Source: a virus. From it: a stretch of 54,759 bases of DNA. A model generated the notes under the pieces. The model worked only from the letters and a program-made list of their open reading frames with translations, made no database searches and was not told the DNA's origin. Position numbers and translations under genes: made by a program. The number at the start of each line of letters is the position of its first letter. Within the stretch, counting starts at the first letter, position 1. This document shows, in pieces, positions 1 through 54,759 of this stretch. The stretch spans positions 1 to 54,759 of IMG/VR virus record IMGVR_UViG_3300032083_000237; one strand, written 5' to 3'.

Positions 1-337
1 TGTAGTTACCAAGTGTATTTGACCCCCCGCTGTCATTGGGTGTATACGTATACGGACACCCCCCGTGTGGCCCATGCCCCCCATGCTGTATACAACGGTA
101 TACACAAGGATTTCCTCAGTTAATGTGACACTTTAAGCTCTAACTCCTTGATATCATTATGTTTTATACACAATGTAGGATTATTCAGTACACATAATCG
201 GGATTTTTCCTTGTGTTTTCAGGGGGTTACTGTTTGTGAGTAAGGTCATGCACTATACACTACCCATAATAACATTATGTCTGCACATATACACCCACCC
301 CATTATATGTCTTATACATTATCTCTTATACATTATC
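1..337. repeat. left copy of imperfect terminal direct repeat
   Basis: Positions 1-337 align without net gaps to 54423-54759, with roughly nine mismatches (for example near 67, 110, 140, 159, 165-171 and 247). It carries the palindrome GTATACGTATAC at 41-52, more GTATAC sites near 88-104, and many TATACA words. No coding frame is convincing. It is either a phage terminal redundancy or the overlap of a circular assembly. The mismatches argue against a simple copied overlap and suggest strain mixture or diverged repeat copies. Confidence 0.85.
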
Positions 338-365
338 TCTTATACAACAACTCTTATACATGAAT
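310..365. repeat. four 14-bp iterons
   Basis: The word TCTTATACA begins at 310, 324, 338 and 352, exactly 14 bp apart. The first two units are identical (TCTTATACATTATC). The right terminal repeat ends precisely after its second unit at 54759. Such iterons can be replication-initiator, terminase or regulator binding sites; which applies here is unknown. Confidence 0.75.
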
Positions 366-723
366 AATTTATTCCTGTTATGAAAAATCTCCAGTCTATA
401 CATAACGCAACCTTAGCTTGCTTACAGATACTTTGAACAACTACTTAAAGGTATTCTATCTCAACCTTTACTTGCGAATCACCCCTACCTCTTTCCCTTT
501 ATAGTTGTAGAAATAAGCCTAAAATCCTTCATAATATAAGACAGCATGTATTACCCATAGTCTCATAAGTTGTTGATATTATTGACAAAATAAAAGTGTT
601 TGACTTGTTTTGGTCTTTCGGAGTACAAAATAGCTACGGTTTTTGGACTTCTGATTTTCGTCTCCGGTCTTTCTTTTGACCCGCCACGGTTTCAGAGTTT
701 CATTATCTCCCCTACTACTGCCT

Positions 724-761
724 CCCCTTGTGGCGGTTATAGGGTACATATGCACAAGGGG
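724..761. repeat. 9-bp inverted repeat
   Basis: CCCCTTGTG at 724-732 is the exact reverse complement of CACAAGGGG at 753-761, with a 20-base spacer. A second inverted pair overlaps it: CCGCCAC at 681-687 and GTGGCGG at 730-736. The word GTGGCGG recurs at 881-887. These could form alternative RNA hairpins or be protein sites. Confidence 0.6.
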
Positions 762-1019
762 TATCATGGAACAAATCCAGAGGGGTTTTAACGTGGTGTA
801 GTTATTTTGCAATATCTGACAAGTACTTAAAGTGCGGTTGGATAATACATAGGCTATGACATGGATTTAAATTCTATTTGGTGGCGGTAAATTGATAGCA
901 ATACGGTTGCAAGACTTGAATTGACAAGTCGGAGAGGGTTTTTGATTACCCTTGCATTAATTATCTAGGTTGTTTGGCTTCTACATGGTCAAGGGACGTT
1001 ACTAGAACCGTTTACCATT

Positions 1020-1208
1020 CAGATACTTTTTGTATCTGATAGGCTTGTCTGTTTTGACAATATCCCGTTAGAGATAGCGGTAACTGTATTGAAATTTCCA
1101 GTGGGGGTATAACTCCGACTAAGCCTAGCCAACTAGGTTATGCTTCATAGCATAGGTCGGGGTTGTATCTAGGGGCGTCTCAATGATGGGGCGTCCCGTA
1201 TGCAACCC
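1020..1208 (+). ncRNA. array of five stem-loops (structured leader)
   Basis: Five consecutive hairpins lie in 190 bases. CAGATAC/GTATCTG with a T5 loop spans 1020-1038. CCGTTA/TAGCGG with a GAGA (GNRA-type) loop spans 1065-1080. CCTAG/CTAGG spans 1124-1137. TATGC/GCATA spans 1139-1154. A long nested stem pairs GGGTTGTAT at 1160 with ATGCAACCC ending at 1208, and encloses GGGGCG/CGTCCC. They end 18 bases before the first left-arm gene, so they are either a structured 5' leader or a separate small RNA. No known RNA family is recognised. Confidence 0.5.
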
Positions 1209-1226
1209 TAATGGAAAGATAAAATC

Positions 1227-1736
1227 ATGGCAAAAATTGTAACTAAAATGTTCAAAGATGACGAAATTGATGCGGGTATTGTTAAGATAGCCAAGGATGC
1301 GGAGACGTTTCAACAACGTATTCACAACTATGCTGTGTCTATACTCAAGGTATGGCATGACGACAAGGATGCGTTGAAAGCGGTTGCCCGTATTAATGCC
1401 TTGCAAGATGCGTCACCTTATCATACCCGTGCCTTCTCTGTGTGGGTTGGTTTGATGTTACCCCTTGAGTGGTCTGATGAAGCTAAGGTGTGGTATTGCG
1501 ACAAGGATACCATACTTAAAGGCAAGCCTTTTATGGCCGCACGTGATCTACCCTTCTGGAAAGCTTCACCTGCACCTGTGGCCCAGCCTTTCATCATGGC
1601 AGATGAATTGCAAAAGATACTGGACAAATCCATCAAGCGTGCTGAGAAGCCCAAGGATGGTGACATGGTTAATGTCGCTGCGTTCAAGCACCTGCGGGAA
1701 GCTCTCAAGGTTCTCAATGGTGAGGTGGTGGAATGA
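1227..1736 (+). CDS. hypothetical early protein, 169 aa
   Basis: First gene of the left arm, preceded by GGAAAG nine bases before the ATG and by a five-hairpin leader. The protein is soluble, largely helical and mixed in charge, with no signal peptide or membrane segment. The central part (about 65-110) is rich in aromatic residues and the C-terminal third is lysine-rich. I do not recognise a family. Its position next to the control region suggests an early takeover or regulatory role, which is inference. It is followed by two hairpins at 1763-1827. Confidence 0.75.
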   Translation: MAKIVTKMFKDDEIDAGIVKIAKDAETFQQRIHNYAVSILKVWHDDKDALKAVARINALQDASPYHTRAFSVWVGLMLPLEWSDEAKVWYCDKDTILKGKPFMAARDLPFWKASPAPVAQPFIMADELQKILDKSIKRAEKPKDGDMVNVAAFKHLREALKVLNGEVVE

Positions 1737-1762
1737 TCCACCCATGACATACCTAGACTAAG

Positions 1763-1786
1763 CACCCCATGTATCAACGTGGGGTG
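1763..1786 (+). terminator. hairpin after first early gene
   Basis: CACCCCATG (1763-1771) pairs with CGTGGGGTG (1778-1786) around a 6-base loop, one G-T pair included. There is no long T tract after it, so it may be a processing or stability hairpin rather than a complete intrinsic terminator. Confidence 0.45.
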
Positions 1787-1805
1787 TGACTTCTTGACTA
1801 CTGAT

Positions 1806-1830
1806 AGCGTCCTAATCATGGGGCGCTTTC
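1806..1830 (+). terminator. second hairpin with short T run
   Basis: AGCGTCC (1806-1812) pairs with GGGCGCT (1821-1827) around TAATCATG, followed by TTC. The sequence resembles the hairpin just upstream of the same gene (1172-1197), so related hairpins flank 1227-1736. It is a weak terminator candidate. Confidence 0.4.
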
Positions 1831-1940
1831 TGTGTTCAAGCCTTTTGAATACAGCCTCAACGGTTGAGGTTTCAATGATTAGGCATAGGGGTGAACCGTC
1901 AATGATTCCCCAATGATTGCCAACTAAATACATGACAGTG

Positions 1941-2036
1941 CTGTGCGCCCACATTTAGCATGGGTGGGTGTGTGATCTGTAAGACAGCTCTTACAGTGTC
2001 ACCAAAGTTTTGTAGGTGCAAATCCTACCCGCACAG
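1941..2036 (+). ncRNA. tRNA-like cloverleaf, 96 nt
   Basis: A perfect 7-bp closing stem (CTGTGCG 1941-1947, CGCACAG 2030-2036) encloses three arms. The first is a short arm, CCCA/TGGG, at 1948-1964. The second is a long hairpin, CTGTAAGA/TCTTACAG, at 1977-1996. The third is a T-arm look-alike at 2012-2028 with a 5-bp stem GTAGG/CCTAC and the 7-base loop TGCAAAT. The middle arm lacks a clear 7-base anticodon loop and there is no CCA, so I do not call it a working tRNA. It may be a tRNA-like regulatory RNA, a decayed tRNA, or an attP copied from a tRNA 3' end. Confidence 0.4.
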
Positions 2037-2142
2037 AGTAATACCCAAGCTGTGAGTGGGTGGGTCTTTGGTTTTTTCTACCCGTAACCTCAGCAATAAG
2101 AGCAAGGCTTCATATACCCTGTGATCTTATCGGAGAAACCAC

Positions 2143-2179
2143 GGACGGTTAGTCCCTACATGGTGTGGGGCTTTTTATT
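2143..2179 (+). promoter_or_regulatory. attenuator-like terminator with competing hairpin
   Basis: AGTCCC (2151-2156) can pair with GGGGCT (2168-2173), with an inner ACA/TGT, followed by a TTTT run: a standard intrinsic terminator shape. GTCC (2152-2155) can instead pair with GGAC (2143-2146) through a 5-base loop, which would break the terminator. The ribosome site of the next gene (GGAGG, 2181-2185) follows at once. This is the layout of a transcription attenuator placed below the cloverleaf at 1941-2036. Confidence 0.5.
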
Positions 2180-2192
2180 TGGAGGATTAACT

Positions 2193-2402
2193 GTGCTAAG
2201 TAAGTATCACAAAGACGCAATTGAAGTTTCTGATAGGATAGAAATATTAAATGCTCGCAAAGCTCGGTTTTCTAATCATGCCACCTTATACACTAGGGTT
2301 GCTGGTGTTTGTTTAGAAATATCAGAGCTTGAAAAGCAATTGCCTGTGCTTAAAGCCACGGCAAAATGGGCAGATGAACTAAATGATCGTGGTGTTCTGT
2401 GA
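2193..2402 (+). CDS. small hypothetical protein, 69 aa
   Basis: The chosen start is GTG at 2193, seven bases after a strong GGAGG. The longer frame from 2121 would run through the terminator hairpin and is unlikely. The product is a charged, helical, probably coiled-coil protein with the LEISELEKQL segment in its centre. No family recognised. Its stop overlaps the ATG of the next gene (TGATG), so the two are probably translationally coupled. Confidence 0.6.
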   Translation: MLSKYHKDAIEVSDRIEILNARKARFSNHATLYTRVAGVCLEISELEKQLPVLKATAKWADELNDRGVL

Positions 2403-2599
2403 TGAATAACCAACAGAATAAAATCAATGGTGAATGGCCTAAAAAATCTGTGTATGTGATTACTCAAGTACACAGTGACCGTTTGTTCTGGTCTAATACT
2501 GATGGGTGGTGTGATAATACCAGATCACTCTTTACCCCTGAAGAAAAAGAAACCTTTAACCTGCCTATGGGTGGAGTTTGGATGTTGTTAAATGAATAA
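2402..2599 (+). CDS. small hypothetical protein, 65 aa
   Basis: Starts at ATG 2402 in a TGATG overlap with the preceding gene. The protein is tryptophan-rich (five Trp), with a beta-like centre and no membrane segment. I do not recognise it. It belongs to a tightly packed run of six small early genes from 2193 to 3198. Confidence 0.6.
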   Translation: MNNQQNKINGEWPKKSVYVITQVHSDRLFWSNTDGWCDNTRSLFTPEEKETFNLPMGGVWMLLNE

Positions 2600-2720
2600 C
2601 CAACAACGTATTCATCAAGACCTACTCACTGCCCTAACACAGATGGGCGGTGTGTCTACCTTTGCTGCTGAGTTGATTGCTCAGTATCTTTTAACCAAAT
2701 ACAAAATGGAGGAACTATAA
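2592..2720 (+). CDS. micro-protein, 42 aa
   Basis: The ATG at 2592 overlaps the end of the preceding gene by 8 bases, and its TAA at 2718-2720 overlaps the next ATG (TAATG). The peptide starts MNNQQRIHQDLL and is likely one or two amphipathic helices. Support comes mainly from the seamless overlaps on both sides, typical of phage early cassettes. Function unknown. Confidence 0.5.
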   Translation: MNNQQRIHQDLLTALTQMGGVSTFAAELIAQYLLTKYKMEEL

Positions 2721-2920
2721 TGTTTCGTGATGACTTTCTTTGCGCTAAATTCTTTGACAAGTGGACGGCACTAAGCCGACAGTCTCAGGTCTTACGTCAA
2801 GACTTGTACCAGCTTAATGCTGATATGATGGGTCCGAAAGAGTGGGAGCATAGTGCTGATCGCCGTAGTCATGAGGTCAACATTGCATGGGCTGAACATA
2901 AAATGGAAAGGATGTTATGA
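2720..2920 (+). CDS. small hypothetical protein, 66 aa
   Basis: ATG at 2720 in a TAATG overlap, with GGAGG at 2708-2712 inside the upstream gene as ribosome site. The protein is charged and helical, with no membrane segment or cysteine motif. No family recognised. It is part of the early small-gene cassette. Confidence 0.65.
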   Translation: MFRDDFLCAKFFDKWTALSRQSQVLRQDLYQLNADMMGPKEWEHSADRRSHEVNIAWAEHKMERML

Positions 2921-3112
2921 ATGAGCCAACCAAATACCAACCCTAATAGGCTCAAGTATAAAGTCTATAGGGTTGTCACGGTAAAGACTGGTAAGGTGAC
3001 ACGCCTTGCCGGTGTGGGCATGGAGTTGCCACATGAAGTGCTACGCAATCTCCCCTTGGGGTGTGAGTGGGTAACTGAAAAAGGTGACACCATTTATGAA
3101 AGGATAATGTGA
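2921..3112 (+). CDS. small hypothetical protein, 63 aa
   Basis: ATG directly follows the stop of the upstream gene; GGA at 2908 serves as ribosome site. The product looks like a small beta-rich domain (alternating YKVYRVVTV, then a GCEWV turn). It could be a small nucleic-acid- or protein-binding fold, but no family is recognised. Its stop overlaps the next ATG in TGATG. Confidence 0.6.
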   Translation: MSQPNTNPNRLKYKVYRVVTVKTGKVTRLAGVGMELPHEVLRNLPLGCEWVTEKGDTIYERIM

Positions 3113-3198
3113 TGAGTAAATGGTGTTGGTTCAACATTATCATGGGTGGGTGCTGCGTGTTCCTACTCATGCTCATCCTGTGGGTGGCAACACCCTGA
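3112..3198 (+). CDS. single-span membrane micro-protein, 28 aa
   Basis: Begins in a TGATG overlap with the preceding gene. The peptide is almost entirely one hydrophobic segment (about residues 6-26, including GGCCVFLLMLILWV), after a short positively charged N-terminus. It would sit in the inner membrane. It could be a small toxin-like or enzyme-modulating peptide; that is inference from composition only. It is very short, so confidence rests on the coupling and hydrophobicity. Confidence 0.45.
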   Translation: MSKWCWFNIIMGGCCVFLLMLILWVATP

Positions 3199-3209
3199 TC
3201 ACTACCTAG

Positions 3210-3233
3210 AGTACACCTTCGGAGGGGTGTACT
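3210..3233 (+). promoter_or_regulatory. 8-bp stem-loop between early cassettes
   Basis: AGTACACC (3210-3217) pairs perfectly with GGTGTACT (3226-3233) around TTCGGAGG. There is no T run after it, so it is more likely an RNA stability or processing element than a full terminator. It separates the small-gene cassette from the HTH protein at 3288. Confidence 0.5.
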
Positions 3234-3287
3234 TCATGGTACTGAGACGGTGCCTTTACAATCTATGTTCTATGAAAGGAACAAACT

Positions 3288-3806
3288 ATGGCTAGAACTT
3301 TTTACACAGACGATCACAAAAATGCAACCGTGGCTATGTACATGGAGCATTCTCTTTCAGACACCTCATTAGAAATGGGTGTGTCCACAGGATCTGTGGT
3401 TTCTTGGTACAAGGCGGCTGTCGCTGCTGGTGATGTACAACGTCGCAACAAGGTCGGTGATGCCTTCTTTACCCTTGCAGATAAGCATGAAGCGTGTACG
3501 TATTACTCTACACATACTGGTGATCAGACGGTAGAAAAGACAGGCGTTTCTCTACCTTCATTACACAAGTGGCGCAAGGAGCTTGGCTACCCTAACAAGC
3601 ATTACGGGCGTAACCTCAAGTCTGACAGGTCAGACAATGATGTGGCTACATTGCACAGAAAAGCAATGGTTGAGGTGGGTAAGCAGAAGGATGCCTATCG
3701 TGACAAGATGCGTGAGCTTGAGGCTCTTGTTGACGAGTTGCGTTCTGATGCGTCAAGCATTCAACACAAAATGTTTGACTTCCTTGAATCACTCAACGAT
3801 AAATGA
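3288..3806 (+). CDS. tandem helix-turn-helix protein, 172 aa
   Basis: ATG follows AAAGGA. Two transposase- or homeodomain-like HTH units are visible. Residues about 8-45 carry VAMYMEHSLSDTSLEMGVS then SVVSWYK, and about 65-98 carry a second set ending SLPSLHKWRKELG. A basic linker and a coiled coil (about 125-168) follow. The fold suggests a DNA-binding regulator or a terminase-small-like oligomer. No repressor-type gene is otherwise visible, so this is the best candidate for an early transcription regulator. Function is inferred from fold only. Confidence 0.7.
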   Translation: MARTFYTDDHKNATVAMYMEHSLSDTSLEMGVSTGSVVSWYKAAVAAGDVQRRNKVGDAFFTLADKHEACTYYSTHTGDQTVEKTGVSLPSLHKWRKELGYPNKHYGRNLKSDRSDNDVATLHRKAMVEVGKQKDAYRDKMRELEALVDELRSDASSIQHKMFDFLESLNDK

Positions 3807-3865
3807 AAGCACTACCCCTCATGCAATACTGTGTGAGGGTTCACCCCTCTCTATAGGAGATTGAT

Positions 3866-5509
3866 ATGCCATATGAAATAGTGATGGTAGACCCTGAGCT
3901 TGCCAAGCTAACAAATACTTGTGTTGGACGTGGTATCACTGACAACAGTGACTATCTTGTTGATGCGTACATTGAAAGGTGGAAGCCTTACCCTGTCAAG
4001 CAGACTGACGAGATACACGATTATACTGGTATTGTCGGTGGCTTTATCACGATTGCTGATAGCAAGGTTCGTGTCATGTTTGGTATGACACCACGTGACA
4101 ATGGGTTCATTGTTCGCAGGGTTGCTGACCTGCACCCTACTGATGTGGTGCTGCAAAAGTTTGGTTCCTTTGAGGATGACCATGCTTTCTTCCAAGATGA
4201 TACCTTTGTCACTTGGCTTAGGAATTGTCTTCTCAAGTCCGACATGGCAGACCAAGAACCTGTTGATCAGAACTGGTTGTTACGTCTACGTGCATTGCAG
4301 CCTATCCGTTCCAAGATTGCACATGGTAAGATCAGTTTGTATCAGACCCGTAAGGATGCTGACAATGACAGGCATGTAGCTATGAAGGCTGGCCGTGCAT
4401 TGAAGTATATCTTTCCTGAGCTTAATGACAGTGACATTGAGGTACTTGGTGATGCCTTTCGTGAGAAGTTTAGCTTGCGTACTTTCAAGCTCAAGACAGG
4501 CACATCACCTGATGACTTCACTCATGCTTACTCACACAACCAAGCAGACATGGACAATCCACGTACCACCTGTGCTAGAAAGGCTATGATCCATTCCTGT
4601 ATGCGGTACGAATTTGAGAGACTTGAGGTTCACCCTTGCTCTGTCTATGGCAGTGGTGACTTCAAGATCGCTTGGCTTGAGACTGACAGTGGCCTCATTG
4701 CTGGTCGTGTGGTGGTCCGTACATCACACAAGTCTAGGCCTCAAGCTGGCCCTATCTATGGTGTCTGTGAAAATTCTTTGAATCAGTTGCAAGATTGGCT
4801 TGACAGTATCAATGCAGTAGGGTATGACAGTGGATCATCTTGGATAGGTGCAAAGGTATTGGCTGTACCTCACGATGACAATGGTGCATACATAGGGCCG
4901 TACCTAGACGTAACGCCCCAACGTATGACTGCATCTGATGATGGTAAGTATCTCATTATTGATGACTGTGGTGAGGTAGATGCCAGTACATACCAAGGCA
5001 TACTCAATGGTGCTTACACAAATTGTACTGAGTGTGGTGTAGGTATTGCTGAGGATGACTACTACTGGTCAGAGTATACTGACGAGCATTACTGTGATTG
5101 TTGTTATAACAACGAGCATACTTACTGTGAATTTACAAGTGACATGGTACACAACTCTGAGCTTGTTCAGGTATGGAGTAGTAGTAGGTGGGGTATACAG
5201 TCAGAGATGGTATCTGAGTGTGACCGTGACAGCAACTATATTGAGTGTACTGATGGCAAGATGTGGCCTGATGATCAAGTAACATGGTGTGAGTCTGAAG
5301 AGGTGTGGATATCACCACAAACCTATCATGATGGTGGGTACTTCCTATCAGATTGGGACGGTGAAGTATACAACAAGGGTGTCATGTGTACCACTGAAGA
5401 TGGCGAGGTTGTAGCAGAAGATGAGATTATTGATAGTAATGATACTTGGGCGAAGACCCCTGAAGGTATCTGGATAAAAGTAGAAGAGGAAGAAGAATGT
5501 ATAGCTTAA
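3866..5509 (+). CDS. cysteine-rich early protein, 547 aa, unknown function
   Basis: ATG preceded by AGGAGA. Unrecognised multidomain protein. The N-terminal half is mixed alpha/beta. A middle domain (about 230-340) has the GSGDFKIAWL and AGRVVVRT strands typical of a compact beta fold. A zinc-ribbon-like knot carries C387, C390, C410, C412, C413 and C421. The tail is very acidic, ending in EEEEE. It overlaps the downstream peptidase gene by 13 bases, so the two are probably made in a fixed ratio. Acidic tail plus zinc knot fits a protein that binds host enzymes or nucleic acid, which is inference. Confidence 0.8.
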   Translation: MPYEIVMVDPELAKLTNTCVGRGITDNSDYLVDAYIERWKPYPVKQTDEIHDYTGIVGGFITIADSKVRVMFGMTPRDNGFIVRRVADLHPTDVVLQKFGSFEDDHAFFQDDTFVTWLRNCLLKSDMADQEPVDQNWLLRLRALQPIRSKIAHGKISLYQTRKDADNDRHVAMKAGRALKYIFPELNDSDIEVLGDAFREKFSLRTFKLKTGTSPDDFTHAYSHNQADMDNPRTTCARKAMIHSCMRYEFERLEVHPCSVYGSGDFKIAWLETDSGLIAGRVVVRTSHKSRPQAGPIYGVCENSLNQLQDWLDSINAVGYDSGSSWIGAKVLAVPHDDNGAYIGPYLDVTPQRMTASDDGKYLIIDDCGEVDASTYQGILNGAYTNCTECGVGIAEDDYYWSEYTDEHYCDCCYNNEHTYCEFTSDMVHNSELVQVWSSSRWGIQSEMVSECDRDSNYIECTDGKMWPDDQVTWCESEEVWISPQTYHDGGYFLSDWDGEVYNKGVMCTTEDGEVVAEDEIIDSNDTWAKTPEGIWIKVEEEEECIA

Positions 5510-6477
5510 TAGAAATGCTGCGGTACAAAAGGCCGCAAGGTTCAAGCACTCAGCAAGAGTTCTGTCAACGGTTCCTTGAACCACACTTTGGTTTGCCTGA
5601 TCGTGATGGTAATTATATACTACGCATAGGTGACAACCCCACCATATGTTTTACGTCACACCATGACACAGTGCATAGGACTGAGGGGTTACAGCAGCTT
5701 GTTGTCACTAACAACGTGGTATCTGTGGCTGATGCTGCCATATCATCATGTCTTGGTGCTGACTGTACTACTGGTATATGGCTCATGATGGGCATGATTG
5801 AGGCAGGTATTGAGGGTGTGTACGTAGTCCATGCAGCAGAAGAGTCTGGTTGTATTGGTAGTGCTGCCCTTGTCAAGAGTAATCCTTATTGGTTGGCTCA
5901 CATTGAGGCAGTGATATCCTTTGATAGATATGGTGACAACTCTGTGATCACTCATCAGATGGGCAGACGTACTGCATCAGATGACTTTGCTAGATCACTT
6001 GCTGATGCACTTGACTTGACACAGCTTATGCCTGACACAGGCGGATCATACACTGACAGCAATGAGTACTCAGACATAGTACCTGAGTGTACTAACCTTA
6101 GTGTTGGCTACTACGGTCAGCATGGTGTCAATGAGACGCAAGACCTTGAGTATGCTGACCTGTTGATGTATGCTTTGACACAAGCTGACTGGTCCAAGCT
6201 AGTTATAGCACGTGACCCATCTATGTATGAGACACACTATGATGATGAAGACTTTTGGAAGAGTTGGGGTAGTCTACGTGGTAATAGTACTGGTAACTAC
6301 AATGAGCCTCTTGATGATTATGATACAGATGACATGAATTATCTAGTCATGGAACATCCAGAAGCTGTAGCTAAGATGTTGATAGATATGGGTTTTACAC
6401 CTGACCTACTCATTGACGAGGCTAAGATTCCACCCCACGGTTATGCCAACAATTATGTTTCAAGGAAGTATATGTGA
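5497..6477 (+). CDS. M20/M28-like zinc metallopeptidase, 326 aa
   Basis: The start overlaps the upstream gene by 13 bases, behind GAGGAAG. The di-zinc aminopeptidase/carboxypeptidase signature is complete: H55-x-D57 (SHHDTV), bridging D89 (LGADCTTG), the E115-E116 pair (AAEESG), D143 (SFDR) and H209 (GQHG). The family hydrolyses peptide or acyl-amino bonds in the cytoplasm. The C-terminal 90 residues are an extra acidic region. The lid domain of M20 enzymes is absent or very short, so M28/M42-like is also possible. The substrate is unknown. Such an enzyme in a phage early region is unusual. Confidence 0.8.
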   Translation: MYSLIEMLRYKRPQGSSTQQEFCQRFLEPHFGLPDRDGNYILRIGDNPTICFTSHHDTVHRTEGLQQLVVTNNVVSVADAAISSCLGADCTTGIWLMMGMIEAGIEGVYVVHAAEESGCIGSAALVKSNPYWLAHIEAVISFDRYGDNSVITHQMGRRTASDDFARSLADALDLTQLMPDTGGSYTDSNEYSDIVPECTNLSVGYYGQHGVNETQDLEYADLLMYALTQADWSKLVIARDPSMYETHYDDEDFWKSWGSLRGNSTGNYNEPLDDYDTDDMNYLVMEHPEAVAKMLIDMGFTPDLLIDEAKIPPHGYANNYVSRKYM

Positions 6478-6606
6478 CACTCTGTCACACTTACTACCCC
6501 TTGACCCTAGCTCAAACTGAGTATAACTTAAGGTACTTAAGGTACTTACTTAAAGTTTTTATTATTCTTAAAAAATAATAATACTTAAAGTATACGAAAG
6601 GTAAAC
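6478..6606. other. intergenic region before the integrase
   Basis: 129 bases. It holds a promoter (6501-6527), tandem CTTAAGG words at 6528-6543, CTTAAAG at 6549-6555 and 6584-6590, and a perfect 8-bp inverted repeat, TTATTATT (6559-6566) with AATAATAA (6574-6581). The arrangement CTTAAAG, palindrome, CTTAAAG resembles the cluster at 54150-54203. It could hold integrase arm sites, an operator, or attP. Confidence 0.6.
6501..6527 (+). promoter_or_regulatory. sigma-70-type promoter for integrase
   Basis: TTGACC at 6501-6506, a 15-base spacer, then TATAAC at 6522-6527. The same -10 word occurs in three other promoters of this genome. The spacer is one base shorter than in those. The CTTAAAG motifs lie just downstream, where a regulator could block transcription. 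Confidence 0.55.
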
Positions 6607-7692
6607 ATGAAGTATACACATAAGACAAAACGAAAGGATGGTGGTACGAGCTGGATGTTCTTGCCACCTGATGATGCAGCTAGAGCTGGTGTTGTGTCTA
6701 CCATCACATTCAGAGATGGACGTACAGCTAGGCATGAGATACCAAAGTTAATTGCTTTGATTGACAGGTTTAGAAGGGGTGAGGTAGTAGTGGGTAGGTG
6801 TGGCCCAAGCTCTACCCTGAGCCAGCTACTCACCTTTTATCTCAACACAAAACACTTCAATTCTTTGTCGTTCAATACACAAAAGAACTACGAGTACAAT
6901 CTCAAAGCTATTTGTGCTGGTACTGTGTTTAATAAATCTATTGGCAATATGCCCCTTGACAGATTGAACACAAACATCTGTACTGAAATGTATGACCAGT
7001 GGGAAGCAGACGTAAGCACAGACCATGCCAATCAGTATGCAAGGTTGTTCTCTGTGCTGATCAATCACTGCCTCTCAATGGAGTTGATTATGTACAACCC
7101 CATGAAGAATGTGAAGAAGCGTAGCCACACCCCACGGTCAGTTGTATGGACTAACGAGCAGGTAGAACTATTCTTAGACACAGCGTTCAGCCAATACAAA
7201 TGGCGTAACGTGGGCTTGATTGTCCTATTAGCATACGAGTGGGGTCAACGTCCTGTAGACATACGCAACCTTACATGGGACAGCATAGACTTCACAAAGA
7301 AAGTTGTAACTATTACACAAACCAAACGTGGTGCTACCGTTGAGCTACCCATTGACGATCGTCTAATGGAAATGCTTGAGCAGCAGGATACTGACTGGGG
7401 TTGGCAAGAGTATGTAGTACCATGCCAGAGAGCCTCAGACAACGCTTATAGACCACTCTCTGTTGATCAGATGAACACCTTAGTAGGTGAGGTCAAGCAA
7501 GTCTGTGGCCTACCCTCAGACCTACGTGTAGGTGATCTAAGAAAGACAGCCATAGTAGAGATGATCAAAGGTGGGGCTGAAGCTATGCAAGTTATGTCTG
7601 TGACAGGTCACAAGAATATCTCGTCACTCAATCCGTACCTCAAGCACAATCTTGAGACAGCAATAGAAGCATTGGATAGGAGAAAGAGATGA
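6607..7692 (+). CDS. int: tyrosine recombinase / integrase, 361 aa
   Basis: Start ATG after GAAAGGT. An N-terminal arm-binding and SAM-like core-binding region (about 60-170) precedes the catalytic domain. Catalytic residues are R215 (GQRP), K240 (TKRG), R312 (DLRK), H335 (TGHK) and the nucleophile Y344 (NPYLKH). The first histidine of the HxxR box is replaced by G309, a deviation from many integrases. It should insert the phage genome at a chromosomal attB or resolve genome multimers. No excisionase is recognised next to it. Its stop overlaps the next gene (ATGA). Confidence 0.92.
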   Translation: MKYTHKTKRKDGGTSWMFLPPDDAARAGVVSTITFRDGRTARHEIPKLIALIDRFRRGEVVVGRCGPSSTLSQLLTFYLNTKHFNSLSFNTQKNYEYNLKAICAGTVFNKSIGNMPLDRLNTNICTEMYDQWEADVSTDHANQYARLFSVLINHCLSMELIMYNPMKNVKKRSHTPRSVVWTNEQVELFLDTAFSQYKWRNVGLIVLLAYEWGQRPVDIRNLTWDSIDFTKKVVTITQTKRGATVELPIDDRLMEMLEQQDTDWGWQEYVVPCQRASDNAYRPLSVDQMNTLVGEVKQVCGLPSDLRVGDLRKTAIVEMIKGGAEAMQVMSVTGHKNISSLNPYLKHNLETAIEALDRRKR

Positions 7693-7814
7693 AGAAACCT
7701 AACCCAATGGCTAAGGACTTGCGTCAACCTAAGTACAAGCCGCAGATCATACCAGATAAAAAGAAACCTACGATCCGCAAGGAGAAACACAAAGGAGATA
7801 AGGATGAAAACTAG
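7689..7814 (+). CDS. small basic protein, 41 aa
   Basis: ATG overlaps the integrase stop as ATGA. The product starts MKKPNPMAKDLRQPKYK and has about 14 Lys/Arg in 41 residues. Similar short basic proteins with a KDLRxPKYK core are, from memory, common in marine phages; their function is unknown. A nucleic-acid-binding or ribosome-associated role would fit the charge. It overlaps the following gene by 11 bases. Confidence 0.65.
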   Translation: MKKPNPMAKDLRQPKYKPQIIPDKKKPTIRKEKHKGDKDEN

Positions 7815-7968
7815 GGAAGAGTTGCTGCAATATATCGGAGCATTAAAACATGAAGCTGAAGTTTGGGAGTTGGAGGCTAAGGATTTGCTGGTCAAGAATC
7901 GGGAGTTGAAAAAAGATTTAGCTAAGGCTAAGGCTGAATTAAAACTTTGGATGGGGACAGGTGTATGA
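7804..7968 (+). CDS. small coiled-coil protein, 54 aa
   Basis: ATG at 7804 behind AAGGAGATAAGG, an excellent ribosome site. The product is a single long amphipathic helix with leucine heptads (about 6-48), ending WMGTGV. It is probably a dimerising coiled coil. No family recognised. Its stop overlaps the next start (ATGA), linking it to the membrane transporter-like gene. Confidence 0.6.
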   Translation: MKTREELLQYIGALKHEAEVWELEAKDLLVKNRELKKDLAKAKAELKLWMGTGV

Positions 7969-8396
7969 ACAACTATGTATATACAGCCATTGGACTTGTA
8001 GTCTTTTATGTAGGACTGAAAATGTTTAGTGGGGGTATGAAATCTATGGGTAACATAGACCACTTGACTTGGTTCTTGGGCAACCCAATCTATATGTTCT
8101 TTGGGTCAATCGCTATGACATTGGCATGGCAGAGTAGTAGCCTTAGTACTACAGCTATCATTGCCTTGGTTGCATCAGGGGTACTACCCCTACCCGCTGC
8201 TGTGGCTGCTGTGCTTGGGGCTAACATAGGTACGACAGGGACTATCTGGCTGGCTGGACTGTTAGTGTCTGACGGTATGCCAAGGGGTGACACCTTGCGT
8301 ATTGCATTGATACACACTGGTGTTAATCTTTTGATGGCACTAAGTCTGTTGCCATTTGTAAATCACATAGCTAAGTATGTTGGGAGAGTAGGATGA
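7965..8396 (+). CDS. half-length Na/Pi-cotransporter-like membrane protein, 143 aa
   Basis: The start is ATG 7965 (ATGA overlap), not the upstream in-frame ATG at 7947. The sequence matches one repeat of the Na/Pi cotransporter family (NptA/SLC34 type, PF02690): GLKMFSGGM, then QSSS at 56-59, then VLGANIGTT at 83-91, with about four or five membrane spans. Full transporters have two such inverted repeats; this has one, so it would need to pair. It would sit in the inner membrane. A role in phosphate uptake during infection is plausible but inferred; transport by a half unit is unproven. Confidence 0.8.
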   Translation: MNNYVYTAIGLVVFYVGLKMFSGGMKSMGNIDHLTWFLGNPIYMFFGSIAMTLAWQSSSLSTTAIIALVASGVLPLPAAVAAVLGANIGTTGTIWLAGLLVSDGMPRGDTLRIALIHTGVNLLMALSLLPFVNHIAKYVGRVG

Positions 8397-8430
8397 CATA
8401 TGATCCTCAGAATTAAATTATGACTAAGAA

Positions 8431-8460
8431 AGATAATCGGATATAATCGGATATAATTGG
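8431..8460 (+). repeat. three tandem 10-bp repeats before thyX
   Basis: AGATAATCGG, ATATAATCGG and ATATAATTGG lie head to tail, one helical turn apart, and end beside the ribosome site of thyX. Two contain TATAAT. There is no good -35 box (TTATGA at 8418 is the nearest). It could be an operator or a tandem -10 region. Confidence 0.5.
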
Positions 8461-8472
8461 AGTGGATAAAGA

Positions 8473-9165
8473 ATGTCACAGATTGAAGTAACATACATAG
8501 ACCACATGGGTAGTGACCTGAGTGTGGTCAATGCAGCACGTGTTAGCTTTGGTAAGACTAGTGAGATGGATATGAGTGACCAATGGGGGCCACCTAAACT
8601 GAAAGACAAGGACGCTAAACTAATCAAGTACTTAGCCAAGCATAAGCATATGTCACCCTTTGGTCATGCCTTTGCATCCTTCCATGTTAAGGCTCCTATC
8701 TTTGTAGCTAGGCAGTTAGTCAAGCATAAGTTTCTACGGTGGAATGAGATTAGTCGTAGGTATGTGGATGATGATCCTGAGTTTTATATGCCTGATCAGT
8801 GGCGTGGTAGGGCTAGTGACAAGAAGCAGGGTAGTGCTGGTACAGTTGATATAGATAAGTATTGGACAGAGAACTTTGATGATGATGGTGGTTGGAACCC
8901 AATGCCAGCGCTTGCTTACGAGGATGCTATGTGGTGTTACCTTGGTCTTCTTGAAGCAGGAGTATGCCCAGAGCAAGCACGTATGGTGTTGCCACAAAGC
9001 ACCATGACTGAATGGTATTGGTCAGGTAGTCTTGACGCCTTCATGGATATGTGCAATCTAAGATGTAAGCTTGACACACAGTACGAGACTAGGTTAGTTG
9101 CAGAATATATACTGAGTGAAATGATTAACTTATTTCCAGTATCAGTGGAGGCATTAAGAAGATGA
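8473..9165 (+). CDS. thyX: flavin-dependent thymidylate synthase ThyX
   Basis: Makes dTMP from dUMP with folate, FAD and NADPH, supplying thymidine for phage DNA. The length (230 aa) is normal for the family. The signature region at 84-97 reads KHKFLRWNEISRRY: the NE-S-RY half is intact, while the usual RHR is KHK. Other family elements are SPFGHAF at 61-67 and the C-terminal PEQARMVLP and STMTEWYWS segments that bind dUMP. It lies directly upstream of the replication module. Confidence 0.93.
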   Translation: MSQIEVTYIDHMGSDLSVVNAARVSFGKTSEMDMSDQWGPPKLKDKDAKLIKYLAKHKHMSPFGHAFASFHVKAPIFVARQLVKHKFLRWNEISRRYVDDDPEFYMPDQWRGRASDKKQGSAGTVDIDKYWTENFDDDGGWNPMPALAYEDAMWCYLGLLEAGVCPEQARMVLPQSTMTEWYWSGSLDAFMDMCNLRCKLDTQYETRLVAEYILSEMINLFPVSVEALRR

Positions 9166-9180
9166 AAGGTATAAAATTAT

Positions 9181-10782
9181 ATGGCAGATAACCCACACCT
9201 AGCGTGTCCGTTTGAAGACTGTGGTTCATCCGATGCCTTCAACTGGAATGATGATGGCTACGGCTTTTGTCATAGCTGCGGAGAGTCCTACCCCGCAAAG
9301 AAAAGCGTAGTGACATTTGATTGGGCGGCTCATGCCTACCCGATAAAGCAGAGGATAAATATTATGGATGTACCTGTAACGGGTAGTACCTTTAATAATA
9401 TCAGAGGGCTTAAGCCTGACGTGTGTCAGGTGTATGGCATCCAAGTACAGACAGGTGATGGTGGTGTGCCTGTCAGGTATGCGTACAAGTATCCACACAC
9501 GGTCAAGTATCGTGACTACAATGACAAGTCCAAGTCTTGGGTTAAGGACAGGGGCTTGGGTATGACCCATCTGTTTGGCCCTGACTTCAACTCAGGGTCA
9601 TCCACACGTATATACATCACCGAGGGTGAGTTTGATGCTGCGTCTCTCTACCAAATCCTTGGGGAGAAGTGGCCCGTCAAGTCCTTGCCTAGTGCATCTA
9701 TCGGTGAGAAGTTTATCAAGGCTAACCATGCCTACCTCAACTCTTTCAAAGAGGTGGTGTATGCAGGGGAGCTAGATGATGCAGGTAGACGTGCAGCAGA
9801 CAAACTATACGAGGCACTAGCAGATAAGTTTTGGTATGTCCCTATGTCTAAGCACAAGGATGCCAATGACTTTCTCACCAGTGGTGATGGGGATGACCTC
9901 AAGTGGGCTGCACTCAAACCACAACGGTACTCACCTGATAACTTCTTTTGCTCCGACGAGGAAGTAGAGGCAGCTATACTTAATGAGAATCCTTATGAGT
10001 ATGTACCCACAGGTCACACAGGTCTTGATGATAAGACTAGGGGCTTGGTAAAGGGTGGCATCACATTCCTTAAGGCACCACGTGGTACAGGTAAGACTGA
10101 GGTGATCCGTTACTTTGAGACAGGTCTACTCAAGACACCTGATGTACGCATTGCCTTGCTGCATATGGAAGAGATGAAGTCTACTACCTACCGTGCTATG
10201 GCTACCTATGAGTTGGGGGTCAACGTCCGTACAAAGGATGATGCTAGGGAAAACAATATCTCTGAGGACAAAGTGATAGAGGCAGCTAAGGATGCTACTA
10301 AGGGTGAACGTACTATTGTGTTTGAGATGCGATCACACGATGATCCCCTCAAGTTGCTTGAGTATATACGCCTAGCTGCTAGTGTGTATGGTGCTGGTTA
10401 TATCTTTATTGATCACGTCCAGCGTCTAGCTTACTTGTCTAGCTCAGGTGTTGATGGTGCTACCAGTACACTGACCACACTAGGTTCACGTGCAGCACAG
10501 CTTGCCAAAGAGTTAAACATTGGGGTGATCTTTATCTCTCAGGTCAATGATGATGGTCGTACTAAGTATGCAGCAGCACTAGAAGAAGAAGCAATCATCT
10601 GTATCAAGATTGAACGTGATGTTGAAACTGATGATGAGATTCTGCAGAATACTACCAACTTTATCATTGACAAGAACAGACCGTTTGCTAAGTTGGGTAA
10701 TGCAGGATCAGTATACTACGATCCAGACACTACACTATTAAGTGAAGAAACATACAATGAAAGGAGTGACATGGCAGCATGA
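9181..10782 (+). CDS. T7 gp4-like primase-helicase
   Basis: A bifunctional replication protein of 533 aa (T7 gp4 is 566). The zinc finger has C9, C14, C30 and C33. The TOPRIM primase core has the TEGE motif at 147-150 and a following GELDDAG. The DnaB-type helicase has Walker A PRGTGKT with K305, Walker B-like IFIDHVQ, and an SQVNDDG motif III region. It unwinds DNA 5' to 3' and lays RNA primers for the adjacent polymerase. It overlaps that gene by 4 bases (ATGA). Confidence 0.95.
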   Translation: MADNPHLACPFEDCGSSDAFNWNDDGYGFCHSCGESYPAKKSVVTFDWAAHAYPIKQRINIMDVPVTGSTFNNIRGLKPDVCQVYGIQVQTGDGGVPVRYAYKYPHTVKYRDYNDKSKSWVKDRGLGMTHLFGPDFNSGSSTRIYITEGEFDAASLYQILGEKWPVKSLPSASIGEKFIKANHAYLNSFKEVVYAGELDDAGRRAADKLYEALADKFWYVPMSKHKDANDFLTSGDGDDLKWAALKPQRYSPDNFFCSDEEVEAAILNENPYEYVPTGHTGLDDKTRGLVKGGITFLKAPRGTGKTEVIRYFETGLLKTPDVRIALLHMEEMKSTTYRAMATYELGVNVRTKDDARENNISEDKVIEAAKDATKGERTIVFEMRSHDDPLKLLEYIRLAASVYGAGYIFIDHVQRLAYLSSSGVDGATSTLTTLGSRAAQLAKELNIGVIFISQVNDDGRTKYAAALEEEAIICIKIERDVETDDEILQNTTNFIIDKNRPFAKLGNAGSVYYDPDTTLLSEETYNERSDMAA

Positions 10783-12620
10783 TTGTATTTGATATTGAGA
10801 CCGATGGTCTTAACCCATCAAAGATACATTGCCTTTCTTATACGAGTGACGGAGTAGAACACAATACACTCACCGACTACGAAGACATGAGACAATTACT
10901 ATCTAATCAAAAAGGTTTGATAGGTCATAACATCGTGCGTTATGATGTGCCTGTACTTGAACGTATCCTTGGTATCAAGGTTAAAGCACGTCTGTATGAC
11001 ACACTACCTATGTCTTGGGTTATGAACTATGATCGTACAAAACCACACGGTCTTGCCAGTTTTGGTGAAGACTTTGGGATACCCAAACCTGTTGTCACTG
11101 ATTGGTCTGAGCAACCTGTAGAAGTTTATGTCCATCGTTGTGAAGAAGATATCAAGATCAACTGGAAGCTCTGGCAGAATCTACTTAAGAGGTTCATGTT
11201 TGTGTACAAAGACAAGAAAAACCTTGACAAGTTCTTTGGTTATCTTTCGTTCAAGATGAACTGTGCGTATGCTGCAGAGCATGTTGGCTGGAAGCTTGAC
11301 GTTGATCTTGCTGAGGCTAGTGTTGACAAACTTAAGGAGCAACAAGATCACAAGGTCAAAGAGCTACGTGAGGTCATGCCTATGCGTAAGGTTATGTCTG
11401 TTAAGACAAAGCCAAAGGTATGCATCAAGAAAGATGGCTCTGTGTCTGCTCATGGTCAGCGTTGGTACAACTTATTAGCACAGCATGGGCTACCCAAGGA
11501 CTATGAGGGTGACGTAACTGTAGTCAAGGGTGTTGAAGATTCTAATCCTAACTCGCCTGAGCAGGTCAAGGATTGGCTCTTTGGTCTAGGTTGGGAGCCT
11601 TGTACTTACAAGTTTGATAAGAACAAAGAGACAGGAGAGGAAAAGAAGATACCACAAGTCCGTAAGAATGGTGAGCTTACTAGGTCCGTTCAGATCTTGA
11701 TTGATGACAATCCAGCAGTGGGTGTTCTTGATGGTCTGACTGTGATTCAACACAGGCTTGGCATCTTACACGGCTTCATACAGTGTCAAGACAATGGCTA
11801 TCTCAAAGCTGGTGTCAAAGGTCTTACCAATACTCTACGCTTCAAGCATGTCAAACCTTTGGTCAATCTGCCCGGTGTTGACAAGCCTTGGGGTAAAGAG
11901 ATACGAGGTTGTCTGATTGCACCAGAAGGTTACACCTTGTGTGGTGCTGACATGACGTCTCTTGAAGACACAACCAAGCGACACTATATGAAACCTTATG
12001 ACCCTGATTACGTAGAGGAAATGTCACAGGAAGGTTTTGATCCACACCTTGACCTTGCTAAACATGCTGGTGCTGTTACTCAGGATCAGATTGACAAGCA
12101 CAACTCAGGTGAGTCAAGCCTTAAGTCTTTACGTAAGAACTACAAGGTGGTGAACTACTCAGCCACCTATGGGGTAGGCGCAGCTAAACTGTCACGTGAG
12201 ACAGGTATGTCTGTGAGTGAAGCATCAGCTCTACTTGATGCCTACTGGGAACGTAACTGGGCTGTCAAACAGTTTGCCGAAGATCAAAAGATCAGAAAGA
12301 TCGACGGTGAAATGTGGGTACAGAATCCAGTGAGTAAGTTCTGGCACAACTTGCGATACGAAAAGGACGCCTTCTCTACTATCAATCAAAGTACGGGGGC
12401 TTACTGTTTCGACAAGTGGGTTGCACTATACCGTACCAAGAGGGGTAACATCATTGGACAATTCCATGATGAGAGTATTAACCTTGTTAAGAAGGGTGAC
12501 GAATCAGAGCATACAAAAACTTTGATTTGGGCCATTGAAAAACTTAACGAAGAACTTAAATTAAATGTTGACTTAGGCATTGACGTGCAGTATGGTCAAC
12601 GGTATAGTGAAATTCACTAA
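10779..12620 (+). CDS. polA: family A DNA polymerase with 3'-5' exonuclease
   Basis: Replicative polymerase, 613 aa. The N-terminal proofreading exonuclease has D5-x-E7 (FDIETDG) and a later DTL motif. The polymerase motifs are A (ADMTSLED, D391), B (R452, K456, Y460, Y464-G465) and C (HDES, H563-D564). Position 460 equals E. coli Pol I residue 762 and is tyrosine, as in T7. I see no DnaJ-type cysteine cluster in the middle region. It is probably partnered by the primase-helicase just upstream and the SSB just downstream. Confidence 0.95.
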   Translation: MIVFDIETDGLNPSKIHCLSYTSDGVEHNTLTDYEDMRQLLSNQKGLIGHNIVRYDVPVLERILGIKVKARLYDTLPMSWVMNYDRTKPHGLASFGEDFGIPKPVVTDWSEQPVEVYVHRCEEDIKINWKLWQNLLKRFMFVYKDKKNLDKFFGYLSFKMNCAYAAEHVGWKLDVDLAEASVDKLKEQQDHKVKELREVMPMRKVMSVKTKPKVCIKKDGSVSAHGQRWYNLLAQHGLPKDYEGDVTVVKGVEDSNPNSPEQVKDWLFGLGWEPCTYKFDKNKETGEEKKIPQVRKNGELTRSVQILIDDNPAVGVLDGLTVIQHRLGILHGFIQCQDNGYLKAGVKGLTNTLRFKHVKPLVNLPGVDKPWGKEIRGCLIAPEGYTLCGADMTSLEDTTKRHYMKPYDPDYVEEMSQEGFDPHLDLAKHAGAVTQDQIDKHNSGESSLKSLRKNYKVVNYSATYGVGAAKLSRETGMSVSEASALLDAYWERNWAVKQFAEDQKIRKIDGEMWVQNPVSKFWHNLRYEKDAFSTINQSTGAYCFDKWVALYRTKRGNIIGQFHDESINLVKKGDESEHTKTLIWAIEKLNEELKLNVDLGIDVQYGQRYSEIH

Positions 12621-12635
12621 TCAATGGAGGGCCAA

Positions 12636-13145
12636 ATGGCTACACGTAAACTTAAACTAACTGGTATTGCTGAGTGGGCAAAGGTGTTCACAGAGAACCG
12701 TGACATGTTGGGCTTTGAAGAAGCCTATGTAAGTTGTGATGGTGCTTGCACTATTGACTTAATCATGGACGATCAGAACATGGCACTACTTAAGGCTTCC
12801 AAGTCTATGAAGCGAGGTAAACCTGATCCTGAAGGACGAGGTACAATGGTACGCTTGGTGCGTAAGTATGACACAGGATATGATTGGGCTAGTGGACCAC
12901 CCGTAGTGGTCAAGGCTGATGGATCAGAGTGGGACTTTGATACTGATGGCACCATTGGCAATGGTTCAACAGTAGAGGTGATTGTGTCAGTCTATGATAC
13001 GAAGATGAAGAGTATTGTAGGTACACGTCTTGACAAGGTTACAGTACTCAAGCATGTTCAGTACGAGTCAGCTGATGATGATGTACAGTCAGTGCCACCA
13101 CCTACTGAGTCAGCACCACTAGAAGATTCAGAGGTGATGTTCTAA
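12636..13145 (+). CDS. T7 gp2.5-like single-stranded DNA-binding protein
   Basis: ATG at 12636 is chosen because GGAGGG (12626-12631) lies just upstream; an in-frame ATG at 12624 is less likely. The 169-aa product has a beta-rich core like an OB fold and ends in an acidic tail closing with EDSEVMF, the hallmark by which gp2.5-like proteins contact polymerase and helicase. Position between polA and the exonuclease matches the T7-like order. Identification rests on size, context and tail rather than a strict motif. Confidence 0.75.
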   Translation: MATRKLKLTGIAEWAKVFTENRDMLGFEEAYVSCDGACTIDLIMDDQNMALLKASKSMKRGKPDPEGRGTMVRLVRKYDTGYDWASGPPVVVKADGSEWDFDTDGTIGNGSTVEVIVSVYDTKMKSIVGTRLDKVTVLKHVQYESADDDVQSVPPPTESAPLEDSEVMF

Positions 13146-13840
13146 TGATTCTTATTGATGGTGATATCATTGCTTATCGTGCAGGGTTTTCCTCAAATGA
13201 TCTTGAAGCATCTGATGCAGAAGCTAAGGTGGATGAGCTGATAGACACCATCATTGAGGACACTGAGTTTATCTCTACGGATTACCAAGTGTACCTGACT
13301 GGTAAAGGTAACTTCCGTTTTGATATTGCTAAGACCTTGGAGTATAAAGGAAACCGTAAGGATGCTGCAAAGCCTATACACTTGCAGCACATACGGGATT
13401 ATCTTACAACTAAGTATGAAGCTACTGTCAGCGAAGGCGAGGAAGCTGATGATCTGATTGCTATTGCAGCAACAAAGATAGGGATGAAGGCAGTAGTTGC
13501 ATCCATAGACAAAGACATGCTACAGATACCATGTTTTCACTACAACTTAACTAGGCGTGAGCTTAGTGCTGTTGGAGAGTTTAGTGGTACGAAGTTCTTT
13601 TATACTCAGATACTTACAGGTGACAAAGCTGATAACATCAAGGGGCTGCATAGATGTGGCCCTGTAAAAGCAGGTAAGATTCTTGCTGAGTGTGACACAG
13701 AGATGAAGCTGTGGAATGCTTGCCTTGAGGCTTATGAAGGTGACACAGAACGTGTCATTGAGAATGCTAGACTTCTATGGTTACGCAGAGAAGTAGATCA
13801 ACTATGGGAGCCACCTGTTGAGCAAGACAAGAACAGCTAA
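13145..13840 (+). CDS. 5'-3' exonuclease (FEN / T7 gp6-like)
   Basis: Flap/5' nuclease of 231 aa. Metal-binding motifs are in family order: IDGDIIAYRA at the N-terminus, YKGNRKD near 72, EEADDLIAI near 100, SIDKDMLQ near 121, and a helix-hairpin-helix GDKADNIKGL...GPVKAGKIL near 160-180. It removes primers and degrades host or recombining DNA. Start ATG overlaps the SSB stop (TAATG context). Confidence 0.92.
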   Translation: MILIDGDIIAYRAGFSSNDLEASDAEAKVDELIDTIIEDTEFISTDYQVYLTGKGNFRFDIAKTLEYKGNRKDAAKPIHLQHIRDYLTTKYEATVSEGEEADDLIAIAATKIGMKAVVASIDKDMLQIPCFHYNLTRRELSAVGEFSGTKFFYTQILTGDKADNIKGLHRCGPVKAGKILAECDTEMKLWNACLEAYEGDTERVIENARLLWLRREVDQLWEPPVEQDKNS

Positions 13841-14171
13841 GGCTAAAGGTAGGACAGGCCAGCAAGAGGTACGGGATAAGTTGCTTGAGACTTTCCCTGA
13901 GTTTGAGCCTGATGATATCAAGAGTACTACTATGGGCGACACAGGGGAAGACATACAGTTATCTCCAGCCGCCCGTAAAAAGATGCCAATAAGTATTGAG
14001 GTTAAACGCAGAAAGGGTGAGCTTAAGACTGTCTACGGATACATTGAGCAAGCTTCAAAGCATGGCAAAGGAGAGCCTGTAGTTTTCTTTCGTTCAGATA
14101 GAAAGCCTTGGGTTGTCATGGTAGGTATGAATCATTATGCTGAACTCCTTAGAAACTGGAAGAAAGAATAA
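13818..14171 (+). CDS. PD-(D/E)xK-like nuclease / resolvase candidate, 117 aa
   Basis: Start TTG at 13818 behind GGGAG, overlapping the exonuclease by 23 bases. Catalytic-looking residues are GED near 37-39 and the strand ISIEVKRR (E-x-K), followed by a helix with QAS, as in PD-(D/E)xK and Holliday-junction-resolvase-like folds. In T7-like replication modules an endonuclease that cuts branched DNA sits beside the exonuclease, which fits. The family is not certain; it could also be a non-catalytic relative. Confidence 0.65.
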   Translation: MSKTRTAKAKGRTGQQEVRDKLLETFPEFEPDDIKSTTMGDTGEDIQLSPAARKKMPISIEVKRRKGELKTVYGYIEQASKHGKGEPVVFFRSDRKPWVVMVGMNHYAELLRNWKKE

Positions 14172-14173
14172 TT

Positions 14174-14413
14174 ATGTCAATAAAAATATGGGACATACTA
14201 CGTGGCCCTATATCTAGGGAAGACAGTGAGGATGCTGATGATTATCCTGATGAGTGTGATCATATGTTAGTGTGTAAAGTAGAGATTGATGGAGAGCTAG
14301 TAGTTGCTGACTACTGGTTTGAAAACTATGAAGATGCTAACGAATGGGTCAAACACTTTAGTAAAAGCATTGAGCCACTTGAAGTAAATTATGGGGGTGA
14401 GTATGATACATAG
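14174..14413 (+). CDS. small acidic hypothetical protein, 79 aa
   Basis: ATG 2 bases after the preceding stop, with AAGAA upstream. The protein is strongly acidic (clusters DSEDADDYPDE) with a central beta-hairpin and aromatic-rich end. No membrane segment or known family. Acidity suggests a protein-binding or DNA-mimic role, but nothing more can be said. Confidence 0.65.
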   Translation: MSIKIWDILRGPISREDSEDADDYPDECDHMLVCKVEIDGELVVADYWFENYEDANEWVKHFSKSIEPLEVNYGGEYDT

Positions 14414-14414
14414 C

Positions 14415-14442
14415 TTGACTTCTGTGATTTGTTTGGTATAAC
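14415..14442 (+). promoter_or_regulatory. promoter TTGACT-N16-TATAAC
   Basis: TTGACT at 14415-14420, exactly 16 bases, TATAAC at 14437-14442, followed by TAG. This is nearly identical in layout to the promoters at 39374-39401 and 53939-53966 on the other strand. Expected transcription start is near 14449, only about six bases before the next ATG, so the first message would be almost leaderless. Confidence 0.75.
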
Positions 14443-14454
14443 TAGGGGTTTCCG

Positions 14455-14622
14455 ATGATGGAATATGAAGTTATATTAAACATAAAAGTAGACCCAACCT
14501 GTAACTATTTAGAGGTGGATGACAATGAAAGCTCAAGGGTAGTCCTTGAGTTGATACAAGATATGATCTATGAAATAGACGATCTTGTTATAGATAAAAT
14601 AGAGGTGACAAGACATGACTAA
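14455..14622 (+). CDS. small hypothetical protein, 55 aa
   Basis: ATG at 14455 (a second ATG follows at once). The product begins MMEYEVILNIKV and alternates acidic helices and strands. No family recognised. It starts just below a good promoter with no clear ribosome site and overlaps the next gene by 8 bases. Confidence 0.6.
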   Translation: MMEYEVILNIKVDPTCNYLEVDDNESSRVVLELIQDMIYEIDDLVIDKIEVTRHD

Positions 14623-14815
14623 AGTAACACTTGATAGTATAGAGTACGACTCAGAAGATTTTACTGAGGATCAACAAAAAATTCTTGGTGAGATAGTCTA
14701 TAATAAAAACTTGGCTTCCAACCTGAGCTATCAGGTGACAAGTCTTAACGCAGTAGCTGAAATACTATCAGATAAACTCAAAGCTTCTTTAGCAGAGGAC
14801 AAACCAGATGATTAG
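14615..14815 (+). CDS. small conserved-type protein, 66 aa
   Basis: ATG at 14615 inside the end of the upstream gene, with GAGGTG as ribosome site. It begins MTKVTLDSIEYDSEDFTEDQ and continues as a helix. This MxKxTLDxxEYxxEDL-type start is known to me from small proteins of marine phages and cyanophages (a DUF6447-like architecture, recalled not searched). Function unknown. It overlaps mazG by 8 bases. Confidence 0.65.
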   Translation: MTKVTLDSIEYDSEDFTEDQQKILGEIVYNKNLASNLSYQVTSLNAVAEILSDKLKASLAEDKPDD

Positions 14816-15143
14816 TGCAGAAGATATGAAAGCCTTTCAAGACTACAGTGATTGGGTAGAAGATAAGATTGTCACCAGTCCAAGAGATAGGCTTATGGAA
14901 AATACATTAGGTCTTATGGGGGAAGCTGGTGAGGTAGCAGAAAAAATTAAAAAACGTATCCGTGATGACACTAAGGTAAAGCCTGAAGAGATTGTCAAGG
15001 AACTTGGTGATGTTATCTTCTATGCTACTGCCTTGTCTAACTTCTATGGTGCAAGCTTGGGTGTTACCATTGCTGAAAATATGATGAAGCTAGACGGACG
15101 TGAAGCTAGAGGTACAATTAAAGGTAGCGGAGATGAAAGATAA
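14808..15143 (+). CDS. mazG: MazG-like nucleotide pyrophosphohydrolase
   Basis: An all-alpha NTP pyrophosphohydrolase of 111 aa. Metal-binding motif GEAGEVAEKIKKR near 37-49 and ELGDVIFY near 65-72 supply the E-E-x-x-E/E-x-x-D ligands. MazG enzymes hydrolyse nucleoside triphosphates or ppGpp-like compounds, and in phages are thought to adjust nucleotide pools or host starvation signalling. It sits directly upstream of the ribonucleotide reductase, consistent with nucleotide management. Confidence 0.88.
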   Translation: MISAEDMKAFQDYSDWVEDKIVTSPRDRLMENTLGLMGEAGEVAEKIKKRIRDDTKVKPEEIVKELGDVIFYATALSNFYGASLGVTIAENMMKLDGREARGTIKGSGDER

Positions 15144-15327
15144 AGATGCAGCCAAACGTGCTGCTGAGTTAATGAGACCTATTGAGAAACAGATCATGAT
15201 GTGTGACAGCAGAGAAGAAACCCTGCTATTTGCATGTGCTATGCTTGAAAGATCAAAGACTATCCTTGAAGCCCATATAGGGAAAAGGGGAAGAAGAGAA
15301 CTATTTGTAATGGGGAACGAGATATGA
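15133..15327 (+). CDS. small helical protein, 64 aa
   Basis: The preferred start is ATG 15133 after GCGGAG; an upstream in-frame start at 15100 lies deep in mazG. The product (MKDKDAAKRAAELMRP...) is helical, with a Cys-containing centre and a basic RGRRE segment. No family recognised. Its stop overlaps the RNR start by 4 bases (ATGA), so it may be coupled to the reductase. Confidence 0.65.
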   Translation: MKDKDAAKRAAELMRPIEKQIMMCDSREETLLFACAMLERSKTILEAHIGKRGRRELFVMGNEI

Positions 15328-17258
15328 ATAACAACTACCTACCTACTGACTACCAAACCTTTATTGCTACTAGCCGTTACGCTAGGTGGCTTGAGGATGA
15401 AGGACGCCGAGAGACATGGGGAGAGACTGTTCACCGTTACATGAGGCATATTGTCTATCAGGCTTTACCTAGTTTGGGTGAACCAGTAGATGACTATGAC
15501 TACGGTGCATTAGAAATAAAAATACGTGATGCTATTCTCAGCCTTGAAGTCATGCCTAGTATGAGGTCAATGATGACAGCGGGTAAAGCTGCAGACAGGG
15601 ATAATACTTGTATGTATAACTGTAGCTATCTACCCGTAGATGATCCTAAGTCTTTCGATGAGGCGATGTTCATCCTCCTTTGCGGGACGGGGGTTGGTTT
15701 CAGTGTTGAGCGTCAGTTCATTACTAAGCTCCCAGACGTTCCTGACCTTTTCCAAAGCGATACGACTGTCGTCATCAAGGATAGTAAAGAAGGGTGGGCA
15801 AAAGGACTCAGACAAGTTTTGGCACTCCTATGGGCAGGTGAAATCCCTAAGTGGGATGTATCTAAAGTCCGCCCCGCCGGTGCTAGACTAAAGACATTTG
15901 GTGGCAGAGCATCTGGTCCTGCTCCGTTGATTGACCTGTTTAATTTTGCTGTTACTACTTTCAGGCAAGCACAAGGACGTAAGTTGTCTAGTATAGAGTG
16001 TCATGATCTGATGTGCAAGATAGGTGAGGTAGTAGTGGTAGGTGGTGTAAGACGTAGTGCTATGATCAGCTTGTCTAATCTGTCTGATGATCGTATGCGT
16101 CATGCTAAGTCAGGTAACTGGTGGGAGAATGCAGGGCATAGAGCCTTGGCTAATAACTCTGTGGCTTACACTGATAAGCCCGACAGTATGTCATTCATGC
16201 GTGAGTGGACAGCCCTTATGGAGAGTGGGAGTGGTGAACGTGGAGTCTTCAACAGAGAAGCATCAATTAAACAAGCTGCAAAAAATGGCCGTAGAGAGTC
16301 TTGCTACGAGTTCGGAACAAACCCCTGTTCGGAAATCATTCTTAGGCCGAACCAGTTCTGCAATCTTACAGAAGTTGTTGTCCGTGCTAACGATAGCATG
16401 GAAGACCTTGCAAGAAAAGTCGGTATTGCAACTGTACTTGGAACAATACAATCCACCTACACCCACTTTCCATACTTGCGTAAGGTGTGGAACACCAACA
16501 CAGCGGCAGAAAGATTGCTCGGTGTGTCACTCACGGGGATAATGGACAACCCATTGCTGACCCTAGCTAATGAGGGCTTGGCTAGTACATTGGAGTACCT
16601 AAAAAATGTGGCTATTTCTACTAACGCTGAGTGGGCTGACCGTCTTGGTATCCCTCATAGCACTGCTATTACTTGTGTCAAGCCCAGTGGAACAGTTTCC
16701 CAACTGGTTGACTCAGCTTCTGGGATTCATGCTCGTCACAGTCCCTATTATATCCGTACTGTGCGTGGAGATAATAAAGACCCACTAACTCAGTTCATGG
16801 TTGATCAGGGTATACCCAACGAGCCTGACGTTATGAAGCCTGATGCTACCACAGTGTTTAGTTTTCCTATGCAGTCTCCTATGGGTGCAATTCATACTGC
16901 TGACATGACAGCCTTAGAACAACTAGAGATGTGGTTGATGTATCAACGTCATTGGTGTGAGCATAAACCTAGTGTTACTATCAATGTCAAACCTGATGAA
17001 TGGTTTGAGGTAGGGGCATTTGTGTACAAACACTTTGATGAGATGAGTGGTGTGTCGTTCCTACCTTTCAATGAACACACATATCAACAGGCACCATATC
17101 AAGAATGTACAAAAGAAGATTTCTACAACATGGTAGATGCATCACCTGTTAAGATTGATTGGACTAAGCTATCATCATACGAACAAGAAGATAATACATC
17201 AGGGATGCAGACGATGGCATGTACTGGGGATGTGTGTGAAATGGTAGACATCACTTAA
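15324..17258 (+). CDS. nrdJ: class II (B12-dependent) ribonucleotide reductase
   Basis: Monomeric adenosylcobalamin-dependent ribonucleoside-triphosphate reductase, 644 aa (Lactobacillus enzyme 739). It converts NTPs to dNTPs without oxygen need. Cysteine spacing matches the family: C96, then C335 and C346 eleven apart (NPCSE and FCNLTE, thiyl and partner, as C408/C419), and the C-terminal shuttle pair C633/C638 five apart (as C731/C736). E337 and N347 complete the site. It needs host-supplied B12, which hints at a B12-making or importing host. Confidence 0.95.
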   Translation: MNNNYLPTDYQTFIATSRYARWLEDEGRRETWGETVHRYMRHIVYQALPSLGEPVDDYDYGALEIKIRDAILSLEVMPSMRSMMTAGKAADRDNTCMYNCSYLPVDDPKSFDEAMFILLCGTGVGFSVERQFITKLPDVPDLFQSDTTVVIKDSKEGWAKGLRQVLALLWAGEIPKWDVSKVRPAGARLKTFGGRASGPAPLIDLFNFAVTTFRQAQGRKLSSIECHDLMCKIGEVVVVGGVRRSAMISLSNLSDDRMRHAKSGNWWENAGHRALANNSVAYTDKPDSMSFMREWTALMESGSGERGVFNREASIKQAAKNGRRESCYEFGTNPCSEIILRPNQFCNLTEVVVRANDSMEDLARKVGIATVLGTIQSTYTHFPYLRKVWNTNTAAERLLGVSLTGIMDNPLLTLANEGLASTLEYLKNVAISTNAEWADRLGIPHSTAITCVKPSGTVSQLVDSASGIHARHSPYYIRTVRGDNKDPLTQFMVDQGIPNEPDVMKPDATTVFSFPMQSPMGAIHTADMTALEQLEMWLMYQRHWCEHKPSVTINVKPDEWFEVGAFVYKHFDEMSGVSFLPFNEHTYQQAPYQECTKEDFYNMVDASPVKIDWTKLSSYEQEDNTSGMQTMACTGDVCEMVDIT

Positions 17259-17308
17259 AGTAACCACCTGAGTATGTGGCTAAACTGCTCCAAACAAGGA
17301 GAACTAAA

Positions 17309-17533
17309 ATGATTTGGGTTTACGTAGTAGTTATGGCAATGGGTTCAGCCCCTGCAAAAGAAGATAAGTTTATAGTACATGCAACTAACCTTGCTTTTTT
17401 AACCGAAGAGTCTTGCCAAGAGTGGCGAGAGTATGATATGCTACGCTTGTACAACACAAGACCAAATGAAAATGCCAAGGCTGTAAGCCAGTGTTTTTCT
17501 CTACCTCTATTTAAACAAGGAACTAAATCTTAA
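17309..17533 (+). CDS. small exported or membrane-anchored protein, 74 aa
   Basis: ATG 17309 is preferred because AAGGAGAA lies just before it; an in-frame GTG at 17276 lacks this. The N-terminus MIWVYVVVMAMGSAPA looks like a signal peptide or anchor, followed by a soluble part with two cysteines (SCQEW and SQCFS) that could form a disulfide in the periplasm. Unknown family. Its stop overlaps the next ATG. Confidence 0.65.
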   Translation: MIWVYVVVMAMGSAPAKEDKFIVHATNLAFLTEESCQEWREYDMLRLYNTRPNENAKAVSQCFSLPLFKQGTKS

Positions 17534-17997
17534 TGGCTGTAAGAAAACGTTTTAACAGAGCATTGTATGAAGCATATGATGCTGCTGCTAAGGACAAACT
17601 TGTAACTTTACTTGAGCAAAAAGGACACACCATTGTAAACACAGAAGAAAACTATTATGTAGATGTAGTGTCACAGAAAGATGACTACACTTACTTCAAT
17701 GAGGCAGAGGTAAAGGTAGCATGGGATGGTGACTGGCCTACACATTGGGCAGAGATTAGGATTCCAGAAAGGAAGCAGAGATTATTAGACAAGTATGATG
17801 GTGCTAATGGTGTACTAAATTTCTATATCTTCCGTAAAGATATGAAGCAATGCTGGCGCATCAAGGATACTTGCTTGACTAAAGAGAGTCTCAAAGAAGC
17901 TAAGGGTAGATACATACAGAAAGGTGAGCAGTTCTTCCACATCCCCTATACTAACGCAGAACTAATTGTACTAGAGAAAGAGAACAACAATGGCTAA
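17533..17997 (+). CDS. PD-(D/E)xK-like hypothetical protein, 154 aa
   Basis: ATG overlaps the upstream stop (TAATG). The pattern YYVDVV...NEAEVKVAW (D then E-x-K) followed by a basic helix recalls restriction-endonuclease-like folds. A hydrophobic strand VLNFYIFRKD follows. Similar proteins occur beside DUF3310 genes in phages, from memory. Nuclease activity is unproven; it could be a packaging or repair accessory protein. Confidence 0.6.
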   Translation: MAVRKRFNRALYEAYDAAAKDKLVTLLEQKGHTIVNTEENYYVDVVSQKDDYTYFNEAEVKVAWDGDWPTHWAEIRIPERKQRLLDKYDGANGVLNFYIFRKDMKQCWRIKDTCLTKESLKEAKGRYIQKGEQFFHIPYTNAELIVLEKENNNG

Positions 17998-18238
17998 ATG
18001 GAAAGAGTTGGCTGTGGATATGGTAGAACATCCACCCCATTATAATGCAGCAGGTATTGAATGTATTGATGCTATGCAAGCTATGGCTGAGGATGCACCT
18101 GTCAGCGCACATGAAGCATACTGCTGGCAAAACTCTTTCAAGTATCTTTGGCGATGGCCTTACAAGAATGGCTTAGAAGACTTGAAGAAAGCACGTTGGT
18201 ACTTAGATAGACTTATCAGTGAGGTAGAAAAAGAATGA
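17990..18238 (+). CDS. DUF3310 protein, 82 aa
   Basis: Recognised by HPPHYNAAGIECIDAMQ (about 14-30), then KYLWRWPYKNGLEDLKKARWYL (about 51-72), the two hallmarks of the DUF3310 / PF11753 family found in many tailed phages near nucleotide metabolism genes. The biochemical role is not established. It overlaps its neighbours by 8 and 4 bases. Confidence 0.88.
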   Translation: MAKWKELAVDMVEHPPHYNAAGIECIDAMQAMAEDAPVSAHEAYCWQNSFKYLWRWPYKNGLEDLKKARWYLDRLISEVEKE

Positions 18239-18402
18239 AGCCATACGATCAGGGCAGAGAAGCTTTTATTAAAGGCAAGTTAGGTAATCCCTACAAAATA
18301 GATACACGACCTAACAAAGATTGGGAGTTCGGTTTCAACACCGAGTATTTCAAGAACCTAGAAAAAGTAAAACAGTATGAGCAATCTAGAACAGGAAGCT
18401 AA
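18235..18402 (+). CDS. RMF-like small protein, 55 aa
   Basis: ATGA overlap with the DUF3310 gene. The pattern YDQGREAFIKGKLGNPY...W..GF..EYF resembles ribosome modulation factor and related RMF-like phage proteins (GYxAGxxGxxxxxCPY...W..GW). RMF binds 70S ribosomes and promotes dimer hibernation; a phage relative could tune host translation. The similarity is by eye; it lacks the cysteine of RMF and is basic. Confidence 0.55.
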   Translation: MKPYDQGREAFIKGKLGNPYKIDTRPNKDWEFGFNTEYFKNLEKVKQYEQSRTGS

Positions 18403-18583
18403 AAAATACACACGCAAGAAGCGTAACCCAGACATGATAAAACCCCTCACTGCCCGAAGGTATCTAGCAGGACAAGCTCTTGCTGGAATACTTTCGAATA
18501 GTAGAGGGGCTTTAAATATGTCTGAGGTAAGGCGTTCAGCATATGAGTGGGCAGACTTTATGTTAGAGGATGAGTGTGGTTAG
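18377..18583 (+). CDS. small conserved phage protein, 68 aa
   Basis: ATG at 18377 with AAAGTAAAAC upstream, overlapping the previous gene by 26 bases. It contains YLAGQALAGILS and a C-terminal helix EVRRSAYEWADFMLEDE, a layout common in small phage proteins that follow replication genes. Function unknown. It is the last left-arm gene; its stop codon overlaps that of the convergent internal virion protein gene. Confidence 0.7.
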   Translation: MSNLEQEAKKYTRKKRNPDMIKPLTARRYLAGQALAGILSNSRGALNMSEVRRSAYEWADFMLEDECG

Positions 18584-21500
18584 TCTAGGCCGAAGCCTTG
18601 AATTATTGATCTATAATTATCCTTTTGTATAAGGACATTAATTAAGTTTAATTTTGACAATGCGTCTTCTCTTTTGTACACATCCTCTAAACTACCAGTA
18701 ATCCCTAGAAATTTCATTGCTTCTAGGGCCTTCTTTTTATTGCTAGGTTTAGATAAATCTCTAAGCATAGTTAAACTTTGTGGCATGTGTCCATCCTCAA
18801 ACAAAGCTTTAACATTACCTTGAACTTCTTTCTGCATATCAGCCACAATCTGTGCTTTTTTCTTTTGTTCCATCTCAAAGAAGTCAGGATATTTATTTAG
18901 ATATTTTATAGCAGCTACTTCAAAGTAAGGGTTGACCAAGCTTTGCATTTTTCTTTTGACAATAGCAGGGCCATCAAACTTTGTAGCTTTCCAACTAGGC
19001 ATACCTGCAGCATTCATCATCATTTCTGCAGAGATAGGTTCCCCTGATTGCCTAAACATAATTTGTTTGCCTACACTTGTAGGCTTTGGTTTACCAAATG
19101 TATCAAGTTTTTTTGGTAAATCAGAGTATGTTTCTTCTGATCCAAAAGGTGTTACTCCCCCAACCAAACCATCAATATATTTTATGTAACCTTGGTACTC
19201 GTATGGAACCATGTTTAAATCAGGTGCGCCACTTTGATCAGTAAACAATTTGTAAAACTCGTTGACTGGTTCTACGTGTCTAGTAAGACCCTGACCAGCA
19301 CGTGCTACAAAAGGTCCAATCACTGCGTCAACTACACCAATGTAATCTTTATCTTGAGCTTCTCTTAAAACAGACTCTGCAAAAACATAAATACTTTGTT
19401 CAGTTACATTCTCCATATCTCTGATTGCTTGACCACCTAATTGAAGGCCAAGCTCTGTAAGTAAATCTGCTGGAACTTTATCAAAATTAAGGCTAGTAAG
19501 ATTATCAAACTCTCCCATAGTAGCATGAGCTAAGATTTGAGCTGTTAGTTGTATTGTAGAATTAGGCCAATCATATCTTACATCAGCAATAGAACCATCA
19601 TTAAGAACTTGTTGATTATATGCTAAACCATTCTTTACACGATAAGCAGCAGTATTTTTTTGTTCATGAGGTAGCATGTCAGTATCAGTATCTGACAGTC
19701 CGTAAGTTGCTAGACCTATTGTGCTATATCCAACAATAGTTTTACCTAATATTTCAGATCCTTCTCTTGTTACAAAGTCTATTTCTTTACCTGTCGCCCT
19801 CATCATAGCCATACGCATTGCATTTACGCCAGTCAAGTCGGCAGCAGTAGCAAGAGTTGTATTTAAGAAAGAGCCAAACGGAACTATAAAACCAACAGGA
19901 CTTTTATTAGTAAGAGTCTCAACACCTTCAGCTATAGTCCTAAAACCAAATCCAATATCTGTTTCTAACCTACTCCAATTAACAGAAGCAGTTTCTCTTT
20001 GAGTTCTAAACAAAGCCTTTTCTGCTACGTCAGTAAGAAATCTTTTCTCACCCATAGCCAGATGGACAGCCTCTTTAGAAACTTGACCTGATTTCCATTC
20101 ACCTTTAAAGAATTGTTCAGGTGTTATTCCATACTCTCTCATGATAGCTTGGTTCATGTTATTGCCAAAGGTCCAAGTTTTAGTTATATCATCTTGTACC
20201 CTTGCTAAAGATAGTGTTTGCATAGCCTTAGTATAACCATCAACACCTTTATATATTTTATTATTTGGGTCTAAGTTAAATTGTTTAATACTATCAAATG
20301 CACCACCATCACCTGCAACATCCCTGAACAATGCTTCTCTAGTCTTAGGGTCTAAGTTAAAGTATTTTCTAGCATATGCCATTTCAATGTCAGGAGATAC
20401 CACGGAGTAACCTCTACGTATAGCACCAGCAAAGGAACCCCAACCTCTGTTGTAGTATTTTTCTGCTTTGGTTGTATTACCTATTAATTTAAATGCACCA
20501 CTCTGACTAAAGTTTATAGCAGAGGTAGCAAAGTCGGATAAATTATTGAGTGTAACAAGTTGTTTAAAACCCTTAAGGTTAGCACCTGTTGTGGATAGGT
20601 GAGAGGTAAGTAGACGTTTATACACAGACAAACCAAACTGCATTCTCTTTGGTTTGTCACCACCTTTATGATATTTACCTGCCATAGCAGACAGTTTTTC
20701 TGCTGCTGTAAGTTTACCACCAGAGATTTGTCCAAGTATAGAGCTTACATTAAGTGCAGCACCAGAACCAGATTGTATCTGTATAAATTGTTTGCTTAGT
20801 TCCTTTGAGGTTTTACCTAAACCTATAGGTCTACCAATAGTATTTTCATACTGCGTTGTTATTCTTTTCACAACATCATCATCAAGCCAGCTAATAGTTT
20901 GACCATAGATACCACTAATTTTACCATCTTCTCTCATACTAGGATGAACTTGAAAGCCAGCTTCCTCTAGTACTTGAGCATAACCTTTTAAGTTTTGACT
21001 GTCATCACCAAAGAAAAACCTACGAAAGAACTGAGTGGTCAGCTCGTTGTCACCCATCTTACCACCCAGTTGACTTAGGGTTCCAGATGCATCTTGTTTA
21101 GCATCGTCCCAAACTTTAAAGTCTACAGGTCGTGTACTACCACGTATTGTTCCAAAGTTTGCATCTACTGCAGTGAAGATACCACCCATACTAGGGCTTA
21201 ATTTAGCTTTGACGTGGGCCATTGCCTTCTTAGGATCAAGCTTACCAAGAGTAAGGTCTAGGTCTATGTATCTTGCAAAGTCAGGTGTAAGTTTACCCTT
21301 TGCTCTTAGGGTCTTGATACCTTCTTTAGTTAGTACAAGAGATGGTAACACCATACTACCAAGAGCAGCAAATCCTGTTTGATATCTGCTGTAAGTTTCT
21401 TGTGCATCAGTACGAATTAACTGCATTTGATACGCAACATCAGCACCCATAGTAATACCACCATCTACTATTGCAGGTGCAATTACAGCAGTAGCAGCGG

Positions 21501-22380
21501 CTCGTCTACCTAAACTAACACGTGCAGCCTGTTTAGCAGCAGGTAAAGCTGCACCTTTAGCAAGCTGTGCTTTAAGTAATTTTCTGTATGTAGTTTGTGC
21601 AAGAGTTCTTAAGGCTAGTCCTGTTGCTTTGGTTGTACCTACGCTTAGTAGTCTACCAAAACCAATACCAAACAATGTGCTAGGGTCATGAAGCCCAGCC
21701 CTGAGATAGTCTCCTGTAGCATCAGCAGCTTCAGCCCAAGAACCTTCACCAGTAAATGCGTTGTCCATCTGATTAAACAGTCTATAACCTGCACCAAGTT
21801 TAGCTCTTGTTATATCGTCCGCATTTATACCATAGACAGATTCATTAGCTACAGTTACAGTTTGCAATCCAGCTAAAGATCTTTGATAGTTCTGATATGT
21901 TTCAAACAAATCTTCAGGTGACATAGACCTGTAGTCCCTGTCTAAACCACCTATGGTTCCACCAGCAGTAGCAGTGGCAGCTTTGTAACCTTTTTTAAGG
22001 AGACCTGCTGGTTTAAACCTAGCTTCCATTGCGCTTGTCATAACTTCTATTAGGTCAGGGTCTGAGATAATGTCTTCTTTAATTAAGGGTTTGTTGTTGT
22101 ATTTTTCTGCAAAGTGTTTGTCAAGATCTATGAATAGAGAGCTTTGTGGGCCTTGAGGAACTACCTTACGTGTAGCAACTTCAGGAGTTAAGTTTAAAAT
22201 ATCTTCTAATGTATTAATACTAGGTGCAACTTGAGGTGAAGCAGGTTCTGCTGCAGGAATAATAGGTTTAATACCTAGAATATCTTCTAAAGTATTATTT
22301 TCTTCTTCTACAACAGATTCAGGCATAACAGTAGTAGTGGTTTCAGTTAAACCTAAGATGCTTTCTAATGTGTCTGCCAT
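18580..22380 (-). CDS. internal virion / DNA ejection protein, 1266 aa
   Basis: Largest gene. It is the last right-arm gene, where T7-like phages place gp16-type ejection proteins that form a channel through the cell envelope. The N-terminus carries three similar short motifs: LESILGL at 5-11, LEDILGI near 30-37 and LEDILNL near 57-64. Ala/Gly-rich hydrophobic segments near 270-330 and 780-850 could span membrane. No transglycosylase motif is visible. Its start overlaps the upstream stop (TAATG). Confidence 0.75.
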   Translation of the reverse strand: MADTLESILGLTETTTTVMPESVVEEENNTLEDILGIKPIIPAAEPASPQVAPSINTLEDILNLTPEVATRKVVPQGPQSSLFIDLDKHFAEKYNNKPLIKEDIISDPDLIEVMTSAMEARFKPAGLLKKGYKAATATAGGTIGGLDRDYRSMSPEDLFETYQNYQRSLAGLQTVTVANESVYGINADDITRAKLGAGYRLFNQMDNAFTGEGSWAEAADATGDYLRAGLHDPSTLFGIGFGRLLSVGTTKATGLALRTLAQTTYRKLLKAQLAKGAALPAAKQAARVSLGRRAAATAVIAPAIVDGGITMGADVAYQMQLIRTDAQETYSRYQTGFAALGSMVLPSLVLTKEGIKTLRAKGKLTPDFARYIDLDLTLGKLDPKKAMAHVKAKLSPSMGGIFTAVDANFGTIRGSTRPVDFKVWDDAKQDASGTLSQLGGKMGDNELTTQFFRRFFFGDDSQNLKGYAQVLEEAGFQVHPSMREDGKISGIYGQTISWLDDDVVKRITTQYENTIGRPIGLGKTSKELSKQFIQIQSGSGAALNVSSILGQISGGKLTAAEKLSAMAGKYHKGGDKPKRMQFGLSVYKRLLTSHLSTTGANLKGFKQLVTLNNLSDFATSAINFSQSGAFKLIGNTTKAEKYYNRGWGSFAGAIRRGYSVVSPDIEMAYARKYFNLDPKTREALFRDVAGDGGAFDSIKQFNLDPNNKIYKGVDGYTKAMQTLSLARVQDDITKTWTFGNNMNQAIMREYGITPEQFFKGEWKSGQVSKEAVHLAMGEKRFLTDVAEKALFRTQRETASVNWSRLETDIGFGFRTIAEGVETLTNKSPVGFIVPFGSFLNTTLATAADLTGVNAMRMAMMRATGKEIDFVTREGSEILGKTIVGYSTIGLATYGLSDTDTDMLPHEQKNTAAYRVKNGLAYNQQVLNDGSIADVRYDWPNSTIQLTAQILAHATMGEFDNLTSLNFDKVPADLLTELGLQLGGQAIRDMENVTEQSIYVFAESVLREAQDKDYIGVVDAVIGPFVARAGQGLTRHVEPVNEFYKLFTDQSGAPDLNMVPYEYQGYIKYIDGLVGGVTPFGSEETYSDLPKKLDTFGKPKPTSVGKQIMFRQSGEPISAEMMMNAAGMPSWKATKFDGPAIVKRKMQSLVNPYFEVAAIKYLNKYPDFFEMEQKKKAQIVADMQKEVQGNVKALFEDGHMPQSLTMLRDLSKPSNKKKALEAMKFLGITGSLEDVYKREDALSKLNLINVLIQKDNYRSIIQGFGLD

Positions 22381-23456
22381 TACTGCGACCTATTAAATTG
22401 TTCTATTAGTTGTTCTGTTACAGTTTGTTCTGAAATACTTCCATTACTCCCATAAAATTTAACTGTAGTACCTACAGGAACTAAACTATTTTGCATAAGG
22501 TATTTAAAAATTTTCTGTCCATATTCAGCTAAGTTTTCTACGCCTTGCACTGGTGCAGTTAAATCAAGATCAGGGCGTGCAGCAGCTTCAGCATATGATT
22601 TTGGAAACTGCCCCATTTTTACTGCGTTCTGTAATACAGGTTGAGACTCAATGTATTGACTTGCATAAGAGTTACCAAATAAACCAAACAAGTCTGTTAA
22701 TATAGGCACATCTCCTTGAGCTTTTGATAAACCTGATTCAATTTGTGCTACCCTAGCAGCTCTCCAAGTATTAATCTGTGCATCTTCAGCTTCAGGTGCG
22801 CCTCTAAGATTTTCTAACTCTCCATAAGCAGTACGAATAACTTCCATACCAACAGCTTTAGTGGCATCATCTAAGTCTTTAAAAGAAAGAGCAGGTACAA
22901 TGTTTAAAGAACCTGCTTTTAGGTCTATCTGTTGTCTCGGTGCTACATTTGGAGGAAACATAAGACGTTCAGCTTCACTTGCAGTAATACCAAACTGTTC
23001 AAGCACTGCATCTACATCAACTTTATAACCTTCTGGCTGTGTAATTACTGCGTTATTTAAAGCCTCAACAAACATCTCATTAGGCATAGGATTAACTTCA
23101 CCATACTCTTTAAGGTGTTCCTCTTTTGCTTGTGTAAAAGCGGTTACAATCTTAGCTAAATCACCAGCACCTCCACCAGCAACTTTAGATATTACTTCGT
23201 CTGGAATACCAAATTGTTTTAATTGCTCTAGACTTTGCTCAACAGTGTCAATAGATTTACCACTAGCAGAAGCTACTTTATAATCACCACCAGTAAAATT
23301 ACTTTTATTTTTATTTGCATACTTTAAAGCCATGTCTAAAAGTTTTAATCTATTACCTTCTTCAAACTGTGCATCAAGTTTAGCTTCAGTTTTTTCTTTT
23401 TCTTCTCTAGCTCTGTCGGTTTCAACACCATGCAAGAATCCTTCCCACATACCCAT
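22380..23456 (-). CDS. probable internal virion protein, 358 aa
   Basis: Starts MGMWEGFLHGVETDR, followed by a charged coiled coil (about 15-45) and a mostly helical, acidic body. It sits between the large ejection protein and other inner-core genes with overlapping or near-abutting ends, so a structural or ejection role is likely. No enzymatic motif seen. Confidence 0.65.
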   Translation of the reverse strand: MGMWEGFLHGVETDRAREEKEKTEAKLDAQFEEGNRLKLLDMALKYANKNKSNFTGGDYKVASASGKSIDTVEQSLEQLKQFGIPDEVISKVAGGGAGDLAKIVTAFTQAKEEHLKEYGEVNPMPNEMFVEALNNAVITQPEGYKVDVDAVLEQFGITASEAERLMFPPNVAPRQQIDLKAGSLNIVPALSFKDLDDATKAVGMEVIRTAYGELENLRGAPEAEDAQINTWRAARVAQIESGLSKAQGDVPILTDLFGLFGNSYASQYIESQPVLQNAVKMGQFPKSYAEAAARPDLDLTAPVQGVENLAEYGQKIFKYLMQNSLVPVGTTVKFYGSNGSISEQTVTEQLIEQFNRSQ

Positions 23457-23457
23457 A

Positions 23458-23979
23458 TTACATAACTCCTTGTGGTCTTGCCATTAAACCTTTTGGTTTT
23501 TCTTCAGGCATTTCAGCATCACTCATAGGTGTCTTAGGAAGAGAAGCTTCAAGATCACCTAAGTCAGGCTTCTTGTCCAGCTTAATATCTTTAAGAATCT
23601 TACGTGCTTTATTCTCACGGATAGCATAGGCTCTTTCTTCTTCAGAATCATCTTCATCAAGACCCTCATCATAATCAATACCTGTAGCATCAGCTAGACC
23701 TACAATATATTCATGGATGATAGGGGCAATGATCATGCTCACGTCTACACTATGCTCACCATTAGCTACAGCGTTACGAAGAATACCCTCAGTCATGGTG
23801 ACAACATCAATGCCTAGCTGTAAGAAGTCTAGCATAGCTTCTATTCTTTTAGGTTGATTAAGTCTTTCAAGGTGATATACTAATGCATCCTCTGGTGTGG
23901 CAAGACGTGAAGGATTTTCCCAAGGATAATTCTTAGGTTCATTAGTCAATGACTGACCGGGGATTGGTGCTTCAAACAT
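23458..23979 (-). CDS. conserved structural-type protein, 173 aa
   Basis: Helical acidic protein with a DEGLDEDDSEEE stretch near 103-116 and a proline-rich tail ending ARPQGVM. It lies one base from its downstream neighbour and three from its upstream one in the ejection-gene cluster. Such genes recur in marine podoviruses from memory; its role is probably virion assembly. Confidence 0.6.
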   Translation of the reverse strand: MFEAPIPGQSLTNEPKNYPWENPSRLATPEDALVYHLERLNQPKRIEAMLDFLQLGIDVVTMTEGILRNAVANGEHSVDVSMIIAPIIHEYIVGLADATGIDYDEGLDEDDSEEERAYAIRENKARKILKDIKLDKKPDLGDLEASLPKTPMSDAEMPEEKPKGLMARPQGVM

Positions 23980-23982
23980 TCT

Positions 23983-24867
23983 TTATTCCTCATACAATGA
24001 AGTGCCAGATAACTTCATAAAGTTATAGGCATCATTTCTTTCAGCTTTCTTAAGCATACCCGGCCCATTAACTATCCGAGTAACTTTATCTGTATTGGAA
24101 AAGTCTTTTACTGCAGGTCTTACATTTGTTTCCCAGAACCAGAAAGAAGTATCTGCTGCAGTTTCTTTATCTAAAACTAAATCAGGATCATCGGCCAAAC
24201 CTGCGTAGCCAAGAGCTTTACCAGCAGCTTCATAGTTATCTTTATGAGTTAGCTGCAAAAATCCTCTTCCTTTGTACCTCTTACCACCACCATATCTATC
24301 TTTACCGGGTCCGTACTCTTCTAAAGTTTTAAAGTAATCTGTTTCTATTGCAACCTGCGCCATAAATTGTGCAAGTTCTGGGCCTTCATAGCCACGATCC
24401 TTAGCTTTTTCAAATATATAACTTTGTAACTCTTTTTGTTTTTTATTAAAGGTAGGTACAACATTTTCAAAACGTGGAAACTTACCCCCACGTTTTACAG
24501 GAGGTTTAACCTGACCCAAAGCATCTCCAGTTTCATTATAAAATGCCTCATCAGCATCAGCTTCAATAGAACTTTTTAGTTCAGCATTTTGTCTACGCAC
24601 TTGGTTATAGGCTTTGTCTAACATAGATACATTATCTTCGTTAGTCTCAACACCTGATTTTATTCTTGGACTAACAAGGCCGGGAAGTCTGGACCTATCC
24701 ATTTGTATTTGTTTAACATCAGAGTAAGTTCTTTTATTTTGCAAACGAAGCTCACCTTCATCAGCAGCAGAAGGTTTTCTAGTTCTATCATTAGACATAT
24801 AATCAAAAACTTCACCTAATGTATTTCTAGCACCTTCTAAAAGTTTTTGATAACTTAACGATCCCAT
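23983..24867 (-). CDS. virion GH19-type muralytic protein, 294 aa
   Basis: The N-terminal 130 residues are a helical virion-linking region. Residues 140-290 form a GH19 chitinase-like lysozyme domain: FMAQVAIETDYF with catalytic E175, a second acidic pair E183-E184, and RGFLQLTHKDNY at 201-212. It should cut peptidoglycan glycan strands during genome entry. Position among ejection proteins fits a tail- or core-borne lysin rather than the release endolysin, which is the M15 gene at 52072-52524. Confidence 0.85.
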   Translation of the reverse strand: MGSLSYQKLLEGARNTLGEVFDYMSNDRTRKPSAADEGELRLQNKRTYSDVKQIQMDRSRLPGLVSPRIKSGVETNEDNVSMLDKAYNQVRRQNAELKSSIEADADEAFYNETGDALGQVKPPVKRGGKFPRFENVVPTFNKKQKELQSYIFEKAKDRGYEGPELAQFMAQVAIETDYFKTLEEYGPGKDRYGGGKRYKGRGFLQLTHKDNYEAAGKALGYAGLADDPDLVLDKETAADTSFWFWETNVRPAVKDFSNTDKVTRIVNGPGMLKKAERNDAYNFMKLSGTSLYEE

Positions 24868-24879
24868 TTGTTTTATTCC

Positions 24880-27381
24880 TTAAGATAAAATAAGTTGAGT
24901 AAGAAGGCTATACTTAGCTGTATCTTCATTACTTTTTCTATTCTGTTCAGCTTGTGTTTGATACTGACTGATTTGTTTTTCACCAAGCATGATGTTTACC
25001 ATACGATCTTTCTCTTGCTCAGTACCTTTAAAAGCATAGTCCATCAGGTCACGTTCTCTCTGCCATATCTGATCTACAGTAGCCTTAGTAAATGTATTAA
25101 CAGTAGCAGCATTGATCATGTTGGCTTCGTTCTGTGCTGCAGTGTTCAATGTGTCCACGTTCTGTCTCCACTGTGCATTAGCTTGAGCTACAACAAGACC
25201 ATTCTGTGCGTTGAACTGATTACGTTGTTCCTGCATACTAGCATTAAACTTGTCCAGTGCGTTGGTTTCACCAGCATTAAATTGTGATATAGCATTAGCT
25301 TGAGCTGCATTAAACTGTGTAACTTGTGTGTTAAGGTTAGCCATGAATTGCTTTGTCTGGTTCTCACTAGAAGCATTGAATTGACGTGCAGCATTCTCAG
25401 CAGCTTGATCAGTAAGCAGTGACTGCACGACAGACTGAGCCTTAAACATGGAAGTCTGCTGTGCGTTATTCATGTTAGACATATCCATTTGTAAGAATGA
25501 GTTAGCATTCTGTACAGCAGCCTGTTGCTGATTGGATAAGTTTTGTGTTTCAAGCTGTGCAATAGCAGAGGCTTCAGCTAATACCATAGCCTGTTTGTTA
25601 GTTAGGTTAGCCATGTTTACTGTGTTAGCATTACGGCTATTCTCCAAAGCAACCTGTTGCTCTGCAGTAAAGTTCATGTTTGCTACGTCACTAATTTTAG
25701 CAGCATTAGATACCCTAGCTTGGAACGCTTGGTCAAACTCTTGGCCCATAAAGGTAGCACGTTGTTGAGCTGCAAGCATAGCACGTTGTTGTCTGTTTGA
25801 CAAGTTCTGTGCTTCAAAGGTTGCCTGTGTTTGTGCATCAGCCATAGCAACAGGTAATGCAGACTCCATAGCAGCTTGTACAACAGCTTGTCCAGCCATG
25901 CTACTAGCACCTAGTCCACGTGCAGCCATAGCTGCTGTAGCTGCTCTCATTGCACCTGCTGCCCATGCTGGTGTGTTACCACCTTCAAACTGTGTCATAA
26001 GAGTAGACAACTGGCCCTGTACTGTAGCTTGTTCTGATGGGGTAGCTGTGGCAGCTTGTACCTGCTCAGTAAATGCAGCAGCTTTAGTAGCATCAGCAAC
26101 ACCTGATACAAGCTCACCGTCTTGTATCTCTCTCTGTACAGGGTTAGTCATTACTACAGCTTCACCTTGAGCTGAAGTTAAGTCTTTAACACCTGTAGTA
26201 GCTGGGTCCATAGTAGCAGCAGTTACCTGTGCTTTATCTGACACTGCGCCTGTCACTGGGTCTACATCAGCTAAAGCTGTAGTGACTTCTCCTGATGCTG
26301 TCTTAGCATCTACTGTTTCTGGGGTTATAGGTTCTGGTGTTGCGGCAGTGGTTGCAGTGGCTACACCTGATGGTGATCGGGGTTCTGTAGGTAATTGAGT
26401 ATTAGTTAAAAAGATATCTTCCATAGGATAAGGATCAAGAGGTTTAACTGTTGCTAGTTTTTCAGCAACTAATTTTTTGTATTGTTCTTCTCTGGCTTCA
26501 CTACCTCTAGGAGCAGTAAGTTTTGAGTAGTCTAAATATAAACCTGTTCTACCATCTTGAGACAGTTTACCCCCTTCTGTACGAGGATCTAGTGAACTTT
26601 CGTAGTCACTTCTCATAGGCGTATGACCTTGAGCACCACGTATTATTCCATCACTTGTGATACTGCCTCTACGCACAAGACTTTCTACAGGTACACCAAA
26701 AGCTTTTGCTATTTCTTCTGGGTTAGAAGAAATATCTATCCCTTTTGTACGGCGCTCTTCATTTGTTTTTTTTAAATGGTCTGCATAAAATTCACGGTCT
26801 TTATCAGTAAATTCTCTCTGTCTTTTTTCTTCCATTGCTCTAATACGTGGATCAAATATCTCCGAGGGTGGGCCGGGCAATGGCTCTAGACCCCTATTAA
26901 CATAGCCGGGAAGAGTATCAGGTGTTGCCATAATCTGAGTAGGTTGTGGTTGAAAGAGTTTAAAGAAATCAGGTTGACCAGCTTGAGGTACAGGGGAAGT
27001 AACTTGACCAGCAGTGGGGTCTATGGTTGTACCTGCAGCAGCAGGGTCTAGCTTTGCTACTTCTGGTTTTGCTACAAGAGCTTGAGGATCAACAAAGGCA
27101 TCACGTACCATTTGACGTTGACCTTGCACTACCTCTTCAGCCATTTCTTCCGGTGTCTTAGTAGGCACATCATCAGGTTCTACAGGGGTAGTGGTTGCAG
27201 TGGTCTCAGTGTCACCACCTTCTGCCATAGCTGTAGTAGGTTTCATAATGTTTAAAGCTCTACGGACGGTAGCAATACTTTCAGGTTTTGACATTAAAAA
27301 TTTATCAACTGCTTCACTGTTAGCAGGACCATTGTAACCAAACTTTCTAGCTACAGCTTCATTAAGTCTTTGATTAATCAT
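24880..27381 (-). CDS. Gln/Asn-rich internal virion protein, 833 aa
   Basis: The N-terminal third is proline/threonine-rich and probably disordered. Residues about 440-830 are an Ala/Gln/Asn-rich helix with many near-repeats such as QFNAxxxNA and NLSNxQQ, predicting a very long coiled coil. This fits an inner-core or ejection protein that packs in the capsid and unfolds through the tail. No catalytic motif. It lies just upstream of the GH19 protein in the same transcript. Confidence 0.65.
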   Translation of the reverse strand: MINQRLNEAVARKFGYNGPANSEAVDKFLMSKPESIATVRRALNIMKPTTAMAEGGDTETTATTTPVEPDDVPTKTPEEMAEEVVQGQRQMVRDAFVDPQALVAKPEVAKLDPAAAGTTIDPTAGQVTSPVPQAGQPDFFKLFQPQPTQIMATPDTLPGYVNRGLEPLPGPPSEIFDPRIRAMEEKRQREFTDKDREFYADHLKKTNEERRTKGIDISSNPEEIAKAFGVPVESLVRRGSITSDGIIRGAQGHTPMRSDYESSLDPRTEGGKLSQDGRTGLYLDYSKLTAPRGSEAREEQYKKLVAEKLATVKPLDPYPMEDIFLTNTQLPTEPRSPSGVATATTAATPEPITPETVDAKTASGEVTTALADVDPVTGAVSDKAQVTAATMDPATTGVKDLTSAQGEAVVMTNPVQREIQDGELVSGVADATKAAAFTEQVQAATATPSEQATVQGQLSTLMTQFEGGNTPAWAAGAMRAATAAMAARGLGASSMAGQAVVQAAMESALPVAMADAQTQATFEAQNLSNRQQRAMLAAQQRATFMGQEFDQAFQARVSNAAKISDVANMNFTAEQQVALENSRNANTVNMANLTNKQAMVLAEASAIAQLETQNLSNQQQAAVQNANSFLQMDMSNMNNAQQTSMFKAQSVVQSLLTDQAAENAARQFNASSENQTKQFMANLNTQVTQFNAAQANAISQFNAGETNALDKFNASMQEQRNQFNAQNGLVVAQANAQWRQNVDTLNTAAQNEANMINAATVNTFTKATVDQIWQRERDLMDYAFKGTEQEKDRMVNIMLGEKQISQYQTQAEQNRKSNEDTAKYSLLTQLILS

Positions 27382-27383
27382 TA

Positions 27384-27647
27384 TTAAAATCCGTCCTTTA
27401 ATCCATCAAGTATATCTTGAACTGATACTTTCTTCTTTGCATTAGGTGTGTATCTACACATATACGTCTTAGGGCATTCACTAAACTTAAACATAGGGTA
27501 ATGATATCCTATTGTACCATTAGGTCCACGGTAAATGCAAACCATTTCTCCCTGTATCTTAACTCTTTTTGCTAAGTGACACTGTACAAACTCAGGGTTA
27601 CTTAACAGCCCTGCTAACACAAGGGGTAACACAACAAGATTAATCAT
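27384..27647 (-). CDS. small exported protein, 87 aa
   Basis: Starts with a signal-peptide-like segment (MINLVVLPLVLAGLLS). The mature part has four cysteines (QCHLAK, VCIYRG, ECPKT, MCRYT), fitting two disulfides in the periplasm. Unknown family. It could be a spanin-like or entry-exclusion protein; this is inference. Its ATG overlaps the stop of the upstream gene. Confidence 0.6.
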   Translation of the reverse strand: MINLVVLPLVLAGLLSNPEFVQCHLAKRVKIQGEMVCIYRGPNGTIGYHYPMFKFSECPKTYMCRYTPNAKKKVSVQDILDGLKDGF

Positions 27648-28126
27648 TAACCAATTCCTAGTGATATCAGATATATGCCCCCACCTAATACACCAATTAT
27701 TAGTAATGATAGGCCACCTATAGCTGCGTTGTTTGCCATCTGTCTTTTAGCTTCCATCGCCGCATAAACAGTCTCTTCACGTTCCTTACGTATTTGCCTA
27801 CGCATACCTAACATTTCATCGTATGTGCCAAGACCAAACCTGTAGTCTAACATAAACTTTATTTCTTTTTCTTTCTCAAGCAATGTCTTCTTACGAACAA
27901 TAATGTCCATTGCTTCTTGTTCTATGTTGTCAGTACCGTGTGTCTGCTTGTCTAACCATGTAGGGTTCTTACGTTGGGACTCAGCCCTAGTAATATCAGC
28001 TACTGCACCGTACCATGCACCTAGTTGCTGTGATACATCTTGTATCTCTCTACCAGCACCTACTAGCATCTTGACCCCTTTGAAGGCTGCATTAGCTGCA
28101 GCAAAAGCTGTAACGGGGTCTATCAT
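27647..28126 (-). CDS. membrane-anchored coiled-coil protein, 159 aa
   Basis: A helical, charged body (about 20-130) ends in one C-terminal membrane span (about 138-157, GGLSLLIIGVLGGGIYLI). It is next to another membrane coiled-coil gene. Possible roles are ejection channel part or spanin-like lysis protein. No family name can be given. Confidence 0.6.
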   Translation of the reverse strand: MIDPVTAFAAANAAFKGVKMLVGAGREIQDVSQQLGAWYGAVADITRAESQRKNPTWLDKQTHGTDNIEQEAMDIIVRKKTLLEKEKEIKFMLDYRFGLGTYDEMLGMRRQIRKEREETVYAAMEAKRQMANNAAIGGLSLLIIGVLGGGIYLISLGIG

Positions 28127-28130
28127 TTAA

Positions 28131-28385
28131 TTATCTCTTTGCGTGATTAGTTGTAACCACATTTAATGCTTCCTTGATTGCTTCTACATTTGCATCAATA
28201 CGTGCAATCATTACGTCATTCTCATGTATATCATCAGCTAGTCTTGCTGTGCTAGTTTCTACATCAGCTATCTCAGCCCTGTTATACTTAATGTCTGATA
28301 CCATGCTGGACACTGCCCACACTACAGCAGCACCCTGTGCTAGTAATGCTCCTGCTATTGTTACTAATGTCCAGTTGATATCCAT
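28131..28385 (-). CDS. membrane coiled-coil protein, 84 aa (spanin/holin-like)
   Basis: One N-terminal membrane span (about 6-30, LVTIAGALLAQGAAVVWAV) followed by a coiled coil to the end. This N-in anchor plus coiled coil resembles i-spanins (Rz) or small holin-associated proteins. No o-spanin lipobox partner is seen embedded in it. It overlaps the upstream gene (TAATG). Confidence 0.55.
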   Translation of the reverse strand: MDINWTLVTIAGALLAQGAAVVWAVSSMVSDIKYNRAEIADVETSTARLADDIHENDVMIARIDANVEAIKEALNVVTTNHAKR

Positions 28386-28720
28386 TAAGTTACTTCAACC
28401 CAGCTTGTTGTATCTTCATTCCAAATGTAGCTTTTGTCATCATCAGGATACGCAACAGGTGGCTCCCACAAACAAGTTGTTTCGTTTAGTATCCAACTTG
28501 GGTGAGGCTGTGGCGCATAGAAAGCATCCCTTGTGCTGTCATATGTGTAGCCAACACCTGCATAGTTTTTTCTTAATGGTGTGTTGCCAAGTCGGTGCTG
28601 ACCACCATATGTATTGTAGCTGGTCTGAACCCAAGTCCCTACCTGAGTATCAACAAAGTCTTGTTCAGCCACAATTACTTGCGTGACAATTCCGTTTTCT
28701 ATTTTTGCATAATGTGCCAT
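28385..28720 (-). CDS. tail-associated protein, 111 aa
   Basis: Begins MAHYAKIENGIVTQVIVAEQ and contains PLRKNYAGVGYTYDSTRDAF and WILNETTCLWEPP, a pattern I know from many marine tailed phages where it sits next to tail fibre genes. The function is unproven; it is often called a tail fibre assembly or structural protein. It lies 3 bases downstream of the glycine-rich tip protein. Confidence 0.7.
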   Translation of the reverse strand: MAHYAKIENGIVTQVIVAEQDFVDTQVGTWVQTSYNTYGGQHRLGNTPLRKNYAGVGYTYDSTRDAFYAPQPHPSWILNETTCLWEPPVAYPDDDKSYIWNEDTTSWVEVT

Positions 28721-28723
28721 TAT

Positions 28724-29509
28724 TTAATCAATCGTAAATGTGCCAGAGGAAGTAAATTTGTGGAACGTATAATCACCACTTGTCGTAACAGTGCCGCCTG
28801 AAGCTGAACCCTCAGAAGATGTAAGGTACTTAATAACAACAATACCAGAACCACCTGCTGTCCCGTCAGTATCACCAGACCCACCACCAGCACCGTTGCC
28901 TGTGTTAGCCCCTCCTGCTGGGCCTGTACCAGCACCATTAGCATTATTACCACCATCACCACCAACAGCATATGTTACTCCATCTGTTCCCGCAGCACCT
29001 GCACCTCCTGCCCCAAAGTCAGTGTTAACAGCATTTGCTCCAACGGCCCCTTTACCCCCGCCACCAGCCCCCGGCCCGTATTCTCTAGTGCCAGCATTTC
29101 CACCAGCATTTCCTTGATTTGTCGTACCTGCTCCTCCTGCGGCAGAATTCGTAGAGCCACCACCGCCACCCGAACCACCAACAGAGCCAGTAACGCCGCC
29201 CGAACTACCGTTAGCACCACCACGACCCCCACCTATCATTGTCTCGCCAAAAGCTGTGGTATTACCGCCATTTGTTTGTGCTTGGCTGGCAGAGCCTAAC
29301 ACACCGCCTGCGCCGATAGTGATAGTGTAATCGCCACTCTCTTGTTCTACGTTAGAAAATGTCCTCATGCCTCCAGCACCGCCACCACCACCACGGTTTC
29401 TGCCTGAACCGCCACCGCCAGCAACAAGAGTATAAGTAAGGTCAATCGGCGGTCCCCCTCTACTTGGATAACCGCCAAAGCCTAACATATTATAACCAAA
29501 GCTACTCAT
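28724..29509 (-). CDS. glycine-rich tail fibre tip / adhesin, 261 aa
   Basis: After a short N-terminus, residues about 30-230 are dominated by Gly-rich runs with Ala, Ser, Thr and Asn, then a beta-rich C-terminus (DYTFHKFTSSGTFTID). Such sequence is typical of phage adhesins that fold as polyglycine-II bundles with variable loops, as in S16-type tips. It would bind the host receptor. Start overlaps the upstream fibre stop. Confidence 0.75.
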   Translation of the reverse strand: MSSFGYNMLGFGGYPSRGGPPIDLTYTLVAGGGGSGRNRGGGGGAGGMRTFSNVEQESGDYTITIGAGGVLGSASQAQTNGGNTTAFGETMIGGGRGGANGSSGGVTGSVGGSGGGGGSTNSAAGGAGTTNQGNAGGNAGTREYGPGAGGGGKGAVGANAVNTDFGAGGAGAAGTDGVTYAVGGDGGNNANGAGTGPAGGANTGNGAGGGSGDTDGTAGGSGIVVIKYLTSSEGSASGGTVTTSGDYTFHKFTSSGTFTID

Positions 29510-30594
29510 TATGCATCATTCGCCGCATCAGTGGTAAAGAATAATTTAATGCCATGTAGTCTACAGTCTCCTGCCATATCATCATTAGTTGCTGAAACAT
29601 CCCTAAATATTCTAAAGTAACAAAGTTGATCTACTGCTGGTGAACCTGCAATAGTAATAGCAGCACTCTCAGCAGACACTAACATTTCTTCTACAGCACC
29701 TTGAGCATCATCATCTACTAATACTGCTGTGCCATATGCTACATCTATTGTATCATTGTCTCCTACAGCTACACCTTGTAATCCTAATGTTACACCTGTA
29801 GTGGCTGCAATGCCTGACCAAAAGAATTGAAAGGTTACAGTACCTTCATTCCATGATTTAGGAAATGCCACACTAAACTGTGCAAATTCATCACTATCTT
29901 TATCAAAGTCTAATACAACCATATCAGGTCTACCTGATGTAGTCTCTACTGTAGTAAGTGCAGAACAACCATTAGAAGTAGTGGGCTGCATAGCACTGGC
30001 AGGAACCCATATAGTTTCTTTACCTGCAGTTTTTGCTACTACTCCATCTAATTGATTTAACTCAGCAGCAGTGCTAGTAACAGCAGTGCTACCCAAGATT
30101 AGATCACCGTCAGGAATTATAACGTCACCTGCAAACGTAGCACCTGTAGTGCCTGTAGGTATAGACATTACAGTAGCATCTGCGTCATTCTTAATGGTTA
30201 CATCTGAGGTAGAACCCTGACCAGTAAGCACCAAGCCATCAGCAGCAGCATACCCTACGGCTGCATCATCACCTGCTGCTGTGTCACCTGTAGGTAAGAA
30301 CGTACCACCTGATGCAGTAACATCCCCTGTGAATGTCTGTGCTGATACTTCAAACGTAGCAAACGAAACAATCTCTACAGTGTCATCTGCTGCTGCCCCT
30401 ACAGCTAGTACTACGTCAGACCCATTAGTAGCAGTATAGTCAGCCCTAGCTAAGTGTACTCCGTTAAGATACACGGATACAAAGTTAGGAGTGTAACCCC
30501 CTGTAGTGAATGTAGTTTGACTTGATGTAGCTGTGTAAACGTCCCTAGTTTCTGTTGCTTGGGGTACGGGTACTGAACCTATATAACCTGCCAT
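29509..30594 (-). CDS. tail fibre protein, 361 aa
   Basis: Begins MAGYIGSVPVPQ, the N-terminus shared with the fibre at 31832-32863. A beta-structured segment DVYTATSSQTTF leads to repeats (TGDTAAGDDAAVG, LTGQGSTSDVTIKNDADA) also found in 30604-31515, and an AELNQLDGV motif. The C-terminal half (about 200-361) is unrelated to the other fibres and probably gives receptor specificity. Confidence 0.7.
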   Translation of the reverse strand: MAGYIGSVPVPQATETRDVYTATSSQTTFTTGGYTPNFVSVYLNGVHLARADYTATNGSDVVLAVGAAADDTVEIVSFATFEVSAQTFTGDVTASGGTFLPTGDTAAGDDAAVGYAAADGLVLTGQGSTSDVTIKNDADATVMSIPTGTTGATFAGDVIIPDGDLILGSTAVTSTAAELNQLDGVVAKTAGKETIWVPASAMQPTTSNGCSALTTVETTSGRPDMVVLDFDKDSDEFAQFSVAFPKSWNEGTVTFQFFWSGIAATTGVTLGLQGVAVGDNDTIDVAYGTAVLVDDDAQGAVEEMLVSAESAAITIAGSPAVDQLCYFRIFRDVSATNDDMAGDCRLHGIKLFFTTDAANDA

Positions 30595-30603
30595 TTTGTT
30601 TCC

Positions 30604-31515
30604 TTATGAATTAACTCTACCGTACATAGTAATTGTTCCACTTGCTATGTTCCCAGTGTGAAATAAAAACTGAACAGCATTAACAACTCTAGCAATTTTT
30701 GTTTTACCACCCTGCGGGGTCTTATCCAGATTACCGTTGTTTTTTGAATAAACACCGTCTGCAAAAGCATAAGTACATGTATTTAGATGAGGGCCGTGTA
30801 CTTTAACATCTAATGACGCCCCTTCTGTTGAAACATTACCCATGCCATAATACATTAAAGGTATATAACTTGCATCTGCATCAGTCGGACTGCCAGCAAA
30901 ATAGCTATCACTTGCAGATAAATAATTAGAACCGTTGTCAATAGACATTCTTATTGCAAAATCGGCGTCATCCGTTGCGGGAACAATATTGGCGCAGGTA
31001 AAAAGATAGCTGTCATATTTACTGCTATCAAACCCAGTAAAACTAGCTGTTGCTGCGTTGCTTATATCAGTAGAAGAGATAAACTCTAGTCCACCACCAA
31101 TTTTAGTTCCCATATAAGTAGCCAACCTAGCCATTGTAGCCTTGCGGTTAGTACCACCAGCCCCATCGTCTACAATCATAAGGTCAGCATCTACAAGAGC
31201 AGCACCAATATCTGTACCGCCATCAATGTCTAAGTCAGCTACAGCAATGCTACCATCTGGGAAAGTTGGTGTTCCAGCAAAGGTAATACCTGTAGTACCT
31301 GTGGGTACATGAGCTACTAATGCATCAGCATCATTTTTAATAGTAACGTCACCTGTACTACCTTGCCCTGTTAAGATTAGACCTTCAGCAGCAGTAAAGC
31401 CTATTGCAGCATTGTCTCCTGCAGCAGTGTCACCCGTAGGTTCCATTGTGGCACCAGCAATAGTGCCAGAAAACCCACCGCCTACAATGTTAGCTGTATC
31501 TCTTGCTTTAGTCAT
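30604..31515 (-). CDS. tail fibre protein, 303 aa (paralogue)
   Basis: The N-terminal part shares repeats with 29509-30594. Residues about 90-175 (DLDIDGGTDIGAALVDADL onward) are almost the same as in 31832-32863, and the ends match (GNIASGTITMYG-x-VNS). The middle C-terminal region differs. It is a mosaic fibre gene, likely trimeric and host-range-determining. A small tail assembly gene lies between it and its paralogue. Confidence 0.7.
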   Translation of the reverse strand: MTKARDTANIVGGGFSGTIAGATMEPTGDTAAGDNAAIGFTAAEGLILTGQGSTGDVTIKNDADALVAHVPTGTTGITFAGTPTFPDGSIAVADLDIDGGTDIGAALVDADLMIVDDGAGGTNRKATMARLATYMGTKIGGGLEFISSTDISNAATASFTGFDSSKYDSYLFTCANIVPATDDADFAIRMSIDNGSNYLSASDSYFAGSPTDADASYIPLMYYGMGNVSTEGASLDVKVHGPHLNTCTYAFADGVYSKNNGNLDKTPQGGKTKIARVVNAVQFLFHTGNIASGTITMYGRVNS

Positions 31516-31525
31516 AATCTATCCT

Positions 31526-31807
31526 TTAGCTAGGCTTGGTAGGCCACGTAATACTATTAGGGAATCCACCCTGTGCTGGTACGTCCCGTAGTGCTGTACG
31601 ATAAGTAGTCCATGCGTCTGACATGGTTACATCACTGTTGCCCATCCAGTCTGTAGCAGCCAGTAGTGCATCACGTTCTTCACGGACCTGTACAGCAGCA
31701 CGTGTGTCTGCACCGTCAGCCCATGCTTGTTCTTCAGCATCACGTGCAGTTTCTTCTGCTGCTGTGAACTGAACCATTTCTCCGTTAATATTATGATATC
31801 TTGGCAT
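31526..31807 (-). CDS. tail fibre assembly chaperone-like protein, 93 aa
   Basis: The C-terminal pattern REERDALLAATDW...WTTYRTALRDVPAQ..FP..ITWPTKP is the signature of the short phage tail assembly chaperone family (PF16778 type). It follows AAGGAAAAGC. It probably helps fold or attach the adjacent fibres. A small N-terminal helix is alanine- and glutamate-rich. Confidence 0.8.
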   Translation of the reverse strand: MPRYHNINGEMVQFTAAEETARDAEEQAWADGADTRAAVQVREERDALLAATDWMGNSDVTMSDAWTTYRTALRDVPAQGGFPNSITWPTKPS

Positions 31808-31831
31808 TTCTGCTTTTCCTTTGTTGTTGTG

Positions 31832-32863
31832 TTATGAATTAACCATACCATACATAGTAATTGTTCCTGATGCTATATTACCACTGCTCATAAAAAACTG
31901 AACTGCATCTACATCAGCTTCTGATTCTCTAACACCATTAACTATTTGCATAGAAGGCTGACCCTCTGAGCCAGAATTAAAAAAACCTAAATTAGAAGAT
32001 ACTCTAGTTTTAGTAGTTAAATGTGGCCCAAAAATTTGTACAGTTCCTGAAGCTCCCCCTTCTTCACCAGTATCTCCACCTTGAGAAAATGTAAGTCGTA
32101 TGTCAGTGTCGGCTACATCATAACTGTCTTCGTCGCTTGTAGCTCTCTGACCTTTGGATACCCATTGATAGTCACTACTACCACTATCGTAACTACTACC
32201 ACCATTACTGCTAGTTCTCAGTCCAAAATCCACACCGCCAGCACCCGTTATAGTAACATTTTGAATGTAAAAAACATAATTATCATATTTACTTGCATCA
32301 AATCCTGTAAAAGATACAGTAGCTGCATCACTGATATCAGTAGAAGAAATAAACTCTAATCCACCACCAATTTTAGTACCCATATAAGTTGCAAGCCTAG
32401 ACATTGTAGCTTTACGATTAGTGCCACCTGCACCGTCATCTACAATCATTAAGTCTGCATCAACTAATGCTGCACCAATGTCAGTGCCACCGTCTATGTC
32501 TAGGTCTGCTAAGTTTAAACTACCATCAGGAAATACAGGAGCTTGACTAAATGTCACTACACCGTTACTTGCAATAGCTAGACTATCTGTGTCTGATGCA
32601 GCACCAATGTTACCACCATCTGCTACTACTACACTTCCAACTGTTGCAACACCTGTAGCTGTTACATTACGGAGACTAGCTACATCTTTGTTTGCATCTG
32701 CAGTTACAGTCTTACTAGCTACAACAGTCCCTACTGCAGCACCTGTATCATTGTAGTTTAACTCAGCAGTGGTAGCCGTAACACCATCAATGATATTAAG
32801 CTCATCAATAGTTGCACTAAGCCCTGACCTGATCTGTGCTTGATTACCAATATAACCTGCCAT
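31832..32863 (-). CDS. tail fibre protein, 343 aa
   Basis: Begins MAGYIGNQAQIRSGLSAT and has ELNIIDGVTATTAELNYND repeats, as in 33232-34764. It then shares a domain with 30604-31515 (about 120-210) and the C-terminal 15 residues. The differing middle (about 215-320, Gly/Ser-rich) is the likely variable host-binding part. Confidence 0.7.
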   Translation of the reverse strand: MAGYIGNQAQIRSGLSATIDELNIIDGVTATTAELNYNDTGAAVGTVVASKTVTADANKDVASLRNVTATGVATVGSVVVADGGNIGAASDTDSLAIASNGVVTFSQAPVFPDGSLNLADLDIDGGTDIGAALVDADLMIVDDGAGGTNRKATMSRLATYMGTKIGGGLEFISSTDISDAATVSFTGFDASKYDNYVFYIQNVTITGAGGVDFGLRTSSNGGSSYDSGSSDYQWVSKGQRATSDEDSYDVADTDIRLTFSQGGDTGEEGGASGTVQIFGPHLTTKTRVSSNLGFFNSGSEGQPSMQIVNGVRESEADVDAVQFFMSSGNIASGTITMYGMVNS

Positions 32864-33219
32864 TAGCTGTCAATCTCCATGTAGCTCATAATTACTGAGA
32901 CTTTATCTGCCACACTACAGTCTACCTTAATGATATCACCTGCGTTAAGAACAACCTTACCGTCTAGTACAGACAGTGATGATCCTACTGGTATAGCTGC
33001 ATCTTTAATAATGTGTGCTGTAGTGTTTTGTGTTTGACTTGTTTGTGTAGTTGTACTAACCAGAGTTACACTTGCTGTAACCTGAGAGGTGTGTACGTTA
33101 GCTAAAGTAAGTCCTAAGATGATAGCCCTAGTACTTGATTGAGTAGTGTATATTGTTTCAGGAGTACCTGCACTAGCTGGTGCAACGTCCCTTGTAATTG
33201 TCTTGAATGTATTTGCCAT
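32863..33219 (-). CDS. small tail or virion protein, 118 aa
   Basis: Beta-rich (MANTFKTITRDVAPASAGTPETIY, then RAIILGLTLANV and VSVIMSYMEID), a pattern common in small phage structural proteins between nozzle and fibre genes. It follows AAGGATATAAAATA. It may be a fibre adaptor or head-surface protein. Confidence 0.65.
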   Translation of the reverse strand: MANTFKTITRDVAPASAGTPETIYTTQSSTRAIILGLTLANVHTSQVTASVTLVSTTTQTSQTQNTTAHIIKDAAIPVGSSLSVLDGKVVLNAGDIIKVDCSVADKVSVIMSYMEIDS

Positions 33220-33231
33220 TATTTTATATCC

Positions 33232-34764
33232 TTATCCAAGGGCGATTGCTAAAGCTGTTGCTTCATCTTGTGCTATGATTACTGCTGCTTCTTCAGTTGA
33301 AACTGTACCAGCAGTTGAAGGTAAAGTCAAGGTAATATCTGCAGTAGATGCAGGGCCAATAAGTGTTACTTTATTTGATCCATTGTCTGAGTCTTCAAAG
33401 AACTCAAGGAACCCTGCTGACGTAGCACCATTCTTTAGCTGAACCCCTGCATTTGCAATAGGGGTAGTGAGTACTGGGGTAGTAAGTGTTTTGTTTGTAA
33501 GTGTGTCTGTAGATACAAGTGATACTAAAGTAGAACTAGCACCAGCAGGTAGTAACATGGTATTAGTAACAGAAGCTGAGTGTGGTTGTGCAATTACTGT
33601 TTGACCGTGGCTGTTGCTCTCACAGTTAAATACGATAGCACCTGAGTTAGTGTTACCACGTACAACAACAGTGCCTGTACCATTAGGTGCTAGGTCTATT
33701 GTAGCATTAGAAGTAGTAACAATGTCAGCACCATTCATATCTAGGTTGCCGCCTAGTTGTGGGCTGGTATCTTCACTTAGATTAGAGATAGCAGATGAGG
33801 TAGCAAGGCCAGATACAAGTGTGCTTCTAGCAACTTTCTTTATGCCACCACCAGAAGTATCAAGTGCAAGAAACACATCATCACTAGCAATGGTACTAAT
33901 TTCAGCTAGATCGCCTATTGTACTACCACTTACATCAAGAATGTTTAACTCTGCTGCAGTAGATGTAACACCATCTAAGATATTAAGTTCTGCTGTTGTA
34001 GCTGTAACGCCATCAATTAAGTTAAGCTCAGTGGCTGTGGCTGTTACACCATCTAGGATATTAAGTTCAGCAGCAGTAGCAGTAATAGCTGTACCATTAA
34101 AGTTAATAGCATCTAAGTAAGCTGTACCATCAATGTACAAGTCACGCCATTCTTGACTAGCTGAACCTAAATCGTATGTATCATCTGTGTTAGGAATAAT
34201 ACTAGAGTTTACGTCAGCACCAAACACAACATTGTCAGTGGCTGCATCACCCATTGTAATTGTACCACCATTAAAGGTAGTAGTACCTGTTACCGTAAGA
34301 TTACCGCCAACACCTAAGTTACCTGATATATCAGCAGCACCATTAATATCTATAGTAGTAGCAGCAATCTGTACTTCTGTGTCTGCTACAATGTCAAGCT
34401 GACCGTCAACACTAGAATTAAGATAGATGCCAGTATCACGAAACTGAATCTTCTCTGTTGACGCAATAAGTAAATCATCAGAAAACTCAAAGTAATCCTC
34501 ATCCTCCATCCACTTAAATACACCATCATTACTCTCACCATCAAAGGTTACTGTAATGTCTGTACCTGCAGTGCCATTGCCAAAGGTAAGAGAAGTACCA
34601 AGCAAAGACGTAATAGGACCACCTTCACCTGTAGTACCATCATGTGTGTGACCTGTACTTGCAGCAAAAGCAGCTAGAAGCTGATCAAACTCATTGTTAG
34701 TATGATCTGCTGTGATGGTATCCCCATCTTCATAAGTAGATTGTCTTGTATAAATAGCACCCAT
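33232..34764 (-). CDS. main tail fibre, 510 aa
   Basis: The N-terminus (MGAIYTRQSTYEDGDTI) is likely the tail attachment domain. The centre has beta-structural repeats and four tandem units like TAAELNILDGVTA (about 225-275), characteristic of shaft repeats in marine phage fibres. The C-terminus lists TLTNKTLTTPVL and ends in a helical stretch. It directly follows the nozzle gene. Confidence 0.75.
   Translation of the reverse strand: MGAIYTRQSTYEDGDTITADHTNNEFDQLLAAFAASTGHTHDGTTGEGGPITSLLGTSLTFGNGTAGTDITVTFDGESNDGVFKWMEDEDYFEFSDDLLIASTEKIQFRDTGIYLNSSVDGQLDIVADTEVQIAATTIDINGAADISGNLGVGGNLTVTGTTTFNGGTITMGDAATDNVVFGADVNSSIIPNTDDTYDLGSASQEWRDLYIDGTAYLDAINFNGTAITATAAELNILDGVTATATELNLIDGVTATTAELNILDGVTSTAAELNILDVSGSTIGDLAEISTIASDDVFLALDTSGGGIKKVARSTLVSGLATSSAISNLSEDTSPQLGGNLDMNGADIVTTSNATIDLAPNGTGTVVVRGNTNSGAIVFNCESNSHGQTVIAQPHSASVTNTMLLPAGASSTLVSLVSTDTLTNKTLTTPVLTTPIANAGVQLKNGATSAGFLEFFEDSDNGSNKVTLIGPASTADITLTLPSTAGTVSTEEAAVIIAQDEATALAIALG
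33930..34100 (-). repeat. tandem coding repeats in fibre gene
   Basis: Four adjacent copies of a roughly 39- to 42-base unit encode T-A-x-E-L-N-(I/L)-(L/I)-D-G-V-T. Such repeats can change copy number by slippage and so alter fibre length. Confidence 0.7.
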
Positions 34765-36510
34765 CTAACGTCTTGCTCCTAATTGATATTCTAACTGAAA
34801 CCCTTTGAGTGAATAAGCTGCACTACTGCCGCCATCTTCTACTTTTAATGCTACAGAAAAACCTGAACCTTCTACTGGTTGGCGTACAAGTGGCTGTGTA
34901 GGTCCACCATAAACAAACTGTGTAGTACTAGCAGAGGTACTATATAAAGCATTACCATACGTAGCTGCAAGCTGTGTATTATCAAAAGGGTAAACAGCAG
35001 GTCTTGCTGAGTTTTTATCTTCGTTATCATAACGCACTATTAAGTCTGCATCAACAGTACCTTCAGGTTTATAGTTAATAATTACCCGTTGCATGTGCTT
35101 ACGGATACCGTTATCCCCAAAGCTCATATCAGGACTTCTATACTTACCTGATATTATTGTGCCATCAAATGTATCACCTGACTCTTGTCTTTGCACAAAA
35201 CCATTGGTATCACCATGAACTACAATTACATTACCTGCTTCAATAAAAGTATCTGTACATTGTACCTTTATACCACGTGTTTCTGAAAACTCAAATGCTT
35301 CTTTTTTAAGAACACAGATAGCCCCTTTAGAAAGGCTTGCACCCTGACCATCTTTAGTAAAAAATATACGGTATTGGGTTTTATCGGGTATAACTACACT
35401 ATCAAACGATCCTGCATCTTTAATGTTCTCATCAAATACAGTCTGGATATTCTTACTAATAGTACCAAGTTCTGTATCACCAATACGTGCAGTAGCAGCA
35501 ACAGTACGTAAGCCATCAGGACCAAGGAAGATTAAGTCACCTGCAAATTCCTGTACGGTAAAACTGTTAATGCAACCAATGTTTCTTGTAACAGGTTCTA
35601 CAGAAAAATTACTTGAAGTAGAGCCAGTTAGTTTAAAAATCCTGTTTTCACAAAAGATAAACAAGCTATCACGAAATACTTTTAATGCAACTACTGTATC
35701 GTCAACGCTGATACTACCTGCAGGATCAGAAGCACCTGTATTAAACCCGTCTTCATTAAAGCCTTCACTAAAAATTATTTCTTGTGGCGTAGTAGATTTA
35801 CCTGCATAAAACATACGATTTCTGTAGGAGGCTACAACTGTAGACCCTGCCACACTACTGTCACTAACATCAGCAGCAGTCATAGCTGAGTTAAATATTA
35901 CAGGGGCATTAACACCATCAACACAAATAATCTTTTCATTACCATCAAAGTTGTATCTTTCAAAGTGGTACTTAGCTGCATTAGTTCTACCTGTATCTCT
36001 GACTGTCCAACTCTCAGACACTACATCAAACTTAGTATGTGCTGCAGCAGTAGTACTTGAAGTAGCCCTAGTTACACCAGTAAAGGTAGTAGCATTAACA
36101 CCTGTGTAGGTAAATAACTCTGAGTTAATCTGTATTGTACCACTAGAAGAAAACCCTGTAGTAGAGGGTACAGTAATAGTACCAGAGCCTGTCATACCTG
36201 TGCCTGATGCAATAGCTATAGACAACTCAGTAGAAGCAGAACTAAATATCTTTTCGCCTCTAGCTGCTATTATCTTGTCTGCAAAAGAAGCAGTCATTAA
36301 AACGTTTTCAGCAGTAGTGCTAGTAATTGGAACTACAGCATTTACATATTTACGAAAACCACTAATACGTCTATAGCCACCTGAAATATCAGGCTCAAAG
36401 TTTTCTAGTTCTAGTGCTTCTCCCGGTTGCATAATAAAGTTAGAACGGTTAAGTATTAAACCGCCTTCACAATTAAATGCTACTGGTTGTACTTGTGAAC
36501 TATCTGGCAT
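34765..36510 (-). CDS. tail tube / nozzle protein, 581 aa (gp12-like)
   Basis: Size, order and the propeller-like stretches (FYAGKST, IFKLTGSTSSNFSVEPV, GPDGLRTVAA, YRIFFTKDG) match the large tail tubular B / nozzle proteins of podoviruses. An inserted beta module at 99-164 (STTGFSSSGTIQINSELFTYTG) is similar to one in the neighbouring 312-aa protein. The start overlaps the upstream stop. Confidence 0.75.
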   Translation of the reverse strand: MPDSSQVQPVAFNCEGGLILNRSNFIMQPGEALELENFEPDISGGYRRISGFRKYVNAVVPITSTTAENVLMTASFADKIIAARGEKIFSSASTELSIAIASGTGMTGSGTITVPSTTGFSSSGTIQINSELFTYTGVNATTFTGVTRATSSTTAAAHTKFDVVSESWTVRDTGRTNAAKYHFERYNFDGNEKIICVDGVNAPVIFNSAMTAADVSDSSVAGSTVVASYRNRMFYAGKSTTPQEIIFSEGFNEDGFNTGASDPAGSISVDDTVVALKVFRDSLFIFCENRIFKLTGSTSSNFSVEPVTRNIGCINSFTVQEFAGDLIFLGPDGLRTVAATARIGDTELGTISKNIQTVFDENIKDAGSFDSVVIPDKTQYRIFFTKDGQGASLSKGAICVLKKEAFEFSETRGIKVQCTDTFIEAGNVIVVHGDTNGFVQRQESGDTFDGTIISGKYRSPDMSFGDNGIRKHMQRVIINYKPEGTVDADLIVRYDNEDKNSARPAVYPFDNTQLAATYGNALYSTSASTTQFVYGGPTQPLVRQPVEGSGFSVALKVEDGGSSAAYSLKGFQLEYQLGARR

Positions 36511-37448
36511 TAATTAATAACCCCAGACATAAAACTAATAGAACCACGTGGTCTTAAAACAACGGTTGATCTAACATACTCAAACTTATTAATAAGAAGA
36601 CTTTGCATGTTTTTAATACCTTGTTCAAAACGTTCAAAATTTAATTGATATTGATTTAACTCACCACGGTATTGATAAACATATGCGGTAGCTCCGTCTA
36701 CTATTACAGGAGCAAATCGGTCAGGAATAGTTGTTGTATCTCCATGTGCAGACAGATCAGAAGGAAAAGTATAATAATCAAAAGCTAGTGTATAAGCTTT
36801 ATCTGGGTAGGGGTGGAGAAGATAGTTATTATCAGGAGTGCGTACAATGCTTCTAGGTACGCCACCTTCTTCAAATTGTGTAACTGCCACACCACTAGAA
36901 TGTGCAGCAGCAGTGGTACTATTAGCACCACGTGTACAACCTGTAATATCATTGCCTAGTATTCCGGTGTAAGTAACTTGCTCACTACCTATATGTACTG
37001 TTCCTGTAGTATCAAGTCCTGTAGTAGATGCAAGAGTTAAAGTAGCCACACTATTAGAGTGTGATCCATTTAATGTGGTAGCTACAACGTCATCTTCTTG
37101 ATCAGCAAGACCGTTTTGAATATATTCGTTATAGTTTAGTGTCGTAAGACTGTTACCTGCTGCGTTAAGGTCATCATCTTTTTTAATCCTTGCTGTACTA
37201 TAATCTAACGACTTAGTACTTGTAGGGAGAGTATATCTACTTTGACCTGCTACTAAAGTAGAAGAGTTACTAGCGTGATTAAAAGAGTACCCAAACTCAC
37301 GCTGATTAATGTATCGTATTGATTCATTTACTGCATTCTGACATTGTATCTGTACCCCTCTAGCACTTGTAAAGTTACTAGAAGTAAGCTCTACCTCGTT
37401 CATACGTGTAATAACACTATTAGTTAATGTGAGAAAAGTAAGAGCCAT
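36510..37448 (-). CDS. tail tube / adaptor protein, 312 aa (gp11-like)
   Basis: The helical N-terminus (LTLTNSVITRMNEVEL...AVNESIRYINQRE) is typical of tail tubular A / head-tail adaptor proteins. Residues 123-190 hold an inserted beta module shared with the nozzle gene. The C-terminal region returns to the adaptor-like helix (YQYRGELNQYQLNFERFEQGI). It lies between capsid and nozzle genes as expected. Confidence 0.75.
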   Translation of the reverse strand: MALTFLTLTNSVITRMNEVELTSSNFTSARGVQIQCQNAVNESIRYINQREFGYSFNHASNSSTLVAGQSRYTLPTSTKSLDYSTARIKKDDDLNAAGNSLTTLNYNEYIQNGLADQEDDVVATTLNGSHSNSVATLTLASTTGLDTTGTVHIGSEQVTYTGILGNDITGCTRGANSTTAAAHSSGVAVTQFEEGGVPRSIVRTPDNNYLLHPYPDKAYTLAFDYYTFPSDLSAHGDTTTIPDRFAPVIVDGATAYVYQYRGELNQYQLNFERFEQGIKNMQSLLINKFEYVRSTVVLRPRGSISFMSGVIN

Positions 37449-37469
37449 GTCTACCCCAAGAATTTTTTG

Positions 37470-37515
37470 TAGTGTATGTTTGATACACTAATGGGGCCAG
37501 CATATAGCCAGCCCC
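37470..37515 (-). terminator. two adjacent hairpins after the capsid genes
   Basis: TAGTGTAT/ATACACTA (37470-37490) is a perfect 8-bp stem with a 5-base loop. GGGGC/GCCCC with inner GC/GC (37493-37515) is beside it. The minus-strand message meets the GC-rich one first and then the AT-rich one, followed by CAAAAAATTC rather than T. This fits a partial terminator or an RNA processing site that lets capsid mRNA exceed tail mRNA. Confidence 0.5.
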
Positions 37516-37534
37516 AAAGTATGTATTATTTAAG

Positions 37535-38071
37535 TTAAGCCAGCAGATCACGATCTACTTCAGAGGCTGAACCTGATTGCGTAATATCATCCATGATAAT
37601 GCAAATTGCATACACACGAATAACACCACCAGTAATAGTACCACTAGATGCATCAATCTCTACATCAATAGTATCTGCTGCTGCAGTAAATACTGGTAGA
37701 TTATCAGCACTTCCTCCAGAAAGAACAGCAGTAGTATGATCACCAACAGATGCGCCATCATAGTCAAATGCTGCAGAGAAAATATCTACATCAGTTCCTG
37801 TGATACCCAAAAGCAATCCAGAGTCAGTAGTTGTACCCTCCATTGCAGTAATAACTTTGATACCTGCGTGAAGGATCATAGTATTAGTTGGAACAGCAAT
37901 AGCTTGAATAATATCATTTGCTGCTAGAGCAGTGCCACCATTCTGCAGTACTGCGTCTGCCATGTCAATATCGTTTTGCAATACAGTGATTGCACCACGA
38001 AGTTTCTTGTTGCCCGTTCCAGCATTATTGGATGTTGAATCGGAGTTTGTACTCATTGTGATTGTAGCCAT
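37535..38071 (-). CDS. capsid-associated / decoration protein, 178 aa
   Basis: Beta-rich, Thr/Ala/Asp-rich protein with LTTPxxHAG-like strands (VPTNTMILHAGIKVITAMEG). It lies directly below the capsid gene. Composition and length resemble head decoration proteins, and the 209-aa protein at 51197-51826 has similar composition. It could also be a second minor head protein. Confidence 0.65.
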   Translation of the reverse strand: MATITMSTNSDSTSNNAGTGNKKLRGAITVLQNDIDMADAVLQNGGTALAANDIIQAIAVPTNTMILHAGIKVITAMEGTTTDSGLLLGITGTDVDIFSAAFDYDGASVGDHTTAVLSGGSADNLPVFTAAADTIDVEIDASSGTITGGVIRVYAICIIMDDITQSGSASEVDRDLLA

Positions 38072-38085
38072 AACGTATTACTCCT

Positions 38086-39159
38086 TTATGCTGCGTTATA
38101 ACGGGCAGTAACGATTGCTTCAGGACGAAGAATCTTACGACCGTATAGATGCATACCACGAACAATGTCAGCAAAGCTGTCAGGATCACGATATGATTCT
38201 GTCTTATTGATTTGCTCTGCAGTTGCTACAGCAGAATCATGTCCCGCCATAATAACACCAAAGTTAGTCAGTTGGTTAGCTGTACCCGAAGTACCCGGCC
38301 CAGTACCTACCGCTGGTAGATTAGAGGAAGAGTATACACGGAAGCCGTGGAAGTTGTTAATGGTCAAACCATTACGCAATCCACCTGATTCACCAAAATC
38401 TGCATTCATGAAGCGTGAATCTTCATCAGCAAGAATTTCCATGAACACTGGATCGACCACCAACCAGCGACCTTGTGAGTCAACTTGTTGTTGATCAAGC
38501 AAACGCTTCATACGAGCAATAACCATTGCTGGGGAAGCAGTAGCAGTTGGCAACGAGGTTGCACCGGGCATACGTGCTGTCAGCGGGATAGAGTGGGTGC
38601 CAGCAGAGGAAGTAGTAATATTGCCAAAGTCACCTTTATGCAGTTGCATAGAGGAAAGCAATTCGTTAGAACCCGCAGTAGTTACAGCTTTAGTACCATT
38701 AACAGATGTATTAAGGGCATTAGCGTTAGCGTGTTGACTTGCCTGTGCGTAACCAGCCATGTAGCCAAGAACTTCTTGGTCATGGTTGTCAGCAAGACGA
38801 TATGCAGCACGATTAGTTGCAAGGTCCATGAAATTGACGTGGCTGTGAGCCTCTTCAATGTCATCCATTTTGAAAGCAAAGTAATTAGCTTTGTCAATGG
38901 TAAGTGAAAAATCTTCATCGTCCAAATCTTGTGCGGTAACATTCGTACCACGTGAATATGAACTTACAGAAATTTCTGGTTCTTTAATAATTTGGACGGT
39001 ATCACCTTGTGAGGCAATCTCTCCCATGTAGTCAGAGTTTGTGATATCACCACAAACAGTACTCTTGCGGAAAGCAAGCTGTACTTTTTTTGAATAGATT
39101 ACGGGGCTAAAATTACCATTTGGTAGATTTCCATATCCCGATGCTGATGCAAAAGCCAT
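38086..39159 (-). CDS. major capsid protein, 357 aa
   Basis: Probable HK97-fold coat protein. An N-arm (MAFASASGYGNLPNGNFSPVIYSKKVQLAFRK) leads to an E-loop region (GDTVQIIKEPEISVSSYS...DDEDFSLTIDKANYFAFKMDDIE) and a P-domain with VIARMKRLLDQQQVDSQGRWLVVDP. It follows GGAGGATC and is preceded by its own promoter and a 208-base leader with a large stem-loop, in line with very high expression. The scaffold gene is upstream. Confidence 0.88.
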   Translation of the reverse strand: MAFASASGYGNLPNGNFSPVIYSKKVQLAFRKSTVCGDITNSDYMGEIASQGDTVQIIKEPEISVSSYSRGTNVTAQDLDDEDFSLTIDKANYFAFKMDDIEEAHSHVNFMDLATNRAAYRLADNHDQEVLGYMAGYAQASQHANANALNTSVNGTKAVTTAGSNELLSSMQLHKGDFGNITTSSAGTHSIPLTARMPGATSLPTATASPAMVIARMKRLLDQQQVDSQGRWLVVDPVFMEILADEDSRFMNADFGESGGLRNGLTINNFHGFRVYSSSNLPAVGTGPGTSGTANQLTNFGVIMAGHDSAVATAEQINKTESYRDPDSFADIVRGMHLYGRKILRPEAIVTARYNAA

Positions 39160-39373
39160 AATAGATCCTCCTATAAAGTTTAGGCTTTGTTGAGCTAAAC
39201 ATTATCTGAAGAGGCTGATTGTTTTCTAGGGTGCATACTATGATCAACTGGCCGGTCAATCTAAGTACGGGCCTATACTTAATACAGGTAGTCTTAGTTA
39301 GTTTGTTTGAGCTTTAATGAGGGGATTAGTACAGAAGGTAGACCTAATGGTGGCTTCTGAATACTAATCCCTA
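39160..39373 (-). promoter_or_regulatory. long structured leader of capsid mRNA
   Basis: About 208 bases lie between the promoter and the capsid ATG. A long stem-loop (39322-39371) pairs GGGATTAGT with ACTAATCCC and CAGAAG with CTTCTG, near the expected transcript 5' end. It is not followed by a T run on the minus strand. It probably protects the message or is an RNase III-type site. The rest shows no gene. Confidence 0.55.
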
Positions 39374-39401
39374 GTTATACTAACAAATTTTTATTTGTCA
39401 A
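39374..39401 (-). promoter_or_regulatory. capsid promoter TTGACA-N16-TATAAC
   Basis: Minus-strand TTGACA (39401-39396), 16-base spacer, TATAAC (39379-39374), followed by TAG. A perfect -35 box. Same class as the promoters at 14415 and 53939. Expected start near 39367. Confidence 0.8.
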
Positions 39402-39408
39402 GTATATA

Positions 39409-40284
39409 TTATCGTGCATTACCAGATAAATCATAAATAAATTTACCTGTTTGTATTGCTTTAGTTATTGCTTCTTCTTGTTTCTCGTATTCTTGTGCAG
39501 ACATACGAGCAATATCAGACTCTTTAAATGAGCCAGATGTATCCTCTGCATCAACAGATGCTTTGGAAGCTTTCTTAACAGTACCAGCAGCAGCCTTACG
39601 CTTTGCTGCATAATCACTCTTTGTCATACCATTGTCTACTTTGTATAGATCAATAACACGAATTACTGAAGCTGCATCGTCTGAGTTTTCATAGAGAGCA
39701 TCTTGTACCCACTTAGGTTGATCATCAACCCAATCATGAAACTTATCTGCTTCACGTAGTTTATCAAAGTCAGGGTGAGCAGAACGTATATCTTGTTCTG
39801 CAGTTGATCGTGACATTTCAGCTTCTTTAGCATCTAGTTTTTGCAGACGATCTTCTGCTTTGCTAAACATTTCTTGAGCTTTCTTAGCAGCAATGGTTTC
39901 TACAATGCTTGCTACATCAGGGTACTCTGCAGCCCATGTCTCAATGTCTTCATCTGACTTAGGAGGCCGAATGTTTTCCTGACCTAGACGAGCTTCTAGT
40001 GCAGCAAACTTTTCTTCCCACTCTTTTTCTTTCTGTTGCATGTGACGCCGTACATCACCGTAACGTTTTTTAAAAGACTTCTCTTCACGACTAAGGTTCT
40101 TGTCCTCAACCTCTGGTTCTTCTTCAGTAGCCTCTACTGCTACTTCTTCTTCCTCTTGGGTCTTACCCTCAAGTTCTTGGATTTCCTTCTCGTCTTCTTC
40201 AATTCGTTTACGATTACGATTATTATGGTTAGGGTTTACGAACCCTGCAGTCTTTGGTGTTTCCATAGTTTGTAGTTCAGGCAT
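39409..40284 (-). CDS. scaffolding protein, 291 aa
   Basis: Highly charged, helical, coiled-coil protein. The N-terminus has long acidic runs (EEEEVAVEATEEEPEVEDK), then KSFKKRYGDVRRHMQQKEKEWEEK, and a basic helical C-terminus. Location between portal-side genes and capsid and this composition are typical of podoviral scaffolds, which guide coat assembly and leave the head. Confidence 0.82.
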   Translation of the reverse strand: MPELQTMETPKTAGFVNPNHNNRNRKRIEEDEKEIQELEGKTQEEEEVAVEATEEEPEVEDKNLSREEKSFKKRYGDVRRHMQQKEKEWEEKFAALEARLGQENIRPPKSDEDIETWAAEYPDVASIVETIAAKKAQEMFSKAEDRLQKLDAKEAEMSRSTAEQDIRSAHPDFDKLREADKFHDWVDDQPKWVQDALYENSDDAASVIRVIDLYKVDNGMTKSDYAAKRKAAAGTVKKASKASVDAEDTSGSFKESDIARMSAQEYEKQEEAITKAIQTGKFIYDLSGNAR

Positions 40285-40324
40285 ATTGTTTCCTTATGTT
40301 GGGGCCAGCAGTAGCTGGGTAGCC

Positions 40325-40570
40325 TTATCGTTGTGGTCTTGCACCTAAGCCTTGTGGCATAGGCATTTTGTTTTTTACATTATCAGCCTGTGCAAATTGA
40401 TCTACTTGAACACCCCCTATTCCAGCAACATCAGGACCAACTATTCTGGCAACTAAAGTTCCTTCCGGTGTTTGTCTAAATTGCATAAGCATTGATTTTT
40501 CTTCTTCAGAAAGGTTTATTACACGGTTTTTTACATCTTTAAGATATTGACTGTGAGCATCTTTTTCCAT
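40325..40570 (-). CDS. small protein upstream of scaffold, 81 aa
   Basis: Begins MEKDAHSQYLKDVKNRVINLSEEEKSML, with a hydrophobic centre (GTLVARIVGPDVAGIGG). Similar small genes sit beside the scaffold in marine podoviruses, from memory. Role unknown, possibly head assembly. Confidence 0.6.
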   Translation of the reverse strand: MEKDAHSQYLKDVKNRVINLSEEEKSMLMQFRQTPEGTLVARIVGPDVAGIGGVQVDQFAQADNVKNKMPMPQGLGARPQR

Positions 40571-40573
40571 AGT

Positions 40574-43500
40574 CTACGCTTTCTTTAACCAATTTGTTTC
40601 TAACTCTAGCACCATACTCTTATAAGTTTCATGGGCTTTATCTAGCATGTTATTATCAATATGCTTAATAGCAGAGTCAATTTGTTTACCTACCCAATCC
40701 CATGTAGGATTATCTTTTGGTATAGCTGCAACAATCTTAGGTGCAACTTGGTAGTACTTCTTCACTTCTTCTGGATAATTCACTAAATAGGTGTCTCTGA
40801 AGTTACGCAGCTTTGTTAAAGTAGGTCCATCATCAGCTTCACCTCTATGCTCTACTATAGCAGTGGTTAAGAAACATCCTTTTGATCCTGCTTGTGCGCC
40901 AGAAGAACCCTCTTTACCACTAGCAGCTTCCCACTCAGCAAGCTTCTGTCTATTAGCTGCACTATCATGACTTCTTAACTGTCTTACTTCTTCCCAGTTT
41001 AAATCTGTTGGATCAAGACCTGAAAGATCATTACCTTCACTATCTCTTGCTGGACGACCTTGGCTAGGAACACCTAGCATTTTTTCTAGTCTGCCTGATT
41101 GTATTGGAGTTTTTTGTGCTGTAAGAACTGCTTGTTGTGCTGCTGTTATTTGTTCTTGTTTTCTATCTTTTTCTATTTCACTAGACTTCTGTACAAGTTC
41201 TTTAGTTTGTTTCATTTTTGCCTGTAAAGCTTCTTGGGCTGCGGCCACCTCTATTTCTGTTGAGTTAGCATTATCAACAATAGACATAAAGTTTTTAAGG
41301 TCTTCTTTTTTAACACCTAAAACTTCTGAAGCATAGTTGTACCCAGTACCAACAATATTTTTAAGTAACCCTGATTTATTAGAATAACCTTTTCCAGCTT
41401 GCTCTACATACTGACCTATTGCTTTATTAATTTTACCGCCAACTTCATTATGACCTTTTGCATACGCAATTATTTCAGAAGCTCTTAAACCTGCTAAGTC
41501 TTTTGTTGCGTCTACATTTTGATATATTCTTGTTGCAGCACCTGCAAGTAATGAAACAGGGTTTACTCCCCCTACTAAAAGAGCTGCACCTGCTAATTGG
41601 TTTTGAGATTTTTTATCTAAACCAAAAGGTTTAAACGGGGTGTTTAATCCACTTTTAGTACTATCTCCGGGAGTACCAAGGGCAAACTCTTGTACTGCAG
41701 TAGCATCATTCCAATCTACACTTTTTCCAAAGTCTTTTCCAAATTTAATTCCGCCTGTATTAACTGTTTGATTTACAACATCTGGACCCTCACTCTTAGG
41801 TACACACCTACCTTGGTTTCTGTCGTATCTAAATCCTGTAGGGCATACAGGATCTGCAACTCTAGCGGCTGCTACTACAGGTGCTGCTTGAGGATCGGGG
41901 CCATACGGACCTGTTGTTGGTTTATAACCACCTACATCAGGGTCATAAAATTGATTAGCTACAGTTGTATCTATAGCTTTTTCTTGTGGTCCAAATATAC
42001 TTCCGCCTAAGTAATCAAAATTACCACCACCGCTATAGTAACCTACAACACCACCTTCATTAGCCATCATAGGTTGTTCTTGTTGCATTGCTTGTTCAAT
42101 AATACTATTTAAGTCATCATCACTAAGCTCTGCTTGTTGTGGCTCCATAGGCTCACCGCCTATTCTACCATCAGCATCCATCTGTTGCAAGCCCATTTTT
42201 GCTTGAGTACGTAAATCCTCAAAGAATTTCACACCGTAGTAACGAACAACATCCGCAGGTACAACGTATTCACCTTCAGATAGACGTGCAGGTATATCAT
42301 CACGTACTTCTTCAGGTAGAGAACCGGGAGGTACATTATTACCTGACACTGGGTCTACTGTCTCTGCTTGCCCAAAGTTCATTTCCATTTGGTCTTTCAT
42401 TGCTACCCCTCCTTGGGCAAATCCTTTTTGAGTTGGTCCCCAATCACTAAACCCTTTTAATTCTGGTTCTACACCTTCTGCATATTTAGCAAAATTTACA
42501 GCACCTTGGGCGTATCTGCTAATTTCTTCATCAGTCATGGGTTTTAACTTGTATATAGCCCTATTTTTTGCTTGTTGAATTGGTTTATTGGGAGTATTTT
42601 CATATGCTTCTTCTGAAGTTTCAATTTTTTTTTGTTTATCAATTTCAGGAACTATTGGTGGAAGAGATTGATAGGGATGAGGAATGGCTCTGTAACCTAC
42701 CGCTCTAGCTTCTATTTCTGAAGCTGCTTGAATATAAGTTCTAAAAGACTCTTGCTCTAAGTCTCTCATTAGTTTAGCTATTTTTTTTGCTGATTCAGGG
42801 TTGTTGTAAAATTCTTTAATTTCTACAGGTTCAGGTAACATTTTATTATCTGAATCTATAATTTTTAGTTTAGAACTAAAATCCCACGAATTAGTTTTTT
42901 TACCTTCTTGATATAATTCTAAAATTTTGTCTTTAATATTAATAAGTTTTGTATTTTGTCCTAATTTCTTTAAGTACAAATCCCCTTTATATGCTTTTTC
43001 AGGTTTAGCAACCGTTTTCATGTAACCCGTAGGGCTACCCGCTATTTGTTCTAATCCTTTTATTTTTTTATCTTGCCATTGAATTGCATGTTGCAACTCA
43101 TGAAAAAAACTCTTTCTAAAGTCACGACCATCCTTCAAAGACATATTACTTACATCTGTGTCTTTTCTACTTCCAGAAATTACAATAGAACCTCTTGGTC
43201 CTTTACTAGGATCAAAATATGCGCCACCGTCTTCAGAAGCATCAAAATAAAATTGTACGTTTTTTGCTTCTGGATACTGTGCAAACAATTTAGGGTGATC
43301 TATAATATCACCAACATTAACAGGCTGGCTTGGAGAAGTCTCTTTTAAGGTTATGTTTCCATCATTAGACTTAATTAAAACATCTGAGTCATCTATTTCA
43401 AACTTAAAGTAAGGCTTTGGTTTACCCCTTACCATAAGAGGCTCTGATAAATAATCGGCTTCTGCAGACCCTACTGTAAATCTTCCTGTAATTTCTTCAA

Positions 43501-44116
43501 TCTCTTCTGGGCTAAAACCTCGTTCTTCTAGTTCTACTGCCTTTCGTAGATCATCACCATAAAAATCTTTTGCACCTTTACCTGCAATAATTTGATTTAC
43601 AACTTCAGGGTCTACACCCCTCCTTAGAGCCGCTTTTGCTGCATCCCCTATAAAAGGAATTATACCAGCAGCAGTACCTGCGCCTGAAAGTGCAGCATCT
43701 TTGTACCTGCCCTCTTTAATAAGATTAGCTGTTTCTTCAATACCTAAATACTCTCCTGCGATAGGAGTAGCTTCTGCTAACATAGCTACAGTCTGAGCTT
43801 GATATGGAGTAGCACCTAGTTTATCTATGGCTAAGTCATATATATAATTTTTAGTAGGCGTAATGCCTTCATCATCTTTTCGTCCAGCCAAAGCACGATC
43901 ATCAGCTTGTTCATTAAAACCTAGTAAGTCTCTACCAAATTGATATGCAGCAGTTGCGCCTCCAAGAAGACCTGATCCTCTACTCATAGGGCCAGTTAGT
44001 AGGCCCATAGCACCTGTATCATCCATATACTCTTGAACTGTTGGTTTAGTCTCTTTTGCTCTAGGGGGAAGACCTAATGCTTCCTCTGTTTCACGTTCAA
44101 GATTAGCCATTAGCAT
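40574..44116 (-). CDS. large polyvalent protein with metallopeptidase, 1180 aa
   Basis: A fused protein. Residues about 330-345 carry HELQH (H339, E340, H343) and a downstream SEIEARAVG acidic site near E467-E469: a zincin-type metallopeptidase of polyvalent-protein kind. Residues 588-650 (DPVSGNNVPPGSLPEEVRDD...GEYVVPADVVRYYG) form a module widespread in marine phages. A MANEGGVVGYYSGG motif is near 684-697. The C-terminal 100 residues begin CFLTTAIVEHRGEADDG (CFI-box-like). It is probably a virion protein. ATG 44116 is used, though ATG 44110 is also possible. Confidence 0.7.
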   Translation of the reverse strand: MLMANLERETEEALGLPPRAKETKPTVQEYMDDTGAMGLLTGPMSRGSGLLGGATAAYQFGRDLLGFNEQADDRALAGRKDDEGITPTKNYIYDLAIDKLGATPYQAQTVAMLAEATPIAGEYLGIEETANLIKEGRYKDAALSGAGTAAGIIPFIGDAAKAALRRGVDPEVVNQIIAGKGAKDFYGDDLRKAVELEERGFSPEEIEEITGRFTVGSAEADYLSEPLMVRGKPKPYFKFEIDDSDVLIKSNDGNITLKETSPSQPVNVGDIIDHPKLFAQYPEAKNVQFYFDASEDGGAYFDPSKGPRGSIVISGSRKDTDVSNMSLKDGRDFRKSFFHELQHAIQWQDKKIKGLEQIAGSPTGYMKTVAKPEKAYKGDLYLKKLGQNTKLINIKDKILELYQEGKKTNSWDFSSKLKIIDSDNKMLPEPVEIKEFYNNPESAKKIAKLMRDLEQESFRTYIQAASEIEARAVGYRAIPHPYQSLPPIVPEIDKQKKIETSEEAYENTPNKPIQQAKNRAIYKLKPMTDEEISRYAQGAVNFAKYAEGVEPELKGFSDWGPTQKGFAQGGVAMKDQMEMNFGQAETVDPVSGNNVPPGSLPEEVRDDIPARLSEGEYVVPADVVRYYGVKFFEDLRTQAKMGLQQMDADGRIGGEPMEPQQAELSDDDLNSIIEQAMQQEQPMMANEGGVVGYYSGGGNFDYLGGSIFGPQEKAIDTTVANQFYDPDVGGYKPTTGPYGPDPQAAPVVAAARVADPVCPTGFRYDRNQGRCVPKSEGPDVVNQTVNTGGIKFGKDFGKSVDWNDATAVQEFALGTPGDSTKSGLNTPFKPFGLDKKSQNQLAGAALLVGGVNPVSLLAGAATRIYQNVDATKDLAGLRASEIIAYAKGHNEVGGKINKAIGQYVEQAGKGYSNKSGLLKNIVGTGYNYASEVLGVKKEDLKNFMSIVDNANSTEIEVAAAQEALQAKMKQTKELVQKSSEIEKDRKQEQITAAQQAVLTAQKTPIQSGRLEKMLGVPSQGRPARDSEGNDLSGLDPTDLNWEEVRQLRSHDSAANRQKLAEWEAASGKEGSSGAQAGSKGCFLTTAIVEHRGEADDGPTLTKLRNFRDTYLVNYPEEVKKYYQVAPKIVAAIPKDNPTWDWVGKQIDSAIKHIDNNMLDKAHETYKSMVLELETNWLKKA

Positions 44117-44297
44117 TAACCTTTAGCCTAAGCTGTTTTAAAGCTTGCAGTGCATGTATCTGTCCCTGTAACCTGTACATTACATGAGATTCATCCGACT
44201 GAGAAAACATTTTGTAACTGGCCTGAATGCGTTCATCTAGTTCAGCTTCAAATGCTTTCCATGCTTCTGGGTTATTTACTAGTAGTTTTAAGCTCAC
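44103..44297 (-). CDS. small helical protein after portal, 64 aa
   Basis: Begins MSLKLLVNNPEAWKAFEAELDERIQ and is wholly helical. It overlaps the portal stop by 4 bases. Small genes of this type often follow the portal; a head-completion or regulatory role is possible but unproven. Confidence 0.65.
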   Translation of the reverse strand: MSLKLLVNNPEAWKAFEAELDERIQASYKMFSQSDESHVMYRLQGQIHALQALKQLRLKVNANG

Positions 44298-46402
44298 TGC
44301 ATTGGTCCTCCACCAGTGTTAGCTGAGAAGCCTTGTTCTCCCGGCTGAGGTGCTGTGCCTGTACCTATAGTACCCCCTCCGCTACCTTGAGTGTCCTGTA
44401 CCTGTGCCCCTGCTGGTGGCTTCTGTGGGCCTCCTTGTGGTGGACCTGCTTGTGGTTGAGGTGGTGGTGGATTCTCTTCACGAAACTTCTTAAGTATCTC
44501 TGCTTGTACTGCAGCATCACCCATTGAGTTCACCAATTTGTCAGGGTCAAGATCCATAGACTTAGCAATCTCACGCACAATGTAATCCATTTTAGCAAAA
44601 GGGGCTAGTACAGGGTTCTGTACTACACCAAGGAATTGCATCAGGCGTTGACTACGTACCTCATTAGCCATTAGGCTTTCAGTACCACGAGCTTTGACTT
44701 CAAGATCGCCTTTGATTTCTTCGTCATAATCAAACTGCATGTTGAAGTTGAAGAATGCTTTAGCTAGTGGTGCTAGTAGATAATCGTCTACATTCTTAAC
44801 TACATTCCGTATAGAACCATTAGCAGCAGACATGAGCATACTAATGCCAGAAGCTGTACGTCCGACACCTTGAACTCCTGTCTGACCATGAGCAAAGCTA
44901 GGAAAGCCTGTACTCTCGTCTGCTAATACACGTGCCTTATCAAACATCTGCATGTTCTCATTGGATACATTAGGGAACTTGGTGCCAAAGATAGCTTGTC
45001 CCGGCGCACCGCCTTGGCGACGAAAGACTTTACCGGGATATACTGAAAGGTCTTGGCCGGGAACTAGGTTAGTCTCGTCCACCTCAATCAACATATTACC
45101 AGATAGTGCAGCATTATCAACAGCCATACGCATAAAGCCATTCATAAGTGTTTGTGTATCATCCATATTCTCAGCAATACCTACACCAAACAAACTGTAT
45201 GGGCTTACTTCATATGGTACTGCATAGTAAGGAATCATAGAAGGAGTGAATGGATTCATAACCAAACGCAATACCTTACCATTACATACCCAGATGTTTA
45301 CATTAACTTGATCCATATCTGCTAATTCTGCAGGGATATCTATGTCATGTCCTTCAAGAACTTCTGTGTCTACACTGCCCCAGAACTCAAGAACTTCAAA
45401 ACGTTCAGCTTTGGATTCCTGAGCATCATCTTCCATAGCTTGTTCCCACCATTCTTTAGTGTAGGACTCACCATCAGATACAGCAAGATCAATAGCATTA
45501 CTTCTAAAGAAAGGACGTTTTTTAAGATTACGCAGTTGAGTACGTGACATTTTATGACGTTCTACTACATACTCAGCCTCATCCATGTTGGCTGCATCAG
45601 GATCAGGATAGAAGTTCCAAAGAGATACACTAGAGGTTTGAGGGATAGTTTTAATAGTAGGGGTATACTCTCCCTCATCATTCCAATTAGCATACTCTTT
45701 GTCTATAGCAAACGGACCTTTCATTACGCCTGTACCAAACAGGGCGCATTCAAAGGCAGCTACACGTAACTGTTTGTTTGCATTAGACTCATCAAGTTGA
45801 TCATGAATTTTCTTTTCCATCTTTTTAGCTGCTACCATAGCAGGATGAAATGTAATCTGTGTAGGTGTACTACCTACACCTTCTTTAAGTTGATCTTCTA
45901 CAGGAGCTAGGCTATTTTTTAAACCAGCTAACCGTTCTTTAAGATCAGTCATAGTCTCGCCGGGAAGTAGCTTAGTATCCTCTAGGCTTGGACCCTGTGC
46001 TTTCTTTATCTCATCATTAGATTCAAAGTGTACAGACTCAGCCACTCCTTCAGGTAAGGTAGTGGGGTCTACAGTAACTGGGAATCTGTTGTTGCCAAAA
46101 AGTACTTCAATGATTTGACCATAAGCTGCAAGTACTTTAGTCTTAGTTACTTTAACAAATACTTGAGATTTTTCTGTGGAAGTAAACTGTACATCAGGTC
46201 CATAGATACCACGATAATTACGGTATGCTTGTACCCAACGGTTTTCTTCTGTCTCTCTTGCATCAGAAGCTTTCTTGTATTGTTTTTGTACAAGACCTAC
46301 AATAGTACCTGCAAGAGGATCACTGTATGTATCTTCTTTCATGTCCTCTAAAGAGCTTGCCTCTTCAGTATCCATTCCCATGCTTTCTTCAAATTCGTCC
46401 AT
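44294..46402 (-). CDS. portal protein, 702 aa
   Basis: The gene immediately below TerL, of podoviral portal size. The N-terminal clip/stem region (ENRWVQAYRNYRGIYG, TKTKVLAAYGQIIEVLF) and the conserved MSRTQLRNLKKRPFF, SVSLWNFYPDPDAANMDEAEYVVERH and VDETNLVPGQDLSVYPGKV stretches fit marine podovirus portals. The C-terminus (about 620-702) is Gln/Pro/Gly-rich and flexible. It forms the dodecameric DNA gate at the capsid vertex. Confidence 0.88.
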   Translation of the reverse strand: MDEFEESMGMDTEEASSLEDMKEDTYSDPLAGTIVGLVQKQYKKASDARETEENRWVQAYRNYRGIYGPDVQFTSTEKSQVFVKVTKTKVLAAYGQIIEVLFGNNRFPVTVDPTTLPEGVAESVHFESNDEIKKAQGPSLEDTKLLPGETMTDLKERLAGLKNSLAPVEDQLKEGVGSTPTQITFHPAMVAAKKMEKKIHDQLDESNANKQLRVAAFECALFGTGVMKGPFAIDKEYANWNDEGEYTPTIKTIPQTSSVSLWNFYPDPDAANMDEAEYVVERHKMSRTQLRNLKKRPFFRSNAIDLAVSDGESYTKEWWEQAMEDDAQESKAERFEVLEFWGSVDTEVLEGHDIDIPAELADMDQVNVNIWVCNGKVLRLVMNPFTPSMIPYYAVPYEVSPYSLFGVGIAENMDDTQTLMNGFMRMAVDNAALSGNMLIEVDETNLVPGQDLSVYPGKVFRRQGGAPGQAIFGTKFPNVSNENMQMFDKARVLADESTGFPSFAHGQTGVQGVGRTASGISMLMSAANGSIRNVVKNVDDYLLAPLAKAFFNFNMQFDYDEEIKGDLEVKARGTESLMANEVRSQRLMQFLGVVQNPVLAPFAKMDYIVREIAKSMDLDPDKLVNSMGDAAVQAEILKKFREENPPPPQPQAGPPQGGPQKPPAGAQVQDTQGSGGGTIGTGTAPQPGEQGFSANTGGGPMQ

Positions 46403-46411
46403 AGTATTTCC

Positions 46412-47836
46412 TTAATAACCAAACGTTGGGTCGCTTGCTTGAAAACCTGATCGTTGTGTTGCAGGGTCAAAATCAAACAAACTGCTTCGTGGTCTTGTCA
46501 TAACCCCATACCTAATTGCATCATACAGGTGGTCTTCTGAGTGTGTGTCTACGTCTTCAGGGTTATTCTTATCCAGAGGTAGTGCTGGTATTTGTGATAT
46601 AGTATTAGTACAAGTATTAAAGAATACTAGCCGTGGTTCTTCAGTAAACTCGTCTACTTGTAACCGTCTATGTATTTCGTTTTTACCTGCTACCCTTGAA
46701 CCTCTGGACCTGTCAGCAGGTCTCCACCTACAGCCCTTCATAATCATTTGTTCAGCTAGACTTGGGCCAGTGTCTCCACGTTTATGCCAGAGAGATGAGT
46801 CAAGTACTCCGTAGCGTATCTTCTCTCCATTCTCTGCTTCTAGTATCATATCAGCTAGGTCAGTAGCTATAACCTTTGAGCAATACATTTCCCGATAAAC
46901 TATCAGTTGTTCATCAGGAGCTACAGCAAACCAAACAACCCCTGAGTAAGAACCGTATCCGTAGTCACATGCTCTAAACCTTGCCCAGCCACTGGGTATT
47001 TCAAAAGGTTCTATTACGTGTATCTGTCTATTCCACTCAGGAAAAGCAGCACCTTCATTTACATCCCAGTTACCTTCAAGTAGTTGCTTACGTTGATGCT
47101 CTGGTAGTGATAATAAGTTAGCTTCATACAGACCATCATCAGCTAAGTACGGGTTATCAAATAAAGTAGCAGGAATAAACCTGCGTTTAAACAGTGGTTG
47201 ACCCTCTTTTGAGTGACCTTTAGGCCAAGCAATAACCTCTCCTGTTTCCATATCAGTAGCATCAAAGCTAGTATTATGTGGAGCTGGGTCTACAAAAGTT
47301 TTCTTAACCCATTGATGCCCACTTCCGCCGGGGTTAGTAGTTCCCCTTTGATATAAACCTAGACCACTATTCTTAGTAGTACGTAGGCGTGACCTCATAT
47401 AGTTCCAAGGATAAGGGCTAGGCCATTGTGTAAGTTCATCAAAACCAATCCAGTTAAAAGCTTGTCCTTGGTATCTTTGTACATCATCATCCCTATCTAG
47501 ATATGAAAGCCAAAGAGTAGCACCGCTTGGAGCTACCCACGTCTTATCACGTTCCATAAACTTAATCCCGGGGATTGCTCTTGGGTAGAGCTGTTTGGAG
47601 ACTGAGATAAGTTCTCTGAGTTCTTCTGTGCTTCTCCGTACCAACAGCATAGAAGATAGTGGATTATTAAAATACCTAACAGGATCGGCCAGCATAGCAA
47701 AAGACTTACCACCACCAGCCGCCCCACCATATAGTACCTCTTGTTCTGCTGCTGAAAGAAAATCTGTCTGAGGGCCGGGATTAGGCTCAAAGATAACGTC
47801 TTGAGCTTTTTCTACATCAATCGGCTCTGGCTTCAC
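46412..47836 (-). CDS. terL: terminase large subunit
   Basis: Packages DNA into the head. Numbered from GTG 47836 (474 aa): Walker A GGAAGGGKS at 37-45, Walker B WIGFDELTQ near 129-137, and nuclease residues in CDYGYGSYSG, GVLDSSLW and HLYDAIRYG. An upstream TTG at 47968 keeps the frame open but would overlap the neighbour by 152 bases, so the GTG giving a 20-base overlap is preferred; its ribosome site is weak, so the start is uncertain. Confidence 0.9.
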   Translation of the reverse strand: MKPEPIDVEKAQDVIFEPNPGPQTDFLSAAEQEVLYGGAAGGGKSFAMLADPVRYFNNPLSSMLLVRRSTEELRELISVSKQLYPRAIPGIKFMERDKTWVAPSGATLWLSYLDRDDDVQRYQGQAFNWIGFDELTQWPSPYPWNYMRSRLRTTKNSGLGLYQRGTTNPGGSGHQWVKKTFVDPAPHNTSFDATDMETGEVIAWPKGHSKEGQPLFKRRFIPATLFDNPYLADDGLYEANLLSLPEHQRKQLLEGNWDVNEGAAFPEWNRQIHVIEPFEIPSGWARFRACDYGYGSYSGVVWFAVAPDEQLIVYREMYCSKVIATDLADMILEAENGEKIRYGVLDSSLWHKRGDTGPSLAEQMIMKGCRWRPADRSRGSRVAGKNEIHRRLQVDEFTEEPRLVFFNTCTNTISQIPALPLDKNNPEDVDTHSEDHLYDAIRYGVMTRPRSSLFDFDPATQRSGFQASDPTFGY

Positions 47837-48245
47837 TCTCGCTGGAACTTGTTGAAGCTCTGGCTCCGATACGATTTCTTTCGAGGGTTTCCGCTTTTGC
47901 CGCCGCTTCTTTGTAGCGTTCAGCGTAATAGCGTTGCGTTGAAGCTTCTGCTTTACGTTTTCGTTCAAGTTTAACTCTCTTCATTAGACCTACGTGAGAG
48001 ATGTATCTACCTGACTTCTCACTCAACCAATTAGCTACATCTCTGTAGCTGTATTGCTTTAGATACTTCTTAGCTTCTTCTAAAGCTTCTAGCTCTACTG
48101 GGATTGGTAGCAGTATATCATCATCTTCAGGGTCTTGTCTATAGCCAAATGGTACAACTCTGCCTACTCTAACGACAGACAACCATTCATACTCACCATC
48201 CACTAGCTCTGGCTCAGGGAGCTTCCAAGTTTTATTAACTTTCAT
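47817..48245 (-). CDS. conserved protein between TerS and TerL, 142 aa
   Basis: A beta domain (EYEWLSVVRVGRVVPFGYRQDPEDDDILLPIP) is followed by an HTH-like segment YSYRDVANWLSEKSGRYISHVGLMKRVK and a basic, Ala/Glu-rich tail. This SGRxISHxGLxKR element resembles the DNA-binding tail of resolvases and recurs in terminase operons. It could be a packaging recognition partner. It overlaps both neighbours. Confidence 0.7.
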   Translation of the reverse strand: MKVNKTWKLPEPELVDGEYEWLSVVRVGRVVPFGYRQDPEDDDILLPIPVELEALEEAKKYLKQYSYRDVANWLSEKSGRYISHVGLMKRVKLERKRKAEASTQRYYAERYKEAAAKAETLERNRIGARASTSSSESEARAD

Positions 48246-48594
48246 TTTTAGGTGGTAATATAAATACAGGGTTTTCAGCTTTGATTTCTACTTTATCTGT
48301 CTTTACAAAGCCAGCACGGTCAAGGAAATCTTTAGCTGCTGCCATCTTTTCTTTATTGCCAAGATCAGTGGGGTTAGTCATAACCTGCATCATTGAGAAT
48401 GCAGCTTTACTACCAGCAGTAGCAATAAACTTTTTAGTAAGTTCAGCAATTTCGTCCTGTAATGCAGCAGTGATAGTTGTAGAGGACATAGTATTAGCAT
48501 ACCCTGCAAGACGTTTAGCTTGCACAGGATCACCTTGTGCCTCTTCAAACAACACGTCAAGAAATAGTTGTTGTTTTTCTGTAAGTTTTCTCAT
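48235..48594 (-). CDS. terS: terminase small subunit
   Basis: 119 aa. The N-terminal HTH-like region (LTEKQQLFLDVLFEEAQGDPVQAKRLAGYAN) is typical of TerS proteins that recognise pac/cos DNA, followed by oligomerisation helices (FIATAGSKAAFSMMQVM) and a beta tail ending in PPKNES. Its order upstream of TerL supports this. It overlaps the next gene by 11 bases. Confidence 0.82.
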   Translation of the reverse strand: MRKLTEKQQLFLDVLFEEAQGDPVQAKRLAGYANTMSSTTITAALQDEIAELTKKFIATAGSKAAFSMMQVMTNPTDLGNKEKMAAAKDFLDRAGFVKTDKVEIKAENPVFILPPKNES

Positions 48595-48884
48595 GTTACT
48601 TTCCTGTGGGGTTTTACCTTCTTTGCAACTTTCTTAGGTTGAGCCACAAACTGCTTACCCGCAGCCTTGCCTCTTCGTTTGGCACGGGTTGTAGCAGCAT
48701 ACTCAGAATCACTAAGAGATTTAATAGCTTTAGCAGGTAGGTATCTTTCGCCGGTAGCTTTAGCCCCCTGTGTCGAGGGTTTACCACTCTTGGTTCTCCA
48801 ATCTTGCTTAGTCCAAGACTTAAGACTTTTTTGACTTTTAGCCAACCCACCTGTATTCATTTTTTTAGGTTTACTTTTTGTCAT
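48591..48884 (-). CDS. small basic protein, 97 aa
   Basis: Start ATG 48884, overlapping the upstream micro-gene by 14 bases; a longer frame to 48950 is not needed. Strongly basic. Contains TKQDWRTKSGKPSTQGAKATGERYLPAKAIKSLSDSEYAATTRAKRRGKAAGKQF, which I recall as conserved in marine phages. Charge suggests DNA or capsid-inner-surface binding. Confidence 0.7.
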   Translation of the reverse strand: MTKSKPKKMNTGGLAKSQKSLKSWTKQDWRTKSGKPSTQGAKATGERYLPAKAIKSLSDSEYAATTRAKRRGKAAGKQFVAQPKKVAKKVKPHRKVT

Positions 48885-49020
48885 GTTTTTTCTGTATAGC
48901 AAAATTAGCAGTAAGGCTTGCCCCCTTGTGAGGGACAAACTTACCGTCATGTTTCATTAGCTTTAAGCTACCATCTTTTTGTTTCATCCAATGGTAGCCT
49001 TTAGGTGCTTCTACTTTCAT
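48871..49020 (-). CDS. micro-protein, 49 aa
   Basis: ATG at 49020 in a TAATG overlap; ends 48871 inside the start of the next gene. Begins MKVEAPKGYHWMKQKDG and has MKHDGKFVPHKGASL. Basic and compact. Similar small genes recur in marine phages by memory. Function unknown. Confidence 0.6.
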   Translation of the reverse strand: MKVEAPKGYHWMKQKDGSLKLMKHDGKFVPHKGASLTANFAIQKKHDKK

Positions 49021-49259
49021 TACGTGTATCCTCCACCTTTTGCTTTGTATTGTTTGGCAACCATTTGAGCTTTACGAGCCGACCACTGGCCGGGGCTTCC
49101 TCCTTTGCCGCCAGCCTTAACGGATGCGACAAGACGCTTACGCATAGTAGGCTTAGTATAATTACCCGCCGCATTTACAGTTGAACCACCTTTAGCATAC
49201 CCTCTTGGCTTTGCTTTAGGTGTAGTCTTTACCGTAGAACTTTTCTTTAATTTCGCCAC
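49020..49259 (-). CDS. small basic protein with KGG motif, 79 aa
   Basis: GTG start at 49259 after GGAGT, inside the end of the DUF1127-like gene. The sequence RGYAKGGSTVNAAGNYTK...RKRLVASVKAGGKGG then PGQWSARKAQMVAKQYKAKGGGY is a highly conserved-looking basic protein of marine phages. Very rich in Lys, Gly and Ala. Probably binds nucleic acid or the inner capsid; unproven. Confidence 0.7.
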   Translation of the reverse strand: MAKLKKSSTVKTTPKAKPRGYAKGGSTVNAAGNYTKPTMRKRLVASVKAGGKGGSPGQWSARKAQMVAKQYKAKGGGYT

Positions 49260-49368
49260 GTGTTACTCCTATATCTTTAAGAGCAGAGTCTGACATATTA
49301 ACTAACTGCCAGTATTGTACTCTACGCATTTGGTGATCTTGTAGTGCTTTAATGAATTGTTTAAACAT
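49216..49368 (-). CDS. DUF1127-like small protein, 50 aa
   Basis: ATG 49368 follows a perfect AAGGAG seven bases upstream. LVNMSDSALKDIGVTRGEI matches the DUF1127 (YjiS-type) pattern L..LSD..L.DIG..R.E(I/L). In alphaproteobacteria small DUF1127 proteins can act in RNA turnover and phosphate/growth control. A phage copy could act on host RNA metabolism. It overlaps the next gene by 44 bases in another frame. Confidence 0.75.
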   Translation of the reverse strand: MFKQFIKALQDHQMRRVQYWQLVNMSDSALKDIGVTRGEIKEKFYGKDYT

Positions 49369-49443
49369 GGTATATCTCCTTTTGACCAGAGACAGTTATA
49401 CCACAAGTTAGTGTATCATACTACATACAAGATTGCAAACCCG

Positions 49444-49773
49444 TTATGCATTTTTCTTCTTAAGGTTATCCACTTGAGATTTGACCATGCCACCCATGTT
49501 GTAAGTTATGACATTCTTTTTCTTCATAGGTTCTCTATTAATAATAGAATCTTTAGCTGGATAGCTTGCAGTTACAGAAGTGTTGACTGAACCGGGATTA
49601 GACTGCATACCACCCTTAGCATAACCTTTAGTTTTCTTTTTGGTCATACCACCTTTATTCATTTTGCCAATACCATCAGCAGCATAGGCTGGTACTTTCT
49701 TGCCATTTTTCATAACCATAGGCATTGATCCGCCTTTGTTATAACCTTTAGTTTTCTTTTTTGTCCCGTACAT
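49444..49773 (-). CDS. Lys/Gly-rich repeat protein, 109 aa
   Basis: Very basic. Four copies of a short GG motif occur: GYNKGGSMP, KMNKGGMTK, GYAKGGMQ and TYNMGGMVK. Starts after AAAGGAAAATAAA. No other fold is evident. The motif recurs in other right-arm proteins. It is probably a virion-linked, nucleic-acid-binding or packing protein; the function is unknown. Confidence 0.65.
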   Translation of the reverse strand: MYGTKKKTKGYNKGGSMPMVMKNGKKVPAYAADGIGKMNKGGMTKKKTKGYAKGGMQSNPGSVNTSVTASYPAKDSIINREPMKKKNVITYNMGGMVKSQVDNLKKKNA

Positions 49774-49774
49774 T

Positions 49775-50482
49775 TTATTTTCCTTTAGTTATTCTTTTTA
49801 TAGCTGCACTTAAAGTTAATCCTTCTTTTCTAATTAATTTACCTACATCTAATTTTTGTTTACTTGTTAGAGCATAAAAAACTTTTAAAGTAGGATTGCT
49901 TGCTTGTTGTTGCCTTAAAGTAAAATTACGATTTAGATTTTTTTCACTACGATTATCTTGTTTTACTGTTTCTACAGTAGCTTTACCAGTTGTAGAAAGT
50001 TCACCAGCTTTACGAGAGGTATCTACCTTGGATCTTAAATGTTGTTTACCTGATCCTACTTTTTCTGTTGCACGGGCTACTGTTTTAGGTTTTGAAAGAT
50101 TTTTACCTTTAGCATTTAGATAGGCTGTTAAAGCTTTACCTTTGTAAAGACCTTTATTTTTTTCTTTCCAAGCATTTAATTCTTGTTTAGTTACATCAGC
50201 AAGTTTAGTATTTTTTACTATTCTTTTACCTGTTGCTTTACGTTTTAAATACCCCGGTGTACTATCAGTAGTTTTAGTAGGAGCTGCAGAATTAAATTCT
50301 GCTTTAAACTCCTTCATTAAACCTTGTTTAGTTTCACCCTTTTTTAAAACAGTTTTTTTACCTCCATCAACTTTGCTGGTAAAAGTAAAGTTTTTTTCAG
50401 TGGGATTTATTCTAAAAGCAGCTCTTGCTTCTCTAAACTCTCTATTAAATGTCTTTCTTTTTTCTGACGCTTTTTTTGTCAT
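49775..50482 (-). CDS. Lys-rich basic protein, 235 aa
   Basis: Extremely lysine-rich over its whole length, with short helices and a C-terminal unit (KQKLDVGKLIRKEGLTLSAAIKRITKGK). No membrane segment. Together with five other basic proteins it forms a cluster just upstream of the terminase genes. Likely DNA-binding or internal head protein; not recognised. Confidence 0.65.
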   Translation of the reverse strand: MTKKASEKRKTFNREFREARAAFRINPTEKNFTFTSKVDGGKKTVLKKGETKQGLMKEFKAEFNSAAPTKTTDSTPGYLKRKATGKRIVKNTKLADVTKQELNAWKEKNKGLYKGKALTAYLNAKGKNLSKPKTVARATEKVGSGKQHLRSKVDTSRKAGELSTTGKATVETVKQDNRSEKNLNRNFTLRQQQASNPTLKVFYALTSKQKLDVGKLIRKEGLTLSAAIKRITKGK

Positions 50483-50505
50483 AACTCTATGCCTTTATAT
50501 CTATT

Positions 50506-50799
50506 CTACCACTTGACTTTGTGGGACCAGTATTTTGCTGACAGTTTGCTCGTCGGTTTCCCTTGTGCATTATGTCTTGCGTAGTAACTTTTTTTACGGG
50601 CTTTATCCTTCGCAGTCTTGGGGGCTTTACCCGCACCTTTAACGCCCTGCTGCCCAAATCTGATAAATTTATAGGTATCCCCTTCCTTAGCCATAACACA
50701 ATGAGACTTAGTTTTGTGACTAGGAGTTCTCTTTGGAACATTGACCTTAGTCAGTCCTTCCTCCTTCATCTTAGTCTTGACTCGTTCAGGGATAGCCAT
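50506..50799 (-). CDS. small basic conserved protein, 97 aa
   Basis: Start after AAGGATTCACT. The conserved-looking core FIRFGQQGVKGAGKAPKTAKDKARKKSYYARH then SAKYWSHKVKW resembles basic proteins of marine phages and, loosely, the FGxxG...RxxYxxRH motif of small nucleo-cytoplasmic large DNA virus proteins. Recognised from memory only. Expected to bind nucleic acid. Confidence 0.7.
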   Translation of the reverse strand: MAIPERVKTKMKEEGLTKVNVPKRTPSHKTKSHCVMAKEGDTYKFIRFGQQGVKGAGKAPKTAKDKARKKSYYARHNAQGKPTSKLSAKYWSHKVKW

Positions 50800-50817
50800 A
50801 GTGAATCCTTATAAATA

Positions 50818-50851
50818 TTGGGGGAAACACCGGCGCTGGCTTAACCCCCAA
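50818..50851 (-). terminator. terminator-like hairpin
   Basis: TTGGGGG at 50818-50824 pairs with CCCCCAA at 50845-50851. On the minus strand the stem is followed by TATTTATAAGG, a weak T-rich tail. It lies between the decoration-like operon and the basic-protein cluster. Confidence 0.55.
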
Positions 50852-50881
50852 TTAAAATATTTAAGTATTTAAATATGCGCC

Positions 50882-51184
50882 TTACGATAAAACCACACGT
50901 ACTAATGTACTTGTACTACTGCCACGTCTATAGTTTAGGATAGTAGCATTGCCTATAGCTTTAGGTACTACAAGAGAATGTACACCAGCAGGAAGCATAA
51001 TATCATTATCAGTAATATCAGCCTCTGCTGCTGCAAACCCAATGTCTAAAGCATGACTTGTTTCAATAAGCACCATCTTAGCGTCAGTGCAAACTACGTG
51101 TGTAGTAGCAGTATCACCTAGAGTAACTGCGTCTTCTACAGCCCACCCTAAGTGTTCTCCTACTAATGCTGCTTGATCAACCAT
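50882..51184 (-). CDS. small virion-type protein, 100 aa
   Basis: After AAGGGGGA. A beta-rich protein (VEDAVTLGDTATTHVVCTDAKMVLIETS, then IMLPAGVHSLVVPKAIG and STLVRVVLS), resembling decoration proteins. It follows the 209-aa decoration-like gene and is separated from the basic cluster by a hairpin. Confidence 0.65.
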   Translation of the reverse strand: MVDQAALVGEHLGWAVEDAVTLGDTATTHVVCTDAKMVLIETSHALDIGFAAAEADITDNDIMLPAGVHSLVVPKAIGNATILNYRRGSSTSTLVRVVLS

Positions 51185-51196
51185 TAGTTATCCCCC

Positions 51197-51826
51197 TTAG
51201 AATACTGTGTATTCAACCATAACAGTAAAACGTCCTGCTTGGAAGCTGTCGGAGTTAATAGTAGTTGTAGTACAAGCGTACAAATTAATCAGTGTACTTG
51301 CTACAGCAATGTTGGGTTCAAACACGTGAACTGCTGCTGAGTTAAAGTTAATATCAACTTCAGTAACTGCATCAGTAGCAGAGATACGAGGGTTAAAAGA
51401 TGCAACACCAGCACCAACAATCTCTGTACCAGAAGTAAGTGCGGCGTTAGTAGCTGTACCTGCAGTAGCACTAAGTTGTAGATTACCTACGTGTGTGCCA
51501 CCAGAAGCAGTAGTAACAAGTACCTTTACTTTATCAATAAAGATTTTACTTGCAGTTACAATACCCATTGCTGAGTCTGCAATAGTTACATCTAATGCAC
51601 CAAGCTCAACCATGTTGTCATTGTCAGCGTATGTAGTAGTGCCACCGTTAGTAGCAGCTAAAGAACCAGCAAAGACTTGAAACTTCTTACAGCCGATTGT
51701 GTTAAGTGCAGAGTTAGCAGATACATCGCCTGATACAGTTGCAGTACCAGTAATGTCAATGCCATCACCAAATGTAATAGTTGATTCGTATTCTTCAATA
51801 CCTTGTGTGAGTGTAGTTGTTGCCAT
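51197..51826 (-). CDS. decoration-like virion protein, 209 aa
   Basis: Starts after AAAGGATATTAATC. Thr/Ala/Val-rich beta protein (GIDITGTATVSGDVSANSALN, then VFEPNIAVASTLINLYACTTTTINS). Composition similar to the 178-aa protein near the capsid. Likely on the head surface or part of a fibre. Function not proven. Confidence 0.65.
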   Translation of the reverse strand: MATTTLTQGIEEYESTITFGDGIDITGTATVSGDVSANSALNTIGCKKFQVFAGSLAATNGGTTTYADNDNMVELGALDVTIADSAMGIVTASKIFIDKVKVLVTTASGGTHVGNLQLSATAGTATNAALTSGTEIVGAGVASFNPRISATDAVTEVDINFNSAAVHVFEPNIAVASTLINLYACTTTTINSDSFQAGRFTVMVEYTVF

Positions 51827-51880
51827 GATTAATATCCTTTCGTGGTATTACCACTTTGTTGGCTCATTGTGGGTATGCCA

Positions 51881-52072
51881 CTATTTTATATTTATTTTCT
51901 TAGGAACGCAATAGGCAATTGCACGATCTTCTAGTGCTATGCCATGTGTACTGTATCGTCTTACTACTTCTCTAGCGTAGTAGTTGCAATGTTCTATGTT
52001 ATCAAAGACCATCTCGTATTCTATAAGCTCTCTATCTATGCCAAGATAGATTAAGAGAACGAAGGTAAACAT
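51881..52072 (-). CDS. small exported protein, 63 aa
   Basis: Starts in a TAATG overlap with the endopeptidase. N-terminal hydrophobic segment MFTFVLLIYLGI, then a soluble part with two cysteines (HCNYYA and YCVPKK). Similar short proteins occur near marine phage lysis genes. Could be an outer-face lysis helper; inference. Confidence 0.6.
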   Translation of the reverse strand: MFTFVLLIYLGIDRELIEYEMVFDNIEHCNYYAREVVRRYSTHGIALEDRAIAYCVPKKINIK

Positions 52073-52524
52073 TACATCATTTCAAAGTGTGGTGCATCAA
52101 TGAACGGTCTGCGACCTTGAGAACGACGAAGGTCTACATAGTCATTCATTGCATCTTCCATAGAACCCTCATAAGAAGCAATGTCACCTACACTCCATGC
52201 AGCTCCCCACTTAATAGCTACACCTTTCTTACGTGCAGCTTCAGCCATAGCATCAGCCAGCTCATCATATTTATTTAATGCCCATGTAATATTAGGACCA
52301 ATGTAGGCCACTAGGTCTACTGCACGTCCCTCTAGGTGTTTACTCTTCATGGTCTGACTAGCACCACTAGCCACAAGCTTCTCTTGTTCTTCTACGGTAC
52401 GCATACCACAGGTAACACCAAAGTCTACTTTAGTGCGTTTAATAGCTTCATTCACTACTTGTACTAGCTGGGGGTTTACTCCCTCTAGTCTACCTTTACT
52501 ACGATTAGATAGTTGAAACGTCAT
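52072..52524 (-). CDS. M15-family endolysin peptidase, 150 aa
   Basis: L-alanyl-D-glutamate / D-Ala carboxypeptidase-type zinc enzyme that cuts peptidoglycan peptides for lysis. Motifs: SKHLEGRAVDL with H63 and D70, then DAPHFE with H146 and acidic D143. A TCGMRT segment precedes them. No signal peptide, so it needs the nearby holin to reach the wall. Confidence 0.92.
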   Translation of the reverse strand: MTFQLSNRSKGRLEGVNPQLVQVVNEAIKRTKVDFGVTCGMRTVEEQEKLVASGASQTMKSKHLEGRAVDLVAYIGPNITWALNKYDELADAMAEAARKKGVAIKWGAAWSVGDIASYEGSMEDAMNDYVDLRRSQGRRPFIDAPHFEMM

Positions 52525-52645
52525 TACTTCTCTCCGCTATGAGCTTTGCTTGCTCTCGTATTAACTCTTGTTGTTTTTCTAATGCAATAAACTGCTTATC
52601 CAACTCAGATAGTTGAGGGATAGGTATTACGTTATTTTTTTCCAA
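52505..52645 (-). CDS. small coiled-coil protein, 46 aa
   Basis: Fills the gap between the holin and endolysin. TTG start at 52645 inside the holin tail; stop at 52505 inside the endolysin gene, overlapping both. The peptide (LSELDKQFIALEKQQELIREQAKLIAER) is a heptad coiled coil. Possible lysis helper. The start codon and ribosome site are weak. Confidence 0.5.
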   Translation of the reverse strand: MEKNNVIPIPQLSELDKQFIALEKQQELIREQAKLIAERSNDVSTI

Positions 52646-52985
52646 AGAACTTACTCACTGAACGCATACCAATACTAGCTGATACAATTCCACCAAGAGC
52701 AATCTGATACCACTGAGGCATTACTTCAAGTGAGGCAAAGCCTTGGGCTACTATATCATTTCCCCATTCACCACAGAAGGCTAGGATAAGGGGAATAGAA
52801 AACAATAAAGTAATCCATTCGTCTTTCCATGAGTTCTCGGTAGCTCTCATTGCTTCCAAGTCCCAGTCAATCTCTCCTGTAAGCTGCTTCTTCTTAATCT
52901 CAGCTTCAGTAAGTTTGATCTGGGTCTTACCATCTATGATAGAAGTAGCTAATCCTGTTAGACTTCCTATAAGTTGACCAATCAT
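52632..52985 (-). CDS. three-span holin, 117 aa (GTA holin-like)
   Basis: The N-terminal amphipathic region is followed by two clear spans (about 58-75, WITLLFSIPLILAF, and 92-108, QIALGGIVSASIGM), with WKDEW before the first. The pattern matches the 3TM holin family of alphaproteobacterial phages and gene transfer agents (PF11351 type). It would form the inner-membrane lesion that releases the M15 enzyme encoded downstream. Confidence 0.82.
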   Translation of the reverse strand: MIGQLIGSLTGLATSIIDGKTQIKLTEAEIKKKQLTGEIDWDLEAMRATENSWKDEWITLLFSIPLILAFCGEWGNDIVAQGFASLEVMPQWYQIALGGIVSASIGMRSVSKFFGKK

Positions 52986-53290
52986 TTAAACATCCCAGTT
53001 TTTCTGTAGTCTATTAGACCACCTTTATTAAAATTGTTTTTTCTTTTAATAGTACTAGGAAAAAGTAAACGTAGAGCAGATTTAACTTTAGGATTAAGGT
53101 TTTTATTTGTGCCTAAAAATTTATCTAAAGCTTCTTTAGTTCTTATTCCTATTTCTTTCATAGCAGAAATTCGTAGATTTTGTTGTTCGTTAAAAATTTT
53201 ATCATCACTTGAAATCTTACCATGTTTTTTATCAAGTTCCCCTAATTTTTTTAATTTATTCATAACACCTTTGGGTAATTCTTCAGCCAT
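52982..53290 (-). CDS. basic small protein ending DYRKTGMFK, 102 aa
   Basis: Start ATG 53290 overlaps the upstream stop (ATGGCTGA); a longer frame to 53380 would overlap heavily and is rejected. Helical and basic. The C-terminus NFNKGGLIDYRKTGMFK carries the NKGG-type motif seen in other proteins here. Function unknown. It overlaps the holin start. Confidence 0.65.
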   Translation of the reverse strand: MAEELPKGVMNKLKKLGELDKKHGKISSDDKIFNEQQNLRISAMKEIGIRTKEALDKFLGTNKNLNPKVKSALRLLFPSTIKRKNNFNKGGLIDYRKTGMFK

Positions 53291-53489
53291 TTTTATACTT
53301 CTCCGTATATGCTTCTTCAAAGCCCTCTTCATGAACACAGTTCTCATGATTGCCCCAGAGTCTTTGGAAGTAAGTGTCATGTACTTCTAGGTAGTCCTGC
53401 TCACTGTATTCATCAGGAGCTAATCTACCTTTGATAATCCACATAAACCTATTTACTTCTTTATGGATAGGACTATTAGTGTTTCTCAT
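53283..53489 (-). CDS. small hypothetical protein, 68 aa
   Basis: Start ATG 53489 inside the end of the upstream gene (14-base overlap). Contains HKEVNRFMWIIKGRLAPDEYSEQDYLEVHDTYFQRLWG, helical with aromatic clusters. No family recognised; part of the first right-arm transcript. Confidence 0.6.
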   Translation of the reverse strand: MRNTNSPIHKEVNRFMWIIKGRLAPDEYSEQDYLEVHDTYFQRLWGNHENCVHEEGFEEAYTEKYKNG

Positions 53490-53682
53490 TGCCAAGCCAT
53501 ACAGCAAAGCATCCTGTTAAGGCTCCCATACAGATAGACACTAGGCCTGACTGCTGTATGGAAGGATCTGGTAGGGTCATGAACCAATGAACTGCTTGGT
53601 AGGTTAAGACAGTCACTGCAAGCATCATAATGCGTGGCATAATCTGCCACTTAAGTACACGTTCCATGATAATCTCTGGCAT
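53476..53682 (-). CDS. two-span membrane protein, 68 aa
   Basis: ATG 53682 in a TAATG overlap. Two hydrophobic spans (about 15-34, IMMLAVTVLTYQAVHWF, and 45-62, LVSICMGALTGCFAVWL) with a short loop. Could be a second holin or an antiholin-type protein, being near the holin and lysin. Confidence 0.7.
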   Translation of the reverse strand: MPEIIMERVLKWQIMPRIMMLAVTVLTYQAVHWFMTLPDPSIQQSGLVSICMGALTGCFAVWLGNEKH

Positions 53683-53933
53683 TATTCCCAATCCCTTTTT
53701 GTTCGTGGTTGAAATACGTCTTTGGCCTCAAGATGACCCTCTAGATACATGGCTCTTTCAACATGATCTAAAGAATACTTGACGCCAGTGTCTTGAAATA
53801 TTGCTTCTCTGATGTAGAAGACGTCAGACCTTGGGATGTGTACTCTTTGTAGTCTCCCTTCGTCCTCGTCAGCTAGTGCTAGATAAAATTCTTCTAGTAC
53901 ATTATCGCTAATGTACATTTTCGGCTTGGACAT
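53682..53933 (-). CDS. first right-arm gene, hypothetical, 83 aa
   Basis: Acidic helical protein (YISDNVLEEFYLALADEDEGRLQRVH...). The promoter at 53939-53966 would start RNA within a base or two of this ATG, so from that promoter the message is leaderless; a longer leader would come from 54117-54144. No family recognised. Confidence 0.65.
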   Translation of the reverse strand: MSKPKMYISDNVLEEFYLALADEDEGRLQRVHIPRSDVFYIREAIFQDTGVKYSLDHVERAMYLEGHLEAKDVFQPRTKRDWE

Positions 53934-53938
53934 GACTA

Positions 53939-53966
53939 GTTATACCTATAAAATTCTCTATGTCAA
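53939..53966 (-). promoter_or_regulatory. right-arm promoter TTGACA-N16-TATAAC
   Basis: Minus-strand TTGACA (53966-53961), 16 bases, TATAAC (53944-53939), then TAG. Predicted start is about 53932-53933, at the ATG of the first gene. Confidence 0.8.
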
Positions 53967-54116
53967 GAGAGAACGACAAAGAATCTAAGAAAAATTCTTA
54001 CATGGTACTTAAAGTATACTTAAAGTATTATTATTTCTTTATATATATAAGTAATAATAGACTTTAAGTGTACTTTAAGTTACTCTAAGTACTCTAGTTA
54101 CTTAAAGTTATACTTA

Positions 54117-54144
54117 ATTATATCACATTTTGTGCAGATGTCAA
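54117..54144 (-). promoter_or_regulatory. consensus promoter TTGACA-N16-TATAAT
   Basis: Minus-strand TTGACA (54144-54139), 16-base spacer, TATAAT (54122-54117): both hexamers are perfect sigma-70 consensus. It sits inside the CTTAAAG cluster and would drive the right arm with a leader of about 177 bases. Confidence 0.8.
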
Positions 54145-54173
54145 GAGAAATCTTTAAGTTTTTACTATTACTT

Positions 54174-54191
54174 ATTGAACAGGTGTTCAAT
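54174..54191. promoter_or_regulatory. 18-bp perfect palindrome
   Basis: ATTGAACA, GG, TGTTCAAT: 8-bp arms with a 2-base centre, flanked by CTTTAAG (54152) and CTTAAAG (54197). Candidate operator for a dimeric regulator of the consensus promoter just downstream, or a recombination core. Confidence 0.6.
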
Positions 54192-54422
54192 TAATACTTA
54201 AAGCGTTCTTAACGGCGAGGGTCGGGTATTATCTTCGGGTAGAATACCCTCTGAGAGGCTGTGAGTGGCTCTCTAAGGGGTCATCTCGTAGATTCATGGG
54301 GGTAGGCCTACCGTAGGCATGGAGATGGCTCTGTGAGGCTGGATTATGATTAACATTATGTATAGGGATTATGTATATGTCCATAGGTATAACGTATGTG
54401 TGGGGGTTAAAGTATTGGTTCA

Positions 54423-54759
54423 TGTAGTTACCAAGTGTATTTGACCCCCCGCTGTCATTGGGTGTATACGTATACGGACACCCCCCGTATGGCCCATGCC
54501 CCCCATGCTGTATACAACGGTATACACAAGGTTTTCCTCAGTTAATGTGACACTTTAAGCTGTAACTCCTTGATATCATTGTGTTTTCTATACAATGTAG
54601 GATTATTCAGTACACATAATCGGGATTTTTCCTTGTGTTTTCAGGGGGTTACTGTTTGTGAGTAAGGCCATGCACTATACACTACCCATAATAACATTAT
54701 GTCTGCACATATACACCCACCCCATTATATGTCTTATACATTATCTCTTATACATTATC
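54423..54759. repeat. right copy of imperfect terminal direct repeat
   Basis: Second copy of 1-337, same length, about 97% identical. It ends exactly at the end of the second 14-bp iteron (54746-54759). No gene inside. Confidence 0.85.

Follow-up and report, generated by a model that had tools for sequence, protein, structure and literature searches.

Transporters with inverted repeats are thought to derive from single-repeat ancestors, possibly antiparallel dimers. To our knowledge, few living single-repeat forms exist.

Among viruses, a PF02690 gene has already been published for eight metagenomic genomes of the HMO-2011 type, and its product is described there as a sodium-dependent phosphate transport protein, i.e. 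an ordinary Na/Pi cotransporter (Qin et al. 2022, PMC9038755). That gene belongs to the same Pfam family and to marine podoviruses closely related to the virus studied here; half size, a missing partner and other phage types are not mentioned in the accessible portion of that article. A description of the half-size form and its spread was not found in the open-access literature. The window analysed in this work is the whole 54,759-nucleotide stretch of IMG/VR record IMGVR_UViG_3300032083_000237. An earlier note on this DNA had pointed to a half-size Na/Pi cotransporter-like gene in a phage; such a gene is indeed present, but its occurrence in a phage is not new, as PF02690 is published for the HMO-2011 type (PMC9038755).

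Results

The open reading frame starts with ATG at position 7965, ends with a stop codon at 8394-8396 and encodes a product of 143 aa according to the ORF listing (Table 1). The Pfam profile Na_Pi_cotrans (PF02690) matched this product in one stretch only, with 56.5 bits (E=4e-15) against a curated cut-off of 29.1 bits. Both QSSS and GANIGTT are also present, and the protein, hereafter called the half transporter, contains one real Na/Pi repeat. The start codon is regarded as correctly called because ATG and GTG are exchanged at this same codon among near relatives, an AAAGG-like motif is conserved at the corresponding position in relatives, and the median dN/dS among near relatives is 0.06, indicating strong purifying selection. 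PHROGs holds no family for the half transporter.

Table 1. Features at and around the half-transporter gene of the window.
Feature	Position	Strand	Evidence or remark
Tyrosine integrase, upstream	6607..7692	+	PF00589 6e-20
54-aa charged, coiled-coil-like ORF, directly upstream	7804..7968	+	ORF listing; stop overlaps half-transporter start
Leader with ribosome-binding-site-like GGATGGGGA ahead of ATG	7947..7964	+	Sequence
Single-repeat Na/Pi cotransporter homologue, 143 aa	7965..8396	+	PF02690 profile match, viral relatives, dN/dS
QSSS motif, residues 56-59, tip of predicted re-entrant hairpin	8130..8141	+	36-representative alignment, SLC34A2a alignment
GANIGTT motif, residues 85-91	8217..8237	+	SLC34A2a alignment, 36-representative alignment
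ThyX thymidylate synthase, next downstream gene	8473..9165	+	PF02511 2e-45

A second repeat was searched for by scanning all six-frame ORFs of the window with RU1, RU2 and phage profiles. None was found in the chain or elsewhere in the genome, in agreement with the earlier note, and PF02690 matched the whole record once. The record ends (1-337 and 54423-54759) form a 337-bp direct repeat that is 97.9% identical without gaps. The record, listed as linear in IMG/VR, appears to be a complete or nearly complete genome of about 54.4 kb, and because of the end repeats the missing half does not lie beyond its edge. All 25 virus contigs examined for copy number (27-177 kb) contained exactly one PF02690 copy, and no oppositely oriented paralogue was located beside it, some of these records being partial. 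Given the single copy and the lack of a constant neighbour across contexts, no dedicated partner gene exists. The protein would therefore require either self-association or a host protein; the earlier note had proposed dimerisation, possibly in opposite orientations, or inhibition of the host transporter.

At least 590 relatives of the half transporter were counted in IMG/VR, where each of two viral scans confirmed more than 580. All of the approximately 160 that were examined are single-repeat proteins ending 87-89 residues past QSSS, with a distance of 98 in one case. QSSS, G85, N87, G89-T90-T91-G92-T93, H117 and N121 were invariant in 36 representatives, with G-N-x-G-T-T unchanged throughout; the conservation of QSSS, on which the earlier proposal had been made to depend, was thus borne out, as was a wide recurrence of the gene in phages. 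In a tree of repeats, the phage proteins formed one clade with a support of 100/100, within which the T4-like members were a supported subclade. The position of this clade in the tree, where long branches meet, favoured neither an ancestral phage half nor one cut from RU2. Searches with tblastn detected the half transporter in none of the phage records and no credible relative in cultured phages and plasmids.

The TerL protein of the window is 77% identical to that of Roseobacter phage CRP-13, and its DNA polymerase is closest to that of Roseobacter phage CRP-6 (56%). A Cobavirus-type replication module combined with HMO-2011-type packaging defines the CRP-9 type (PMC8528129), to which the window was assigned because a CRP-6-like DNA polymerase occurs with a CRP-13-like TerL. 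The chimera consists of primase-helicase and DNA polymerase genes of Cobavirus type at 9181-12620 and a terminase of HMO-2011 type at 46412-47968. A roseobacter is the likely host. The half transporter is not annotated in CRP-6 and CRP-13 (the latter examined to 22 kb).

At least four phage backgrounds carry the gene, i.e. the CRP-9 type (window), the HMO-2011 type, a portal-linked group and T4-like viruses of up to 177 kb, always as a single copy and with no partner constant across them. The cluster of the 54-aa charged ORF recurred in 35 of 161 loci, in podovirus-type groups only, and ThyX was a neighbour in 55 of these 161 loci. Podovirus-type neighbours comprise integrase, ThyX and helicase-primase genes, and another group has portal genes. 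In T4-like viruses the neighbours are IMPDH, IscU-like (a label that we assigned from the sequence), aaRS-like, NolU-like carbamoyltransferase, and PnrA-like or tryptophan-halogenase genes. A gene for a PnrA-like nucleoside-binding protein lies close to the half transporter in 14 loci, T4-like where typed; one of them (L086:4823-6073) encodes a PnrA/Bmp-type protein (PF02608 3e-42), and the 13 others, in T4-like marine viruses, are alike. IMPDH/GMP reductase genes are likewise found nearby in some T4-like viruses, and together with the PnrA/Bmp-type protein they possibly form a viral nucleoside-scavenging set in T4-like marine viruses. In a 134-kb virus, the gene immediately upstream of the half transporter is tryptophan-halogenase-like (L086:1419-2975; PF04820 3e-95).

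PF02690 was present in 30 of 151 Chloroflexota genomes, including one virus-like contig. Every cellular frame measured 355-721 aa, and the only half-size frame was the one on the virus-like contig. A scan of 84,980 species, restricted to close relatives, gave a single match, which lay on a Chloroflexi MAG contig of virus-like character. This contig (L082; PAAV01000031.1), although binned in the MAG, reads as a T4-like virus contig and carries the only PF02690 gene of that MAG. Within this cellular survey of Chloroflexota, the half-size form looks phage-specific; the likely host phylum is Pseudomonadota. A full-size phage version was considered and rejected, as the four viral contigs matching the GANIGTTVT pattern all proved to encode NaPi-PhoU proteins with two repeats, like those of cells.

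Among proteins of solved structure, SLC34A2a chains (9z60 and others) were closest to the half transporter. In phmmer, the half transporter matched both repeats of the SLC34A2a chain (E=1e-17; 34.5 and 38.0 bits), and its QSSS aligned without gaps with the QSSS of either repeat; the alignment to SLC34 RU1 spans residues 24 to 131. Of the bacterial repeats, RU2 was matched better (1.1e-18, full length) than RU1 (1.3e-11). Since both repeats are matched in SLC34A2a and in bacterial proteins, one chain could stand for either half. Scores against NCBIfam models fell short of the whole-protein cut-offs (TIGR00704, 48.5 of 210.1 bits; NF037997, 36.3 of 50 bits; TIGR01013, 28.9 of 306 bits). The two-repeat family is characterized by two inverted repeats per chain, of which the half transporter has one, and by QSSS and the Na3-site threonines, which it retains as invariant Q56-S59, T90 and T93. 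By profile the half transporter is thus a member of the superfamily, placed outside the two-repeat cotransporter family because it lacks the defining feature of that family, two repeats per chain. In a homology model of NaPi-IIa, the Na3 site is formed by Q417, S418, S419, T451 and T454 (PMC6325988). These residues correspond without gaps to Q56, S57, S58, T90 and T93 of the half transporter, all of which are invariant in the 36 representatives; S447 of NaPi-IIa corresponds to A86.

An AlphaFold2 monomer model was obtained with pLDDT 78 and pTM 0.65. A structure search of the PDB with this middling model gave no clear match, SLC34 chains being missing among the fold matches; the best-ranked entry, from a gut/sorbitol transporter, was within noise. 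The same model was used to define the sides for charge counts. In 117 distinct proteins, the numbers of K+R were 1-2 in the side-A loop, 2-3 in the side-B loops and 2 in the tail. With sides taken from the predicted topology, the resulting bias was +2 in 53 proteins, +3 in 35 and +4 in 29, and the T4-like clade showed +3 to +4. Published values are -2 to +1 for dual-topology proteins and 6-7 for fixed antiparallel pairs (PMC3962082), so that the half transporter lies between both ranges and, judged on the predicted topology, a dual topology would be allowed. Cellular RU1 is strongly one-sided in charge, and RU2 of NaPi-PhoU proteins mostly leans to the opposite side.

Phosphate is a putative substrate by family membership only. 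Gene context does not support it, since Pho boxes near the half transporter were no more frequent than by chance, and among 14 carrier records, some of them partial, one had PhoH and none had the PstS-like PF12849. In CRP-13 and CRP-6, which have no annotated half transporter, PhoH is annotated. There, ribonucleotide reductase is followed by glutaredoxin and then PhoH; at 17276-18238 of the window PhoH is missing, as it is from 13 of the 14 carriers. The half transporter and PhoH possibly replace one another. Taken together, the PhoH and PstS counts, the lack of a Pho box and the presence of PhoH in CRP-13 and CRP-6 argue weakly against a Pho-regulon role. For YjbB, a relative from bacteria, the annotation is that of a putative phosphate exporter.

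Discussion

Our tentative explanation is that the half transporter is a phage-specific single-repeat homo-oligomer, most likely an antiparallel dimer, which imports an anion, probably phosphate, with Na+. Copies of the protein would assemble with each other, two of them being inserted in opposite orientations, and together would restore the two-QSSS, two-NIGT binding site of a normal two-repeat transporter. During infection, the complex would carry the anion with Na+ into the host. Given one copy, no partner and retention of the site residues, a complete site would be reached most simply by self-assembly, and the PnrA-like gene nearby in 14 loci fits an uptake role. It is possible, albeit rather doubtful, that a working antiparallel homodimer made from one 143-residue chain has persisted for a long time and been passed between unrelated ocean phages. 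The charge bias of the T4-like members, however, is more in line with a single orientation.

A bias that is consistently non-zero, directed towards the C-terminal side in the predicted topology, would also suit a subunit of fixed orientation that binds to a two-repeat Na/Pi transporter of the host, or takes the place of one of its repeats, and thereby activates, redirects or inhibits it. The better match to RU2 and the lack of a partner in the phage itself agree with such a subunit. We nevertheless consider it unlikely: the gene is carried by very different phages, which would require one host partner common to all hosts; PF02690 is present in only a minority of the Chloroflexota genomes surveyed, even with the virus-like contig counted; and an inhibitor need not keep all Na+-site residues invariant. 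It is similarly improbable that a homo-oligomeric transporter of the same architecture has another job, either phosphate export, as in the annotation of YjbB, or transport of another anion. Pho genes and a Pho box are lacking around the half transporter, and its neighbours (ThyX and helicase/primase in podovirus-type viruses, IMPDH/GMP reductase or PnrA-like genes in some T4-like ones) could be taken to indicate such a job, but the motifs found invariant belong to the ion and phosphate site of SLC34, and export would bring no obvious gain to phages in poor water.

A non-transport membrane protein that reuses the fold, be it holin-like, a membrane organiser or a host-takeover protein, is quite unlikely. 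Small size, three to four hydrophobic segments, a single copy and a variable context are compatible with it; however, every ion- and substrate-site motif is among the invariant residues, and the gene sits among replication or metabolism genes while endolysin-like genes of the window are located elsewhere (23983-24867 and 52072-52524). A decaying fragment, truncation or pseudogene of a full-size gene, or an assembly artefact, for which nothing apart from the missing half speaks, is refuted by the nearly identical ends of about 160 relatives, the low dN/dS, the conserved start and the fully supported phage clade.

A self-assembling single-repeat transporter would be a rare example of a normally two-repeat transporter built with one repeat, and a conserved single-repeat Na/Pi protein would be a minimal model system in which to study the SLC34 fold. 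As a gene annotated as a routine auxiliary gene for phosphate uptake would then be built differently, its published function should not be assumed.

NaPi-II/SLC34 and the bacterial two-repeat transporters (TIGR01013, TIGR00704, NF037997) share with the phage protein the homologous repeat with QSSS, NIGT(T/S) and the H..(F/V)N helix, but possess two inverted repeats per chain instead of one. The repeats of NaPi-PhoU proteins, YjbB of E. coli among them, are likewise homologous to the half transporter; these proteins have two repeats and a C-terminal PhoU-like domain, whereas the phage protein has one repeat and no such domain. EmrE/SMR, CrcB/Fluc and DUF606 proteins are unrelated to it in sequence, yet may share the principle by which a short chain forms an antiparallel homodimer, if the half transporter does assemble in this way. 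The E. coli examples of dual topology have a charge bias of -2 to +1 (PMC3962082), compared to +2 to +4 in the half transporter.
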